From the NCBI GenBank assembly GCA_002261195.1, contig MVBO01000039.1, positions 1 to 64,000 on the forward strand: 64,000 nt of DNA, given 5' to 3'. Position numbers and translations under genes: made by a program. The notes under the pieces are model-generated. The model made no database searches. It saw only the letters and a program-made list of their open reading frames with translations, and was not told where the DNA came from. Within the stretch, counting starts at the first letter, position 1. Every line of letters begins with the position of its first letter. Source of the DNA: Bifiguratus adelaidae (Eukaryota; Mucoromycota; Endogonomycetes; Endogonales). This document shows, piece by piece, positions 1-64,000 of the stretch.

Positions 1-742
1 TGGCCCGCAAAATCGAGGCTGTATCTGCAACCGCATCGCTTGTGATTGGCACTGGGTGAACACGCTTCAAAGGGTCCAAGCTTGCGAGATATTGAAGAGC
101 TTGTCGGTCCCTTCCCAGTACAATGACTTTAGAAGCGCCTAGGGCCAAGGCGACGAGTACAGCACAGCCGCCAAAATGTCCAGTTGCAGGCGCAACAATG
201 ACCTGTTCACCGGCCTTCAATCGGACCTTCTCGAAGCCTCCAAGTGGGAGAACCAAGGAACAGATGTGAGTTAGCTGTGGTATGGAGTAGCCTTGTTTGG
301 TAATAAGTTCATCTTCATCGAGCACGGTTGCGTTTTCGACAGGAATAAGCATTTTCTGCGCCCAAGCTCCATCGCGAAATTCATTCCGCATCACACGAGC
401 GGATGCTTCCGAAATTCCAGAGAAAAGACCTTGCAACATGATGGTATGACCAGAGGGATCATCGCGAGCACGAACAGTGGGATCACAAAGAACGAGCATG
501 CCAGGCAGAAACCCAGTGGAGATTGGCTCTCCTACAGCTACTACCCGGCCGATGGCACCACCACCAGGAACCAATGGATAGATGGCAGGAAACCCAAGGC
601 TTTGCTTCTTCGTATAATGAACGATGCGTGTGGCCAAAACTTCAACGAGCAACTGTCCTCCTGTTGGTGTAGGAGTTCGTAGCTTCACCTCCTTCAATGG
701 TGCTGTAGCGCTTTCTTTCAGATATGCTTTGTGCTCTGCCAT
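1..742 (-). CDS. MDR-family (zinc-type alcohol dehydrogenase/quinone reductase-like) oxidoreductase, 5' part
   Basis: The gene starts at 742 and runs off the left edge, so about 247 N-terminal residues are visible without an intron. The N-terminal GroES-like fold contains PLVPGGGAIGRVVAVGE, followed by the start of a Rossmann domain with an APATGHFGGCAVLVALALG stretch that serves as the nucleotide-binding glycine-rich loop. This is typical of medium-chain reductases that use NAD(P)H on alcohols, enones or quinones. The classical catalytic zinc Cys/His pattern of alcohol dehydrogenase is not evident in the visible part, which favours a quinone-reductase-like member. The substrate is unknown. 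It is transcribed away from the NmrA-like gene at 1609. The start is the first in-frame ATG and keeps the family's usual short N-terminus. The C-terminal half lies outside the window. Confidence 0.8.
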   Translation of the reverse strand, partial: MAEHKAYLKESATAPLKEVKLRTPTPTGGQLLVEVLATRIVHYTKKQSLGFPAIYPLVPGGGAIGRVVAVGEPISTGFLPGMLVLCDPTVRARDDPSGHTIMLQGLFSGISEASARVMRNEFRDGAWAQKMLIPVENATVLDEDELITKQGYSIPQLTHICSLVLPLGGFEKVRLKAGEQVIVAPATGHFGGCAVLVALALGASKVIVLGRDRQALQYLASLDPLKRVHPVPITSDAVADTASILRA

Positions 743-1608
743 TGTGAGTGCGAAAGCTTCCAAATTGAACGAGCCGTTGTCGAGCTTCAAGAGGTGGAGT
801 GTGTTGAAAACAACTTGACTGAGTACCTCTTCAGTAGCGGCCGAGGAATGCGCGCGTCCAATTTATAGATCTACGACAATCAAAGACTATTTATTGTCCG
901 TTAAGAACGCGAAGAAATTAAAATGAGGTTACGCGGAGTGCGGGTTAGGGTTCGGATCGGATTTTGAGAAAATCCGTTCAGAGTTGCTGCAAACCTCCTC
1001 ACACTCCGGCTACTTCTTCCACACTATGCGCTCACAGTGCCCACTTACAAACTCCCAAGCAATATCAACGGAAATCAGTTGTTGGTCCGGTCAGGTGGCG
1101 AAGACAAGCAAACTATGGCCACTACTCCATCCGCGGAAGGTCCAATTTGGAGGCAATTGACAAATTCGCTAACACTATGACAGCGCTTTACTCTGCCCGT
1201 TCATGTTAAAGGCCCTTATCTGCAATTACCACACTTCCTATGTGATTCATCCCCTTGATATTATCGTAAAATAACAATGTAACTTTCAATTCATAGCACG
1301 TTTACGCTTCTAATTCGTACTTTACGACGATGGAGGGTAATTACATACAATGCTGCTTCCCGAAGTTGTGCATACGGTACCCTGATCCTGACCTTGATTA
1401 TCCAATCTGTCGCGGACATATCGGATGTAGAATCTTGGCGTTTGTACTTTGTATCCGGTCGGTTTCGCCGAGCGGCGATCTCTCCGTTATTTCTCTTAAG
1501 GAGTACGTACATATAACAATCAATGAGCCAACTACCCAATAGCTACTCTGAAGAGTCTAGCATTGAAGAATCAAGCATTTCAGAGATTCTAGTCATCAAT
1601 CTATAATC
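743..1608. other. intergenic region, no gene seen
   Basis: This stretch of about 870 bases separates two divergently transcribed genes. It holds only short ORFs without family resemblance or splice logic. It presumably contains both promoters. I see no repeat or RNA gene in it. Confidence 0.5.
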
Positions 1609-2589
1609 ATGGCAGTCCTCCTCACAGGCGGCACTGGCAAGACCTCCGTACGCATTGCGCGCTTCTTGCAAGATGCAAAGATCCCGTTTCTCTTGGCCTC
1701 TCGCAGGGGTGAGGCTGCAGCTCCATCTGGGATGCCCGCGACAAAGTTTGACTGGCTTGACGACTCGACCTTTGAGAAGCCTTTGCAACATAAATTCCCT
1801 GGAGGAGAGGGTATTTACGCAGTCTACTTGGTTGCGCCTGAGGTCGCTGATCCAGCAGCACCAATGAACGCCTTCGTCGACTATGCAATTAAAGAGCATG
1901 GTGTCAATAGATTCGTCCTCATAGGCGGTAGCTCCACTGAGCCTGGCGGGCATCACGTCTGAAAAGTGTGGCAGCACTTTGTTGACATTGGTGTCGAGTA
2001 TTGTGTTCTCCGTCCAACTTGGTTCATGGGTACGTTTTCGCCCGGACTTGTGGTAAACGTCTTCAGGCTAACGGCAAGGGAATAGAAAACTTCTTGGAGG
2101 AGGCGCATCGTTTCACGATCAAAGGCGAGGGCAAGATCTATACGGCGTGTGGCGACGGCAAAATCCCGTTCGTTAGCGCCACGGATATCGCAGCCGTCGC
2201 ATTCCGCGCACTCACTGATGAGAAACCATACAACACCGATTATAGGGTCCTGGGGCCTGAGCTATTAACCTACGATGAGGTATACCGTCTTTTTGGTTTA
2301 TAAACTCGCGTGAATGTAAACGCTGACAGTCGCTATGCAGATTGCGGCAAAACTCAGCAGCTGTCTGGGACGCGAAGTCGTGCACGTCAAACTCACCGAT
2401 GAGCAAAGAACCCAACGGTTTATGAGCTATGGCCTCCCGGAACACTACGCAAATTTTCTTACCTCCCTTGAAGTTTCAGCTGCTTCTGGAGTGGAAGACA
2501 GGATGAACGATGCCGTGGAGCGAGTGACTGGACGGCCTTCGCAAAAGTTTGATGTATTCGCGCAACAGCACAAGACGGCATGGCAGTAA
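1609..2589 (+). pseudogene. NmrA-like NAD(P)-binding protein with in-frame TGA
   Basis: The product resembles the agroclavine dehydrogenase/NmrA-like branch of atypical short-chain dehydrogenases: LLTGGTGKTSVRIA at the N-terminus binds the dinucleotide, and [11 protein letters not shown] is the typical central motif of that branch. The exon model is 1609-2029, 2086-2279 and 2341-2589, and all phases close. The one lesion is a TGA at 1960-1962, between STEPGGHHV and KVWQHF. Relatives usually have a glycine there (GKV), so GGA to TGA is the simplest explanation. No usable intron removes the stop. Everything downstream is still well conserved, so the lesion is recent or is a sequencing error. 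If real, the product would end after 117 residues without the C-terminal substrate-binding part. Role and substrate are unknown. Confidence 0.72.
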
Positions 2590-3097
2590 ATAGTCTTAAA
2601 AGCATCTTAGAATCGTGGTTCTTCATCTCAGTTCTGTTCAGTTCTCCTGATTAAACCTACAGCTTCTATATTAGCCCTTGACTTCACGGATCATCTTGGA
2701 GCGTAGGCTGCTCTAGGTCCAGGTGATCGAACTCCGCTCTTGTTCAGCCGACAGCGTTTTCGCCAACGGGATCCAGTGAACAGCGGGATGCGACTTACTT
2801 GGTATCCAAAGTATGCACCGAGATCAGAGAAAGGCGAATAACCCGAAACTTTTGTTGAAAGATGCGGTGGATTTGTTCCTCGTGAGCCTCACGTTCCAAG
2901 ATTACACATTGTCCGACGAGCCACTCACCATTGCTAGGTCCATACAACGTTCCTGGACAACGTAGAATGAAAAGAGTCGAAGGAAGAGATAGCAAGGCAC
3001 TTTAAAATGCAAGTCGTTGCATTCATGACCGACATTCGTTGTTTGATTGTCAACACATGCATTGTAGCTCACACATACATTGCCAGAGTCCACTCTA

Positions 3098-4796
3098 TTA
3101 CGCTCGCGGAAGGAATCTGACCTTGAAAGGTAAAGGCGACAAGGTAAAAGCAAAGTCAAAATCCTCTGTGTCGATAGGACTATCTGTCACTATCGAAAAT
3201 GAAGAGAGAATGGCACTTGTCACTACCAAAAGCTCGAGTTCAGCCAAGTGCATTCCAGCACACACACGGCGTCCGAAGCCAAAGGACATGTGGTCGCGGT
3301 CTTCAGGCTTGCCATTGACCAAGGAACTTGATGGCTGGCGAACGTCAAGGTATCGCTCCGGTTTGAAGGTGTCGGGATCCTTGTATCGACGAGGATCGCG
3401 ATTCATGGTGTATACATTGAACATGACTGTGCTATCCTTGGGAATGTGATAGCCTTCAAAGATGTCATCCTCCATCACCGAATGAGGTACGGCCAGCGGT
3501 CCTGCAGGATGTAGTCGCATTGTTTCACGGAGAGTCGCATTAAGATAAGGCATATCAGCTGCATTCTTGAATGGGGGAAGCTCCCCAATTCCGATGTTTG
3601 CCTTAATTTCTGCGTGCACTGATTGTTGAATATCGGGATGGTTTGCCATTTCGGCAATCCACCATGCAATGGTTGATGCGGTGGTATCCTACAATAAGGC
3701 AAGATGAGATATCCATTGGAAAAGCGCAGGAGATCATTGACTCACGTTGCCAGCCAGTATCATAACCGATATGAAGGTCAAGACTTCTTCATGGTCTAAT
3801 TCGCCATTGGACTCTTTCTCTAGCAGATCTTTGCAAAAACACTTTACGTCCTCGCCTGTGTCCAAACGTTTTCGGAGCTTATCAAGCATCGCGTCAAAAC
3901 GGCTGAAGCGGCGTTTGGTGAGGGCCACCACGTCTTCTTCCTTGACGCCGACCCAGCTCTGGGGTAGGATGCGTAGGATTGGAAAGATGCGCGCGGGATG
4001 CGCTGTCAGAGAAGCATACTTGAAGAACTTGTCGACAAGCTCCATTTCCTCCACAACCCAAGGATCGAAAGGATGATCATGTCGCTCGTCAACAAGCACT
4101 TTGGCAATCACATTGTACGTGAACAACTGAATGAGAGGAACCGGATCGACTGCTTCTCCATGAGTTTTTCGAACGTTGTCGACAAGATGCGTGGCTTCTC
4201 GATCGATGTATTCCTGATACTCTGGAAGTCGTCGTGGGCCGACTCTGTCCATGAAGATCCTTCTGCGCTTTCTCCAACCCTCGCCATAAGGAGTCATGGC
4301 AAACTGTTTGAAATCCGCGCTCTGGATCCGAGAAAAGTGACTACTGGCTGGTCGGGAGTTGTACAGTGCTCCACGTTTTGAGCACAGCTCATACGCAATG
4401 TCGGAATCACTGAACGAATCAGCATCTTCGACCACTGAATGAACTGCATCGATACTCACTTGACAACTACCCAGTGTTCGGTACCGATATCAAATCGAAA
4501 GATTGGGCCCAGCTTCTCACCCCAATATTGAAGGCATTGTAGAGGACCCTGCTTCATAAGATGCATGTTGCCTACAACCAGATGAGGATCGCTCTTGACG
4601 ACCTTTGTTTCATTTCCTGCTTACCCACAATCGGCAGCGCAGGTGGTCGTGGCAGAGGTTTCCCAGTCTTGCCGTTTGTTCTTGGAGTGGAGAGGCTCCA
4701 GATAGCAAACGAGACAGCAACAGCTGCGGCAGTCGCCAACGCAGCTTCTTGACGTGAAATATCCGCCAGGGCAGGTAAAGATACCTTGTCGAGCAT
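3098..4796 (-). CDS. cytochrome P450 monooxygenase
   Basis: A complete microsomal P450 of 512 residues from four exons (4796-4625, 4571-4460, 4409-3746, 3688-3098) with all phases consistent. An N-terminal hydrophobic anchor (about residues 18-37) is followed by a proline-rich hinge (LPRPPALPIVG). The I-helix has AGNDTTAS, the K-helix ETMR (ExxR), and the haem loop is FGFGRRVCAG with its Cys ligand. The domain order and length match fungal P450s of the kind often annotated as O-methylsterigmatocystin oxidoreductase-like, but the substrate cannot be told from sequence. It is expected in the ER membrane, with electrons from NADPH-P450 reductase. The start was chosen because it places the anchor at the N-terminus. 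A 7-bp-arm inverted repeat lies about 140 bases upstream. Whether it works with the neighbouring cluster is open. Confidence 0.95.
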
Positions 4797-6746
4797 GATC
4801 GAACCAAGGGCACAAGAAGCTCGTTATCGTTGAACCCATTTGGTTCGGTTTATATGGGATTTGTGACGGTTTGTAGGAGCAGCGTGCGGGGCTTACGCTA
4901 AGCCCTGATCAAATTTGGCAATTTAACTTACGGGACCAATTCCTAAGAATTGGATCTTCTTCAGGCTTATATACCCCGATGGTCCCTGCAAGTCCATATG
5001 CCGAGAGCCGCAATGGTAGAATGGCAACAAATCACGCTCAACTTCTCGAGCCATTCGAAACCATGAATGGCCAATAATTCCCTGTTAAAAGCAGTATAGA
5101 TATATGTGAAAGTATAGCTCGCCGATAGTCCCCTTGCCGTACCTTTGCTCGTAAGACAATTCTATATCGTCTGGCGAAGCGTATTTGCATGAAGCTATGT
5201 GTGAAACCCCCCAATGACATGCCTTGGCCATGATTGGATGATGCAAAGCGATGCTAACTTACTCTAGCTTTCCAGGTTTATTGATCTGAGAGGGACGCTT
5301 GCTGGGTTTCCAACAGTCGTCAGTGTTACTTTCGACGATGCTGAATATAGTCTTCACGTGCAGGAGACTTGGAATGACGCACTATACTCCAACATCGACT
5401 CGAGTTGTGGTCAACTCATACGTTGCAATCGCTTCTTGTGGCTCCTTGACTGGAGACAAAACTACAGCATATATAGGTTCCATCTGCCTAGCATACAGAG
5501 TGCGAATCTATCCACTCTTGCTTTCGTTGGAGTGTGAGTCAAAGGCTGCGTCATCCAGTCTGAAGTCCAGGTTTTAAGCTTCGCTTAACAAAGGAGCGAT
5601 ACGATCGCGTCTCTTCTTCGTTGTTTACCTAGTAATCTGCATTTGAGGCGGTTGAAGATTGCAGCCTGGCGCTCAACCTTCATCGCCTCAAGATCCTTAC
5701 TCGCTAGTCATTGCTCGCGACAAACGCCGCATGTATATTGGACGCAAACATTTTGAAACCCCTGGACGAAAGGTAAAACCAACAAGCCCGCAAGTCAAAG
5801 CGCGCGAAAAAAGGTCTCCATTAGAGCCAAGACGCCTTGGGGACGGTCGATAATCTGAACCCTGGGAGACGTGTCGATGCTGCCCTAACTCCGAACGGTC
5901 AAAAGTGTCCCATTTACTAGCTTTTCAATTCCGAACCATCACACCAGCTGGCTTGACCTAATGGAACCAGAAATCGTTCAAAGAAGAGGACAGATCCCCT
6001 TGCGCCGGAGTACGTCGCCGAAAAATTCCTACGTGAGATAGCTTAAGAACAGGTCAACGGATCTGAGGAGGTTTTTGGAAATGTTTGTGCACAAATCAGC
6101 AGGCGGAGTGATCGCTGGCTGGCTGTGGAAGTTCATCGCAACGCGTCATCTTACCAACCCAAAGGAAGTTGCCCACACTTCATCATGGTCCGCAAAACGT
6201 CATCAATGTCGACAAGGTAGGGCATCTTCCCCGAGGACTTCCAACCATGGAGTTTTGGAGGGACTCGGACCTCAAAGAAACATTACTGGATGCAGAGAAG
6301 AAAGGTGTGGACATATACCTGCGGGCGTGTACATGCTCGCAGGTCTTAAGCTGCTTGCGCAACGTATGGTCCACAAGCACCAGAAATTCACAAAGGACAG
6401 GCCGCGGAAGCCCATCTGGCTGATCCCGAACATCAAAACCATGCCACGCGTGAGGGAACAACTAGTCACGGCGGGATAAACGAATCGAGCTGTATGAATT
6501 ACGGATTTCTTTATAACCCCATTTCCATCCGTGGTAATGTTCTTAGCACAATCATTTTGTTAGCTAATAGACGGCGCAGTCCTCAACAGCGAAACTTATG
6601 ATAATTTAGTTTATTGGCCGACCTTTTCTGGCAGATAAAGGGGGAAATGCACGCTTTACCTTGTTACAGATCAAAGTCATGCACCCTAAGGTACCTGTAC
6701 ATGGTTTCACTGTACCATCTAATGCAATGATAGATGTACACTCGTC
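4797..6746. other. long intergenic region, 1.95 kb
   Basis: No gene with family resemblance is visible. Several ORFs of 60-134 codons overlap one another in different frames (notably 6075-6479 on the plus strand), but none has introns in phase, a recognisable domain or a convincing start. The left end holds the P450 promoter. The stretch may be worn former coding sequence, but I cannot show this. Confidence 0.4.
4936..4953. promoter_or_regulatory. perfect inverted repeat upstream of the P450 gene
   Basis: CCAATTC and GAATTGG form 7-base arms around a 4-base spacer, about 140 bases before the P450 start codon. A symmetric site this close to a promoter could bind a dimeric regulator. It is a single occurrence, so chance is possible. 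Confidence 0.3.
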
Positions 6747-8029
6747 TTAGAATTCCTTGGCTAGACCTTGTTCTCGGAGAAAGTCTTGGAATCGTCTCAC
6801 AATGGGCTCCATACCGCCTTCATCAACGGTAAATCCAAGAGAAAGAGCATAAGTATTGTCAAAGCGTGCCGGCCATGATGATACTACGCGACGATTGGTT
6901 GCGTCATCCTTGAATTCAACAAGCTTGAGTGCTCTAGTGACAAGAGACAAAGGGATATTGTGTGAGTATCTTATAGAGGATATCTTGCCCACTTACTTTT
7001 CACCTGCGACGCGTCTGAGAGCTTCCAATTCCTCGCGGACGGTGACGGTAAAACCAGGAAGGCAGACTGTACGAGTATACGGCTTGAAGGCTTCGGCATG
7101 AATATGCTTGGCGACGACGAAGTTTTTGATGGTGATCTCGGGACTAGCCACCCAAGCAGCAAGTTCCAACATGGGCGACTCCAAAGAGTCTCCGACCGGG
7201 CAGGTAGCCTTGAGTCCCTGTAGGGGCTCTCGGATGATACCGGAAATGAAAGCTGAGGTGGCAGCAGACGGTACACCGGGACGGACGACAATGGTGGGAA
7301 GTCGCATGATGCGACCATCGACGAAGCCACGGCGCGTATATTCGTTGATGAGCAGTTCCGCACCGAGTTTTCCGCAGCCATAAGAGCCTTCGGGGGTAGC
7401 GATCGTCTCTGGAAGCACAATTTCTGGCTGAGCATTGAGTTAGAACAGCTTGACCATGTGTACCCTATTATTAATTACCAGTGCGCCGCCGTAAACTGCT
7501 AACGAACTTGTAAATATGAATTTGATGGGTTCAGCGGAACCAGAATGGCGAGCGGCTTCCAACATCAACCGAATGGAATCGATATTCACCTTGAGGCCAA
7601 GATCAAAGTTGTCCTCGGCTCCCCGAGACATGATGCCGTGAAAACAGTAGATGGTGTCAGGAACACCGAAACTTGTTTGGAAAAGTGCCTTGACCTCGGC
7701 GGGGTTGGTCAAATCCGCTTTGATGCAAATGCAAGAGTCTTTGCTTGGTGCAGTTGGTTCAACGATATCAGCAAGAATGAGCTTTGCGTTGGGTGTCTTT
7801 GGGTCCACGAGTAATTCTTTGACAAGCTGTTGAAAGGCAGAAGTCAATACTAGCGCAACAGGCTATGGTCGATGCAACCCACCTCGCCGCCGAGCCAGCC
7901 GGCTGCACCCGTGATAAGCACAACATTGTTGTGTAAGGCGCCGTTTGTATGTCCGTTGCCGTTGCCTCCGTTGGCATGACCGTTGGCGGGGCGGTTGACA
8001 CCGTTAGAAGCGGGAGTGTCTTGAGTCAT
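6747..8029 (-). CDS. DenD-type D-erythronate dehydrogenase-like SDR
   Basis: An extended short-chain dehydrogenase of 370 residues from four exons (8029-7883, 7826-7479, 7427-6997, 6933-6747), all phases consistent. After a Gly/Asn-rich N-terminal tail, VVLITGAAGWLGGE binds NAD. The catalytic Tyr and Lys are in SYGCGKLG, and LPTIVVRPGVPSAATSAF, SGIIREPLQG and a late WPARFD are the hallmarks I recall of bacterial DenD, which oxidises D-erythronate at C2 with NAD+. The family assignment is by similarity to those blocks. The exact substrate (erythronate or another tetronate or sugar acid) is inference. The gene is divergent from the RpiB-type isomerase, sharing a 351-base promoter region, which supports joint control within the cluster. 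The extra N-terminal tail (about 30 residues) shows no mitochondrial-type charge pattern, so a cytosolic enzyme is likely. Confidence 0.85.
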
Positions 8030-8380
8030 TCTGATTGGTTTGTATATGTGTATGTCCTCGTGAAAAGTAACGAACGCTTGTTGGCAAAGGCCAAGTCTGG
8101 TCGTAATATATGACTTTCGGCCGTCCCCCGCAACCTTGTGACGGCCCGAGCTGGACCTTCATCTTTCCGAATGTGGGGTATAACCAAGAATTCGGGTCCG
8201 GGTTTATATGTCTCCGTGTTTAGCAGGCAGAATGGAGTGAGCGAAATAAGCACCGTGGATAGTCCTAGATTTAAGGATGCCCAGTCCATGGTGAATATGA
8301 ACGTGGAATATCCGACAGTCACCCATTCTCGTCTTTATCCGTCAATATAACTTCTTCTCTCTCTACTTCAATTCAGTACG
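8030..8380. promoter_or_regulatory. divergent promoter between DenD-like and RpiB-like genes, with inverted repeat
   Basis: The 351-base interval between the two start codons holds CCGAAT at 8167-8172 and ATTCGG at 8190-8195, an inverted pair of CCG/CGG half sites 17 bases apart, of the kind Zn2Cys6 dimers recognise. A further TCCGGG lies just downstream. A Zn2Cys6 regulator is encoded 4.4 kb away, so direct control of both genes from this site is plausible but unproven. Confidence 0.45.
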
Positions 8381-8899
8381 ATGCCTGCAACAGATCTGAC
8401 ATGCAATCAAACATTTCGCATTGTTGTCGGCTGCGATGACGCTGGCCTTCAATACAAGGAACAATTGAAGAAAGATCTCTTAGACAACCCAAAGGTGTCC
8501 AAACTCTTCGATGTCGGTGTTTCCGCGGACGATTTGACGCCATACTATCCCAATGTTGCCATCGCTGCGGCGAAAATGGTCGCCAATGGGGAAGCGGATC
8601 GTGCGTTGCTAATTTGTGGCACTGGACTCGGGGTAGCCATCAGTGCCAACAAAGTCAGAGGCGTTCGAGCTGTCACTGCTCACGACAGCTTTTCGGTCGA
8701 ACGAGCCGTTCTGAGCAACAATGCACAGGTCCTGTGTATGGGACAGCGAGTGATTGGCATAGAACTAGCAAGGCGGTTGGTCAGAGAATGGTTGACATAC
8801 CAATTCGATTACACTTCAGCTTCTGCAGCCAAAGTGAAAGTCATTTCCGATTTCGAGAGTCAATCTTTCCCAACGAAAGCAGCACCTGCAGCTGTTTGA
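8381..8899 (+). CDS. RpiB/LacA-family sugar-phosphate isomerase (EYI2/DerI-like)
   Basis: A single-exon gene for 172 residues, the normal length for RpiB-type isomerases, which interconvert aldose and ketose phosphates. [16 protein letters not shown] carries the active-site Cys of the family, [10 protein letters not shown] the His, and [12 protein letters not shown] is the usual helix-turn. At the N-terminus the protein has [10 protein letters not shown] where ribose-5-phosphate isomerases have DHAG, so the His of that motif is replaced by Asp. Related enzymes of erythritol catabolism (Mycobacterium DerI, Yarrowia EYI2) convert D-erythrulose 4-phosphate to D-erythrose 4-phosphate. That role is inferred here from family and neighbours. 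It is transcribed divergently from the DenD-like gene. It has no introns although most neighbours do. Confidence 0.88.
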
Positions 8900-9253
8900 T
8901 CAACGCAATTTCCTACTGTTAGATGCGAAGAGGAGCAGTGGTGTACGGTATTTCGGCTTCAGTGTCCTTTTAACAAACCAACATGTACCATATCGATTGA
9001 ATATAGTTAGCTTACGCTCGAAAGAGCATTGATCCTGGAAGATGAATATGTCATTGATTTTCACAGCTCAAACATCTCGGTGAAGTCGAGGTGTCGACAG
9101 TCTTTCACTGCAATTCGCTATCCAACAACACAAGAAAGAGACTGGTCCAACTTCACACGTAAAGGAAAGAGATCTCGCTCGCACTGCTGTCTATAAACCA
9201 TACAGGCTATGTAGACTGTTCTACAAGGCAAACTTTCACAGAAATGACTAATC
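8900..9253. other. convergent 3' intergenic spacer
   Basis: 354 bases between the ends of the isomerase gene (plus) and the aldolase gene (minus). Presumably both 3' UTRs. No ORF of note, no repeat and no RNA gene seen. Confidence 0.5.
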
Positions 9254-10344
9254 TCAAGCCTTTCCGGCCGAGTGAAACAAGGTCATAAACCTCTCACATA
9301 CTTTGGCAAAGACTTCAGTAGCCTCTTCGACAGCGTCGGGAAAAGGCTTGGACTCAAGCGCTATTGAGAGCGTCTTTACGTATGGATCGCGAGCCCAGCT
9401 ATTCACATTGATTTTGCTGATGCCATTCTTGATACATTCTTGGAATAGAACATCCGGTAGCTCATCGGTGCCGTGCAAGCACAGATAGGGAGGCCGTCCT
9501 TGGAAACGATCTCGGAGATCCTTTAGGCTGCGAATTGTCTATTAGTAAGGGAGAAAACAGAGGAATGCAGCTCAACGTACATGTCCTGGCGGAAATTGGG
9601 AGGGTTGATGTATGATCCATGAAGATTGCCGATACTTGGGCTAAGGATCACAGCGCCCGTTCTGGAGAGCAAATCGCGTTAAACATAGCCTTTACAGAGT
9701 GCCCTCAACCTACTGCTTCATAAAATTCTCGGCTTTTGAAGGATTGGTGAGCTTTGCATCAGAGATATTGCGTAGTCCTGCCTCTCCGCCTTCCAACCGA
9801 CCAAGTTCGACCTCCACTGCAACACCGCATTTGGCGGCTCTTTCGACATGCGGGCGAGCCAACTCGATATTTTCTTCGTCCGTCTATGGAGACAAGGGGC
9901 ATCAATTTCAGGACAGCTTAAAGCAGTCCACGCGAAGACACTCACTTCGGCATGACTGGCATCGACCATGATGCTGTCGAAAGCAATGCCTTGCTCGGCT
10001 AGACTCAGCGCCAGCTCTATATGTTCGGGATCAGTGGCATGGTCCAGATGCACCGCGATCGGCACCGATGCGTTCCGTGCACTAAAAAAAGCAGTCCTTG
10101 AGCGTCAAGGTGCGCAAGGTCACTCGTAGACTTACACGTCAAGGCAGAACTGCAGGAAGGGTCCTTTGCCGTAAGCCAGAGTGACAGGAAACAACTGCAA
10201 TATAGCGGGACTCTTCATACGTTCCGCAGCTCGTACCAAGCCAATAGCGGACTGAGCGTCGTAACAGTTTTGCGCCAGTATACCATAGCCTTCGCGCTCA
10301 GCCTTCTCAAGAATAGCCAATGTCTTGTTGTTTTGCAAGTGCAT
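9254..10344 (-). CDS. class II (zinc) fructose-bisphosphate/tagatose-bisphosphate aldolase family protein
   Basis: A complete 289-residue class II aldolase in five exons (10344-10136, 10081-9946, 9883-9714, 9661-9581, 9527-9254). Expected blocks are present: GYGILAQNCYD near the N-terminus, AVHLDHA with the catalytic Asp and first zinc His, DSIMVDASHAE, VEVELGRLEGGE with the zinc Glu, SIGNLHGSY and LCLHGTDELPD with the later zinc His residues, and SKINVNS at the substrate-phosphate site. The family cleaves ketose 1-phosphates or bisphosphates, or keto-acid phosphates, into DHAP-type triose units plus an aldehyde. The loop after the last His reads HGTDELP instead of the more common HGGSG/HGTSG type, so the substrate may differ from fructose bisphosphate. 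Its short length groups it with GatY/KbaY-like forms. It is divergent from the MFS permease, sharing a promoter with the 19-nt motif. Confidence 0.88.
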
Positions 10345-10541
10345 AATGCCTTTCTAGATAGTGATTGGAATAATGGATCCTTAAATGCTTTGCCCAACTC
10401 TTCCGGGAACAAACATCGACCGTGACGTCATTGAGTTTAGAGGAGATTGTCCCGGATGCCTGGGCGGGTGTCTTCGGGGCATGGATCTGAACAAGCTCCA
10501 TTTGGTAAAGCTCGGATATGAACCAGCGAAGTTGCCCGCCA

Positions 10542-10560
10542 GGAATCATATAATTCCGGG
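10542..10560. promoter_or_regulatory. cluster motif copy 1: GGAATCATATAATTCCGGG
   Basis: A near-palindrome (GGAAT, 6-base AT-rich core, ATTCC, then GGG) in the divergent promoter between the aldolase and the MFS permease. Seventeen of 19 bases are identical to the copy at 15683-15701 ahead of the kinase gene. It is probably an operator for a dimeric regulator, perhaps the Zn2Cys6 protein encoded between the two copies. The surrounding 80 bases are rich in CCGGG. Confidence 0.6.
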
Positions 10561-10792
10561 TGTGAGATCTTTCCTGGGGCGGCCATTTCCCGGGTTGGTG
10601 GGAATTGCGGGGTCCCACAAATGCGGGAAAAGAACAGCCAACGGACAAGCTTGGGAAGCAATCAAACACCGGTTAAGGATCTGGGAAAGTATATAATCCT
10701 GTCAGTGGTGAGGGAATAGCGTCTGCATCGGTTCTTGTTTCTGCCTCCTACCTTCTGTCAAATCTCGAGTCGACTTTACAACACATTGATAC

Positions 10793-12271
10793 ATGTCCTT
10801 TGACAGCTCGACTAAAATGTCTGATACCAACGAGAAGGGAGAAACTTGGCACGTTGAGTCTGCCCCCTCGCAAGACGGGTCTTTCGAAAAGTATGTGATC
10901 GATCCAGAAGCCGAACGTCAGTTTCTGCGCAAAATCGATTACCGTATCGTTCCCATGGTATGGCTTCTCTATACCATGTCTTATCTTGATCGTGGGAACA
11001 TTGGAAACGCTGAGGCTGGTGGCATGCAACAGTCTCTCAGCATCACCTCAACACAGTACAGTGTTATTCTCTTGGTGTTCTTCATTTCCTACGTCATATT
11101 CGAGGTGCCGTCCAATATGATCTTGACGCGTGTACGTCCATCCATCTATCTGTCCGTCCTTTGCGTCATCTGGGGTATTGTTGCTGCCTGCATGGGCGCT
11201 GCTCAAAACTTTTCGCAGATCGCCGGTATTCGATTCTGCTTGGGCATCGTTGAGGCTGGTTTCTCGCCGGGTGTTGGCTTTTACATGTCCAGCTGGTACA
11301 AACGTCATGAACTTGCTCGCCGATATGCTGTCTATTACACTGCCACTGCTGTCTCTGGAGCCTTTTCTGGTCTCTTGGCCGGTGTGATCACCAATCATCT
11401 TCACTTGGCTCGTGGTATCGAAGGCTGGCGATGGCTTTTCATCATTGAGGGTATTGGATCGTGCGCTGTAGGCTTGTTCTCCTGGATTGTTCTTCCCGAT
11501 TGGCCTTCCTCCACGAAGTGGCTAACAGAAGACGAGAAGATTTTGGCTGCGCAACGTCTTCTTTCCGACGATATCGGTGCTACGCAAGGTGAAACCAATG
11601 CTCCCAGCCACTGGCAAGCGATGAAATCCGCCTTCTGCGATTGGCGTACGATCTTCCTCTGCATCATGTACATGCTTTCAACGGGTGCTCAAACGATCCA
11701 GTACTTTATCCCAACTCTTGTCGGCCAACTTGGTTACACCAGTTACTCTCTTCAATTCATGACTATCCCCATCTACGGTGTCGCTTTCGTCTGCATTCTC
11801 GCCTTCTGCTTCACATCAGATATTCGAAAAGAACGAGCCAACTATATCACCTACTCTGCATTGCTCGCCACGGTTTCCTTTATCATTACAGTTACTGTGG
11901 ATGACAAGAAAGTCAAGTATGCCTTCTTGTGCTTTGCTGTTGGAGGTGTCTACGCAGCTTGTCCACTCACTCTCATGTGGGTCGCCAACATCATTTTACA
12001 TCCTGCCGAAAAGCGGGCGGTTGCCATTGCCATCGTCAACGCCCTAGGAAACAGTGCTTCCATTTACGGTTCCTTTTTGTGGCCATCTTACACTGGACCT
12101 CGCTATGTGCAAGGCTTTGCAGTGACCACCATCTTTGTCTTTTTGCTTGCCGTTTTGGCCCAAGCGCTCAAGGTTCTTCTTCGCAAGTATCCTTATGGCA
12201 AGCTCACCGCCGAGGACGCACAAATATTTGCAGAGACAAACGGTGTCAAAGCAACCGACTCATCCGTGTGA
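10793..12271 (+). CDS. MFS permease, anion:cation symporter (Dal5/TNA1-like) family
   Basis: An intronless 492-residue transporter with about 12 membrane spans and a cytosolic N-terminal tail. RKIDYRIVPMVWLLYTMSYLDRGNIGNA is split here as the first span (IVPMVWLLYTMSYLDR) with the DRxNxGNA motif typical of the allantoate permease family. GIVEAGFSPGVGFYMSSWY is the family's fourth-to-fifth span region. Members import carboxylated small molecules such as allantoate, nicotinate, tartrate, galactonate and other sugar acids, usually with protons, at the plasma membrane. A sugar-acid substrate would fit the DenD-like gene nearby. The start ATG at 10793 opens the only long frame. The next ATG, 8 codons in, is also possible. 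It shares a promoter with the aldolase gene and the 19-nt motif lies 233 bases upstream. Confidence 0.92.
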   Translation: MSFDSSTKMSDTNEKGETWHVESAPSQDGSFEKYVIDPEAERQFLRKIDYRIVPMVWLLYTMSYLDRGNIGNAEAGGMQQSLSITSTQYSVILLVFFISYVIFEVPSNMILTRVRPSIYLSVLCVIWGIVAACMGAAQNFSQIAGIRFCLGIVEAGFSPGVGFYMSSWYKRHELARRYAVYYTATAVSGAFSGLLAGVITNHLHLARGIEGWRWLFIIEGIGSCAVGLFSWIVLPDWPSSTKWLTEDEKILAAQRLLSDDIGATQGETNAPSHWQAMKSAFCDWRTIFLCIMYMLSTGAQTIQYFIPTLVGQLGYTSYSLQFMTIPIYGVAFVCILAFCFTSDIRKERANYITYSALLATVSFIITVTVDDKKVKYAFLCFAVGGVYAACPLTLMWVANIILHPAEKRAVAIAIVNALGNSASIYGSFLWPSYTGPRYVQGFAVTTIFVFLLAVLAQALKVLLRKYPYGKLTAEDAQIFAETNGVKATDSSV

Positions 12272-12827
12272 AGATTCTATGGTTTTGCTCACGACCAACC
12301 TTGTAATATACTCTCAATGTACATGTGGTTTCAATACTAGTAAAATACTGCGATAATTGTGAAAACGACCTCTTCTTATGTGAACTGGACTGCAAGTACG
12401 GGTCTGTCAACACGACAATGTTTTGTTCATGGTGCCCTGGTTGTATCAGCCTTTTCATCCAAGCGGTTAGCCCCATAATTTAAAGATTAGGCGATGTTGC
12501 GCTTCCAAGAGATCCGTACTCATACATTCATGGATCAGACAACCGAGATGTCCCGCATTGTTTGTACGAGGGCAGTCAACCCCCGCACGTACTCATACAT
12601 GATCATGCCGCGTGACCATCAGAGAAGCGGAGCTTGAAGCTCGCTACCCACCATGAAATGCCAGAATAAAGCAAACCTGGTCTTCTTCCATTGTTTCATA
12701 TTGTTTGCTAAATTCATTTAACGCCAGTTATGGGGTAACGGTTCCAGCCTTTCTCCATCAGTGACATTACTTTACTCTGCTTCACCATTGCCTGCATGTT
12801 TGGTGAGGTAGGGTGTAATAGTGGCTA
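12272..12827. other. intergenic region before the regulator gene
   Basis: 556 bases with no convincing ORF. It must carry the regulator's promoter. I find no copy of the 19-nt cluster motif in it, so autoregulation through that site is not suggested. Confidence 0.45.
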
Positions 12828-15572
12828 ATGGCTGAAAGGAACGGAGAATTACAGGCCTTTTGGTATACGCAAGACCCGAACAATACCGCTGAACGAACCC
12901 ATGGCGCCGCTCATGGGAACGGTCACTCCAAACCCACGACAGACAAGCGAACGTCACTAGCATGCATACGATGTCGCGAGAAAAGGGCTCGATGCTCCGT
13001 AGACAGGCCCCAATGTCAGGCGTGTGAGAAAGCGCAAGCAGAATGCATGTGGCCTGTAGGCCGAAAGCGAAAGCGGACGCGAAAGGAAATGAACGAAGCA
13101 GAAGGATTGGATACGACAAGCATGCCACGTACTCAGAGAACCTCGGATGGTTCGATCGGCGGTTACATTGAAAGAAGGCCATCCAATGTGAGCGAGCGCG
13201 ACCGCACGTCTGTTCAATTCAACAACCCTTATCAAAACACTTCCCGATGGAATGACGCTATACCTGAATATAACAACAATATTGCCACTCAAGATCCTGG
13301 CTCGACCACATCAGACACGCAAAGCTTACCAGATAATACCGACCTAGATCAACTTTTTCAAAGCATATTTTCCGCCGACTCGTCCTCAGATGCACGCACG
13401 CAAGTCCAGGCTGCGAATCTAGCTCGAAATCTGGATTCGCAAGTTGCTGTGATAAGCGGAGATCCTGCAAAATCCGACAATCTAGAACTGTATTACTACA
13501 GAATCTCCGGTTCGACCGCTATCCATCCGGGAATCAACAGAATCAGCCTAAAGCTACAGGCGCGTAATGTGTCATCCCCGATACCCGAAATCGCCTCAAG
13601 GTCGGAGCGCGAGAATGATCCTGGCAAAAATCAACCTACACTCGATATCGGACAGCGCTTGTTTGATGACAACGACCTTGTCCTTCCACATATCTATATC
13701 CCTCTCCTTGACACATTCTTCCGAACAATGTCTCAACATTTCCCATCCATTAATCGACGTCGAATGAGTGAGCGTCTAGAAACTGGAACCATGTCGTCTT
13801 TTCTCTTGACGTGTATATGTGCCATCTCGGCTCGGTTCGATTCCAGTCTTGGAAAAGGTTCACTGAAGGTAAGAGTAGATCATGAATCACGCTGAATATC
13901 CGCGCTCATGGTGGCATAGGCTTGCACACCTTTCATTGCAAAAGCGCAGCTTCTCGCGGTGGATCTTTTGCATTTGCCAACACACGATGTCGTTACCGGT
14001 CTCCTACTTCTCGCGTGGGCACATTACGGCCAAAATTCGGAGAGCGGCTTCTGGCAGTATTCAGGCATCGCTATTCGCATGGCTATCGATCTCGGCCTCC
14101 ACAAAAATTCTGAACTGTACGAGTCGCCTGCCCATGTTGTTCGAACGCGGTTGTTGTTCTGGAGTCTCTTTATTACCGATCGAGTACTTTCCTTTGTCAC
14201 GGGAAGAGTGGCTTCCATACCAGAAGATATCATTGAAATACCTCTACCTACCGACGCCGACCTGTTTCCAGAACCGGCAAGCGATATGAAAATGGACATG
14301 GTCCCTCCTAATGTCGAAGTCGTACCGTTTCCGCTCGTGGTGCGTCTTATGGTCGTTTGCGGGCGCATCAGCAACTGTTTGAACGGTCGTCGTGGAAAAG
14401 CGAGAACGTTCGTCTCCCGACCTGACACGACACCGGAGCTTCTTCATGAGCTACAAACTCAGCTTATACAGTTTTATACCAACATTCCGGAAGCTATGAA
14501 GTGGTCCGTGGATGCGTTCAAGTATCAAGAATCAAGGGGCAGCGGTGGCATTTTTTTATTTCTGCATCTTTGGGCCAATGCGGTGCTTGCTCAGACTTAT
14601 CAACCCGAACTTTCCGGTATCCGTTCAGGCGAAGAAACATCCGTCTTTAAGGATGTCAGTCGGTCTGTGAAAATGGCGCTGACGAGTTCTCGTCTCATCA
14701 GCGAGTGTCTCGTATTTGCCGACTTGCTCTCATCTCTAAGTTATGTGAGTTGTCATGGGGTTTCTCTGTGAGTTGGCTTTTTGCGGACTCTAATATGCCG
14801 TTTTGTGACAGTGTGCCAGTCCTGGAATAGTCCAACCGATATACGTTGCAGGGTGAGTATTAAGCGTCCAGGGAAAAGCGGCTAGGAAAATACAATGCTC
14901 AATGTTGCCTTGTAGTCTTGCATATGCGCTGGACATGAAGACGAGCGAATATACTCTTGGGTCGAGAACAACTAGCGAGGGTACGCCAACTGCCACGAAT
15001 GCCTTCCTTAAATCAGTTGCCCGTCAGAATCTATCGGCATTGATGAAAGCGCTGCAACGGATGGAGCAGTATTGGTCTGGTGTGTCTTATGTGTCTGAAG
15101 TTTTGGAGCAGCGCATCTCAGGTAAGTACTGACCATACAATTCCTGGTACCTGGAAATTCATCAACATAATGTTAGGACTGGATCTACCGAGAATCAATC
15201 CTACAGCCAGTTCAAAGAATACCTTTATCGCGCTGCCAGACAAGGGTATCCTCAAACGTTTCACTGGTTTGTTTCCTTGCTTCTCATAGAATGAGATTGC
15301 TTAGTCGTCTTCTCGTTTGCAGGCAAGAAACTTCCACATCACACTGCTCCTGCAACAGAGTCTTCTCTTCAGGAGGCAATCAAAGAGAATGCCACGTCTG
15401 GTAAGTCGACTTACATGCCTGTACCACGAGACTTTGATGCTAATCTTCACTGCCTGTAGAGTACTTCTCGTTGACCGATTTGTTGTCAACCTACAGCGTA
15501 GAAGAACTGTTTGTAGGGCCAGCAGATAATATTGACCTCGCCACTCTCCTTGGTGCAAACAAACGCTCCTAG
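12828..15572 (+). CDS. Zn2Cys6 fungal transcription factor
   Basis: A 797-residue regulator from seven exons (12828-13868, 13920-14744, 14812-14852, 14916-15121, 15177-15266, 15323-15400, 15460-15572), phases all consistent. Residues about 46-73 form a binuclear zinc cluster with spacing C-x2-C-x6-C-x6-C-x2-C-x6-C (ACIRCREKRARC onwards), followed by the basic linker GRKRKRTRKE. A long fungal-specific transcription factor domain follows: AQLLAVDLLHLP, LLLLAWAHYGQ and IAIRMAIDLGLHKN are its usual helices. Such proteins bind CGG/CCG half sites as dimers and often control the genes beside them. Its position between the permease and the kinase makes it the likely cluster regulator. The target ligand is unknown. 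It is not a simple match, from memory, to the Yarrowia erythritol regulator EUF1. Confidence 0.93.
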
Positions 15573-15682
15573 CACTGCATTAACCCGTGTACTTACTAGT
15601 TCCAAGTTAATGCGCTCTCCTATGCTGCCTCTAAAACATCATACACCACGTCGTTCCTTCGTCCGAGCGTGCGAAATATCGA

Positions 15683-15701
15683 GGAACGATATAATTCCGG
15701 G
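15683..15701. promoter_or_regulatory. cluster motif copy 2: GGAACGATATAATTCCGGG
   Basis: The second copy of the near-palindrome seen at 10542-10560, here 273 bases ahead of the kinase start codon and 111 bases after the regulator gene. It differs at two of 19 positions. As at the first site, it is followed by GC-rich sequence with several CCGG elements. Confidence 0.6.
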
Positions 15702-15973
15702 AGATGGCCCAGAAAATGGGTAACCCGCCATTACCCCGGATCGTTTCCCAATTTGGACCGGAAATGAAAAGAGTGAAGTTCGGAGGGGCTGCAGCTTGCT
15801 GCTGTGGAGGGATAGGAAGTCTGAGAGGATTCCCGGATCGTGCCGCTCAGGCATTCCATGATATATGTAGTCTCATCTTCCATTCCTGAACAAGACATCA
15901 ACACATATCGCAAGCTTTAACAACTTTTACATCCCTCAGTCCACAGTGTTCGTCGATCGTCACATATTCCAAC

Positions 15974-17938
15974 ATGACCGACAGACATATCTTTGAAAAT
16001 CACCATACGCTAGTCCTTCGTTCTCTTAAAGGACTCGTAGCATCTCATCCGGGTCTATCACTTATTCCCTCGCTCAAAGTTGTCACGAATGCCGCTCACG
16101 ATACAAAGAAAGTCGCAACCATATGTGGTGGTGGTGCAGGTCACGAACCCGGTTCCACAGGTTTCGTAGGACGAGGTTTATTGTCGGCAAGCGTTAGCGG
16201 CGATGTTTTCGCCAGTCCTAGCGCCAAGCAAGTCTACGGGGCCATCAAGGCTGTCCCCAGTGCAAAGGGAACAGTGTTGATTGTTACGAACTACACCGGT
16301 GACAACCTTCATTTTGGCTTGGCTTGCCAGAAAGCGCGAGCCGACGGAATTGAGAATATTGGAATGATTGTGGTCGCTGACGATGTGGCTGTCGAACAGA
16401 AGCCTGGATCAATGGTCGGCCGCAGAGCTCTAAGCGGCATCATTCTAGGTAAGCATCTTGTGACCAAAGCAATCAACTGCAAGCGTCGCTAATCGCACAT
16501 CAATTCAGTTTGCAAGATACTAGGAGCTGCTTCCGAGTTCGATTATTCGTTTACCCAAGTGATGAATCTAGGGCACGCTGTCAACAAGAACCTTGTGTCC
16601 ATTGCCGCCACACTAGATCACTGCCATGTTCCCGGTCGTGATCATTTTGCACAGATTCCAAAGAATACCATCGAGATTGGGTTAGGTCTACATAACGAGC
16701 CCGTAAGTCAAACTGAAGGCGATGGTGCTCTATGCTAAGCTTGCTGCCTCATCCAGGGCTACTTTGTCGTATCGCCTCAGCCTTCCTCGTCCGAGCTCAT
16801 CGCACGGATGCTACATCTACTTATGGATCAGGATGATCCTTATCGCTCTTTTGTACCATTTTCACCGTCCGATGACGTTGTATTGTTTATTGCCAACATG
16901 GGAGGCATGAGCGTACTGGAAATGGGAGCAGTAGTCAACGAAACCCTTGATCAGCTGGGTAGGTGAAATAGAATGCGACGCATGCGTATGTCTAATCTTT
17001 TGCACAAAACAGGGGCCAAGGGAATTAAACCAGTACGAGTATTCAATGGACCTTTTATGACTTCAATGAACGCGCCGGGGATCTCAATCTCATTACTGAA
17101 CCTCACAAACATCGCAAAGACATCGAATCATACACTCGACGAGCTGCTGCAACTTATCGATGCTCCACACGGAACTTTCTCTTGGCCAGGTAGCGCTGTA
17201 TACCAGCAATTGCCGGACGCTATCATCAACCGTTCACGTGAAGAAAAATTCCTCGCAATGCCTGAAATGACGGCAAAGGCGGAGATGCAAGCGCCCAGCA
17301 ATCTTCAATTTGAACCTGACGTTATCGTTGATACGGTCAAGCGGGCAGCTCTCGCAGTTCTTGAAGCTGAGCCTAATTTGACCAAATGGGATGCTATTGT
17401 TGGCGACGGCGATTGCGGCGAAACATGTGCGATGGGCGCAAAGGCTGTCCTTGACGCTATCGACAAAGGGCTCGGATCAGATGGCGATGTTGTCCACCTT
17501 TTGCGCGAGATCACCGAAATCATTGATGAAAGCATGGGCGGAACATTGGGCGCAATTTTGGGTATCTTCTTTGCTGCGCTCACGCAAGAAGTGCGCAAGG
17601 CGGCGGCATCGTTGACCACAACGCCGAATGCTACATTCTGGGGCAACGCAGGTGCAGCTGCAATAGCGACTTTGCAACAAAGTACCGCTGCCAGAGTCGG
17701 TCACAGAACAGTCATGGATGCTCTTGTCCCGTTTGTGGAGAGTCTCCAAACAACAAATGACCTTCAACTTGCGATTGATGCCTGCAGACAGGGAGGAGAA
17801 AGTACTGCGCATCTTGCTGCTAAACTTGGTCGTGCCACCTACGTGTCCCAAACGGAAAATGTACCCGACCCTGGCGCCATGGCTGTGGTCGCATTGACTG
17901 CTAGCTGGCGACAACCACATGTTGCTTTGGTAGGATGA
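15974..17938 (+). CDS. dihydroxyacetone kinase family (DhaK-DhaL fusion), candidate erythrulose kinase
   Basis: An ATP-dependent ketose kinase of 598 residues, the usual length of single-chain fungal DAK proteins. Exons: 15974-16448, 16509-16702, 16757-16958, 17013-17938. The DhaK half has CGGGAGHEP and GFVGRGLLSASVSGDVFASP, NYTGDNLHF with its Asp, and GLHNEPG with the His that binds the substrate carbonyl as a hemiaminal. The DhaL half (from about residue 390) has VGDGDCGET for the Mg-ATP Asp residues, ESMGGTLGA, GHRTVMDAL and DPGAMAVVAL. Known members phosphorylate dihydroxyacetone, but relatives (Yarrowia EYK1, Mycobacterium LerK/DerK) act on L- or D-erythrulose. With an erythrulose-phosphate-type isomerase and a tetronate dehydrogenase in the same cluster, a C4 substrate is a fair inference. 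The enzyme is expected in the cytosol. Confidence 0.93.
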
Positions 17939-18296
17939 GCTCCTATATGGTAGTGGTCCACGGCAGCGACTTTGTACGGTTGAATAGTCGAGCTATCAGC
18001 GCCCTATCTGCCGCAATGTAGAAGTGTGGAACTTGTACGATATGAGAGTGTAATCTTTGTTGAGTATACATACTAGTGAGTATGTACATTGGCCAGGCCT
18101 TGCTCCGCGTGATCCTCTTAATACCCATAGGCTAATGTTCGTGGTACGCATTCCGAAAATCAAATCTCGGCAGGTGGTGTTACTCTTAATTAGCATTATG
18201 ATAATTCCTACCTTGCATTGCTTTTAGTAGAAAATCTTTAGCTTCGCGTTTGTAATGCCGCTTCTGAGATGGTCGGTAATGAGATGCAGTATTTCC
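17939..18296. other. intergenic spacer
   Basis: 358 bases between the kinase stop codon and the DUF4246 relic. Only very short ORFs. Nothing recognisable. Confidence 0.4.
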
Positions 18297-19740
18297 TCAG
18301 GAATGTGCCCTCCCTAGAAGTGTGAATGCCACCTTATTGAGTGTGTGGCTCAAGTTTGAGCGGATGTAGTCCCATTGCTGCGGTGTTATCTCGCTCGTGG
18401 ATACAATCTCATGGTTAGGACCGACCAGGAAGATGGAAAGGATCATGCATTCGGCAATTTTGCCTCCGCTGCTTGGAAAAGCGAGTAAAGTTGTGTATCC
18501 ATTCAGCTTCAAGTATTTGTTCAATTTTGTCGCCCTCTTTCCACGAAATTCCTTTTTAAGAGGCGCCTAAAAGACTCGACGGACTTCATCATGGAATCGT
18601 CCTTGGCCACACCTGCAACCTTGTGCTGCAACCGAGTATGAAAAGCGACCAATAGATCAGGAGGTGTCTCCACGATACCCAAACATTTGCTCTCATTCCG
18701 TTACTGTAGTCCAACTGCTGGTAGCACGCGGATACATCATTTTCGTAATAGTCAGCCGAAGCAAGGTGGTCTTTGAGGAAGTTCAAGACTTACGGAGTCT
18801 GATCGGACAAGTTGGCACAGGATCGAAAGGTCAGACCCCTGTTGTTGACAAATTTGGTTGCGGAGTAACAGCAGAAGCCAGCTCCGACAACATATTCGTT
18901 GCTGACACCTTCCACTGAATCGGATGAGACACATTTCGCCTTAGATTATCCAACAACTTACTATGCCAAGTCTCTCATCATCATTGACCAGACTGTAATA
19001 CATAATTGAAGGCCTTGACAATGACCTGAATGCAACGATTAGAAATACTTCGGAAAAGCATGGCTTTTCCAACCTGCAATTGCGGCATTGCGAGCTTCCT
19101 TGCCCAAATTTTTTCAACTATGGGTACCAACACCCAAAAACTTCACCAAGTCTTTGATAAAGATCAATATTAGACTCCAGATCCAGGTTGTTGATGTAGC
19201 CTTCAAATGTGATATGTTAGTCCAGTCGACATAAATATCCATCCGTAGCCATCGGTGTATTACACTTCAAAGGATGCTCCTCACACGTCCATGCCCGGGT
19301 CGTTATTGGGTTGTATCTCAGCAAAAGCAAGTGGTAACGCATGTACGGATACAGATAGAGATCAATTAGATTGAGCATATCTGTTCCCGGTTGCCCATCC
19401 TTGTCAGGCAGATTCGCCACTCGAACCAACTGACATTCGAATGATTTTCGCAGTCGAGCTGGAATTGCCTCGTGGACTGCAATAACTTGACCGACAGCCC
19501 TTTCATCACTAATGCTGCTGTCTCATATTCAGCCTTCAACCATGCTATTCTCTTGGGAGAATAAGATATTGTGAGCTAGATGTTCTTGGCGAATAGGCTC
19601 GTTGCTGGCGTTGTGCTGAATTGTGAAGCGGAACAAAGACCTTCAAGCAGAAATCGAAGAAGGACTTGAGAGCAAGAATTCGTTGAATGGCATTGAACAG
19701 AACCCAAGTCCGGTAGCTTTTCTACCGCGGACAATAGGTT
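18297..19740 (-). pseudogene. DUF4246-family gene, decayed
   Basis: On the minus strand, blocks resembling the fungal DUF4246 family appear in the right order but not in one reading frame: IAVHEAIPARLRKSF and LNLIDLYLYPY (about 19490-19345), CYINNLDLESNIDLYQRL (after a likely intron), VLVPIVEKIWARK, VIVKAFNYVLQ, WHMEGVSNEYVVG, then LSIFLVGPNHEIVSTSEITP near the 3' end. Some gaps look like real introns (for example GTAAGT to TTCAG just after the TGG CAT codons). Two lesions are not explained by splicing: a one-base loss in the G run near 19137, and consecutive TGA codons near 18977-18985. DUF4246 proteins are of unknown function, often beside secondary-metabolism or catabolic genes. The 5' end is not defined. 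This is most likely a recent pseudogene. Confidence 0.65.
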
Positions 19741-20459
19741 AAGCTTTCATAGCTTTCCTTGTGATCACTCTAATACACTGACTGAAAGTGGAGTACAAGA
19801 TGATTAGTTACCTGCTTTCTAAATAGCCTCACATGACCGAGACTTCAGCTCTGTATAGTCGTCAAGTCCATGTATTGAAAGTACATAGGCATTTGCCAAG
19901 CAAATCATGTAAATGTTCCTACATCTATTCCTAGATGTGTTGCTGCCCTCGCAGCCCGATAAACAATTATTATGAAAGTCTCTTCTGGTTCGAACGATCA
20001 TTATGCTACTATGACCGAGCTGGTCAAGTGTTGTTTCTCTTGCACCGGCCAGCGAAGGTGTAGTGTTGAGAGAAGATAAAGCGCTGTTTGAGCGTGGGAA
20101 ATTGACCAAATATGGCAGGAAGAAAGAGGTGTCTAGCGAAGCTGCTTCATGCGCAAGGTTCCTCACATTATAACAAATCAAGCGACAATAAGACCTGTTT
20201 AATAACCTGCATACCATATATGTGTAGCAAGAGTAAAAGAGACAAGCGCAGATGTCATTTCTCTTACATTCCACATGAAGTCGAGCTAATCCAAGTCTTG
20301 GGTGGCGCAGCACGGGACTCTTCAGAATGCAAGCAGGTCCACCTTCAAATCTGCCCTGAAGCATGACAATACTAGATTGTCTTTTGCCATCACATCTCTA
20401 TAAGATATTCCTTGAAACAAAATCATTTATTGGCATCTTCTCATCTCGTAACGGACACT
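19741..20459. other. intergenic region
   Basis: About 720 bases. A 181-codon open frame on the minus strand (19819-20364) has no recognisable domain and a composition rich in Ser, Arg, Cys and Asn. I treat it as chance. The right end holds the promoter of the acetyltransferase gene. Confidence 0.35.
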
Positions 20460-21171
20460 ATGGGATCTCAAAATCAAATGTGTCGATTCTCACTCGCTTC
20501 CGCGACCGTTGAAGACATACCAGACATCACTCAGGTCTATCTGCAAGCGTTTGGTAAGGAGACCTTGTCGATAAGAATGTTTCCGCACACGCCAGGCGTG
20601 CGAAAATGGTGGGAAGAGGCCAACACGGATGAGCTGCTCCACAATCCTCACGCACGGTTTCTCAAGGTTGTCGACGCGGATGCAGAAGGCGGCAAGGAAA
20701 AGATTGTCGGTTACGCAAAGTACGTCGTGCCGGTTGATGGAAAGATGAAGATTGAAGATGTGAGCGCCATCACCTGGCCGGAGGACTCGGATGCGGATCT
20801 CTGCAATCTATTTTTCGGCCAGCTTGACAACAATAAGAAAAAGATCATGGGAGACCGTACGTACATTGGTATGTACAGAGCTGTCTCTTGGAATTTGCCT
20901 GTTGTAGAAAGCAAAACAGGCGCTAAATTGTTACTTAGTCCTCGAACTGCTGGCGACTCTTCCGGAGTATCAAGGTAAAGGTGTAGGATCGATGCTTCTA
21001 CGATGGGGTTGCGAGCAGGCAGATCGCGATGGTCTGCAGTTATACCTTGATGCTAGTCCTGCGGGAAAACCTCTGTATGAAAAGCACGGTTTCTTAGAAC
21101 GGGCAAAATCCTTTATACCTGAGGTTCAGCACGTGGAGTGTCATATGGTCCGATCTCCAAAGTCTGCTTAG
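20460..21171 (+). CDS. GNAT-family N-acetyltransferase
   Basis: A two-exon gene (20460-20868, 20939-21171) for 213 residues. The N-terminal part begins with the usual GNAT pattern (ATVEDIPDITQVYLQAF), and the acetyl-CoA pyrophosphate-binding segment is PEYQGKGVGSMLLRWG in the second exon, followed by LYLDASPAGKPLYEKHGF, the conserved C-terminal strand and helix. GNAT enzymes transfer acetyl groups to amines of small molecules or proteins. The substrate here is unknown. Length and architecture match the small cytosolic GNATs numerous in fungi. The ATG at 20460 was chosen because the longer reading frame upstream lacks an ATG. Confidence 0.88.
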
Positions 21172-21349
21172 AGGGAAAAGTTGACGCTATTGCGACAGTA
21201 TCATAGACGATAGACGGAGGGATGCTTGTACGATGAAGAGATAAGACGAAATCTATTGACTATGCTGAAATATATCAACCCTACCAACGTCCTGGTCATG
21301 CTTTAACACCAAATTGTGTTCGTGTAGGTCCTGACACAAGCATCGTATT

Positions 21350-22388
21350 CTAAGCCTGCTTCACAATGACTTCAAGTTCTTTCTTGAGCTCCTTTGGATC
21401 CTTTTCGTAACCCGGTTCAGCCTTATCATGGAAGTCCGCCGCGTATCTGTTGGACTCTTCAAAGACACCATATGTACCGAGATTAATATAAGCTGCAGAA
21501 TTCAATCGGTCCTGGACACCGTTCTTCGTATCTTCGTCCCATTGCTTTTGGCCTTCCTGGAACAAGTACTCCACAGGAACCTTGTCAACAGCCCAGGTTT
21601 CAGGTGCAGTGAGTTCATTCAACATGGCCAAGACCTCGTTCGCGCTGACCGTGTAGTCCGCAAAATAGGCAGGGCGATTAGCAAACTTCTCGGGATTGGA
21701 CAAGACGGCCACCGTGGCTCTGCCAACCATGTCGATGGCTGACATGCTGATCTTTTGATTGCCTAAGCCAAAGACGGTGACCCTTCTGTTCTTTGCGTCC
21801 ACCCAAAATCGCCCAAGAGGGATAGCTAAAATGGCATGTCAGCATGGACAATCCTGATAAGGGCAAGCTGCTTACCCCAGTCATAGAATGGGCCAACAAT
21901 GATGGCTATCCATCTCAGACTGCCGAGCGCCGCTTGCAACTCCAAATACTTTTGCGCCTTGATCTTTGGCTCAAAAATGTGCAATTCTGGAGCATTTTCG
22001 TTGAAGGTGTCACTGCTATAGTCCGGGGTAATGATGTGCTTCACTCCAGCTTGGATGGCCGCATCCACAATATTCTTTTGGTGGGCAGCGGCCGCAGGAT
22101 TGAAGGCTTCAACGATCGCATCCTGGCCAGTAAAGGCTTGCTTGAGCGATTCTGGCGAGTCATAGCTGGCGGTGGCCACATGAACATCGGCGGGGAAGCT
22201 ATAGCCCGAAGTGGCGGAGCGGAAATGATGGTGACCTTGAATCGAGCATCAAGTAGGGCCTTTACGACAGGTCTACCAACGTTGCCGGTTGCCTGGAAGA
22301 ATCATACGTGTTAAAATTTCGGACAACAATGGTCACGTCTACTTACTCCGAGAACAATGACGTTTTTTATCAATGTCACACTGCTCAT
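21350..22388 (-). pseudogene. NmrA-like NAD(P)-binding protein with a one-base frameshift
   Basis: An atypical SDR of the NmrA/isoflavone-reductase-like group. Exons 22388-22347, 22292-21876 and 21825-21350 join with GATGNVGRPVVKALL at the dinucleotide site and later TPDYSSDTF, VGPFYDWA and GLGNQKISMSAIDMVG. The summed exon length is 935, one short of a multiple of three. The reading frame breaks between FKVTII and RSATSGYSFPADV (about 22216-22226 on the plus strand), where one C seems to be missing. Restoring that base would leave an open frame of about 311 residues, the normal length. Everything else looks intact, so the lesion is recent or a base-call error. Function and substrate are unknown. 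This is the second NmrA-like gene in the window with a single lesion. Confidence 0.72.
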
Positions 22389-22949
22389 GTTTGGCTGTTC
22401 TATGGCTTGAATGTATGTTTATGTGATGAATATGTAGGGGCAACGCCTTGTCTTTATACCTGTGATGATCTCTAAATGTTTGCGCGGAGCTGCGCCGAAC
22501 CTCAAGTGCATTTTTCTTCAAACTCTCCGTAACCCCAAAAGGCAACTTGTGACCAATGTTCGGCGACTCTACAAGTTCCGCCGGAGAAATTCATTTTCCA
22601 AGGTTCCGGCGCAGAAGATGACGTTGTTTAGGTATATGAAGATGCCAATGGAAGGACAATGGCTGATGATCCGTTGTTTGCACCATTTGTCTATGCGGGA
22701 CCGAGAACTTTACTGGTCTGGAACTTGGATTATGCGAGATAATCATCCTTCCATCTATGCTTGTAGGCCCTCTTCCATAGGCTCGAGGGGTTCGATAACC
22801 GCTATGGCATAGAGCAATCCTTTCTGATGAGCAAGTTACAAGGGCTTGCGAACCAAATTGCTCATACGCACGAGCCATCTCTCAATTAATTAAGTAATGA
22901 ACATTGCCAAGCATCAGCCAAGGCGAGTGAGCGTTGCTCTGCCCTAAGC
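22389..22949. other. intergenic region, divergent promoters
   Basis: About 560 bases between two divergent genes. Overlapping short ORFs on both strands show no family features. No repeat seen. Confidence 0.4.
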
Positions 22950-24308
22950 ATGCAGAAATCAATGAAACACGAGGAACATATGCGAAATAGCATACAAACC
23001 TCAGTCGCTTACAATGAGCCACCACCAGCTTACACAGAAGTCACAGCACCTGTCGTAGTTCCGAGTGCTCCTCCGGCAGACTTGGCTGGTCCGTCCAGCT
23101 ATCACACCTCGCTTCATCCACCTACGGCCAACAATCAACAACGTGCGGGTGCTTTGGCAACGGTTAAATACGCGCTATGGTCATATGCTTCACCCAAATC
23201 ACGAGAACTGCTGGCGTCCTTGCAAGAGCTCATGGCGGCCGTCCTACACGAAGTGGACCAGGAATCCCTTGGCATCGTCTCCAGTTGTCTAAAGGCGTGT
23301 GAAATCAATGGCATTCCTCTTCAGTATGTCTTCGGTTTGTGTTACGCCGACCACAGTCCCTTGTTCTGGGTCATTATGGAGAAAGCACCGCTCGTTACCG
23401 GATTGAATTGCTCATCTTCGCAAAATGGCGCTATGTCGCCCGGAGAAACGGGTGATATAGCCGTGGAGAGCATACCAAACTCAGCCAGCAGAGTCGTCTC
23501 TGGGAGTCCGGCAGTCCAATCGGTAATCGACTTGCTAATGTCAACCGTCATGCCAGAAAGCAAAGATGCGGAGGAAGCCTGCATTAATCGATCAGATAAT
23601 GAAACCTATCAGAAACTCAGGCGACAAGCTCAATCGGTAGATACGTATATGGCAAACAAATGGCATGTACCATACCGTGCAGGCTTCATGATGGACAGCG
23701 ATCGTCACGGGTACTCGTCAATTGCCAGCATCAAGGTCGAGAACAAGGAAGGCGGGAAAGGGTTCACGGTCCGAATGTCCTTTCCCAACTTTCATCTCCG
23801 GTATCAACGATTCTCAAGGATACGAGAAGATTTCGTAGCCCGGCATCGACTCTTCTCGCTACGGTTCGAGTCGGGCAGCACCCATGACCCTACTCAGAAA
23901 CCTTCCCTGAGCCTAGTTATGCTGAAGGGAAAGCCTACGCCATTCACATGTGATGTTCGCGTCGCATCCTCCTGCAATACCAGCGCCACCCCATCCACAA
24001 CCACCTCCTCATGGCGAAGGGCCATGGGATCCTTTCCCGACCTCTCCTACACATCCACTCAATCATCATCTACACCTAATACGAACGCGAGAACCGAACC
24101 AATCGAATTCCGGCTGGGTAACAGGCTTCGAACCGACGGTAACCACTATTCGACACCGTACTTGCGCAAGCTGCTGTCAAAGTTACCCGAAGGTAGCACT
24201 ATCGAATACGAGGATTCGCCGTGGTATGACAGTCTGGGAAACCTCGTTCTCTTCCTAGATTGTCGCTTTGAGGATTCCGCCTTAGATGACGGTTGTATGA
24301 TACAGTAG
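22950..24308 (+). CDS. uncharacterised fungal protein with N-terminal PPxY-type motif
   Basis: An intronless open frame of 452 residues with coding character throughout. Near residue 25 it has NEPPPAYTEV, a PPxY motif of the kind that binds WW domains, in a Pro/Ala-rich low-complexity segment. From about residue 65 a helical region (SPKSRELLASLQELMAAVLHE) leads to YADHSPLFWVIMEKAP, which resembles the ankyrin-like core of a hypothetical family I recall from basidiomycetes. A second half contains GKGFTVRMSFPNF and LFSLRFES, giving a beta-rich domain, then a Ser/Thr-rich linker and a conserved acidic end (WYDSLGNLVLFLDCRFED). No enzyme motif or membrane span. Function unknown. The PPxY motif would fit recruitment by a Nedd4/Rsp5-type ubiquitin ligase. 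Confidence 0.75.
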   Translation: MQKSMKHEEHMRNSIQTSVAYNEPPPAYTEVTAPVVVPSAPPADLAGPSSYHTSLHPPTANNQQRAGALATVKYALWSYASPKSRELLASLQELMAAVLHEVDQESLGIVSSCLKACEINGIPLQYVFGLCYADHSPLFWVIMEKAPLVTGLNCSSSQNGAMSPGETGDIAVESIPNSASRVVSGSPAVQSVIDLLMSTVMPESKDAEEACINRSDNETYQKLRRQAQSVDTYMANKWHVPYRAGFMMDSDRHGYSSIASIKVENKEGGKGFTVRMSFPNFHLRYQRFSRIREDFVARHRLFSLRFESGSTHDPTQKPSLSLVMLKGKPTPFTCDVRVASSCNTSATPSTTTSSWRRAMGSFPDLSYTSTQSSSTPNTNARTEPIEFRLGNRLRTDGNHYSTPYLRKLLSKLPEGSTIEYEDSPWYDSLGNLVLFLDCRFEDSALDDGCMIQ

Positions 24309-26034
24309 AAGCGCTACCTTGATTTCCTCCTTTTCCGGTGTGCGCAGCTTGTACAAGACTTTTGAAAAGGATGTCTGTCCCTCGGATGACGCATCTTCTT
24401 TTCTATCTCGTCGCGTTTTATATATCCTCCGCTTTTTAAGACCAAGAATAGTTGACTAGTTTCTGGGACTGTTGCTAGCTAGAAGACAACCGTCTTAATT
24501 CTTGACAGATGCTACAGAATCTCCTTGATGCGCATATTCATAATGTACTCTAGTACACCACCTACGTCGCGGAAACGGCAATCTTCTACTTGGAGAAGAA
24601 TAACCTGTGGACTGCCGAGGTGTTGAATAAGTAGATGAAGATATTTGAAGCAGAAAGGTAATGAAGCCGATGCATGGATGCCACAGTGACTGAACGGTCG
24701 ATATGACAGTCTTACGGATAAGCGATGTCCTCAAGTCACGACCAGCTATTGAGGCAGTGCCCAGAGAATACGGAATACTATGTCGACAGTGAGCAAGACG
24801 GTCTTGGTCGCGAACCGAATGATTACGCGTGGGCATGAGTTATGTTTCTGGCTCAGGCATTCGCATCATAGATGGGAATGATTAAATCAGCAATCTTCAG
24901 ATATATGTACATTTGATTTCAGGGCCAAGGCATTGCTCCCATGGTATGACGATGAAGCTACTTCAGGGAAAATGGTAGACAAACTGGGGTTTTCTTCGCA
25001 AGAGAATTCAAAAAGTCTATTCACCAATTGTTCTAAGGCAACAAAGCCATCTTGATAATGGCTTCCTTGAAAACAGTCTAAATTTTGATGATGTACATGG
25101 GGTATCGAACAACAATCTACAAAAGGTGTATCAAAAATATCCGAATAACGGCATCTCCAATGGTATTATTCGATGAGTAGACTGACAGTAAAGCAAAAGT
25201 CGCCAAAGTTGACAAGGTTCTTGAAGCCAAGGTCTACCGAGCACTCGACCGTAGGAGCTTTGGGATCCATGCGTGGTTCCCCTAAAGACCGCGAGAAAGG
25301 CTAATTGATATACGCTGATAGATCAAATTCCATAAGTTCGTCCTGGACCACGAAGACATCCGCGATATCCAGATCTAATTCCTTCTCATATTATTACGGC
25401 CACCGGCAAGTCAACTGTCCTCACATCAAGATGCGAGCACTTATACCCTGTCGACATCAAGCTGTTCAGGGGACACGTCTGCATTATGCATGGATGGATA
25501 TTACAAACCATATGCTTTCCGCTTCGCGAAGTCCCTACTTTCTGTTCATTTTGTTCCTAAAGCACGCGCATTGTTCCCATTATAGAAACCGATTCCAATT
25601 TCCGATGCTCGGGGTCGCATCGATCAGCGCAAAAGTGAAACCAGGAATTGCAAGTTGAGGCGCCGGGAAGACAGAAAAAGGAGATGTACATCTCATTCAT
25701 TGCATCTTGCACGTGTCTTCGTATGACAAATACTTTGGTATGAAAGGTAGGTAGGTAGACAGACCATGACGGTGTGCCGACAGTACACATTTCTCAACTG
25801 CTATACCATAGCCCGCGGTTACTCATCATCACACCAACACATCTCAAATACACTTTTATTCATGAGCTCCACCTTTATCTCATCTCTCTGGACTGGACAT
25901 CCTTCTAACACGCCGGCGTTCTGTCCTCGCTCGGAATGAAAATTCGTTATCTTGTGCCTGCTATAAATGGCAAAGTGGATGATATTTTTCTCCCTCCTTT
26001 CTCCCTCTCTCTACTCTTTTCTTCATCTCTCCTC
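24309..26034. other. worn region with decayed coding fragments on the minus strand
   Basis: 1.7 kb without an intact gene. On the minus strand about 25392-24500, stretches with protein-like composition follow each other in changing frames with stops between them, for example LDLDIADVFVVQDELMEFDL (about 25383-25324) and VECSVDLGFKNLVNFGDF. I do not recognise the family. It may be a decayed gene or a gene whose introns I could not place. The right end (about 25800-26034) is pyrimidine-rich upstream of the permease start, as in many fungal promoters. Confidence 0.35.
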
Positions 26035-27520
26035 ATGGCAGATCAAGAGACCAAGGTAGACGCCGAGACAAGGAGCGAGGTGTATGATGATAGCCATTTC
26101 ATAGAGAAAGGGGCCGATAACGAGACCGATACGGGACATGACGTGTTTGGAAACGAGGAAGGCGAGCAGATACGCTACAAGACCCTCACTTGGCCGGCAG
26201 CGGCGGCGCTGATGATTGCAGAGACGGTCTCCAACGGTACGACCGCTTTGCCTTCTGTCCTAGGCACTGTCGGTCTCGTTCCAGGTGTCATTCTCATCGT
26301 TGTTCTCGGCATGTTTGCGCTCTATACAGGTATACTTCTTGGCAGGTTCAAGCTACGACATGCCTCCGTGCACAACATGGGAGGTAAGTATAGGGTGGTC
26401 CCTTGCAAAGTGCGCTCAAGTCATATTTTTGTAGATGCCGGCAATGTGCTCTTTGGCCGAATCGGGCGGGAGATTTTCACATTTGGGTCAATTGTCTTTG
26501 CGCTCGCTTCCACCGGCGGTCAACTGCTCTCCGGTCAAATCGCCCTCAATGTACTGGATGTCAATGTATGTCAACTCGTCTGGCTGACCGTTTTCGCCGT
26601 CGCCACCTTCATCTGTGCAGTACCTAGACGACTCGAGGAAATGTCCTGGCTTAGTGCTATTTCTTTCGCCTCCATTGTCATTGCGTCCTTGGTAGGCATG
26701 ATTGGCGGTGGTATCAACAAGGATCCAGCAAGAGTCGTGCAAGCCACCATTTCTGGTGTATCCTTTTACAACGCCTTTCTGAGTGTCACCAACATCATCT
26801 TTGCGTATGCTGGTCATTTTGCCTTCTTTGCCTTCATTTCCGAAATGAAAAATCCCAAGGACTGCGTGAAATCCATCATTACTCTGCAGGCCTTTAGCAT
26901 CGTCTTTTACACCGTCTTCGCCGTCGTGTTTTATGTGTCCTTTGGCAATTCGGTTGCGTCACCCTCCTTTTCCTCTCTACCACCCACCCTCGCCAAGGTG
27001 ACCTACGGCCTTGCTTTACCCAACTTTTTGATTGCCGGTGTGATTTATACCCACGTGGCAGCGAAGATCCTGTTCTTACGCTTTTTTCGGGGTACACGCC
27101 ATGTCCATAGCAACACCAGGCTCGGTGTCACCGTTTGGTTGGCCTTTTGTGCGCTTATTGTCATTCTTGCCTGGATCTTGGCCGAGGGTGTGCCCAACTT
27201 CTCGGATCTGCTAGGTAAGGCAACCGCAGAGGTGTATTAGGCTATCATCACTGACTGCAGTGCTTCAACACCTAGGCATCGTGGCATCCCTATTTGCCTC
27301 ATGGTACACTTACGGAATCTCTGGCATGTTTTGGCTTTATGACGCCCATACCAAAGGCGGGTTTAGAGAGTGGTGGCGACGACCATTGATGTCCGGTCTG
27401 AGTATCGGTACCATTGTCGGGGGTGCCTTTGTGTGTGTGGCTGGAACCTATGTGAGCGTTACCCTGATTGCGGATGCCTATGCGTCCGGAAGTGTGGGTA
27501 CCCCCTTTGCGTGCGGTTAA
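26035..27520 (+). CDS. amino acid/auxin permease (AAAP) family transporter, AVT-like
   Basis: A 462-residue transporter from three exons (26035-26383, 26435-27214, 27261-27520). After an acidic cytosolic tail of about 55 residues, the first span region reads LTWPAAAALMIAETVSNGTTALP, followed by about ten further hydrophobic segments. NPKDCVKSIITLQ between middle spans and GVPNFSDLL before the penultimate segment are typical of fungal AAAP proteins. Members exchange neutral or other amino acids with protons across plasma or vacuolar membranes. The ATG at 26035 was chosen over one 33 codons upstream because the upstream segment is poorly conserved in character and Ser/Leu rich. The last intron restores the conserved final domain (ASLFASWYTYGISGMFWLY). 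Substrate and membrane are not determined. Confidence 0.9.
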
Positions 27521-27670
27521 AGCCATGGAGGCCGCGATATCGATTTCTGGAGTATCTTTAAAAGTACTTGCAGCAAAATAACATTCATTGTCTACCCCTC
27601 CTGTCTATATAAGCAAAGCACATTAGATGTATCTTATGTCTAGAAAGTCCGGGTATACTAACGCACGTCT

Positions 27671-28654
27671 CTACTGCGCAAAAAACTCCTTGATCGTCTT
27701 GTTCATGAACGCTTTATCCTCGGCCGTACCTCCGCCTCCACCCGCAATATGACCATAGATGGATTCTACAATGGCCAATCGACCATTCTTGAGATGCTTG
27801 ACTTCCTCTTCCGAATCCTCGTATCGAAAGTATTGATCCGTGCGGGTAGGCATGATCAAGGCTGGAACCTTGATACTTGCCAACGCACGCGTGAGATCGC
27901 CACCAAAGTATCGGCCAATGTCACTCCTTTGCCAGGTGTCCAGCATCAGCAAAAGATTGTTGGCGTCCCAGGCACCCAATCCGTTATCCCAATTGGCATG
28001 CAGATAGGCTTCCAACGAGGCAAAGGCGGAGGTTTCCCAGCACTTGTGCCTGAACCATTCGGGACAGAGTGCCCAGGCCGAGTACACCCGCGCAAAGGCC
28101 GCCGTACCTCGGACGGCAGGGGCCGTATAATGTCCGGCCTGGAAATCGCTACTGGCCGACAGGGCGGCCTTTGGACCTTCCAGGAAGCACCAGTTGTGAG
28201 CCGATGTCCGGGCCGACGAGGCAATCACCACCACACGCTCAAGAGCATCCGGGTACAAGGCGGCAAAGTGATAGGCTTGCTGACCTCCCATGGAAAAGCC
28301 GACATAGGCGAAAAGCTTGGTAATCCCGAGGTATTCCAAAAGTGCCTTCTGAGCCTTCGCATTGTCGGCGTGGGTGATCCGAGGAAAGTTGGGTCCATCC
28401 AGAGGCGCCGGTTGATTGCTGGGCGAAGAAGACTCGGATCCACCGAGCATACCCACCACCACCACAAAGAAGCGCTCCGGCGATATCGCGTTGTCATCGC
28501 CCAGAAACATGGTCAACGTGGTATCGAGCTTTCCACCATAGCAAGTGGGCATAAGCACAGCGGGATTCTTGGGATCTCCGAGGGTCTTGTAGGCAATCGA
28601 TGCCGGCAGTCGAGCGCCTAGCTCTGTATCCAACTCTACCTCAAATCGTTGCAT
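27671..28654 (-). CDS. alpha/beta-hydrolase of the homoserine acetyltransferase (MetX-like) fold group
   Basis: An intronless 327-residue protein. The nucleophile elbow is GFSMGG with Ser, and the Asp (MPTRTDQYF) and His (SIYGHIAGGG) of the catalytic triad sit at the usual distances near the C-terminus. YKTLGDP and PTCYGG near the N-terminus are typical of the MetX-like branch, which includes homoserine and serine O-acetyltransferases and many plain esterases. The HIAGGGG ending resembles the uncharacterised fungal/bacterial hydrolases rather than true MET2 proteins, which are longer, so an esterase or acyltransferase on a small alcohol is the safer call. The ATG at 28654 is the first in frame. 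It is convergent with the permease gene. Lack of introns is notable. Confidence 0.85.
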   Translation of the reverse strand: MQRFEVELDTELGARLPASIAYKTLGDPKNPAVLMPTCYGGKLDTTLTMFLGDDNAISPERFFVVVVGMLGGSESSSPSNQPAPLDGPNFPRITHADNAKAQKALLEYLGITKLFAYVGFSMGGQQAYHFAALYPDALERVVVIASSARTSAHNWCFLEGPKAALSASSDFQAGHYTAPAVRGTAAFARVYSAWALCPEWFRHKCWETSAFASLEAYLHANWDNGLGAWDANNLLLMLDTWQRSDIGRYFGGDLTRALASIKVPALIMPTRTDQYFRYEDSEEEVKHLKNGRLAIVESIYGHIAGGGGGTAEDKAFMNKTIKEFFAQ

Positions 28655-29281
28655 CGGTGAAAGCAAAAGCGTTCGGTGTTAATTTGTCTATCGCAATCTT
28701 AAAATTTGGTTGCTGCGCAACGCGTCAACAAAGAACACGTATGGAAAGGCATCTGAAATGTGCGAGAGATTAAACACACCTACGAGGCGATGATCAGTGG
28801 AACATGACTACAGGAAACAACAGCTCGACGCCCAAATGATGGCGTGAGAGGTATGGGGACAACCCTCGTAAATACCGGGGCTCGTTCTAATGCACATGAG
28901 CCCACTCCAAAAATGACCATTTCATTTCCCAATGTCCCGGCTGCCTTACGGAAGCTTCTCTCGGTTCTCATTGGCTGCCACTCTGTTGACGTCCTTTGAA
29001 TGCACCGAATATAGCAATCGTTGCGCCACGAGAGCAATGCGTAAGCAACACCTTGGCTGACTAACCCACTGGAAAGGTTTGTTTGGTTTCTTATTGCTCT
29101 GGAGCGAGCTATAGGAGGCATTGCCACCCACGTGCATGACACCATATTCATGCCTCCGCGGTTTGGCGTTTGCTTCGCGCCTGTTTGATGTGCGTCAGCT
29201 GATCTGTGCGCGCTCATTGACAACAATAAAAGGAGAGTGAGCATTGCGTAGAATGGCGCACTATCGCGACATTTGCCTTTA
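28655..29281. other. intergenic region, divergent promoters
   Basis: About 630 bases between the start codons of two intronless genes. A 169-codon minus-strand frame here has no family features. Nothing else seen. Confidence 0.4.
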
Positions 29282-30370
29282 ATGATCAAGATGACGGCGC
29301 AATTAGACCTCCTTATCTCTTTCTGTTTTCTAGTGTTGACACTCGTTGCCCATGGACATCCTGTTCGCCGTCAGGCGTCTTCCTTCCCTGTTCCAACCTT
29401 TGCGCCCGTTCCGACTACGGCCATGGGGCCGCCACTCCCGGCCAAGGGCTACATTGTGCAAGACCTCGGGCAAGGTCTCTATTGGTTAACCGATGAACAA
29501 TATCAATCCATGTTTCTAGTCTCGGATCAAGGCGTTATTGTGGTCGATGCTCCTCCGACCATTGGTCACAATATCCTTTATGCGATTGGCAACGTCACCG
29601 ACAAGCCGATCACTCACTTTGTCTATAGCCATTCGCACGGCGACCACAATTCGGCCGCATATCTTATGCCCAAGAATACTGTCTATATTGCCAATCAATA
29701 CACGCGCGATATCTTGGCGCAGGTCAATGATCCCTCTCGACCACTGCCCACCAAGACCTTTGCCAAAGATTACATCTTGCGCATAGGAAACCAGACCTTG
29801 GAGCTCTCTTACAAGGGTCCCAATCATGAATATGGCAACCTCTTTATCTGGGCACCAAAGCAAAAGGTGCTCATGCTCGTCGATGTCGTCTTTCCTGGCT
29901 GGGTTCCCTTTGCTGAATTGGCCGTATCCCAAGACATTCCAGGCTGGGTAGGAGCGCACGATCAAATCCTTGCCTATCCATTTGATGTCTATATCGGCGG
30001 GCATCTCAACCGACCCGGTAACCGACAAGACGTCGTAATTCAAAAGAATTACGTCTTGGATGTCCTCAACAATTGCGCAGCGACCATTGAAGATGCCATG
30101 AGGACGTTTGAGGTCGTTGGTCCCGTCAGCAAGGCCAATCCCGGCAATTCTTGGGCCGTCTTCAAGCTCTATCTGGACGACTTTGCCAACATTTGCGCCA
30201 ATAAAACCAATGAGAAATGGCTCGGCAAGTTGGGCGGAGCCGATGCCTTTGGCTTTGAGAATGCCTACAAGGCATTGAAAACCTTGAGACTTGATTATGG
30301 TATCCTTGGACCCTTTGGTCTTCCCGGTGCTCCTCACGCCACGCTTCCTCAAGCCGGACCCGAAGATTAA
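29282..30370 (+). CDS. secreted metallo-beta-lactamase-fold hydrolase
   Basis: An intronless 362-residue protein beginning with a clear signal peptide (about residues 1-24, hydrophobic core LLISFCFLVLTLVAHG, then a KR-type ...VRR site). The metal-binding motif HSHGDH of the MBL fold is at about residue 118 and is followed by a later Asp (LVDVVFPGW) and His (GGHLNR) expected to complete the di-metal site. Such proteins hydrolyse a wide range of esters, lactones or phosphates. With a signal peptide and no membrane anchor, this one should act outside the cell or in the secretory pathway. The substrate is unknown. The C-terminal third is family-specific and has no second domain. A 278-codon antisense frame over this gene is a shadow. 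Confidence 0.88.
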   Translation: MIKMTAQLDLLISFCFLVLTLVAHGHPVRRQASSFPVPTFAPVPTTAMGPPLPAKGYIVQDLGQGLYWLTDEQYQSMFLVSDQGVIVVDAPPTIGHNILYAIGNVTDKPITHFVYSHSHGDHNSAAYLMPKNTVYIANQYTRDILAQVNDPSRPLPTKTFAKDYILRIGNQTLELSYKGPNHEYGNLFIWAPKQKVLMLVDVVFPGWVPFAELAVSQDIPGWVGAHDQILAYPFDVYIGGHLNRPGNRQDVVIQKNYVLDVLNNCAATIEDAMRTFEVVGPVSKANPGNSWAVFKLYLDDFANICANKTNEKWLGKLGGADAFGFENAYKALKTLRLDYGILGPFGLPGAPHATLPQAGPED

Positions 30371-30643
30371 GGTGATATCGATCGAGAAAGGTACTCTAGA
30401 TTACCTGTGAGGAAGAGATATCTAGTCTTCTTTCCCCTGCTGTATGGTTAAACATAGCATGACCTTGTCTATGGTGTCCATTGCTTGGCATTGAATAGTC
30501 TCTGTCACCCAATGCTCCTTCAGTCTCTTATCTAGACAGCACCTTGACCTCTACAAGGCATGATGTCTATCCAATACTAGTCAACCTTCAATGGCTTGTC
30601 ATTGACCTTTAACCTTTCATTTTTTGTCTCTCTCCTCTCTTGT

Positions 30644-31751
30644 ATGTTTAGGCGGCAAAGACTCTATAGCACAATGTCGACCATGAAAGCAGTTCTTATC
30701 GAGCAGTTGGGAGAAGCAGAGTCTCTCAAGGTATCTTCAGTGCCTATTCCCAAGGCAGGCAAGGGACAAGTGGTGGTCAAGAATCATGCCATTGGTAAGT
30801 CTCGGCCATGCCCGGCATGTGGTTGACGCGACCTTAGGTATCAACTACATTGATACATACCAGCGTAGTGGTGTCTACAAGATGTCTCTTCCCTTTATCC
30901 TTGGCCGAGAAGGCGCTGGTGAAGTGGTGGAGGTTGGAGAAGGTGCTGGCGAGTTCAAGGTCGGCGACCGGGTTGCGTATAGGGAGGGGAGCGGCAGTTA
31001 TGCCGAGTATACGGCGGTGGACATTGCGAGTGTGGGTACGCTTGCACCGCATATCACCTATGATCAAGGTGCTTCGGTTATTCTTCAAGGCTTGACGGCA
31101 TGGACCATGGTACGTAGTGGATATGAAGTGAAGGCGGGAGGTAGGTCATGGGGGAAAATGCGGACATGCGAGGTGGTGGATTGACCGTGTTGATCTGCAG
31201 ATTGGGTCTTGGTACATGCTGCTGCGGGAGGTGTCGGTCTTTTGCTTTGTCAGATGTGCAAGCAACTCGGAGCGCACGTCATCGGCACGGTCAGCACCGA
31301 TGAGAAGGCGGCGATTGCCAAGGAGAATGGAGCTGAATACGTGATCAACTACAGCCATGAAAATGTGACCGAGAAAGTTAATGAGATCACTAAGGGACTC
31401 GGATGCCACGCGGTCTTGGACGGTGTTGGCAAGTCTACCTGGCAAACATCGCTCGACTGTACTCGCCGTCTTGGAACCTTGATTTCCTTTGGAAATGCCA
31501 GTGGTGTCGTTCCTCCTATATCCATCATGGCTCTTTCAGACAAGAACCTCAAGTTGATGCGACCCAGGCTCTTCCCCTATGTCGATACCAGAGCGAACTT
31601 TCTGCATTGGTGGGGTGAACTGAAGGAGCTTTTGGATCAAGGAAAGCTCAAGTTGAAAATCTTCAAGACTTATCCATTGGAAGAGGTTGTTCAAGCCCAC
31701 AAGGATTTGGAAGGCCGCGTGTCTAGCGGTAAGCTATTGCTTCGTCCCTGA
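30644..31751 (+). CDS. NADPH:quinone oxidoreductase, zeta-crystallin type (ZTA1-like)
   Basis: A 334-residue MDR protein from three exons (30644-30794, 30838-31140, 31201-31751). It has MKAVLIEQLGEAESL at the start of the fold, GINYIDTYQRSGVY, EGAGEVVEVGEG, GLTAWTM, and the NADPH site VHAAAGGVGLLLCQ with the AAxGGVG motif of quinone reductases. No zinc ligands, as expected for this branch, which reduces quinones by one electron or reduces enones. An N-terminal MFRRQRLYS segment before the internal ATGs (30674, 30683) could act as a short mitochondrial presequence, so dual targeting by alternative starts is possible. It is not related to the partial MDR gene at the left edge beyond the superfamily. 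Confidence 0.92.
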
Positions 31752-31915
31752 GCCTTCCATCATGGTCTAGATTGAAGGGGAAACTGCAAGCCAAGAATAA
31801 AATATCTCGGGCTGAGCAGCACATGACGTGACGCTTGTGTGCACACACTGAACACGTTGTGAAATAAATGAGCAGCACAATCAAGTCTGCAATGAAACTC
31901 TATATGATACACGTT

Positions 31916-34823
31916 CTACTTTTTGGATTTCTCGAGCAACTTCTCCAACCTCTGTGTAATCAATTCGGCAATCTTTTTGACTTGGTTGTTGGAGCCTTTC
32001 TTTTGTAGAGATAACACGATCGTTTTGATGGACTCGACGTGCTTTGGATCGGCGCGTTTTGGGTATGCTTTAGGTTTCGTGAACATGGAAAGAATCCGAG
32101 TTGCTTTTGAGGTAACCACTTGTGGGTATTTGGCATCCAAGGTCTCAAACAAAGGCCCAATCAGATCGAGGACAAGCTCGGAATCGGATTGTTTGTTAAT
32201 ATAGATTTGAAGGAGGTCGAGAAGCTTGACTTGGAAATTGGCCTTGGATTGCTCGATTTCTTTGCGATTGGCCTTGTCGAGTCGCCGTTGCCGGAAAATC
32301 TCACTCAACTTTTCGTCATAGGCCAACATTTGCTCGTCGTCCAAATCCGAGAGGTCCTCGCTCTCTTCGTCATCTTGATCCATCTTGTCAAGTTTGGCTT
32401 GCAACTGAGCATTTTCGTCTCTTTCATAGGCTTTCTCTTCCTCTTCTTCTTCTTCTTCTTCCTCCTCGCTATATTCACTACTGACACCTTCGATGTCCAC
32501 GTTATCAACGTCCATGGCCTCCACATCATCATCCTCTTCCTCAATTGCCTCATCCAATCCTTGCAATGCCTAGCACCGCGTCAGCATCCTAAGCGATCCG
32601 CAGGATATTACACTTACATTAAGAATCAAGTCGAGAGAATCCTTTGTATACATGCCAGAAAAGACAGCAAACGTTTGTTCCGCCAATCGCTTCCACAAGG
32701 CGGAAGGTTTGGCGAGGAAGGAGATGAGCATGTCGAGAATGACGTCCACCGGTCTGAGGTCCTCTTCATCGTCGGCCTCAATTTTCTCCTGTGCGCAAAA
32801 CTTGTCGTAGGCGCTCATGACTTCGTCAGCGTTACCGATGGCTTCCTCTGGATCCAACAAGATTTCCACGACGAGATTGGAGAGCAAAAGCTCAAACGTT
32901 TTGATGTGTACGTCGTGATTGGTGTGAAGGCTGTTCAAGATTTGGTTGAGCTTGGTGTAAGCGGCTTCAAGTGTGGTTTGCGCCTCGGGTGAGAGCTCCG
33001 AAACGGCGATGGCTTTTGTGTTTATCCGTAGCGTCATGTAAAATTGGATGAAATAGGTGGCCCAGTACTGCTGATTGGTCATGCTGCCCATGGTCACTCG
33101 ACTGGGTCGGAACTGTGCCTGCTCGTCACCGGTAAAAAGAGGTTGCAAAGCGGAAAGGTCGGCTAGGACAGAACTGAAGCGAGCTTGACACACTGTCCGC
33201 GTCTTGGCGCTCAAAGCAGGTTGACATTTTACATAGACGTCCTGATCAACCTTGACCTGAGCACTCTTGACGTCAAAGAAGGCATAGAAGAGGAGGAATT
33301 TGGCGCTGGATGCAATCCACGTTTCGCTTCTGCTCAACTTGGGATGCCGTATCAAGGCAATCATGCGATCACAGACCCATCGGCGAAGGGTGTCTTGAGG
33401 AATGGCGGCATTGAGTTTTGACGCTGCGGCGCCGTTGACAAACAAGGATTGGAGATTCTTGCAATACTGCTCCATGCCTTTTGTAGACAATTTTGCGAGG
33501 AGATCCATGACCACGGTGGTCTTGGTCAAGGTATCAAAGTTAAGATTTCCGTTCGGACCTTCCAGTTCGGCGACGCAGGTCATTACGGTATCATCCGATG
33601 TAAGCGTGTCTGTCAACACGGAGAGAAAATGCTGGGCAGCACTGTGTAAATGAGCATGTTCGGAGGCGAGGTTGTTAATGAGCGTCCGCATCATGTTTCG
33701 AGTAAAGATGTGTTTGATCTGGTCTGGCGTCACCTTTTGCAACACTAATTCTGCCGCCTTGAAACCCCAGAGTTTGCGACCTTGTGAAGCTTGATGATGG
33801 AACAAGGTATCGTCGACACATGTTCTCCAAAGCTCTTCAAATGGAGCCATATCTGAAAAAGCGCTGTCATCGGTATATTGGTCGAAAATGGCATTCCAGG
33901 CGGGATGTAGGTTCGCCTGCCAATTCTTTTGGTGTACTGTATCTTCTTGATCGATAAAACTTTCGTCTTTGAGAATGAGGGCGAGATCGGAAAGGTGATC
34001 TGGCTTGAGCAATGCCTTTCCAGAAGGTTGCTTTAGGAGGAGGGCGAGGTATAATTGATTCGCATTTCGGATGCCTGATGCTAGTTCCTTTTTGACAATG
34101 TACGCCGCCATCTTTCTGCTGAGTCCCTTGTTGGAAGGCTGTAAAGCTCTTGTGAGTATTTTCGTCTGCTTCATCCCGTACCTTAACCCAACCCTTCCCT
34201 ACCTTGGTTGCAAGCCTTCCGAGCAAAAGCATGCAAGGCCGAGTCAAGTAGGATCTTTTCTGACTCAACTCAATAATAACATCAATCAATTGCTGCACAT
34301 CTTCTTGCTTTGTGGTTGATCTTTCCACGAGGTCAGAGTCAATGATGGCCGAAAGTCCCACGAGTCGGCCAAACAATATCTCGCTTTCCTCGCCAGATTT
34401 CATTCCTCCCGACACTTGAGTATGCGCCAACAGTCGATCCAGACAATAGTTGAGCGTAAGAACGTCCAGCATGTGAAGCAACTGCCATTTCGCATGTGAG
34501 ATCTAATGTGAGGCGAAGAAATCGACTCTATCTCCTACCTCGCGCAATGCAACCGTGAAACCTTCTCGAGCATTCAACCGCGTGGATGGCAAACCCTTCA
34601 TCAACCGCTCCAAGGCATACATGACATCCTCTGCCAATAGCTTGCCCAGCCGTTCCTTGACATCGCCAATAGCGTTCAATGTTGTCCATTGTGTCCCTAG
34701 CGCCTTGCGATGCGCCTGTTGTGTCTCATACAGCCAACGTAACAGAGCAACTATGGCTGCCAATCGCTCTTCAGTGTCTACCACCACTAACGGCTCAAAT
34801 AAATCGAGCACGGACACCATCAC
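31916..34823 (-). CDS. POL5: POL5/MYBBP1A-like nucleolar protein
   Basis: A 919-residue protein of the DNA polymerase phi family (yeast Pol5), a HEAT-like helical nucleolar protein needed for rRNA synthesis and 60S assembly rather than a real polymerase. Exons: 34823-34539, 34502-34203, 34138-32618, 32569-31916. The start resembles the family (VLDLFEPL, LERLMKGLPSTRLNAREGF), the middle keeps PAWNAIFDQY and QKVTPDQIKHIF, and an acidic run rich in Glu (around 32460-32420, about residue 735) precedes a basic, Lys-rich end as in Pol5. The first intron is only 36 nt. The start codon lies 57 bases from that of SF1/BBP on the other strand, so a short shared promoter drives both. Length is near the roughly 1020 residues of the yeast protein. 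Confidence 0.9.
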
Positions 34824-34880
34824 GCGGCTTACAAGAGAGAAAAAACAATTCTGTGGCTTAGCAACTCTCTTCTCTTGAGC
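34824..34880. promoter_or_regulatory. 57-bp divergent promoter between POL5 and SF1/BBP
   Basis: Only 57 bases separate the two start codons. The interval includes a pyrimidine/AT tract (GTTTTTTCTCTCTTG on the minus strand). The 5' UTRs must be very short or overlap each other's coding sequence. Confidence 0.5.
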
Positions 34881-36857
34881 ATGTATAAACCATCAGGCAC
34901 CAATGTTCTGCCGCTGGGGCCACGGCGTAAATTTGGAGAGATGGAGGGTGAAGAAGCACTGCTTCCACCACCACCACCTTCGGATGGTGCGCCACCTCCA
35001 CCGCCACCATCAGAGAAGCCTAGCGAACCTGCAGGTAGGTGGATGACCACCATCGTATGGTTTCAAGTCGCGATGCTTTGGCCTATTCACGTTCTCTGTT
35101 GCTCTTGTTCAGCCAATGGTGAGGGAAAGCGAAGAAAAAAGTCGCGATGGGGTACAGAAGAGTCCAAGGTCAACGTTCCAGGTATGCCTACCGCGTTGAC
35201 GGCCAACATGTCCAAGGAGCAATTGGAGATATATGTCAGTAAGTATCCTTCTCTACGTGTGCTTTCTGTTATGACCATGCACTCATTCTGTATCCTCCAC
35301 AGCTCAGATGCGCTTGGAGGAAATTAATCGCAAGCTACGCACAGGAGACGTTGTGCCACCGGAGGGTCAAAGGTACAGTGGCGAGCGCATCATGATTGGA
35401 TTATTCTTCTCATATGGACCTATCCCTGTAGATCTCCATCTCCAGAGCCAACATATGACGCCCAAGGCAAACGTACCAATACTCGTGAATTGAGATACAA
35501 GGCAAAACTGGAGAATGAGCGTCATAAGCTTGTCGAAAAGGCCCTGAAGATGAATCCCATGTTCAGGCCACCTGCCGATTACAAGAGACCGACCAAGGTC
35601 TCCGACAAGGTCTATATTCCGGCCAAAGATATGCCTGAGATCAACTTTATTGGTTTGCTCATTGGCCCTCGTGGCAATACGCTCAAAAAGATGGAAGCCG
35701 ACTCTGGCGCGAAAATCAGTATTCGAGGAAAGGGATCCGTCAAGGAAGGAAAGTCTAATCGTATGGATAGCTCCAGTAATCAAGGCCAGGAGGAGGATTT
35801 GCATTGTCTGGTGACCGCAGACTCGGAAGAAAAGGTCAAAAAGGCCGTCAAAATGATTGAAAAGATCATTGAGACCGTAAGTGTCTTGTGTTTATGACTT
35901 TGTACTTGTTGTATGGATGGTCGTTCATGCTTTCTAGGCCGCCTCTGTACCGGAAGGACAAAATGATCTCAAACGAAACCAACTACGAGAATTGGCAGCT
36001 CTCAACGGTACACTTCGAGACGATGAAAATCAGACCTGCAGTAATTGTGGTGCTCTTGGGCATCGACGATATGAATGTCCAGAACAACAAAACTTCACCA
36101 ACACGCTCACCTGTCGTATTTGTGGTAGTGCCGGTCACACAGCGCGTGATTGTCTGCAGAGAAATGATCCTGAAGCGATGGCTCGTGCGAGCGAAAGGGA
36201 CCAGCAGCTCGATTCAGAGTATTCAAACCTGATGGCCGAACTCGGCGAGTCTGTGCCCAATGATGAGGGCGATCGATCAGGGGGTCACTATGGGCCCTCT
36301 GGAGGAGCAGCTCCATGGCAAAGATCCTCTGGACCAGCCGGTGGAGCGGCGTCAGCTGGGGCGGCTCCCCCATGGCAACGAGGAGGCGACAGTGCCTCAG
36401 GCAATGCACCATGGCAAAAACAAGCACCTTCACACTCATCGAATTACAACTACTCTCACAGTCCTGCTAACGGCGCACAAAACTCTCCAGCTGCCGCACA
36501 TACCTCATGGGATCCCAATGCTGCCTATGCTCAAGGTTATAATTACGCTGGATACGACTATAGCCAGGCCGGTTACGATCCCTATGCAGCCGGCTACAAC
36601 TATGGCTATGGCTACGGTGCCTATGATCCTTATGCTGCGAATGGTTACAATGCGCAAGCCCCACCACCTCCAGGAGACGCCGCCTCATGGGTAAGTGAAG
36701 AGCTAGTCTGGAAAAGATCACTCAGTGTCTAATCATTTCCCTTTAGCAACAACCTCCACCGCCGCCTCCACCAGCATCTTCGACTGATGCTCCTCCACCA
36801 CCTCCTCCGTCAGCCGACTCGCAAGCTCCACCTCCTCCACCGCCACCTTCCTCATAA
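34881..36857 (+). CDS. MSL5: branchpoint-binding protein SF1/BBP
   Basis: Splicing factor of 552 residues that recognises the intron branch point with U2AF at the first step of spliceosome assembly. Exons: 34881-35034, 35113-35238, 35303-35372, 35432-35876, 35938-36690, 36747-36857. [10 protein letters not shown] motif, the U2AF-homology ligand with its Trp, precedes [16 protein letters not shown] and the KH domain ([29 protein letters not shown]). Two CCHC zinc knuckles follow ([14 protein letters not shown] and [14 protein letters not shown]). The C-terminal half is low complexity with Tyr/Gly repeats and poly-Pro runs, and the last exon is nearly all Pro, fitting U1/FBP-type contacts. Length and domain order match fungal BBP. 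Divergent from POL5. Confidence 0.97.
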
Positions 36858-37140
36858 TGTGACCGGGTCGTGTCTTGTGCAGGGTTGATTTTGTAAATCA
36901 TGGCAAATGCTTGCAGCGGAAATAATGTATTATGAATACGCGAGCTTCGCAATCATTGAAGGGGTACCAGTAGATGCTCAGTTGCGAGCTTCGAACCTAT
37001 GCATCGCCATGCACAGCCATGACATGCAATAAAACGCGTCAATGCCTCTCTCACTCTTCCTCTCTCCTTCCAGCACATTGGCTTGGATGACGTCACTCAA
37101 TTCAATAACGACGAAAAGCAACTTATTCACCTTCAGCAGC

Positions 37141-37867
37141 ATGGGAGCTGGACAATCAAGGGAACCTGGCCAAGATACCGTCATTTTCTTCAACAATGAT
37201 GTACCTCTAAGAGTAAGTGGACGTTGTACTTCATGGACGCTGAGTACAAGACTGACATGCGAATAGTTTTCGCAAAACTTGGTGGATCAACTCGAGACAC
37301 GGAAACCGGTAAGTCGCATGTTACTCACACAAATTCCTCTACAAAGGACCTAACTTTAATCCTAGCGCGCCGCTCCATCCTATCCCACAGATTCCGACTC
37401 CACATCCACCTCACACCCCGACTTTGAGCGACAGGTGCAGGAGAGGGTTCAAGAAGAACTACGACGGATCCGCGAACGGGAGAGTCAACTGAAGGGAAAG
37501 GTGGAACAAGAACTGGCAAGAGACGATGGATCATCGAGTGCCAATGCTGTCGTGACAGAAAATGATATTGAGCAGATGGTGAAGCGTATCAAGAGGTAAG
37601 AAGAGCGAAGCGGCGTGATGGTATGGTTCATTGCTGTCGACGTGTAGAGCCAATCCTAAGGAAGTGTCGCCCGAGGTAACAAAAGCCCAACAAACGGTGA
37701 TGGAATGTTATAGGTAGGCGCCATCATCCAGTTTGCGTGGGACGTTCTCTCACCTTCGTGTCCTTAGATCCAAGAAGATTCATCCCCTGGATTGCTGGGC
37801 TGAAGTAGAACATTTCAAAAAAACAGTATCTGATGCTCAGACAAGCTTTATATCATCTAGAACGTAG
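37141..37867 (+). CDS. MIC19: MICOS complex subunit MIC19 (CHCHD3-like)
   Basis: A 169-residue protein from five exons (37141-37212, 37267-37308, 37366-37595, 37648-37713, 37768-37867). MGAGQSRE at the N-terminus is a myristoylation signal of the family, followed by VIFFNNDVPL and a long coiled coil (about residues 55-105, rich in Glu and Arg). The C-terminus carries the conserved CYRSKKIHPLDCWAEV element of Mic19, with the Cys pair of its CHCH fold. The protein sits on the intermembrane-space side of the inner mitochondrial membrane and helps form crista junctions with Mic60. The ATG was chosen because it exposes Gly2, and a longer upstream frame lacks that feature. Confidence 0.93.
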
Positions 37868-37979
37868 TGTACCTATTTGAAGCCAGTCGCGTCAATTCCC
37901 ACCTTGGACAAATACAAGGACAGCTCTATGGACAATAGCCCTACTTCTCATGACCGCAACTATTTATATATACTCGTCT

Positions 37980-39044
37980 CTACGATGTCCATGATGTTAT
38001 CCTACGTTGACCGGCTAACATGCCATCGACATGTTGTAACAACTGCTCCACCGATAACTTGTCCATGGCATTTCGATCCCGTGCCGGAACCAGTTGCTTG
38101 TAACGCGTCAATATGCTGTGTAATGAGGCCGCCACCTCAGAAAGATTGTCATGGGTATTCATGTCATTCATTTCGTTCTTGTGATGGTCCTGAGGATCAC
38201 CATCCCTGTCGTCATCGTCATCCTGCAACGGCGTAAACGTCGATTTGAGATCCCCTCCATTATGCTGCCGCCACCAAAAGTACACTTGGGCTTGGCTGAA
38301 CCTTTCGTTGGGATACTTGGTCTTGAGTTCATGATAGGCCTGTCGAGCATCCTTTCGCATCGATTCTTGTGCCAAGTACTGCCGTACGACGGCCGGAGTG
38401 GCTTTAGGAGGAGGTGGCCCAGCATGGATCATGTCATGCCGTACTGTAGCCCGTACGATACTGGCTTTTCGATCAATCACGCCCGTCAGTCGGCCACCAC
38501 ATGGATATAGCTCCTTTTTCTTTGTCTTTCTTACTCGCTCCGTATGCGTGTCCTTGTGATAGGCGGCACTCTGTGAGCACACGGCATAGAAATTACATGT
38601 CGGTCTGCAAAGCCATCCTAAGTCCTTGTTTCCACCGCATAGACCATCACCACGCACTTACTTTAGGCGGGAGGATTTGACGTTTTTGAAAATGTAGCGA
38701 TAGCCATCGCAATTGGCAAGCGCTGAACACACCACTTTGGCCAATTCGGCATCGTTTAAATGCGCTTGCTGCCTACCAATCGATATCGCACATTCAAAGT
38801 GATATCCTTGTTGGACAGCATTCGCATCCATACGTACATGGTTTGCAAACGTGGACTGAAGCTGATCTAGCGTCGTGGAGACAAGGACGTTGGTCTGGCT
38901 CCCTTCCGCTGCGGAACCGGTGCTTTTGGACTTGTTGCGGGCACGACAGTCTCGACATGTTCTATAGGTCCGCTTGTAACCGCGAAAGTAGTCTTCTGGT
39001 AAATGTCGACAGCAGTGACTGCAGCAGGGATCCTTATCCGCCAT
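37980..39044 (-). CDS. zinc-ribbon/FAR1-like DNA-binding-type protein, uncharacterised
   Basis: A 335-residue protein from two exons (39044-38662, 38604-37980). The N-terminus has a four-Cys zinc ribbon (CSHCCRHLPEDYFRGYKRTYR, then CRDCRARN). The middle reads AELAKVVCSALANCDGYRY and FYAVCSQSAAYHKD, then YPCGGRLTGVIDRKAS and AGPPPPKATPAVVRQYLAQ, a layout like the FAR1/FLYWCH-type DNA-binding regions of transposon-derived proteins. The C-terminal part is Asp-rich and then helical. Families with this zinc ribbon plus FAR1-like block are numerous in Glomeromycotina and Mucoromycota from my memory. No transposase catalytic domain follows, so it is more likely a regulator or domesticated fragment than an active element. 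Function unknown. Confidence 0.72.
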
Positions 39045-39444
39045 GTAGTGTGATGCTGACACCTTCCGATGGTGTTAAGAGCAAGTGTTCAATCATTTCC
39101 ATTTAGAGATTTTGCAAGCAGAAGACAGAGAGAGCCATTGAAGGTGATAAACGAGGCATTGAGATGGTTTATGGCATGGACATAATGGTGGTGCATGCCA
39201 GAAAGCCTAGGCCGTAGAGATTGAAGCTTGTCGTGGACGCCAAGCGAGCAAAAGTCCACCTTGGCAGCTAAGGCAGCGGAGTCACGTGATCCGAGTCGAA
39301 AGTTGTTCAATTGTTGCCGATCCACGTTGCATGCTCACTCGGGCGCATTGTCGTGTCTTGCCTTGTCCAACAACTTTGAACCTTGTTTCCACTCTAAACT
39401 ACCGACTACAATCTTATTCTGCAGGTTCGACGCGTGACCACATA
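39045..39444. other. intergenic region, divergent promoters
   Basis: 400 bases between the FAR1-like gene (minus) and PUS1 (plus). Only short ORFs without family features. No repeat seen. Confidence 0.4.
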
Positions 39445-41152
39445 ATGAACACTGACAATACGGGTGAGACCAAAGCGAGCAGTTCGATCGCAGACGCTGG
39501 TGTCACGGTCGGATCAGCCTCAACAGACAAAGAGACAAACGATAGCACACCGCCAACCGCTGAAGGTCCCAAACCAAAACGTGCGAAAACACAAAAAGAA
39601 CGTCGTGAATATTTCAAGGAGCATCGAAGCTTCGCAGGTCGAGATAATCGACGTCAATTGGGCAGCAATACGCAAGAAGACGATGGAGAAAAGAAGTCAG
39701 AACGGTTAGGGCCGAAAAAGAAGGCGGCGGTCCTCTTTGGGTATTGCGGAGCTGGATATTCTGGGTTGCAAATGTGAGTGCGATAGATCGAAAGCTTGAC
39801 AGCGATAACCGAGATGTGATCCTGTAGCAATCCTGGTGCAAAGACCATTGAAGGTGAATTGTTTGATGCCTTTGTCAAGATTGGAGCTGTTTCAAAAGAC
39901 AATTCGGACGATCCGCGAAAGGTGAGCCATGAGCTGTGATTTGTCGTCTTGCTGACAGATCACTGACGCTCTGTTTCTGGCACTGTAGGTGGCACTCATG
40001 CGATCAGCCCGCACGGATAAAGGCGTACATGCAGCTGGTAACCTCATATCTCTTAAACTTGTTCAGCTCGAAAACCTCACCGACCTCATTAATTCCCATC
40101 TTCCACCCGAAATACGGATATGGGGCAAGTCATTGAGACATCTACACACGTTGAATTCTGGTATTAACGCGACCATGTAGGTATCCAGCGTGTCGTTCAA
40201 TCCTTTCATGCCAAGACAATGTGCGATTCGCGGAAATATGAATACTTTCTACCCACCTACGTATTCTTGCCCCCAACATCTGTGGAGCCGGAGGACGAAG
40301 GCAGTGCAGAAACACATGTACTCATCAGTACCACAGAGCGAGGAAAGTTCAAATATGTGAGAAAGCCGACAAGAGAAGAAATGGCCGAAAAACGAGCCTA
40401 TCGAATCGACGAGCCCACCCTAACCAAGGTCCGCGACATCATTGCTCAATACGAGGGTACCCACAACTTTTACAATTTCACCGTCAAGGCATCCTTTCAA
40501 GAAAAGACCAACACGCGATACATCAAGAGTTTCAAGGCATTGGACCCCATTGTGATTGATGGGACCGAGTGGTTGCGGATCAATATACACGGACAGTCCT
40601 TCATGTTGCATCAAATTCGGAAAATGATTGGTTTGTTGGTATTGATGGTTCGAGCCAGTACACCCGTCAGTCTGGTGCCCAAAACCTATGGCCCAAAAGC
40701 CGTCAATATACCTAAAGCTCCTGGTCTTGGTTTGCTGTTAGATCAGGTAGGTGGTCAATGCGCGAGTCCGAATGGCCTGTATGAACATGCGCTCGGCTAG
40801 CCGCTCTTTTCAACATACAACAAAAAGGTGCAAAAGGATGGCAAAGAACCGATTGATTTTGATAAATATGCAGTGGGTGACTGTAGCGCTGACCATTACC
40901 TGTCTCTACTGACCATGCTCTTTGTAGGATGTAATGACCAAGTTCAAACATGAACAGATCTATACGAGGATATTTGAAGAAGAGTTCAAAGAGGATCGAT
41001 TCGATTGCTGGCTCAAAAATACTGATGGACGCCAAATGCCAGAATTGGGTTATTTACATGCCAATGGGGAGATTCCAGACGATTGCGACTTGACCAAGAA
41101 GGAACGTGTCCTGGATGACGAAGATTTGGTGGATGGGGATAATGAAGAGTAG
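39445..41152 (+). CDS. PUS1: tRNA pseudouridine synthase PUS1
   Basis: A TruA-family pseudouridine synthase of 473 residues that modifies several tRNA positions and some mRNA/snRNA sites. Exons: 39445-39773, 39828-39921, 39989-40124, 40181-40746, 40801-40872, 40928-41152. After a basic, low-complexity N-terminus come GYCGAGYSGLQ, then RSARTDKGVHAAGN with the catalytic Asp, YEYFLPTYVFLP, and FMLHQIRKMIG, all family signatures. The acidic C-terminal tail (DDEDLVDGDNEE) is usual for fungal Pus1. The third intron has a GC donor, GGCAAGT, rather than GT, which was required to keep IRIWGIQRV in frame. The protein is expected in the nucleus and perhaps mitochondria. It could equally be the PUS2 paralogue in name. 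Confidence 0.95.
40125..40180 (+). other. GC-AG intron in PUS1
   Basis: A 56-nt intron starting GCAAGT and ending TAG. No GT donor gives a phase-correct join here, and the GC donor context (G before GCAAGT) is the usual one for this minor class. The joined exons read IRIWGIQRVVQ, as expected for the family. Confidence 0.8.
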
Positions 41153-41379
41153 ACAGAGAGATATAATAGAGGCAATGTCGCCCATATTGCCTTTAGCTTT
41201 TCACCACTTTTCACAAGAGCGTGGTAGGCTACTCTTCCATCACTGCTGATAAGCCCATATCCCATATTATCCTCGGTTTTCTCTCCTTCAATGCTTCTTT
41301 AACCTTGTGAGCTCCTTAGAGCCTGAAGTGCTGCCGAAAATTGACGTCGCGTTTATTCCCTGGCTCTCCCTTGGCAGCC

Positions 41380-44300
41380 ATGACTCGACAGAATGGGAGC
41401 AAAATCAGAACGATCGAGGTGCCTCTGCCGGATGATCAGATTCTAGAAGTGCACAGCGACGAGTTACCGGCGAATCCTGCAGAGTTGATTGACATCTTTC
41501 AGAATGAGAGTTGTCCTTTAAAGTACTGGCGATTACTTGCGGTAAGCCCACTCTTGCTTGTTTATGCAGGGTAGAAGACTCATGGCTTGGCATAGCTCGA
41601 GTATCAGAGACAAAACAAGATTGACGATGCAATGTTCATCCTATCCACAGCCCTTACAGCAGGTAAATCACGAGCATGGTGTTATTGGGCAGTATTGGGC
41701 TGTTATTGAGCAATCGCTAGGCCCATCTTCCTCAACGCCACGTCAAAAGCTTCCGCTTCTCGTCTTACAGGCTGCATTGCACATCTCCATAGCCAAACGT
41801 GCCAAAGAACCGGCTGAGAAAGAAAAGCACCTGAAAACAGCTACGCAGTTGATCAATGAATCGGATCGCATCAATCCACAATATGATCAGGCGGTGCTGG
41901 TAAAAGGTTTGCTCTATCTTCAGAGACGAAACTTGGACGATGCTTTGCGGTCCTTTCACATGATCCTAGATAACCGACCCTATTGTACTCCAGCACTCAT
42001 TGGACGAGCTCGAATTCATTATCACCGAAAGCAATACAAGCAGGCTTTGCGAAACTACCAGAATGCTCTCATCGCTGGGGAGGAGACCATTGATGTCAGG
42101 CTAGGCATCGGGCTGTGCTTTTGGAGGTTAAACATGGTCGCAGAGGCAAAATATGCTTTTTGCCGAGCTGCGGAGCTGGTAATGGCCACTTTCTCTGAAT
42201 TGAACTTATGTTGACATGTTAACCTTCTCTACAGGATCCCAGCAGCGCAACCGCCCTCATTTACATTGCCATCTTGGAACTCAACGAAGGAAAAGATACA
42301 GCTAAAGGAGACCGTGAACAATTCCTATCATTACAGCATGCTGCCCAACATATGCAAGCTGCGTTTAAAGCAGATCCCAAAAATCCGATCGTACTCAACA
42401 TGCTCGCAAACTATTATTTTATGCGTCGAGACTTTGCCAAGGTAAGGCACTCCATCACAGTCATAGATTCCAGCTAAAGCGCCTTTTCTTGATCCCAACA
42501 AGACGATGCAGTCGGCTTCCCGCGCTCTAAAACTAGCCTCGACCAACTCAATCAAGGCTGAAGCAGCTTACCAAATAGCTCGCGCCAATCACCAAATGGT
42601 AGGTCATACCTCTTGCACATCTTGAAGCCTAGGATGAACCAGTACCGTTTCCAGGAAAAATTCGACGACGCCTATTCGTTCTATAAGCAAGCTGTCAGCT
42701 TTCAGCCGCATCATCTGCTAGCATTGTACGGTTTAGGTCAGATGCAAATACGGAGGCGTGCGACAGACGCTGCGATCCAATCATTCGAGACAATATTGAA
42801 GAGCGAAAAAGATTCCAAGTCTGTCAAGATGGTCCTGGGGTCGCTGTATACTCGCAAAGGCGAGAAGCAAAAGGCGTTGAACCTCCTCAAAGACTTGGTT
42901 CAGGGCGATCAAAACGCCACTGCCGTGGAGGACGCGGATACTTGGCTAGAACTTGCCCAATTGTGGGAAGACATGGACGAAGATAAGGCCTTACAAGGTA
43001 GAAAGCTCTTATCCTCAAATGAAGGCGATCGACTTATTGTCATTTTTGTGCAGCCTACAACCGAGCATTGGAATTGTTGGCGGCGCGAGGGGTGGCTCCA
43101 CGCCTTGAAGTCCTCAACAACGCGGCCGCTTTAGAACAAACTCACGATGCGCTCGACATTGCTCATGAGTATTATGAAAGGGCAAGATCTGAATTCGAGA
43201 AGGCTCTTTCAGCCGATGTAGCAGAGGGCGAAAGGCGCGAGCCAATGCAACAACTCCAATTGACCATCGACTACAATTATGCTCGTTTATTAGAGACCCG
43301 AAATGACCTGGATAAGGCTGCCGAAATATACCGAAATATCATCGCCAAGCATCCAAGTTATCCCGATGGTACGTTTCAAGTCATAGCTGCTGGAAACCGC
43401 ATTCATTATCTGTTCAGCACATTTGCGACTGGGAGCAATCGAAATCTCACATGGACATAACGGAGACGCAGTAGAGCATTTCAAGGAGGTGTTTGACACC
43501 TGCGCTCAAAACACTGACGCATGGATCCTGATCGGTATTACGCAGGCGTCGCAGAATGAGATTCGCGATAGTCGCAAGAGCTTGGAAAAGGTGTTGAAAG
43601 ATTGCGATCGAAATGACATTTACGCACTGGTGGCCCTCGGTAATCATCACTTAAATGTCGCGCGAGATCTGAAGCGTGACGACCAAAAGCAACAGGTAGA
43701 TGGTCAACATTTGCATTGCTTCTTCCAGTGACTAATGAGACACCGTTAGCGTGATCAATCTTATCGACTTGCCGTTGAGTTTTATGATAAGGTGCTGCGA
43801 AAAGATCCGAATAACGTCTTTGCTGCAAATGGCATCGCCATCGCGATTGCTCAAAAGGGAATGCTACAGGAGGCAAAGGATTATTTTAGTCAAATTCGGG
43901 AAGCGGCTGGCAAAGTGCCTGCGGTGTCAGTCAATCTCGCTCATATCTACACGGAGCTCGGGCAGTACCGACACGCGATTGTTTTGGTAAGTCAAAGCCC
44001 TGTTGGTTAGTGTGAATTGACCGTCCTTTGTAGTACGAAAATGTTTCGAAGCGATTTTACGAAGGCAAAGATGCCAATCTGCTCATCTATATCGCTCGAG
44101 CATATTATACATTGGCTCGAGTTGAAAAGTCAGTAGAGCTCATGCAAGCAGCGCTGAAACAACTCGAGAAAGCCCTCCACTTGATGCCAAATGACCGTTC
44201 CATCCTCTTCAACATCGCTCTTGCCCATTCTTATTGCGCGCAATTTGTTCACGATAAGGATTCAGCAGATCGCACGTTGAGTATGCTCGCTCAAGCTGGT

Positions 44301-44777
44301 GAAGGCGTGGACCTAGCTCGCACCATCTTCAAATCCTTGACGAATGTGGACAAGGACGAATATGTGCCGTATGATCGCAAGATTGCCGAACAGCGCGTTC
44401 GTTTCACGGAAAGTCTCAAGGCTCAAGTTCTTCGCGATCTCAAATCCCAAGGTCAGTTTGAGGAAGAACGAGCCAAGAAATTGGAGGAAACGAGGATCAA
44501 GCGTGAGACGGAAAAGGCTAGAAAGGAACAGGAACGTTTGGCTGAAATGGAAGCCAAGGCAGAGGAGTTGCGCAAGATTGAAGAACAGCGTAGGGAGGTA
44601 ATGGAGAAGATTCGGGAGGAAAATGCCTTGATGGCCGCGCGCGAGGAGTACGATAGCGATGAGGGAAAGAAGACAAAGAAGCGGAAGAGGAGGATCGCAG
44701 AGGAAGATCTTGTAGACTCGGAGGATGATGCAAGTGATGGCTCACAGCCTGTGAACGGCGACGTCAACATGGAGTAA
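41380..44777 (+). CDS. CTR9: PAF1-complex subunit CTR9
   Basis: A 968-residue TPR protein, the main scaffold of the PAF1 complex that travels with RNA polymerase II and supports histone modification. Ten exons: 41380-41541, 41596-41662, 41721-42178, 42235-42441, 42503-42598, 42655-42997, 43054-43368, 43418-43695, 43750-43986, 44034-44777. The start TIEVPLPDDQILEVHSDELP and DYW-like KYWRLLA fit the family. More than ten TPR-like repeats follow, such as ALLIGRARIHYHRKQYKQAL-type helices (PALIGRARIHYHRKQYKQAL) and FQPHHLLALYGLGQM. The last 200 residues are a charged helix (ERAKKLEETRIKRETEKARK) and an acidic tail with KKTKKRKRR as a nuclear signal. Somewhat shorter than yeast (1077 residues). 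Confidence 0.95.
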
Positions 44778-45043
44778 TTACGAATACAGATCATAGTGAT
44801 CATGGAATAGATCTCCTCCCTTTTTACATATTGTAAGCTACGATGCCTACTCCATCTGAATAATGGAATGAAACTTCTGTTTGACGCAATAGCGTGTTTA
44901 CAACATCGATTTCTTTCTACATATGGTGTCAACCCCTCCTTTTAGCCGATCACGGCATCCATCTATTGTCCTATGTGTTATATGTTACAAGTCAATTCTC
45001 ATTTTGGCTATCTGTGCGCTCGCAAATAAACTGTCCTGGCCGC

Positions 45044-48000
45044 TCAGAATAATGTTCGGCACATTGGACAGCTGCTAGAATTCGAGCTTCTAAACCACTG
45101 TAACACTTATGTCAACATCCGTCATTCCGAACTCAGACAGGATCAAGAGCATACCTTGTATAAACAGCATGCATGATACTTGTTCTTGCAAGTCTTGCAT
45201 TGTTTGGTGGGTAAGGAGCGGTCTTGTATGCTGATGACTGAGTAGCAAATCGTACAATCCTCGACCCCAGCAAAATGCAGAGAGACATTTCGCTTAAATA
45301 TGACTAAAGCATCACCCAAGCTTCCGTTCTGACCGCCTGAATTTTAGCTATTTGTCTTTGAGGCAGCTTTGATCTGATCTTACCTGAGAAACCATGACCG
45401 AAGATGTTGCCAAGAGCCACCCACGCCATCTGGCCTCGCTAACCCCCACTCGAGATAACCCTTCGACTTCAACATGTCTCAAGGGATAGTTCTTTGGTAT
45501 CTTCAAGGATATCTCGACTTGCTGATCGTCGACTTGGTACGTTGCTACCACCTCATTCGATCCTTTGAGCACACGCACAGACGTATCATCGTCCTCAATT
45601 GCAGCCTTTGTCTCTGGTCTGCGTAGTTCAGCTATCTGATATTGTACGATGTCGGTGCTGTAAAATCGTTCCGTGAAGCTAAACCTAATTAATAGCTATT
45701 TTCGGACATGTAGCCACGCACCTTTCAACCGCGACGACAAGTTGTCTGTCTTTGCATTCTGTCCACCACGAACTGGGGAAGGTCGTGTTAGAGTCAATCA
45801 AATATCTACATCAGACTTTCACTCACCGTACGAGGGAAGGAACATGAAGCAAAGCTCGATGATACAGGTGAGCAGCTAGCACATAAAATCCTACATCCGA
45901 GTCTGGTTTAAAGCCTTCACCGAAGGATTAGGGGGCGATGCGTAACAAATAGGACGGCTCCTGCTTACCAGAAACGTCAAATTCCGTTAAATCCCATCTA
46001 CTGAGGTCGGTGATGAGGATGCGGCTTGTGATTTCTAGAAGGTCGAACAGGTATGGAATAAAGCTGAAAATGTCTCCACGCTCCTTAAGCTGATCAATTT
46101 GCGCTGATTTGAGCTTGAAGGTCTGTCAAATTATAGTAAATATCGACATTGCAAGAGACGATGTTTGGCACAAACCGAATCATCGAAGTAGTCAAAGATT
46201 GCCATCCACGCAAGCAGATAACCAAAGGTTTGTTCCCTGTCCTAAGTTGCCAATGTTCAGACCATGATCAACCAAAATTAAATTATTCAACTTACGTGAC
46301 TCTTGGAAGGAAGTAGCGCATCCAAACTTGCAATCTCGAGCAATTCGCTCGGGATTAAGAATTGACTGTTGTCGTCTGTAAGCCAGGATACGGCATTTAG
46401 AATGAAATTTTTGATATATGCTTTGTTACAGACTTACCGCTCCCGGTTGCAAGCTCTGCTTCTATGGCCATCTCCTGGGTCGATTCTCTGATCAAGCGAC
46501 GAAGCAAGATGTAAGCTGTCTTCTGGACATTTTCGTCCATGGAATGTAACAAGGAAGAGATCTGCAGAGGTCATCAAGTTGACTCTTAGCAGACAGATAA
46601 AACTATAATGATTGAGAGACGTACCTCGCCAAGTGGTCGTCTGGATAAAAGCGTGTTTTGATTCACGTCAACTGCTGACACGGAAAGACACATCAAGTAC
46701 TCGCGTAATGGCTTGGTCATGGCGTCAGAATGCGATATGGCTAGTCATTGTGTTCAAAAAAAAGAACAATCATTGCCAGAACACGCAGTTATACTCACCA
46801 CCGTCCACAACCAATAGGTCTAGGATAACTTGATCTACACCGGCCCGTCCTCTCCTTAGTACTTCGGCAGCCTCTTCGTTTTCTTCGCAGAGTGTTCTGA
46901 AGGAGCCCAATAGTCGCAGTACAGCATATTTGGAACCCACAGGTGACTCATTGGCAGCCAGTGCCTTGAACTTAAGTCAAAACCAGCCACTGACCGATAG
47001 GCATAAGTTACTTACTTCCAACCGTTCTAGGCACCACGACAGGACGAAAGTCCATGTATCATCTCCCATAGATGGTTCTGAAGAGACTATCCAGCGCAGA
47101 ACACAAGCGACAGTCTCAATGTTTGCTTCTGTTGCAGAATCGGCTGTCCACGCGTTTTTGACCGCTTTCGCCAGATAGAAGCTTCGCTGATGAGGTACTC
47201 CTTTTGTGAGACTAGGTTGAGCAAAGACCCCAAGTTTCAACGCCAAATTGCGAACTGAGACAGTGGGAGAGCAATCATGTCAATATCATCGACGAATGAA
47301 AGACCCCATTCATATATACCATTTACGTTGTCAAATCCATCGCGTTCAATCAACTCGGTCAACCGACCCGCAAATTGATTCTGCATAATGGCGCATTTCT
47401 GAGAACTCTCAATCGCTGGCAGGATTCCGTAGAGCAACGCCAGCTCGACCGCAATGTCTGCAAAGTGGACCAATACATTAGGATAATGTTTGCGCGACGT
47501 TATATGCTTACCCTTGAAGCCTCCATCTAGAAGATCGGAAATCCATTGATCTAGATGCGAAGATGTCATTTTTCCGAGGGATATCAGCGCACCAAAATAG
47601 CCTCGTAAAACAGCCGGGGCATGGGGGCTCTCCCTATCGAGTGCTTTGAGGACGGAGAGGTGAAGAAGGGAATCTGAATTGACTTTGTCGATCTGGGAAG
47701 TAACTGTTTTTGAAGTATAGTCTTTTTCATCATCTATGAAAAGCAGTTTTTGCAGTGCAACCGCAATTCGTCCGCTGATGTCTACCTGATATGACTGTGC
47801 GAGTTCATGATCAGGCTGCAATTTCGGTGCCGGTAGGCTCGGCAGATCGAGATTGGCTTTATAGGTATAAAGATAATGCTGGAGATACCATAGTAGAAAC
47901 CTTAGCCGGGGATGATTCTGTTGAACAGATTCAAACATTGCATCCGTTTCGATCAACATTAGACTGAATTCCACCATTCGACTGTAGCTCGATTGACCGT

Positions 48001-51000
48001 GCTCGTCGTAGTGATCTTGCGGTTCCGATGTTAGGTTGGTTGATATACCCGAATAATCAATGACGGCATACAAGGGATCAACCATTGATAAGAAGCTAAA
48101 GGCTTGTCGCGGTTCACCGAAGAACGCGAATGCATTCTGCCATTGAGAGTCAGTCGGAAGGATGGCGGACAAAAATTCGGCTTTCTCGGTTGTATTCGAG
48201 CAAACAATTGGATCCTCGATCAACGTGCGCAGTCGGACAATCATGGAGGGTATACTGCAGGTAAGAGCACGTCAATGTGAGTTCAACGAGCATGGCCAGG
48301 CGAAACAAACCTTAGCGGATAAGCAATGTCATTAAGCTTATTGTGAATATCAGACTTGAAGGCTGATCGCAATGAAGACTTCGTTGACGACTCCAAATTT
48401 GATTGAGCCAACTTCGTCCACACTTCAGAAGCCAGTCTCGTGACTGTGCTAGCATCATCTGAGGTGGTGCTCATCCGAGAAAGATCAAATATGTCCGGGA
48501 GCACGTCGCAATGTTCTTCCAGAAAGTGGGACATTGAAACTTTGTCACTGGCAACAGCCAAAGCCTTAAGGCTTGCGGCCAGACTGGGAATCGCTGTGGT
48601 CTCATGTAAGTGGCACCAAGAGAAGGCGCTACTTTTGATTGCATCAGCCAGTGATCCATAAATGCGAAGCAGTTCCGGAGCATGTAGCAAGGTATCGTCT
48701 GCAAAGGCACGTCCGTCAGATATAATCGCAGGGCATCTTCCATGTTTACACTTACCCTCGAACCACAGCGCTTTACCTACAGCACTACCAGCAATCAAAG
48801 AGGAATTCATTAACATCTCGCTCTGTCCAAGAGCATCCGCAAGATTCGAGATCTCCAAAGTAATAAGGGAGGCAAATGAATGTCTCTCTGTAGATTCGTA
48901 CGTTTGTTGAAGCCATGTATCGACAAAACCGATTCTGTTCTCTGCAGCTGTACTGGTAATCAAAGAATGGATAACTGATGCGACAGACTCCGCAGGGAGA
49001 TCGGTATGATAAAGTATGATGTGAACAAGATCGGAGTAGGATGACAAAGTCAATTTGGATGCCTTGGAGAGGAATTCCTGTGATAATAAGCTCTGGAAAG
49101 TGACAAGAAACGGATTAGCAGTGAATCCTGGGCAGCAGGTACTAAAAGCTAACACTTGCTTTGTGACCGACATTGGCGGTTTCGGCCAGATCGCACAAAA
49201 TCCTTAACAAGTGCATCAATGGCGTCCCTGAACCTATACAAAGGTTGAAACCTTAGTGGCCGGGTTTAATGACGGATGCATCCGCCTATCTTACCATGAC
49301 AAGCAGATAGAGACTCCATTGTGGCTTTCAAAAACGTTGCCAGAACCTCCCTCTGCCATAGGAATGTAAGACCGAAGCAATATGTAACAAATGATAGAAT
49401 GATCATACCGAACAAGCTTTAGCATCAATCCTTGCGCACATCGATTGTATAAAGGTAGCCGCGTCGGTGCTGGTATCGTCTGGTCCTGCATTTTGTTCCT
49501 CGCGCATGCCTTTGATGACCACGCAGACAACGCCTTGTAGGTTTTGACGAAATGCTGAACCCTCTGCGCCTGCAACAAAAGGTTAAATAAGTCAAGTATC
49601 TTCATGATCTAGCCGTACCATCAAGCTTGGATAACGACATGACATAGCCCGTATTTGCGCCCGTAATAGCCATTAGCTTTTGACGATTTGCCCCATTAAG
49701 CTTTTTGACGACCTAAAGCGATTGTCAACCAATGTTGCCGCACCAAGCACGCAAAATGCATGGGACTTACGTCCGCATCTCTGAGCGCGAATTTTATCGG
49801 CGACCAGATGGAAGTCTCCAAGAGAAGCTCCTGAACATTGCAAATTTCTGGATCGCTTCCACTAGTGTCATTATCAGACTCTGTCGAAGCTTTGAATATC
49901 GTGCTTACCCGTTCCGCTTGAGATACCAAAAGAGACATTCAAAATACGATGCTATGCCGTCATTCAGAACGCTGGAATCAACCCTGGTTACTCCTTTCCA
50001 AAGGTCCTTGAAAAAGTTGCCAGCAAATTCCTCCTTTATCACCACCTTGCAAAGACAAGGTTAGCTCATTTGGTAACATTTTGCATCAGGGACTTACGTC
50101 TTGTGGCATATTCGCAATCAAAGGTAAGAGACTTGGAAATACGACGGGTGCGCACCTTGTGTCAATTGAACTCAGAAGACGCATGAGGAGGGTAACCGAA
50201 TTCTTCTTCCGAGAGAGCTCCACTGTCCATGCCCGAGGAAAGTCTGGCAATCTCGTCAGAATCGCAATTGAAGTTACGAGCCTGCTTACTTTTCGTGAGA
50301 ACTAACAGAGTATCCCAAAGCGCGCCGGAATTCAAGTTGTAAGAATCGGCTAGGGCGTTAGGTAAGAATGCGGGAACTATTTCATGCTCATATTGTTCCA
50401 CGGCACCTAATTACGATGAGCGATTTTAGCAAGATGTTTATTAAAAGTTTGTGTCAAGCATGCTTACCAGGACTTTGTAAGATCAGCACTTTGAGAAAGC
50501 GGTAAGTAGCGCGGCGTACTTGAGCATCGGTAAATCCAAAGAACGACCATAGCTTCTTGTTCCCGAATAAAGACGTATATTCGTCTTGATAATCTTGCCT
50601 TTCACCGGTTGTGAGATACTCTACGAATTGTGAGTAATAGCGGCAGTAAGACGAGACTGCATAAATTCTAACCTATTAGGAAGCTCAAGGAATCCAGGCA
50701 TTGCGCGATTACTCGCGCATACTTTTGCGCCCTTTCTTCTTCATTCGTAAATCTCGGATCGCTCAATGTATCAGCATCTTTCTCGAGCAATGTCTCTGAG
50801 ATGAAAGCAAGGATCTCGCGTTGACAAAACACATAGACCCCCTTTTGTTTTTCTTTGGAAAAGACACCTTCAAAGGCATCAGTAGCTGCTCGTGCAACTT
50901 CTTTGTACGGATCGAATTGAGAACATAGCCATACACCCATGACTACTTTAAGCTGTGGGGCCATGAGTTTTCCTGCTTGCTTTGCAACGTATCGATGCGT

Positions 51001-51521
51001 CATGTTCGTCAAGAGTCTCACTCTTCGATCCACATCTAGTGCTAATTTGGTATATAGGGGAGACTAGGACAAGATAAGCAACCATGAAATGGCATGCCAT
51101 GCTGTCCACCTACCCATATGGCTAGAACTGCTTGTATAGAGGATGCATCCAAAGTTTCGCGCTCCAGATAACTGGAAAACTCTTCCAGCGATCGCGTCTT
51201 GGTGGTGGTATCTCTTTTGGTTAGTTTGCGGAATACCACCAGTAACTCCGCCGGCAGATCCTGAGAGAGCACCCGCTCGTTCTCAGTGCTACTGGTATCC
51301 CCAGCCGCCTGCTGAATGGGAGGGATGCCGGCAGCGAATTGAGCGAATCCTCCAAGACCTGACGCTGGAAACGGATTTGATCCGCTTAGGAGATCAGCTG
51401 CCCGCCTATCGAGATAATGTCGAGATTAGAACAGACGTCCCTAATCAAGCGGCCCTACTAACCTACTGCTGGCGGGTTGAAGGTTTCCCTTTGTCCGATT
51501 GTGCTTATCCGCCCTCCCCAT
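45044..51521 (-). CDS. LTN1: listerin, E3 ubiquitin ligase of ribosome quality control
   Basis: A 1659-residue Ltn1/listerin, which ubiquitinates nascent chains on stalled 60S subunits with Rqc2. Start RTKGNLQPASSSR-type N-terminus (MGRADKHNRTKGN), then a glycine-rich GGFAQFAAG element and LTKRDTTTKTRSLEEF as in the family, a long HEAT-repeat middle, the RWD-like end (LAAHLYHRALLHVPSLVR, KIPKNYPLRHVEVEG, RVGVSEARWRGWLL) and a terminal RING: CTICYSVI, CKTCKNKYHACCLYK, WFRSS, CPMCR. Exons, 5' to 3': 51521-51463, 51405-51114, 51063-50673, 50620-50468, 50406-50290, 50243-50098, 50045-49909, 49861-49771, 49712-49619, 49569-49409, 49352-49295, 49233-49154, 49092-48756, 48698-48311, 48254-47512, 47457-47320, 47254-47016, 46970-46799, 46740-46625, 46561-46438, 46375-46296, 46241-46176, 46122-45969, 45890-45827, 45772-45722, 45684-45384, 45328-45155, 45097-45044. 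The total length, 4980 nt, is in frame. Two introns (54 and 57 nt) without stops could be exonic instead. Confidence 0.95.
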
Positions 51522-51627
51522 AACTAACGCAAAGGCAGATTTGGTCTAATTTCCGGGTGTGAGAGGCGCAGTCAACGGCTTTGGCTAGCAAAGTCGAGTC
51601 TATGGCTATGTACAGGAATACAGTATG

Positions 51628-52481
51628 CTAGTACGCTACATCAGCTCGCAACCTAAAGTCGGATAGGGTATACTTTGTGGGTTTGTATAGCGTTCCATGT
51701 AACTTTCGAGCACATCGATATGCCTCGGAGGGACTTTTGAACTCGGCAAGGTATTTACGTACTGAAGCAGCTGGTGCGACCTTCAATTCTCGGACAGGGA
51801 CCTTTGTCGTATTCGATGGGTAAAAGCCTTTGGACTTTAGGTAGTCGACTAATTCCTCCCTCTCCACAATCTTTGGTAAACCGGTGACGACGACTGATTG
51901 ACCAGCACCCGTCCTTAATTGAGGATGTCTGAACCGCGAAAGAGGATCCCTGGAGCGATCTTGCTCCTCATCCAATGTCATCTAATGAGTTGCCATGAAC
52001 AATCAGCCCAAAAGACATTCGAAATGTTACTTACGGGATGAACAGTGATGCGATTGCCGCCTACAAAAACACCATTGTTCTTTTGGATAAAATCTTGTGC
52101 ATCTTCTGCACTGTTCAGTCGTAGAATGCACCTTCCTCGGAGCTGAAAGTATTCATTGCGCAGAAAGACGTCTGTATAATCAAATTCAGTATGCCGTCAT
52201 GAGGATGCGTAAGATACCTACGGTCTTTGAACGTCACGGGTACGTTGGTTCGCGTTCTCTTCACCATTCTCGTTATATCAGCCGTCGTTGCCGTCGTTGG
52301 CAAGGATTTGACAAGTACATAGCTGGAGCTGATCTCTGCCGGTTTTGTAAGGAATTAAGCCATCGAAACCGCTGCGATTGCGGTACTCACTGTCTATGTC
52401 GCTTTGATGACGTCGTCCTGTCCTCGCGCTCACAACGCCATCGGCGGCTGACCTACCCATCCTCGCTGCTGCTGTTCGCAT
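51628..52481 (-). CDS. small RRM-type RNA-binding protein
   Basis: A 231-residue protein from four exons (52481-52391, 52335-52222, 52171-52035, 51981-51628), phases consistent. After a basic Ala/Arg-rich start (MRTAAARMGRSAADG) that could be a mitochondrial presequence, a first RRM-like unit begins YVLVKSLPTTATTADITRM (RNP2-like) and continues YFQLRGRCILRLNSAEDAQD and VGGNRITVHP. A second unit begins SVVVTGLPKIVEREELVDYL and ends YLAEFKSPSEAYRCARKLHG. So two degenerate RRMs seem to be present. I do not recognise the orthologue. It is tandem behind the LTN1 start on the same strand and divergent from PIN4 with only 57 bases between start codons. Targets are unknown. Confidence 0.78.
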
Positions 52482-52538
52482 TTACTCGCACTGCCAACAT
52501 AAAGACTGAAAAGGAAATTGCATTTGTCTCGCAGTACG
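52482..52538. promoter_or_regulatory. 57-bp divergent promoter between the RRM gene and PIN4
   Basis: The two start codons are 57 bases apart, the same spacing as at POL5/SF1. The interval shows AAAGACTGAAAAGGAAAT and no obvious TATA box. Confidence 0.5.
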
Positions 52539-53331
52539 ATGGGCAAGAAACCAGCAGCAAAGTCTAAAGGTGCTGAAGGTGAGTCGTATGCTCGACGATC
52601 GTTGCTTTGCATGCTTGACAAACATAAGCTTCAGCTGAAGGTGCGTCCGGCAAGGCTACCAAACTGAAATCAGCAAACAGTGTGCGGGTATGTTCAAAAA
52701 CGGTTCCCTTCTATCTCTTCCATAACGCGTCCGCCATGAGTTAGGTTCGTCATATACTATGCGAGAAGCACAGCAAGGCAAGACTTTACGTTCAAATCGA
52801 GTGTATGCAGTACTTAATTTAGCCTTATAGGTGATGGAAGCCATGGCCAAACTTAAGGAGGAAAACATGCGGTTTGACAAGGTAATGTGGATGATTATCA
52901 ATAGGCTATACGTATTAAGTTTTGTCAGGTTGCCGAGCAATACAGCGAAGACAAGGCGAAGGCCGGAGGTATTTCAAGGTGAAGAGATTCGATGTCAAAG
53001 TTAATGATTTTGCCCTAAGGTGCTTTGGGATGGATGGTTCGAGGATCTATGGTTGGACCTTTTCAGGATGCTGCTTTTGCTTTGCAGCCAAGTACCCTGG
53101 GTGCGTGAGGATATGTGATATGCCAAAGCTTCGAGACGCTGATAGTCCATTAACTGCAGACAAGCCAATCTTCACCGATCCACCAGTAAGCTGGATACAA
53201 CGTTAGATGGATTGCCCTAACGGATTGAACCAGGTTAAAACTGTACATGGCTATCATATCATCATGGTGGTATGTATACATATTGCCATGTTTGCAGAGA
53301 TCTTACATTTCACCAGGAGGACCGCAAATAA
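52539..53331 (+). CDS. PIN4: parvulin-type peptidyl-prolyl isomerase (PIN4/Par14-like)
   Basis: A 124-residue PPIase split into nine short exons (52539-52578, 52635-52687, 52745-52777, 52831-52881, 52930-52969, 53020-53100, 53160-53185, 53234-53269, 53317-53331). After a Lys/Ala/Gly-rich basic start (MGKKPAAKSKGAE), the parvulin domain reads VRHILCEKHSKVMEAM, FDKVAEQYSEDKAKAGG, LGWMVRGSMVGPFQDAAF and TVHGYHIIMVEDRK, matching human Par14 closely. It has no WW domain, so it is not the Ess1/Pin1 type. Par14 proteins work in ribosome biogenesis, chromatin and mitochondria. The third intron uses a GC donor; the alternative GT donor 12 bases on would insert ARLY after HSK. Divergent from the RRM gene. 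Confidence 0.94.
52778..52830 (+). other. probable GC-AG intron in PIN4
   Basis: A 53-nt intron starting GCAAGA after AAG and ending TATAG. It gives the family sequence EKHSKVMEA exactly. A GT donor 12 bases downstream is also in phase and would add four residues, so use of the GC site is likely but not certain. Confidence 0.65.
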
Positions 53332-53400
53332 AAAGCAGATATGCCTCTCTAAAATCAGTTGGACGCCGATTTCATGGTCCTGGAATTTATTGCGGATACT

Positions 53401-54245
53401 CTATGAAGAGGTCCAAGATTGCGTCTGGAACTTGGTGAACAAGGCATTGTAGGAACCATTAGCAAGTCGGAAAAAGATGGCTCCATCTTGCCAAGGGCCG
53501 TCCTCCGCACGATGCCTACTGTCATCGTTCTGCTTCATATGGATGTTGTGAATGCCATTTCCAGGTGTAAAGCCAAATTCTTGATCGGGTTTGCCTGTAA
53601 AGGGGAAAATTAAGCATAGCATTCGAATTCTGATCCACTTACTCTCTGGCCTCCAATGATCACCGACGCAGATTATGTATGCGGGACCATTGGCTTGGTC
53701 GGCCACAATCTGCTCCACATTCCTTTGGATCAGCTGCTGCAGTGCGTTTTCGGGTCCGGCAGAACGCATATGCATATTTTTGAAATCGGAGAGAGAAGAG
53801 GGGTGGTTGGTACCGAATGTAGTCAAGCGCACCACCGTCTTGCGAGTGGTCAAGGGATAGACTGTATTCGATGCCGAGGAGGAGAGCCATTGATCCATGA
53901 GCTGGCTGTACGGATGATTGAAAGGTTCTATGTAATGATATTGGAGCTCAGACCCGTCATCGGAAAGGCAGTTGACCTAGGAAAGCGGTTATATGGTCAG
54001 TGACTAGGTTGACCTTCAAGTGCAAGCTTACGTACGGCCGCACGATACTCCGTGCCTGTCTTATCCATCAAATGGATTTCAAAGTGGTTTCCGGAGCCAA
54101 CTTTGCCGGGGTCACTGGCAACAGGGATACCAAACTAGACGCTATAAGCGGGATCGTGATTTCCAACATTTGCATTTCCTTGAGGATGATGCGTTTTATG
54201 GTGTCTGTTTCCGTGGGGATGAGAGGAAGGCTCGAGTTGGTTCAT
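53401..54245 (-). pseudogene. DUF2278 (YukJ-like) gene with in-frame TAG at a conserved Trp
   Basis: Exons 54245-54036, 53976-53643 and 53594-53401 give 738 nt in frame, or 245 codons plus the final stop, normal for DUF2278 proteins. Conserved parts: AYSV then FGIPVAS near the N-terminus, SGNHFEIHLMDKTGTEYRAAVNC, YIICVGDHWRPE, and FGFTPGNGIHNIHMKQND with WQDGAIFF near the end. A TAG at 54135-54137 sits between AYSV and FGIP, exactly where relatives have Trp in their Y-x-V-W-x-G-x-P motif, so TGG to TAG is the simplest reading. All the rest is intact. A 33-nt intron (GTTGGA to CTAG) would remove the stop but also the conserved motif. Function of DUF2278 is unknown. Could be a fresh pseudogene, a base-call error, or a site restored by RNA editing. 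Confidence 0.75.
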
Positions 54246-55136
54246 GGCGTAGTTATGAAAGGAAAAGCAGGTTGAAAAGGATGTTGTTAGGACGGAATAT
54301 GGATACCTGTTTAGTGTGACGGCATTCAAGGGTTCGGTGTCATTTTGTATGGCCAGGAATGGCCCCGATCGCACTTGCCAAGAAGATTGGCCCTGATTGC
54401 GCGATACCCGGGGATTTGAGTAGTTGAAATGGTAGCAAGTGAATGATCAGGATTGATGGAGAAGGTACACTACATCGGCCAGTACAACAGTGTTGAAGGG
54501 GAATATCGACATCTCTCGCGCTGACAATGTCATCCATGTCCATGTGATGCGTCCCTGTGATCATCTTCCTGTTTGCTGCAAGCGCCAACTTTGAGCTCCA
54601 CATTCCATCGTCAGGAGCAATAGGATCATTGAAACTCACACGTCCGCGTAATTAAATCGTAAATGACGTCGCGCGATATAGGCTGTAGAACAAGATTTCA
54701 TGCCCTCGATCCATATCCACCCTGGAGCAAGCGGCGAGTCCATAGAGTACTAACCTGACATCATACAATGGTCCTGTATTATAACACCAATCCAATCGAC
54801 ACTGAAACAAAAGGCGTGAGAAACCTCAACTAGATGCCAATTGCCCAAAGAAGCAGTCACATCTACCTACGTCCGCTGACAAGGGATATCCATCCATCAC
54901 TTGATTCAACGAGAGACAACGACCTGCATCCATACGTGCATTGGGTGCCTCTATCATCCACATACTTGATTGAACGTCGAAACAAACGCAACTCGGACAC
55001 GCCATCAGGTGCACATTCCTCGAAAACCCCGTCACCTCGGTTAAAGGACTCCTACATCCACATCCACTTTCACTTGTACACAGTCAAACTTGGTCCTCTC
55101 AAGGATTACATTGCACATATATACGCATAGACGCCA
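54246..55136. other. intergenic region with unassigned ORFs
   Basis: About 890 bases between divergent DUF2278 and DHH1 genes. Minus-strand stretches such as SFNDPIAPDDGMWSSKLAL (around 54630) and PISRDVIYDLITRT (around 54680) have coding-like composition and plausible splice sites around them, but no start codon, family match or continuous model could be found. A small unknown gene or relic is possible. Confidence 0.3.
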
Positions 55137-56727
55137 ATGATGTTAAATAACACAACGGCTCCAGCTTTAAAGTAAGTATCGCGTTTTCACTGCACATGGC
55201 AATTTGGCCTGACACGACTTGCGTATGAAGCCACGAGAATGACAAGTGGAAACAAAGTCTCCACCTCCCACCCAAGGACAGCCGTCCTCAAACTGAAGTA
55301 AGTTGCTGCATAGCCAGCGCAGAACCTTTTGGCTAACGTATGTCCCTCACAAGGATGTGACAAATACCAAAGGAAACGAGTTCGAAGACTATTTTCTAAA
55401 GAGAGAGTTGCTCATGGGCATCTTTGAAGCTGGCTTTGAGAGACCATCCCCAATTCAGGAGGAAGCTATTCCCATTGCTTTGACCGGAAGAGACATATTA
55501 GCTCGTGCCAAGAATGGAACAGGAAAGGTAAATTCGGCTACATAATATGAGCGTATCTGGCAAAAGTAGCTAAGCATCAGCTAGACTGCGGCATTTGTTA
55601 TTCCTTCACTCGAGAAAGTCAATGTAAAGAAGCCAAAAATTCAAGCGCTTCTGCTGGTACCCACAAGAGAATTGGCACTTCAGACTTCCCAAGTCTGCAA
55701 AAACCTAGGCAAACATATGGACGTACAAGTCATGGTGACGACAGGCGGAACAACATTGAAGGATGATATTCTTCGATTGCAAGAAACGGTTCATATCGTG
55801 GTCGGTACACCTGGCCGTATCTTGGATCTCGCCTCCAAAGGAATCGCGGATTTTAGCGAATGTCCGACGTTTGTCATGGATGAAGCCGACAAGCTACTCT
55901 CACCCGAATTCTCGCCTATCGTCGAACAGTTGATCCAATACTTTCCGAAGGATCGTCAGATCATGCTATTCTCGGCTACCTTTCCCCTATTGGTCAAGAA
56001 CTTCAAAGACAAATACCTCGTGAAGCCATATGAAATCAATCTCATGGATGAACTTACCCTTCGAGGTGTCACTCAATATTACGCTTTTGTAGAGGAGCGT
56101 CAGAAAGTTCACTGCTTGAACACCCTCTTCTCCAAGCTGCAAATCAACCAATCCATCATTTTCTGCAACTCTACGAACCGTGTAGAACTTTTGGCCAAGA
56201 AGATCACCGAATTAGGTTATTCTTGCTTCTATTCACACGCCAAAATGCTTCAAAGTCACCGAAACCGCGTTTTCCACGATTTTCGCAACGGCGTTTGCCG
56301 TAACCTTGTCTGCTCTGACTTACTTACCCGCGGTATCGATATTCAAGCTGTAAATGTTGTCATCAACTTTGACTTCCCCAAGAACGCCGAAACGTATCTT
56401 CATCGTATCGGAAGAAGTGGCCGTTTCGGCCATCTTGGTCTAGCGATCAATCTCATCACCTACGAAGATCGTTTCAATCTTTACAAGATTGAGCAGGAGC
56501 TCGGCACTGAAATTCAGCCTATTCCTCCAGTAATTGACAAGAAGTTGTATGTTGCACCGTCCGCCATCGATGACCCCCAACAACAACAACAACAACCGCA
56601 ACAAACCAAGCAGCAACAAATGCAACGTGGCTACCCTAATCAACAATTCCAGCAACCCTATCCCCCTCACCATCGTAATAACTACCACCACCACAATCCC
56701 CACCACCAAAATCCGAGACGTGCCTGA
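55137..56727 (+). CDS. DHH1: DEAD-box RNA helicase DHH1/DDX6
   Basis: A 472-residue DEAD-box ATPase that represses translation and activates decapping in P-bodies. Exons: 55137-55171, 55231-55297, 55354-55527, 55585-56727. Motifs in order: [20 protein letters not shown] with the Q motif [23 protein letters not shown] (Walker A), PTRELALQ (Ia), TPGRILDL (Ib), VMDEADKLL (DEAD), LFSATFP (SAT), [14 protein letters not shown] (IV), [15 protein letters not shown] (V) and [10 protein letters not shown] (VI). The tail after residue 415 is Gln-, His- and Pro-rich and low complexity, the kind that drives condensates in yeast Dhh1. Either of two adjacent ATG codons could start it. The expected site is the cytoplasm. 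Confidence 0.97.
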
Positions 56728-59840
<3,113 letters not shown>

Positions 59841-59966
59841 TTGCGATGTATCTCTATTAGTTTTCTTTTCTCTCTTGCCTTCACGCATTTATTGGACAAT
59901 AAAATGGATGACGTCAACCAAATTTATACTGTGAAGGGAAGCACTTCTGAAGCAACAGTTGTTCAC

Positions 59967-60619
59967 ATGGCTTCGCGACTCGTCCGATTGCCCGGTCTCA
60001 TCGGCAGACGGGTTGGCACCACGCAACGTAGCTATGCCTCGCAATCCAACACTGCTGATCCTCGCTTCCCAGAAGAAAGTAAGTCTTGCAGTGTCCTTGA
60101 ACCTTACTGATGCCTAGCTGTAGCTTTTGGAAAGATTTGGCGCAACGCTGCATTGCTAGTGCTGGTGGGTGCGACATGGTACCAAGTGGACAAGGCACTT
60201 GCTCGGTCTCACGTAGGTGTTGCATACATTCGCAATCAAGAAGCTAACAATGTTGTCTAGGGTGGACATCCCATCACACAGTGGCTCAAGGACAACATGA
60301 CGAAAGAAGACGAATGGCAACGCATTAATGAAAAACATCTGGAACAGGCTGTTTCTGCTGCAGAAGACAAGTGAGTTGAATAAATCATGCGCTGATCGAC
60401 TCTTTGCTGATGTGAGATATTAGGTTGTTGTTCCAAGAAGCGCAACGTGCGCCTATATTTCGGATGAGGTACCCAGAGTAAGTGTTGATCTTGCATCAGC
60501 AGTCGACACGACATATGTGCTTACATATTCTTTTGCGCAGATCGTTTGAACAAGCTAGTCCTCATGCGATTTCTGTGGGTTCCCAAGCGGACGTTTCCGA
60601 TGTGAACGTCAAGTTTTAG
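59967..60619 (+). CDS. small mitochondrial inner-membrane protein, possibly a complex I accessory subunit
   Basis: A 147-residue protein from five exons (59967-60078, 60124-60212, 60261-60370, 60424-60477, 60541-60619). The N-terminus (MASRLVRLPGLIGRRVGTTQRSY) is a strong mitochondrial presequence, followed by one membrane span (IWRNAALLVLVGATWYQV) and a hydrophilic tail ending RMRYPESFEQASPHAISVGSQADVSDVNVKF. This tail resembles what I recall of the fungal NADH:ubiquinone oxidoreductase 17.8-kDa subunit, but I cannot confirm it. The ATG was chosen to put the presequence at the start. A longer frame upstream has no such signal. A second acceptor 7 bases upstream in intron 1 would add two residues and shift nothing else only if phase allowed, so the later one is used. 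Confidence 0.6.
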
Positions 60620-60980
60620 ACGATATGGGAACTAGCATTTTTTTGTCGTTTACGATGCTTTAGACACCCAATACTATGACAGCTACTGTACAGTACTCGT
60701 CTTGCCTCAATACAAGTGCCTGACGATTTGCTTTTGGAATGCTCTGATGCTAAGGGTATGGTTCTCCAGTAGGCTTTGTACGGTAATGGTCGCACGGGGT
60801 CAGTATTCCTTGAGTGGTGCATCGTGCAAAGTCTAGTTTACATCGCACACGGCATCACGTACAATGTAGCATCTCCGATCCCTATCAAATGCACCGCGAT
60901 AGGTCCCCAGGATAAGCTCCTGTGGTAAAGATGCCAATCGGATATATCTCCGTAATGGCGAGATTGCGCAGTATTATCTC

Positions 60981-63223
60981 TCAGTCTGTCTGATAAAAGC
61001 CGTCGGGTCGTCGATGCGTCACGACCTGGTGTGTGGAGGCAGGCTCAAATTGGGGTAAAAAGGCACTCCCATTGGATCCTTCCTCGAACGCAGCTGTTCC
61101 AGCCAGAAAGGAATACATGGGACTCTTTGCGGTATCGGGATAAGACTTGCGAAAACCGAGCGCAACGTGTATGATGGCATAGTCCCCCTTATCGTGTGTG
61201 GTGAGGTGGTCATAGAGATGTTGGGCGCACAGGAGAAATTCTGTCCACACACCAGAGTCGGGGATCAGGTCGAGCAATTCTTATTGAAGGTCACAAAAGA
61301 GAAATGCCTTCTTTCGTTTTACGGTATCCGCATGGTTCATAACCAACGAGAAGGGTGGTCTAGAGGATGGTGGGCCTCAAAGTTTATGGGTTCCGCGGAA
61401 TCCAGGTGTGGATACGTCGCCCATCCAGGAATAGTGTTCCATCTATTACGTCGCCCTAAATAGGATACGTTACATACGCGGCTTTCAGATGAGATTACAA
61501 GGTATCGGGAGTCAAGACATGAGATTGGTTCACAGCTTTGGCTTGTGAATAGACCCTATCGCAGGATTATATCAGTCAGTTATGATGACAGTGGGGCTAA
61601 AGAGCGAACATACCCGTGACCGTAGACTTTTTGGCTGGTGTGGGCGCCATCCTAGGATCATCTACTTCTGGCACCGAGGGCGGCAAGGGTAATGTTCCGT
61701 GTAATACAGCTGAAAGCAGTTGGTGTGAGCGGTGAGCCCGATATAGGTGGCACGTACCATTCAAGTCGGCGTGGTCTGCATACCACCTTATCCGATCCGC
61801 TTCCTTATCCGTGAGACCCTCTACATCAATGTCATGAGTCTTGACCTTGCCTGACTGCACTTGCACCTACTGTATTGCTCTCTTTCGTCGCTGGGGATAG
61901 ACTTGGCCTTCATTGAGATCAAAAGCTGTGCATGTGAAAATGACCTTTTATGGCAATGGAAGGGTATGGTACAATGACAATCGATGGAACTAGAGGGTAC
62001 CTGTGTGGATGGCTTGGCGCTTCTGAGCGAGAAAGATAAAGGTATCATGTACATGTGTCTTCAGATCAATGTCTGAGAATGTCGATTCGTTGATTTTGTC
62101 GCCCTACCATGGCATTAGCTCTAGTTACGGATAAGCCATCCTTTGACACTCACCATGATGAAGACGGATACAGAGAACAGCTGCTTGAACCAGCGCTTCC
62201 AATCATCTTGACCTTTGACGAGTCCATTCTCTGAGAGCACGTCAATGGCCATAGACATGAGCAGCTGCAACACAATGTCAATGTCCTCATGAAGATCGTC
62301 GATGGATGACCGAGTTACCTTCTTGTTCTGCATCTCTGGTGTGTCGCGCTTCTTTTTCGGCGATGGCGTGGAGGCTTTCTTGTCATACAATGATGTAGTC
62401 GGCTAACGTTGAGCATGCATGTCAAGCTCTGCGTATTGCAATGTTCATCTACGTTTACCTGGCTACTATTGCCGTGTCCAGTATCAATGCCCGGCGACAT
62501 GACACGGTCAATAATCTGCACCTTCTTTTCTTGCCTTGGTTCTTTTGTTTTTGGTTCTACGCTCAAGATTGACCGCGTCATCGCTTCTTGGACTCTCTTC
62601 TTGGCAGCATCCTCGTTAAGAGCTGTGATAGTTTCCAAACGCTTCCATTCGTTGGAGGAGGAGAAGGGGGTGGAAGTTGTGACATGGACAGAGGGACTTG
62701 TGGGAGAGAGTATTTCCTCTACACTATCGTCGTCGACAAGCAACGCCGAGATGGGACGCTTGAGACCGTGAGGCGATGGTTCCTCATTTCCCAAGACATC
62801 TTTTTCCAATGTCAGTGATAAAAGTGTCAGATCGGTCAAGGCTTGAAATTGGTCATCTGTCGGGAGAAGAAAAGCCAGCAATTGAAAGCTGACTCCTCCT
62901 GTGACTTCGTCAACGATAGGTGCAAGAGTGAGGAGAAAGAGTGTGGTTGTCGGAAACGGATAGTCGGGTCGGTCTGTGCGAGGTACTATGTTACTTTTGC
63001 ACATGGGTAATTGGCTGCGCTGAACACGTACCTGATGGTAGAAAGGGATTTTGATCTTCATGTTCCCTGTCTAATCTATCCAAAGGTTCGACAGAGACAA
63101 TGAACGCCTTGAAGGGAGCCTTTCAAACGTTAGTAAACGAACAGGAGTGCAGACAGGACCTACCTTGCCACATGTTGAGCTAAACAATCGTTTCAGTGTC
63201 GATTTGTTGGCTCGATCGGCCAT
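60981..63223 (-). CDS. uncharacterised protein, gene model partly uncertain
   Basis: On the minus strand, phase-linked exons start at 63223 (MADRANKSTLKRLFSS) and run to about 61600: 63223-63164, about 63119-63034, then about 62987 down, with blocks PDYPFPTTTLFLLTLAP, PTDDQFQALTDL, an acidic Ser-rich linker, SIDDLHEDIDIVLQLLMSM, KRWFKQLFSVSVFIM and DKEADRIRWYADHADLN. I do not recognise the family. The linker carries nuclear-type basic motifs (PSPKKKRD). Two problems: a TAG at 61867-61869 within AIQ-VQVQSG, avoidable by an unusual 36-nt intron with donor GTCTAT, and the 3' end, which could stop at 61530 (SIHKPKL) or continue through exons to LLDLIPDSGVWTEFLLCAQ and end at 60981. No membrane span or enzyme motif. 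Nuclear function is a weak guess. Confidence 0.5.
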
Positions 63224-63622
63224 GGTGTACCTGCAGGCAAACGTGAGCAAAATGTGCATACGTAGAGCCATCGTACCCTCTATATACATCCTTTGACCAC
63301 ATGTATTGATGGACATTACAAAGTTCACAGCTCGAAAGCAAGTGAAAGGCCACTTGAAAGCAGTGCTTTACCCTGCCGTGTCCTTTTCGAGCAAGCACGA
63401 GATCTGTAACCGAAACCAAATCAATCACTGGACGCAAGATTGATACTTTGCAAACCTTTCAATATCACTGTATCGTTTCTTCTAATGTCTCCTCGCAGTA
63501 TGCAATCCGCTTCCATGACGCGACAAGGCGCGTAAATGACAAAAGACGTGACAAGTCACATGGTCCGTGCACACTTTAAGAGCTTCTACTGCGCGTTTGA
63601 CTTCACTCTTGGCCTTGTCTAG
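63224..63622. other. divergent promoter region
   Basis: 399 bases between the unknown gene (minus) and the probable ATG9 gene (plus). Minus-strand ORFs here overlap and have no family features. No repeat seen. Confidence 0.4.
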
Positions 63623-64000
63623 ATGCGATCGTCAAGGTTGTTCAGTTCCCAAAGCCATAGACCGGATAGGAATGAGTACGATTTAGACGATGACCAAGTG
63701 CGCTCGCCACGTCAAACGAGCCAACCATCAAGTCCTGTACTGCGTCAGGTGTGGTCTCCTACTGGTGGCATGAGTCCTTTTGGGGCCAGAAGAGTTTATC
63801 CATTGTCACCTCCAGCTGTTCAGAGTAGCGAGGAACCCAGTGCTGGTCTCTTGGACAACGCCGAACAGCCAGGCGAAGGAGGACAGGCAGAGAGCGGTTC
63901 TGAACGCGATTCTGAAGGAGACGTACCGCAGTCGCTCCTCTTTGAACAACCTCTTGAGGCTGCCGATGACAAAACATCGCCAGCGGCTGTTGCTTCTGAG
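63623..64000 (+). CDS. ATG9: N-terminal cytosolic tail of a probable ATG9 (5' part)
   Basis: An open frame of 126 codons that runs off the right edge. It starts MRSSRLFSSQSHRPDR and is Ser-, Pro- and Glu-rich and disordered, with SPTGGMSPFGARRVYPLSP and then DSEGDVPQSLLFEQ. The last motif resembles the DVPxSLLxE element in the N-terminal tail of fungal Atg9, the only reason for the name. No membrane span is reached within the window, so the call is tentative. Other disordered membrane-trafficking proteins cannot be excluded. The ATG is the first in frame after a stop upstream. Confidence 0.4.
   Translation, partial: MRSSRLFSSQSHRPDRNEYDLDDDQVRSPRQTSQPSSPVLRQVWSPTGGMSPFGARRVYPLSPPAVQSSEEPSAGLLDNAEQPGEGGQAESGSERDSEGDVPQSLLFEQPLEAADDKTSPAAVASE

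Follow-up and report, generated by a model that had tools for sequence, protein, structure and literature searches.

The question raised by this locus is whether six adjacent genes of Bifiguratus adelaidae (Mucoromycota) serve a single pathway and, if so, what that pathway consumes. The window, a stretch of 64,000 nucleotides, contains six intact genes at 6747-17938 (Table 1). A preliminary description had placed six adjacent genes of these families at the same coordinates, which is borne out by spliced models and profile matches, and was also right that OtnI, a DUF1537 kinase and OtnC are absent from the cluster. The spliced models of all six genes are open from ATG to stop, and the introns of the set (16 of 16) are GT..AG, with lengths of 51-67 bp.

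Table 1. Genes of the cluster and TCCGGG sites in its promoters, with positions in the window.
Feature	Position	Strand	Length and exons	Domains
DenD-like NAD-dependent dehydrogenase (extended SDR)	6747..8029	-	370 aa, 4 exons	
DenD exons	8029-7883, 7826-7479, 7427-6997, 6933-6747	-		
TCCGGG site, DenD/RpiB divergent promoter	8197..8202	+		
RpiB-type isomerase	8381..8899	+	172 aa, intronless	
Class II (FBA-type) aldolase	9254..10344	-	289 aa, 5 exons	
Aldolase exons	10344-10136, 10081-9946, 9883-9714, 9661-9581, 9527-9254	-		
TCCGGG x3 (10402, 10451, 10555), aldolase/permease divergent promoter	10402..10560	.		
MFS permease, anion-type	10793..12271	+	492 aa, intronless	PF07690
Zn2Cys6 transcription factor	12828..15572	+	797 aa, 7 exons	PF00172 + PF04082 on single exons
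TCCGGG x3 (15696, 15735, 15832), kinase promoter	15690..15837	.		
Dak1-Dak2 kinase	15974..17938	+	598 aa, 4 exons	
Kinase exons	15974-16448, 16509-16702, 16757-16958, 17013-17938	+		

The six-gene set is more than a chance grouping, as indicated by shared contigs elsewhere and by a common promoter word. At least 43 contigs, distinguished by their lengths and mostly basidiomycete, carry both DenD and the aldolase, and 25 of the 45 kinase contigs among the matches listed also carry DenD and/or the aldolase. This evidence covers three of the six genes (DenD, aldolase and kinase), and for these three the conservation in other fungi that had been proposed as a check was found: many mushrooms and related yeasts also have part of the gene set on shared contigs. 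One Termitomyces protein (P0103) that joins the aldolase to DenD looks like two adjacent models run together, and was counted as adjacency only rather than as a true fusion. The word TCCGGG is present at 18 sites in the window, seven of which fall in the 1.2 kb of enzyme and permease promoters, and the longer sequence TATAATTCCGGG is found at 10549-10560 in the aldolase/permease promoter and again at 15690-15701 in the kinase promoter. CGG-pair spacing motifs showed nothing common to the cluster promoters. Through the common word, co-regulation can be tested directly. The aldolase and RpiB could serve ordinary pentose or hexose metabolism, but the shared contigs in many basidiomycetes and the common promoter word make it extremely improbable that the six genes are unrelated neighbors. 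Taken together, the data support a catabolic cluster centered on C4 compounds.

The distribution of the gene set suggests transfer from Basidiomycota, though the trees do not prove it. In the aldolase tree, built from 37 of the 120 listed hits plus the window protein, the window protein joined the basidiomycete sequences at their base, with its position unresolved. In the kinase tree, built from 32 of the 120 listed hits plus the window protein (P0289, P0290, P0326 and the genome's own paralog were left out), basidiomycete monophyly without the window protein was not rejected (p 0.159), and neither was a grouping of the window protein with Agaricomycetes (p 0.505) or with Dikarya (p 0.201). 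An earlier test of the kinase tree (p 1.4e-47) was void, as a metagenome sequence, P0289, was nested inside the group. The dinucleotide distance between the cluster and 31 kb of other contigs was 38.3 (yardstick 17.0), which lies inside the range of the flanks (12.5-73.0), so it gives no hint of recently acquired foreign DNA or of a contig of other origin. A search for the aldolase in 396 genomes from the phylum of genome G002 gave 54 genomes with a match at E 1e-28 or better, all with at most 38% identity, indicating no bacterial source of the subfamily in that phylum.

The RpiB-type isomerase matched PF02502 and passed the cut-off of TIGR02133 (195.8 bits versus 168.2), both on a slightly longer frame; on a different family model the window protein, at 146.8 bits, stayed under the cut-off, as did an actinobacterial relative at 153.3. 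Actinobacterial RpiBs share 64-76% identity with the window RpiB, and in 66 of 80 loci their gene comes immediately after one for a DhaK-type kinase. Eight substrate-site residues (D16, D17, C76, T78, R105, S109, S145 and K148 in Coccidioides numbering) are the same in all 75 of 75 actinobacterial relatives. Erythrose 4-phosphate cannot close a furanose ring. The nearest solved relatives, from Coccidioides immitis (3qd5, at 213 bits, 3sdw and 3sgw), have the same unusual site. In the structural report, this site is described as binding phosphate with one cation and as lacking the ring-opening His; its authors consider it unusual for ribose 5-phosphate and suspect shorter substrates, and malonate also occupies it (PMC3212906). 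EYI1, the RpiB of Yarrowia, is reported to be required for prompt growth on erythritol (PMC5992420). The identity of the site and the DhaK-type kinase neighbors point to conversion of D-erythrulose 4-phosphate, and the window RpiB is probably a D-erythrulose-4-phosphate isomerase whose product would be erythrose 4-phosphate.

The kinase scored 620.8 bits against TIGR02361, above the glycerone kinase cut-off of 574.95. The residue before NYTGD, which we take to be Lys104 of E. coli DhaK, is Thr in the window kinase and Lys in the genome's own Dak paralog. Among the matches listed, 49 of 51 kinase relatives (P0241-P0291) and 67 of 69 others (P0292-P0360) have Thr instead of Lys; of 75 actinobacterial kinases, 73 have Gly here. 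The window kinase and its paralog both retain His196 (DHCHVPG motif), a residue that may bind the substrate in dihydroxyacetone kinases; so do 51 of 51 and 67 of 69 of the same listed relatives, and its position is Gly in 74 of the 75 actinobacterial kinases. Judged by these residues, the window kinase differs in type from those of actinobacteria. A fusion of a kinase with a PF00596 domain in Alyxoria varia (P0303) was set aside as gene-fusion evidence. Its aldolase domain was nearest PRK07044, and OtnC was not among the 16 families listed, so this fusion provides no link between the kinase and OtnC.

No dehydrogenase gene other than the DenD-like one was seen at 6747-17938. The DenD-like protein scored 313 bits against NF043036 (D-erythronate dehydrogenase), just under the equivalog cut-off of 325, and two basidiomycete relatives scanned against the same model scored 295 and 298. 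The best solved relative was 2hrz (190 bits), and the next ones include SDR-type threonine 3-dehydrogenases, enzymes that oxidize a beta hydroxyl. To our knowledge, the protein belongs to no known tetritol dehydrogenase family. The permease, presumably ACS/Dal5-like, was nearest to NCBIfam models of anion permeases, all under cut-off. Of 16 bacterial DenD loci retrieved, 4 carry a permease related to it (165-169 bits), which counts for an acid substrate. These four loci also hold OtnI-, OtnC-, OtnK- and LtnD-like genes; in the one of the four that was checked (L141), OtnI, OtnK and LtnD were over cut-off and OtnC scored 227 against a cut-off of 250. A DenD gene near DhaK-DhaL in genome G637 was not counted, as a gene on the opposite strand splits the pair.

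The preliminary description had imagined two routes. In route (a), erythronate would be oxidized and lose CO2 to give dihydroxyacetone and then DHAP; in the form weighed here, DenD would oxidize C3 of D-erythronate and the kinase would make the DHAP, with RpiB and the aldolase acting elsewhere. The glycerone kinase score, a His196 shared with the genome's own Dak and the beta-hydroxyl dehydrogenases among the solved relatives of DenD are consistent with this, but the genome already has that second Dak, with Lys before NYTGD, and this route offers no task for RpiB, whose promoter also carries TCCGGG; route (a) as such appears highly unlikely. In route (b), erythrulose would be phosphorylated and isomerized to erythrose 4-phosphate. 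The evidence leans toward (b), with RpiB matching at eight of eight site residues, though neither route as written explains everything. Route (a) leaves RpiB idle and (b) leaves DenD idle, so a joint version, in which oxidation and decarboxylation of an acid lead to D-erythrulose and phosphorylation and isomerization follow, fits better.

The aldolase is identical to BZG36_02666 of B. adelaidae (100% identity over 100% of the query) and matched PF01116 with 237.8 bits. The catalytic Asp and the metal ligands are retained. In class II fructose-bisphosphate aldolases the phosphate loop reads HG[GA][ST] and NxDT. The window aldolase has HGTD and NVNS, and the genome's C216 aldolase has HGGS and NVDT. 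Among the 120 matches listed, which include the window's own protein (P0121), the phosphate-loop Ser is replaced by Asp in 118 and Arg245 is present in all 120. The nearest solved relative, 3pm6, which we take to be a Coccidioides protein, also has Asp in this loop (HGAD). The altered loop fits an unphosphorylated substrate. The substrate sites of both the kinase and the aldolase differ from the textbook ones. We know of no PF01116 beta-keto-acid decarboxylase.

These observations bear on two further readings. In one, the enzymes would imitate the bacterial tetronate pathway: DenD would convert D-erythronate to 2-oxotetronate, RpiB would carry out, in place of OtnI, the shift to 3-oxotetronate, the kinase would stand in for OtnK, and the aldolase would replace OtnC, with loss of CO2 to give DHAP. 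DenD and a related permease do lie beside OtnI-, OtnC-, OtnK- and LtnD-like genes in the four bacterial loci, and an exon-wise six-frame search of the whole genome, which a diverged gene could escape, gave no match to PF07005 (the DUF1537 kinase). The binding of malonate in the Coccidioides site would also suit an acid, but the same site binds phosphate (PMC3212906), all eight actinobacterial site residues are retained in RpiB, and an aldolase with a changed phosphate loop would need to accept a phosphorylated substrate. This reading is quite unlikely. In the other, the substrate would be neutral: DenD would act as a tetritol (D-threitol or erythritol) dehydrogenase yielding D-erythrulose, the kinase and RpiB would form erythrose 4-phosphate, and the aldolase would condense this with DHAP to sedoheptulose 1,7-bisphosphate or split an erythrulose phosphate. 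The kinship of RpiB with actinobacterial RpiBs agrees with a neutral substrate, as does locus L068, where a GolD/DthD-family SDR (over cut-off) directly precedes kinase and RpiB; against it stand a DenD outside the tetritol dehydrogenase families known to us, a permease whose nearest models are anion carriers, and a phosphate loop altered in nearly all listed aldolases, which is odd for an aldolase of bisphosphates or DHAP. In its favor, one study used FbaA as one of its candidate erythrulose-phosphate synthases (PMC10733421). A neutral C4 substrate seems rather unlikely on balance.

The reading that we favor, tentatively and at somewhat less than an even chance, is a single co-regulated route of acid uptake, DenD oxidation, decarboxylation by the aldolase, phosphorylation of erythrulose and isomerization to erythrose 4-phosphate. 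The anion-type permease would import a sugar acid, and DenD, using NAD+, would oxidize a hydroxyl close to the carboxylate. The altered class II aldolase would then strip the carboxyl as CO2 from the unphosphorylated keto acid to give D-erythrulose, which the Dak-type kinase would convert to D-erythrulose 4-phosphate and RpiB to erythrose 4-phosphate. Fitting substrates would be five-carbon acids, such as D-ribonate, D-arabinonate or the branched D-apionate. Kinship suggests the RpiB step and, with less confidence, that of the kinase; both the decarboxylation and the nature of the substrate are proposed purely from the chemistry. Only one TIM region was found in the whole genome, which argues for the D-series. 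Several points count against the favored route: the bacterial DenD substrate, D-erythronate, is a C4 acid that gives no C4 ketose by CO2 loss, no bacterial locus with DenD, RpiB and the aldolase was seen, and the kinase keeps His196 and passes the glycerone kinase cut-off.

The cluster shows partial likeness to several known systems. EYK1 of Yarrowia is presumably a Dak-type kinase. The erythritol cluster of Yarrowia lipolytica (EUF1, EYK1, EYI1, EYD1 and YALI0F01584g), likewise combines an erythrulose kinase, an RpiB and a regulator (PMC5992420). A TIM-family isomerase and an erythritol dehydrogenase also belong to the Yarrowia cluster; both are absent from the Bifiguratus cluster, which in turn has DenD, the FBA-type aldolase and the anion-type permease. 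The bacterial D-erythronate/L-threonate operon (DenD, OtnI, OtnK, OtnC, LtnD) has DenD and a related permease in common with it, whereas the Bifiguratus cluster lacks OtnI, OtnK, OtnC and LtnD, and its kinase, isomerase and aldolase come from other families. With one TIM region and no DUF1537 kinase found, neither the Yarrowia cluster nor the bacterial D-erythronate pathway fits as a whole. As regards OtnI and OtnC, absent from the cluster, one PF01261 region and two PF00596 regions were found elsewhere in the genome.

The actinobacterial MFS-DhaK-RpiB-TIM-AP_endonuc_2-PGDH_C operon shares the RpiB and a related permease (up to 182 bits), but its TIM, AP_endonuc_2 and PGDH_C genes are missing from the Bifiguratus cluster, and its kinase, unlike that of Bifiguratus, lacks His196. 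We take this operon, with DerK/LerK and DerI, to serve the breakdown of D-apionate or a tetritol. The D-apionate route proceeds by oxidation and decarboxylation to erythrulose and then to erythrose 4-phosphate. RpiB was near AP_endonuc_2 and a PGDH_C dehydrogenase in 46 of the 80 actinobacterial loci. No DenD hit was found in these 80 loci, covered by script gene calls up to 10 kb on each side, and aldolase-family hits were weak and confined to 3 loci; 3 of the 15 genomes searched, out of the 80 RpiB genomes, had a DenD match. The ApnL-like protein of the operon reached 195.5 where the cut-off is 750, no NCBIfam model matched its AP_endonuc_2 protein, and its PGDH_C protein matched unrelated models only, far under cut-off.

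A search of open-licence papers, of limited coverage, found no title or opening of an abstract that deals with this gene set, and no paper at all on apiose or apionate. It is possible, if doubtful, that the cluster encodes a new fungal pathway for a five-carbon or branched sugar acid, in which a DenD relative and a class II aldolase that has become a decarboxylase yield D-erythrulose, and an erythrulose kinase of the Dak type and an RpiB of the DerI type lead on to erythrose 4-phosphate. If true, this would be a fungal counterpart of the actinobacterial operon built largely from other enzyme families, and the pathway would be common to Basidiomycota and one mucoromycete. Three fungal enzymes whose substrates are not settled can be tested in this setting, among them an RpiB whose solved Coccidioides relative is reported to have a site unusual for ribose 5-phosphate and perhaps another substrate (PMC3212906). 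Should the proposed route prove right, it would extend the aldolase family by a decarboxylase and give mushrooms and soil-dwelling fungi a way of bringing rare sugar acids into metabolism.

All six adjacent genes and their families named in the preliminary description were borne out at 6747-17938 by open spliced models and family matches, and each gene was intact in these models. All 16 introns were GT..AG and 51-67 bp long. The genes for the DenD-like dehydrogenase (-) and the RpiB isomerase (+) are divergent, as are those for the class II aldolase (-) and the permease (+), and these are followed by the Zn2Cys6 regulator (+) and the Dak1-Dak2 kinase (+). The aldolase is BZG36_02666 of Bifiguratus adelaidae (100% identity over the entire query). 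The window's own aldolase was among the best 120 matches of the aldolase search (P0121). No identical deposited DenD or kinase was among the best 120 of the other two, and the deposited Bifiguratus models of these two proteins may be missing, wrong or beyond the length limits of the search. By eye, frames just upstream of the cluster resembled a cytochrome P450 gene (3098-4489, -), and NmrA-like NAD-binding proteins flanked the cluster on both sides (1567-1962, +; 21350-22248, -).

The word TCCGGG was no more frequent overall than expected by chance (18 copies in the window, shuffle mean 21), and the DenD-RpiB, aldolase-permease and kinase promoters, 1,200 bases in all, contained seven of the 18 copies. 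It was the top-ranked 6-mer in the promoter enrichment test, with binomial p values that are optimistic because the word was picked by inspection (2.2e-8 for the three promoters, 2.9e-7 with the regulator promoter added); the regulator's own promoter contained no copy. A milder control was weaker: CCGGG/CCCGG was present nine times in the four promoters, whereas shuffles had a mean of 3.3, and 24 of 1000 shuffles had nine or more. A longer word, TATAATTCCGGG, occurred three times in 18.6 Mb, twice within the cluster, and since its backward-read control was similarly scarce (two copies), such a low count is unremarkable, and what stands out is only that two copies are paired in the cluster. The sole other copy lies on another contig (C63:2791-2802), 2.8 kb from the contig end, and may point to a further gene under this regulation or have arisen by chance. 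The shared promoter word suggests that the five structural genes are under one regulator, presumably the cluster's own Zn2Cys6 protein.

The fungal neighbourhood search called for in the preliminary description was run for DenD, the aldolase and the kinase, for which 1507, 878 and 2274 proteins were found and the best 120 of each examined. Taxon-labelled relatives among these were basidiomycetes for DenD (62-74% identity); the window's own protein, basidiomycetes (64-85%) and two chytrids (64%) for the aldolase; and basidiomycetes (50-64%), then a chytrid (48%), ascomycetes (43-47%) and one entry annotated as the plant Carpinus (45%) for the kinase. No further mucoromycete names were among the 360 matches listed. 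Common contigs were judged by identical length in bases among contigs of at least 10 kb, which says nothing of gene distance. By this measure the matches listed placed DenD and the aldolase together on at least 43 contigs (of 105 DenD and 109 aldolase contigs), DenD and the kinase on at least 16, the aldolase and the kinase on at least 17, and all three on at least eight. At least 25 of the 45 contigs of the nearest kinase relatives (P0241-P0291) carried DenD, the aldolase or both. Among the matches listed, consecutive locus tags indicated DenD-aldolase adjacency in six species.

Neighbouring locus tags of DenD, aldolase and kinase relatives in other fungi
Genus	Pair	Locus tags	Spacing
Ganoderma	DenD-aldolase	GSI_03006/03007	consecutive
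Agrocybe	DenD-aldolase	D9613_009289/009290	consecutive
Coniferiporia	DenD-aldolase	M0805_005225/005226	consecutive
Hebeloma	DenD-aldolase	M413DRAFT_443234/443233	consecutive
Tricholomella	DenD-aldolase	D9615_008274/008273	consecutive
Termitomyces	DenD-aldolase	C0995_000589/000590	consecutive
Marasmius	DenD/kinase	PQX77_014885/014887	two apart
Paramarasmius	DenD/kinase	VNI00_011373/011371	two apart

A mucoromycete gene set closest to basidiomycete relatives suggests transfer, which the aldolase and kinase trees did not prove; the composition of the cluster is native. No paper on this gene set was found in the open-licence literature searched.

The aldolase retained its catalytic Asp83 and metal ligands (each in 119 or 120 of the 120 rows), and had Asp for Ser in the phosphate loop (118 of 120 rows) and an invariant Arg245 after the NVNS motif. 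The other PF01116 enzyme of the genome, on contig C216, is classical. Given the roles that we assume for these residues, including binding of the DHAP phosphate by this loop in the classical enzyme, the site appears suited to an unphosphorylated polyol end.

The cluster kinase is the second Dak of the genome, with Thr before the NYTGD motif where the paralogue on contig C251 has Lys. Thr was found in 49 of the 51 nearest relatives (P0241-P0291, a set that includes a chytrid) and in 67 of 69 further ones; in 73 of 75 actinobacterial kinases this residue was Gly. His196 was kept in 51/51 and 67/69 of the same relatives and was Gly in 74/75 actinobacterial kinases, which counts against a close link between the two groups. 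The kinase may be other than a plain dihydroxyacetone kinase, though it keeps His196 and exceeds the glycerone kinase cut-off; a route through dihydroxyacetone, with which those two features would agree, is improbable. Among the further relatives, P0303 (Alyxoria varia, a metagenome-assembled genome) is an 857-aa fusion of a Dak1-Dak2 kinase to a PF00596 aldolase domain, possibly a model artefact, and P0325 (Purpureocillium lavendulum, 830 aa) shows a weak TIGR02569 match near its C terminus (62.3 bits, cut-off 136.75). In Cryptococcus neoformans, the Dak gene CNAG_00826 is reported to be higher in H99 than in three environmental strains (PMC4567374).

The window RpiB was 64-76% identical to actinobacterial RpiBs (best 80 loci of at least 511 confirmed), and its eight substrate-site residues were the same in 75 of 75 of these relatives. 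Among script-called genes, DhaK immediately preceded RpiB in 66 of the 80 loci, the script having left RpiB itself uncalled in six. A TIM was nearby in 55 loci and AP_endonuc_2 with a PGDH_C dehydrogenase in 46. The operon (MFS-DhaK-RpiB-TIM-AP_endonuc_2-PGDH_C) often also had an SDR, of GolD/DthD type in the one scanned, and an ApnL-like protein far under the ApnL cut-off. We take its genes to be DerI, DerK and LerI, probably serving an apionate pathway; as far as the accessible portions of PMC12780249 and PMC10733421 go, their support for this is limited to the erythrulose-phosphate chemistry. Only one TIM was found in the Bifiguratus genome, which argues against an L-erythrulose route with a second TIM-type isomerase. 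A related Coccidioides RpiB is described as having neither the usual phosphate cations nor the ring-opening His and a melting point unaffected by ribose 5-phosphate, and its authors suspected a shorter substrate (PMC3212906). Prompt growth of Yarrowia on erythritol is reported to require the cluster RpiB EYI1 (PMC5992420). Because of the actinobacterial kinship and site identity, the Coccidioides site and the role of EYI1, our best guess for this step is conversion of D-erythrulose 4-phosphate to erythrose 4-phosphate.

DenD scored 313 bits, narrowly under the equivalog cut-off of 325. In the bacterial class searched, it was found at E 1e-35 or better in 15 of 394 genomes. Sixteen DenD loci were fetched (those 15 and one more) and read apart from L146, L147, the end of L145 and the beginning of L148; four (L140, L141, L144 and, from a Streptomyces, L143) had a relative of the window permease at 165-169 bits. 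In these four, DenD was accompanied by OtnI-like, OtnC-like, DUF1537-like kinase and LtnD-like genes, and in L141 the 2-oxo-tetronate isomerase, 3-oxo-tetronate kinase and L-threonate dehydrogenase were over cut-off and the decarboxylase was under it (227 vs 250). A tetronate route with swapped enzymes, for which the cluster would keep the DenD of such loci, seems improbable. Permeases of the actinobacterial RpiB loci reached 182 bits to that of the window (40 matches), and kinship with both kinds of loci points to acids, in the case of the RpiB loci through their presumed apionate pathway.

In the scheme that we propose, the front of the pathway would oxidise an acid and the back would handle erythrulose phosphate. 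A four-carbon acid that loses CO2 gives no four-carbon ketose. Should the back end be correct, the front would therefore take a five-carbon acid or be a polyol dehydrogenase. A neutral four-carbon route, compatible with the latter front and at odds with an anion-type permease, is rather unlikely. We tentatively favour, at somewhat less than even chances, an order in which an acid would be imported, oxidised by DenD and decarboxylated in an aldolase-type step to D-erythrulose, which would then be phosphorylated and isomerised to erythrose 4-phosphate.
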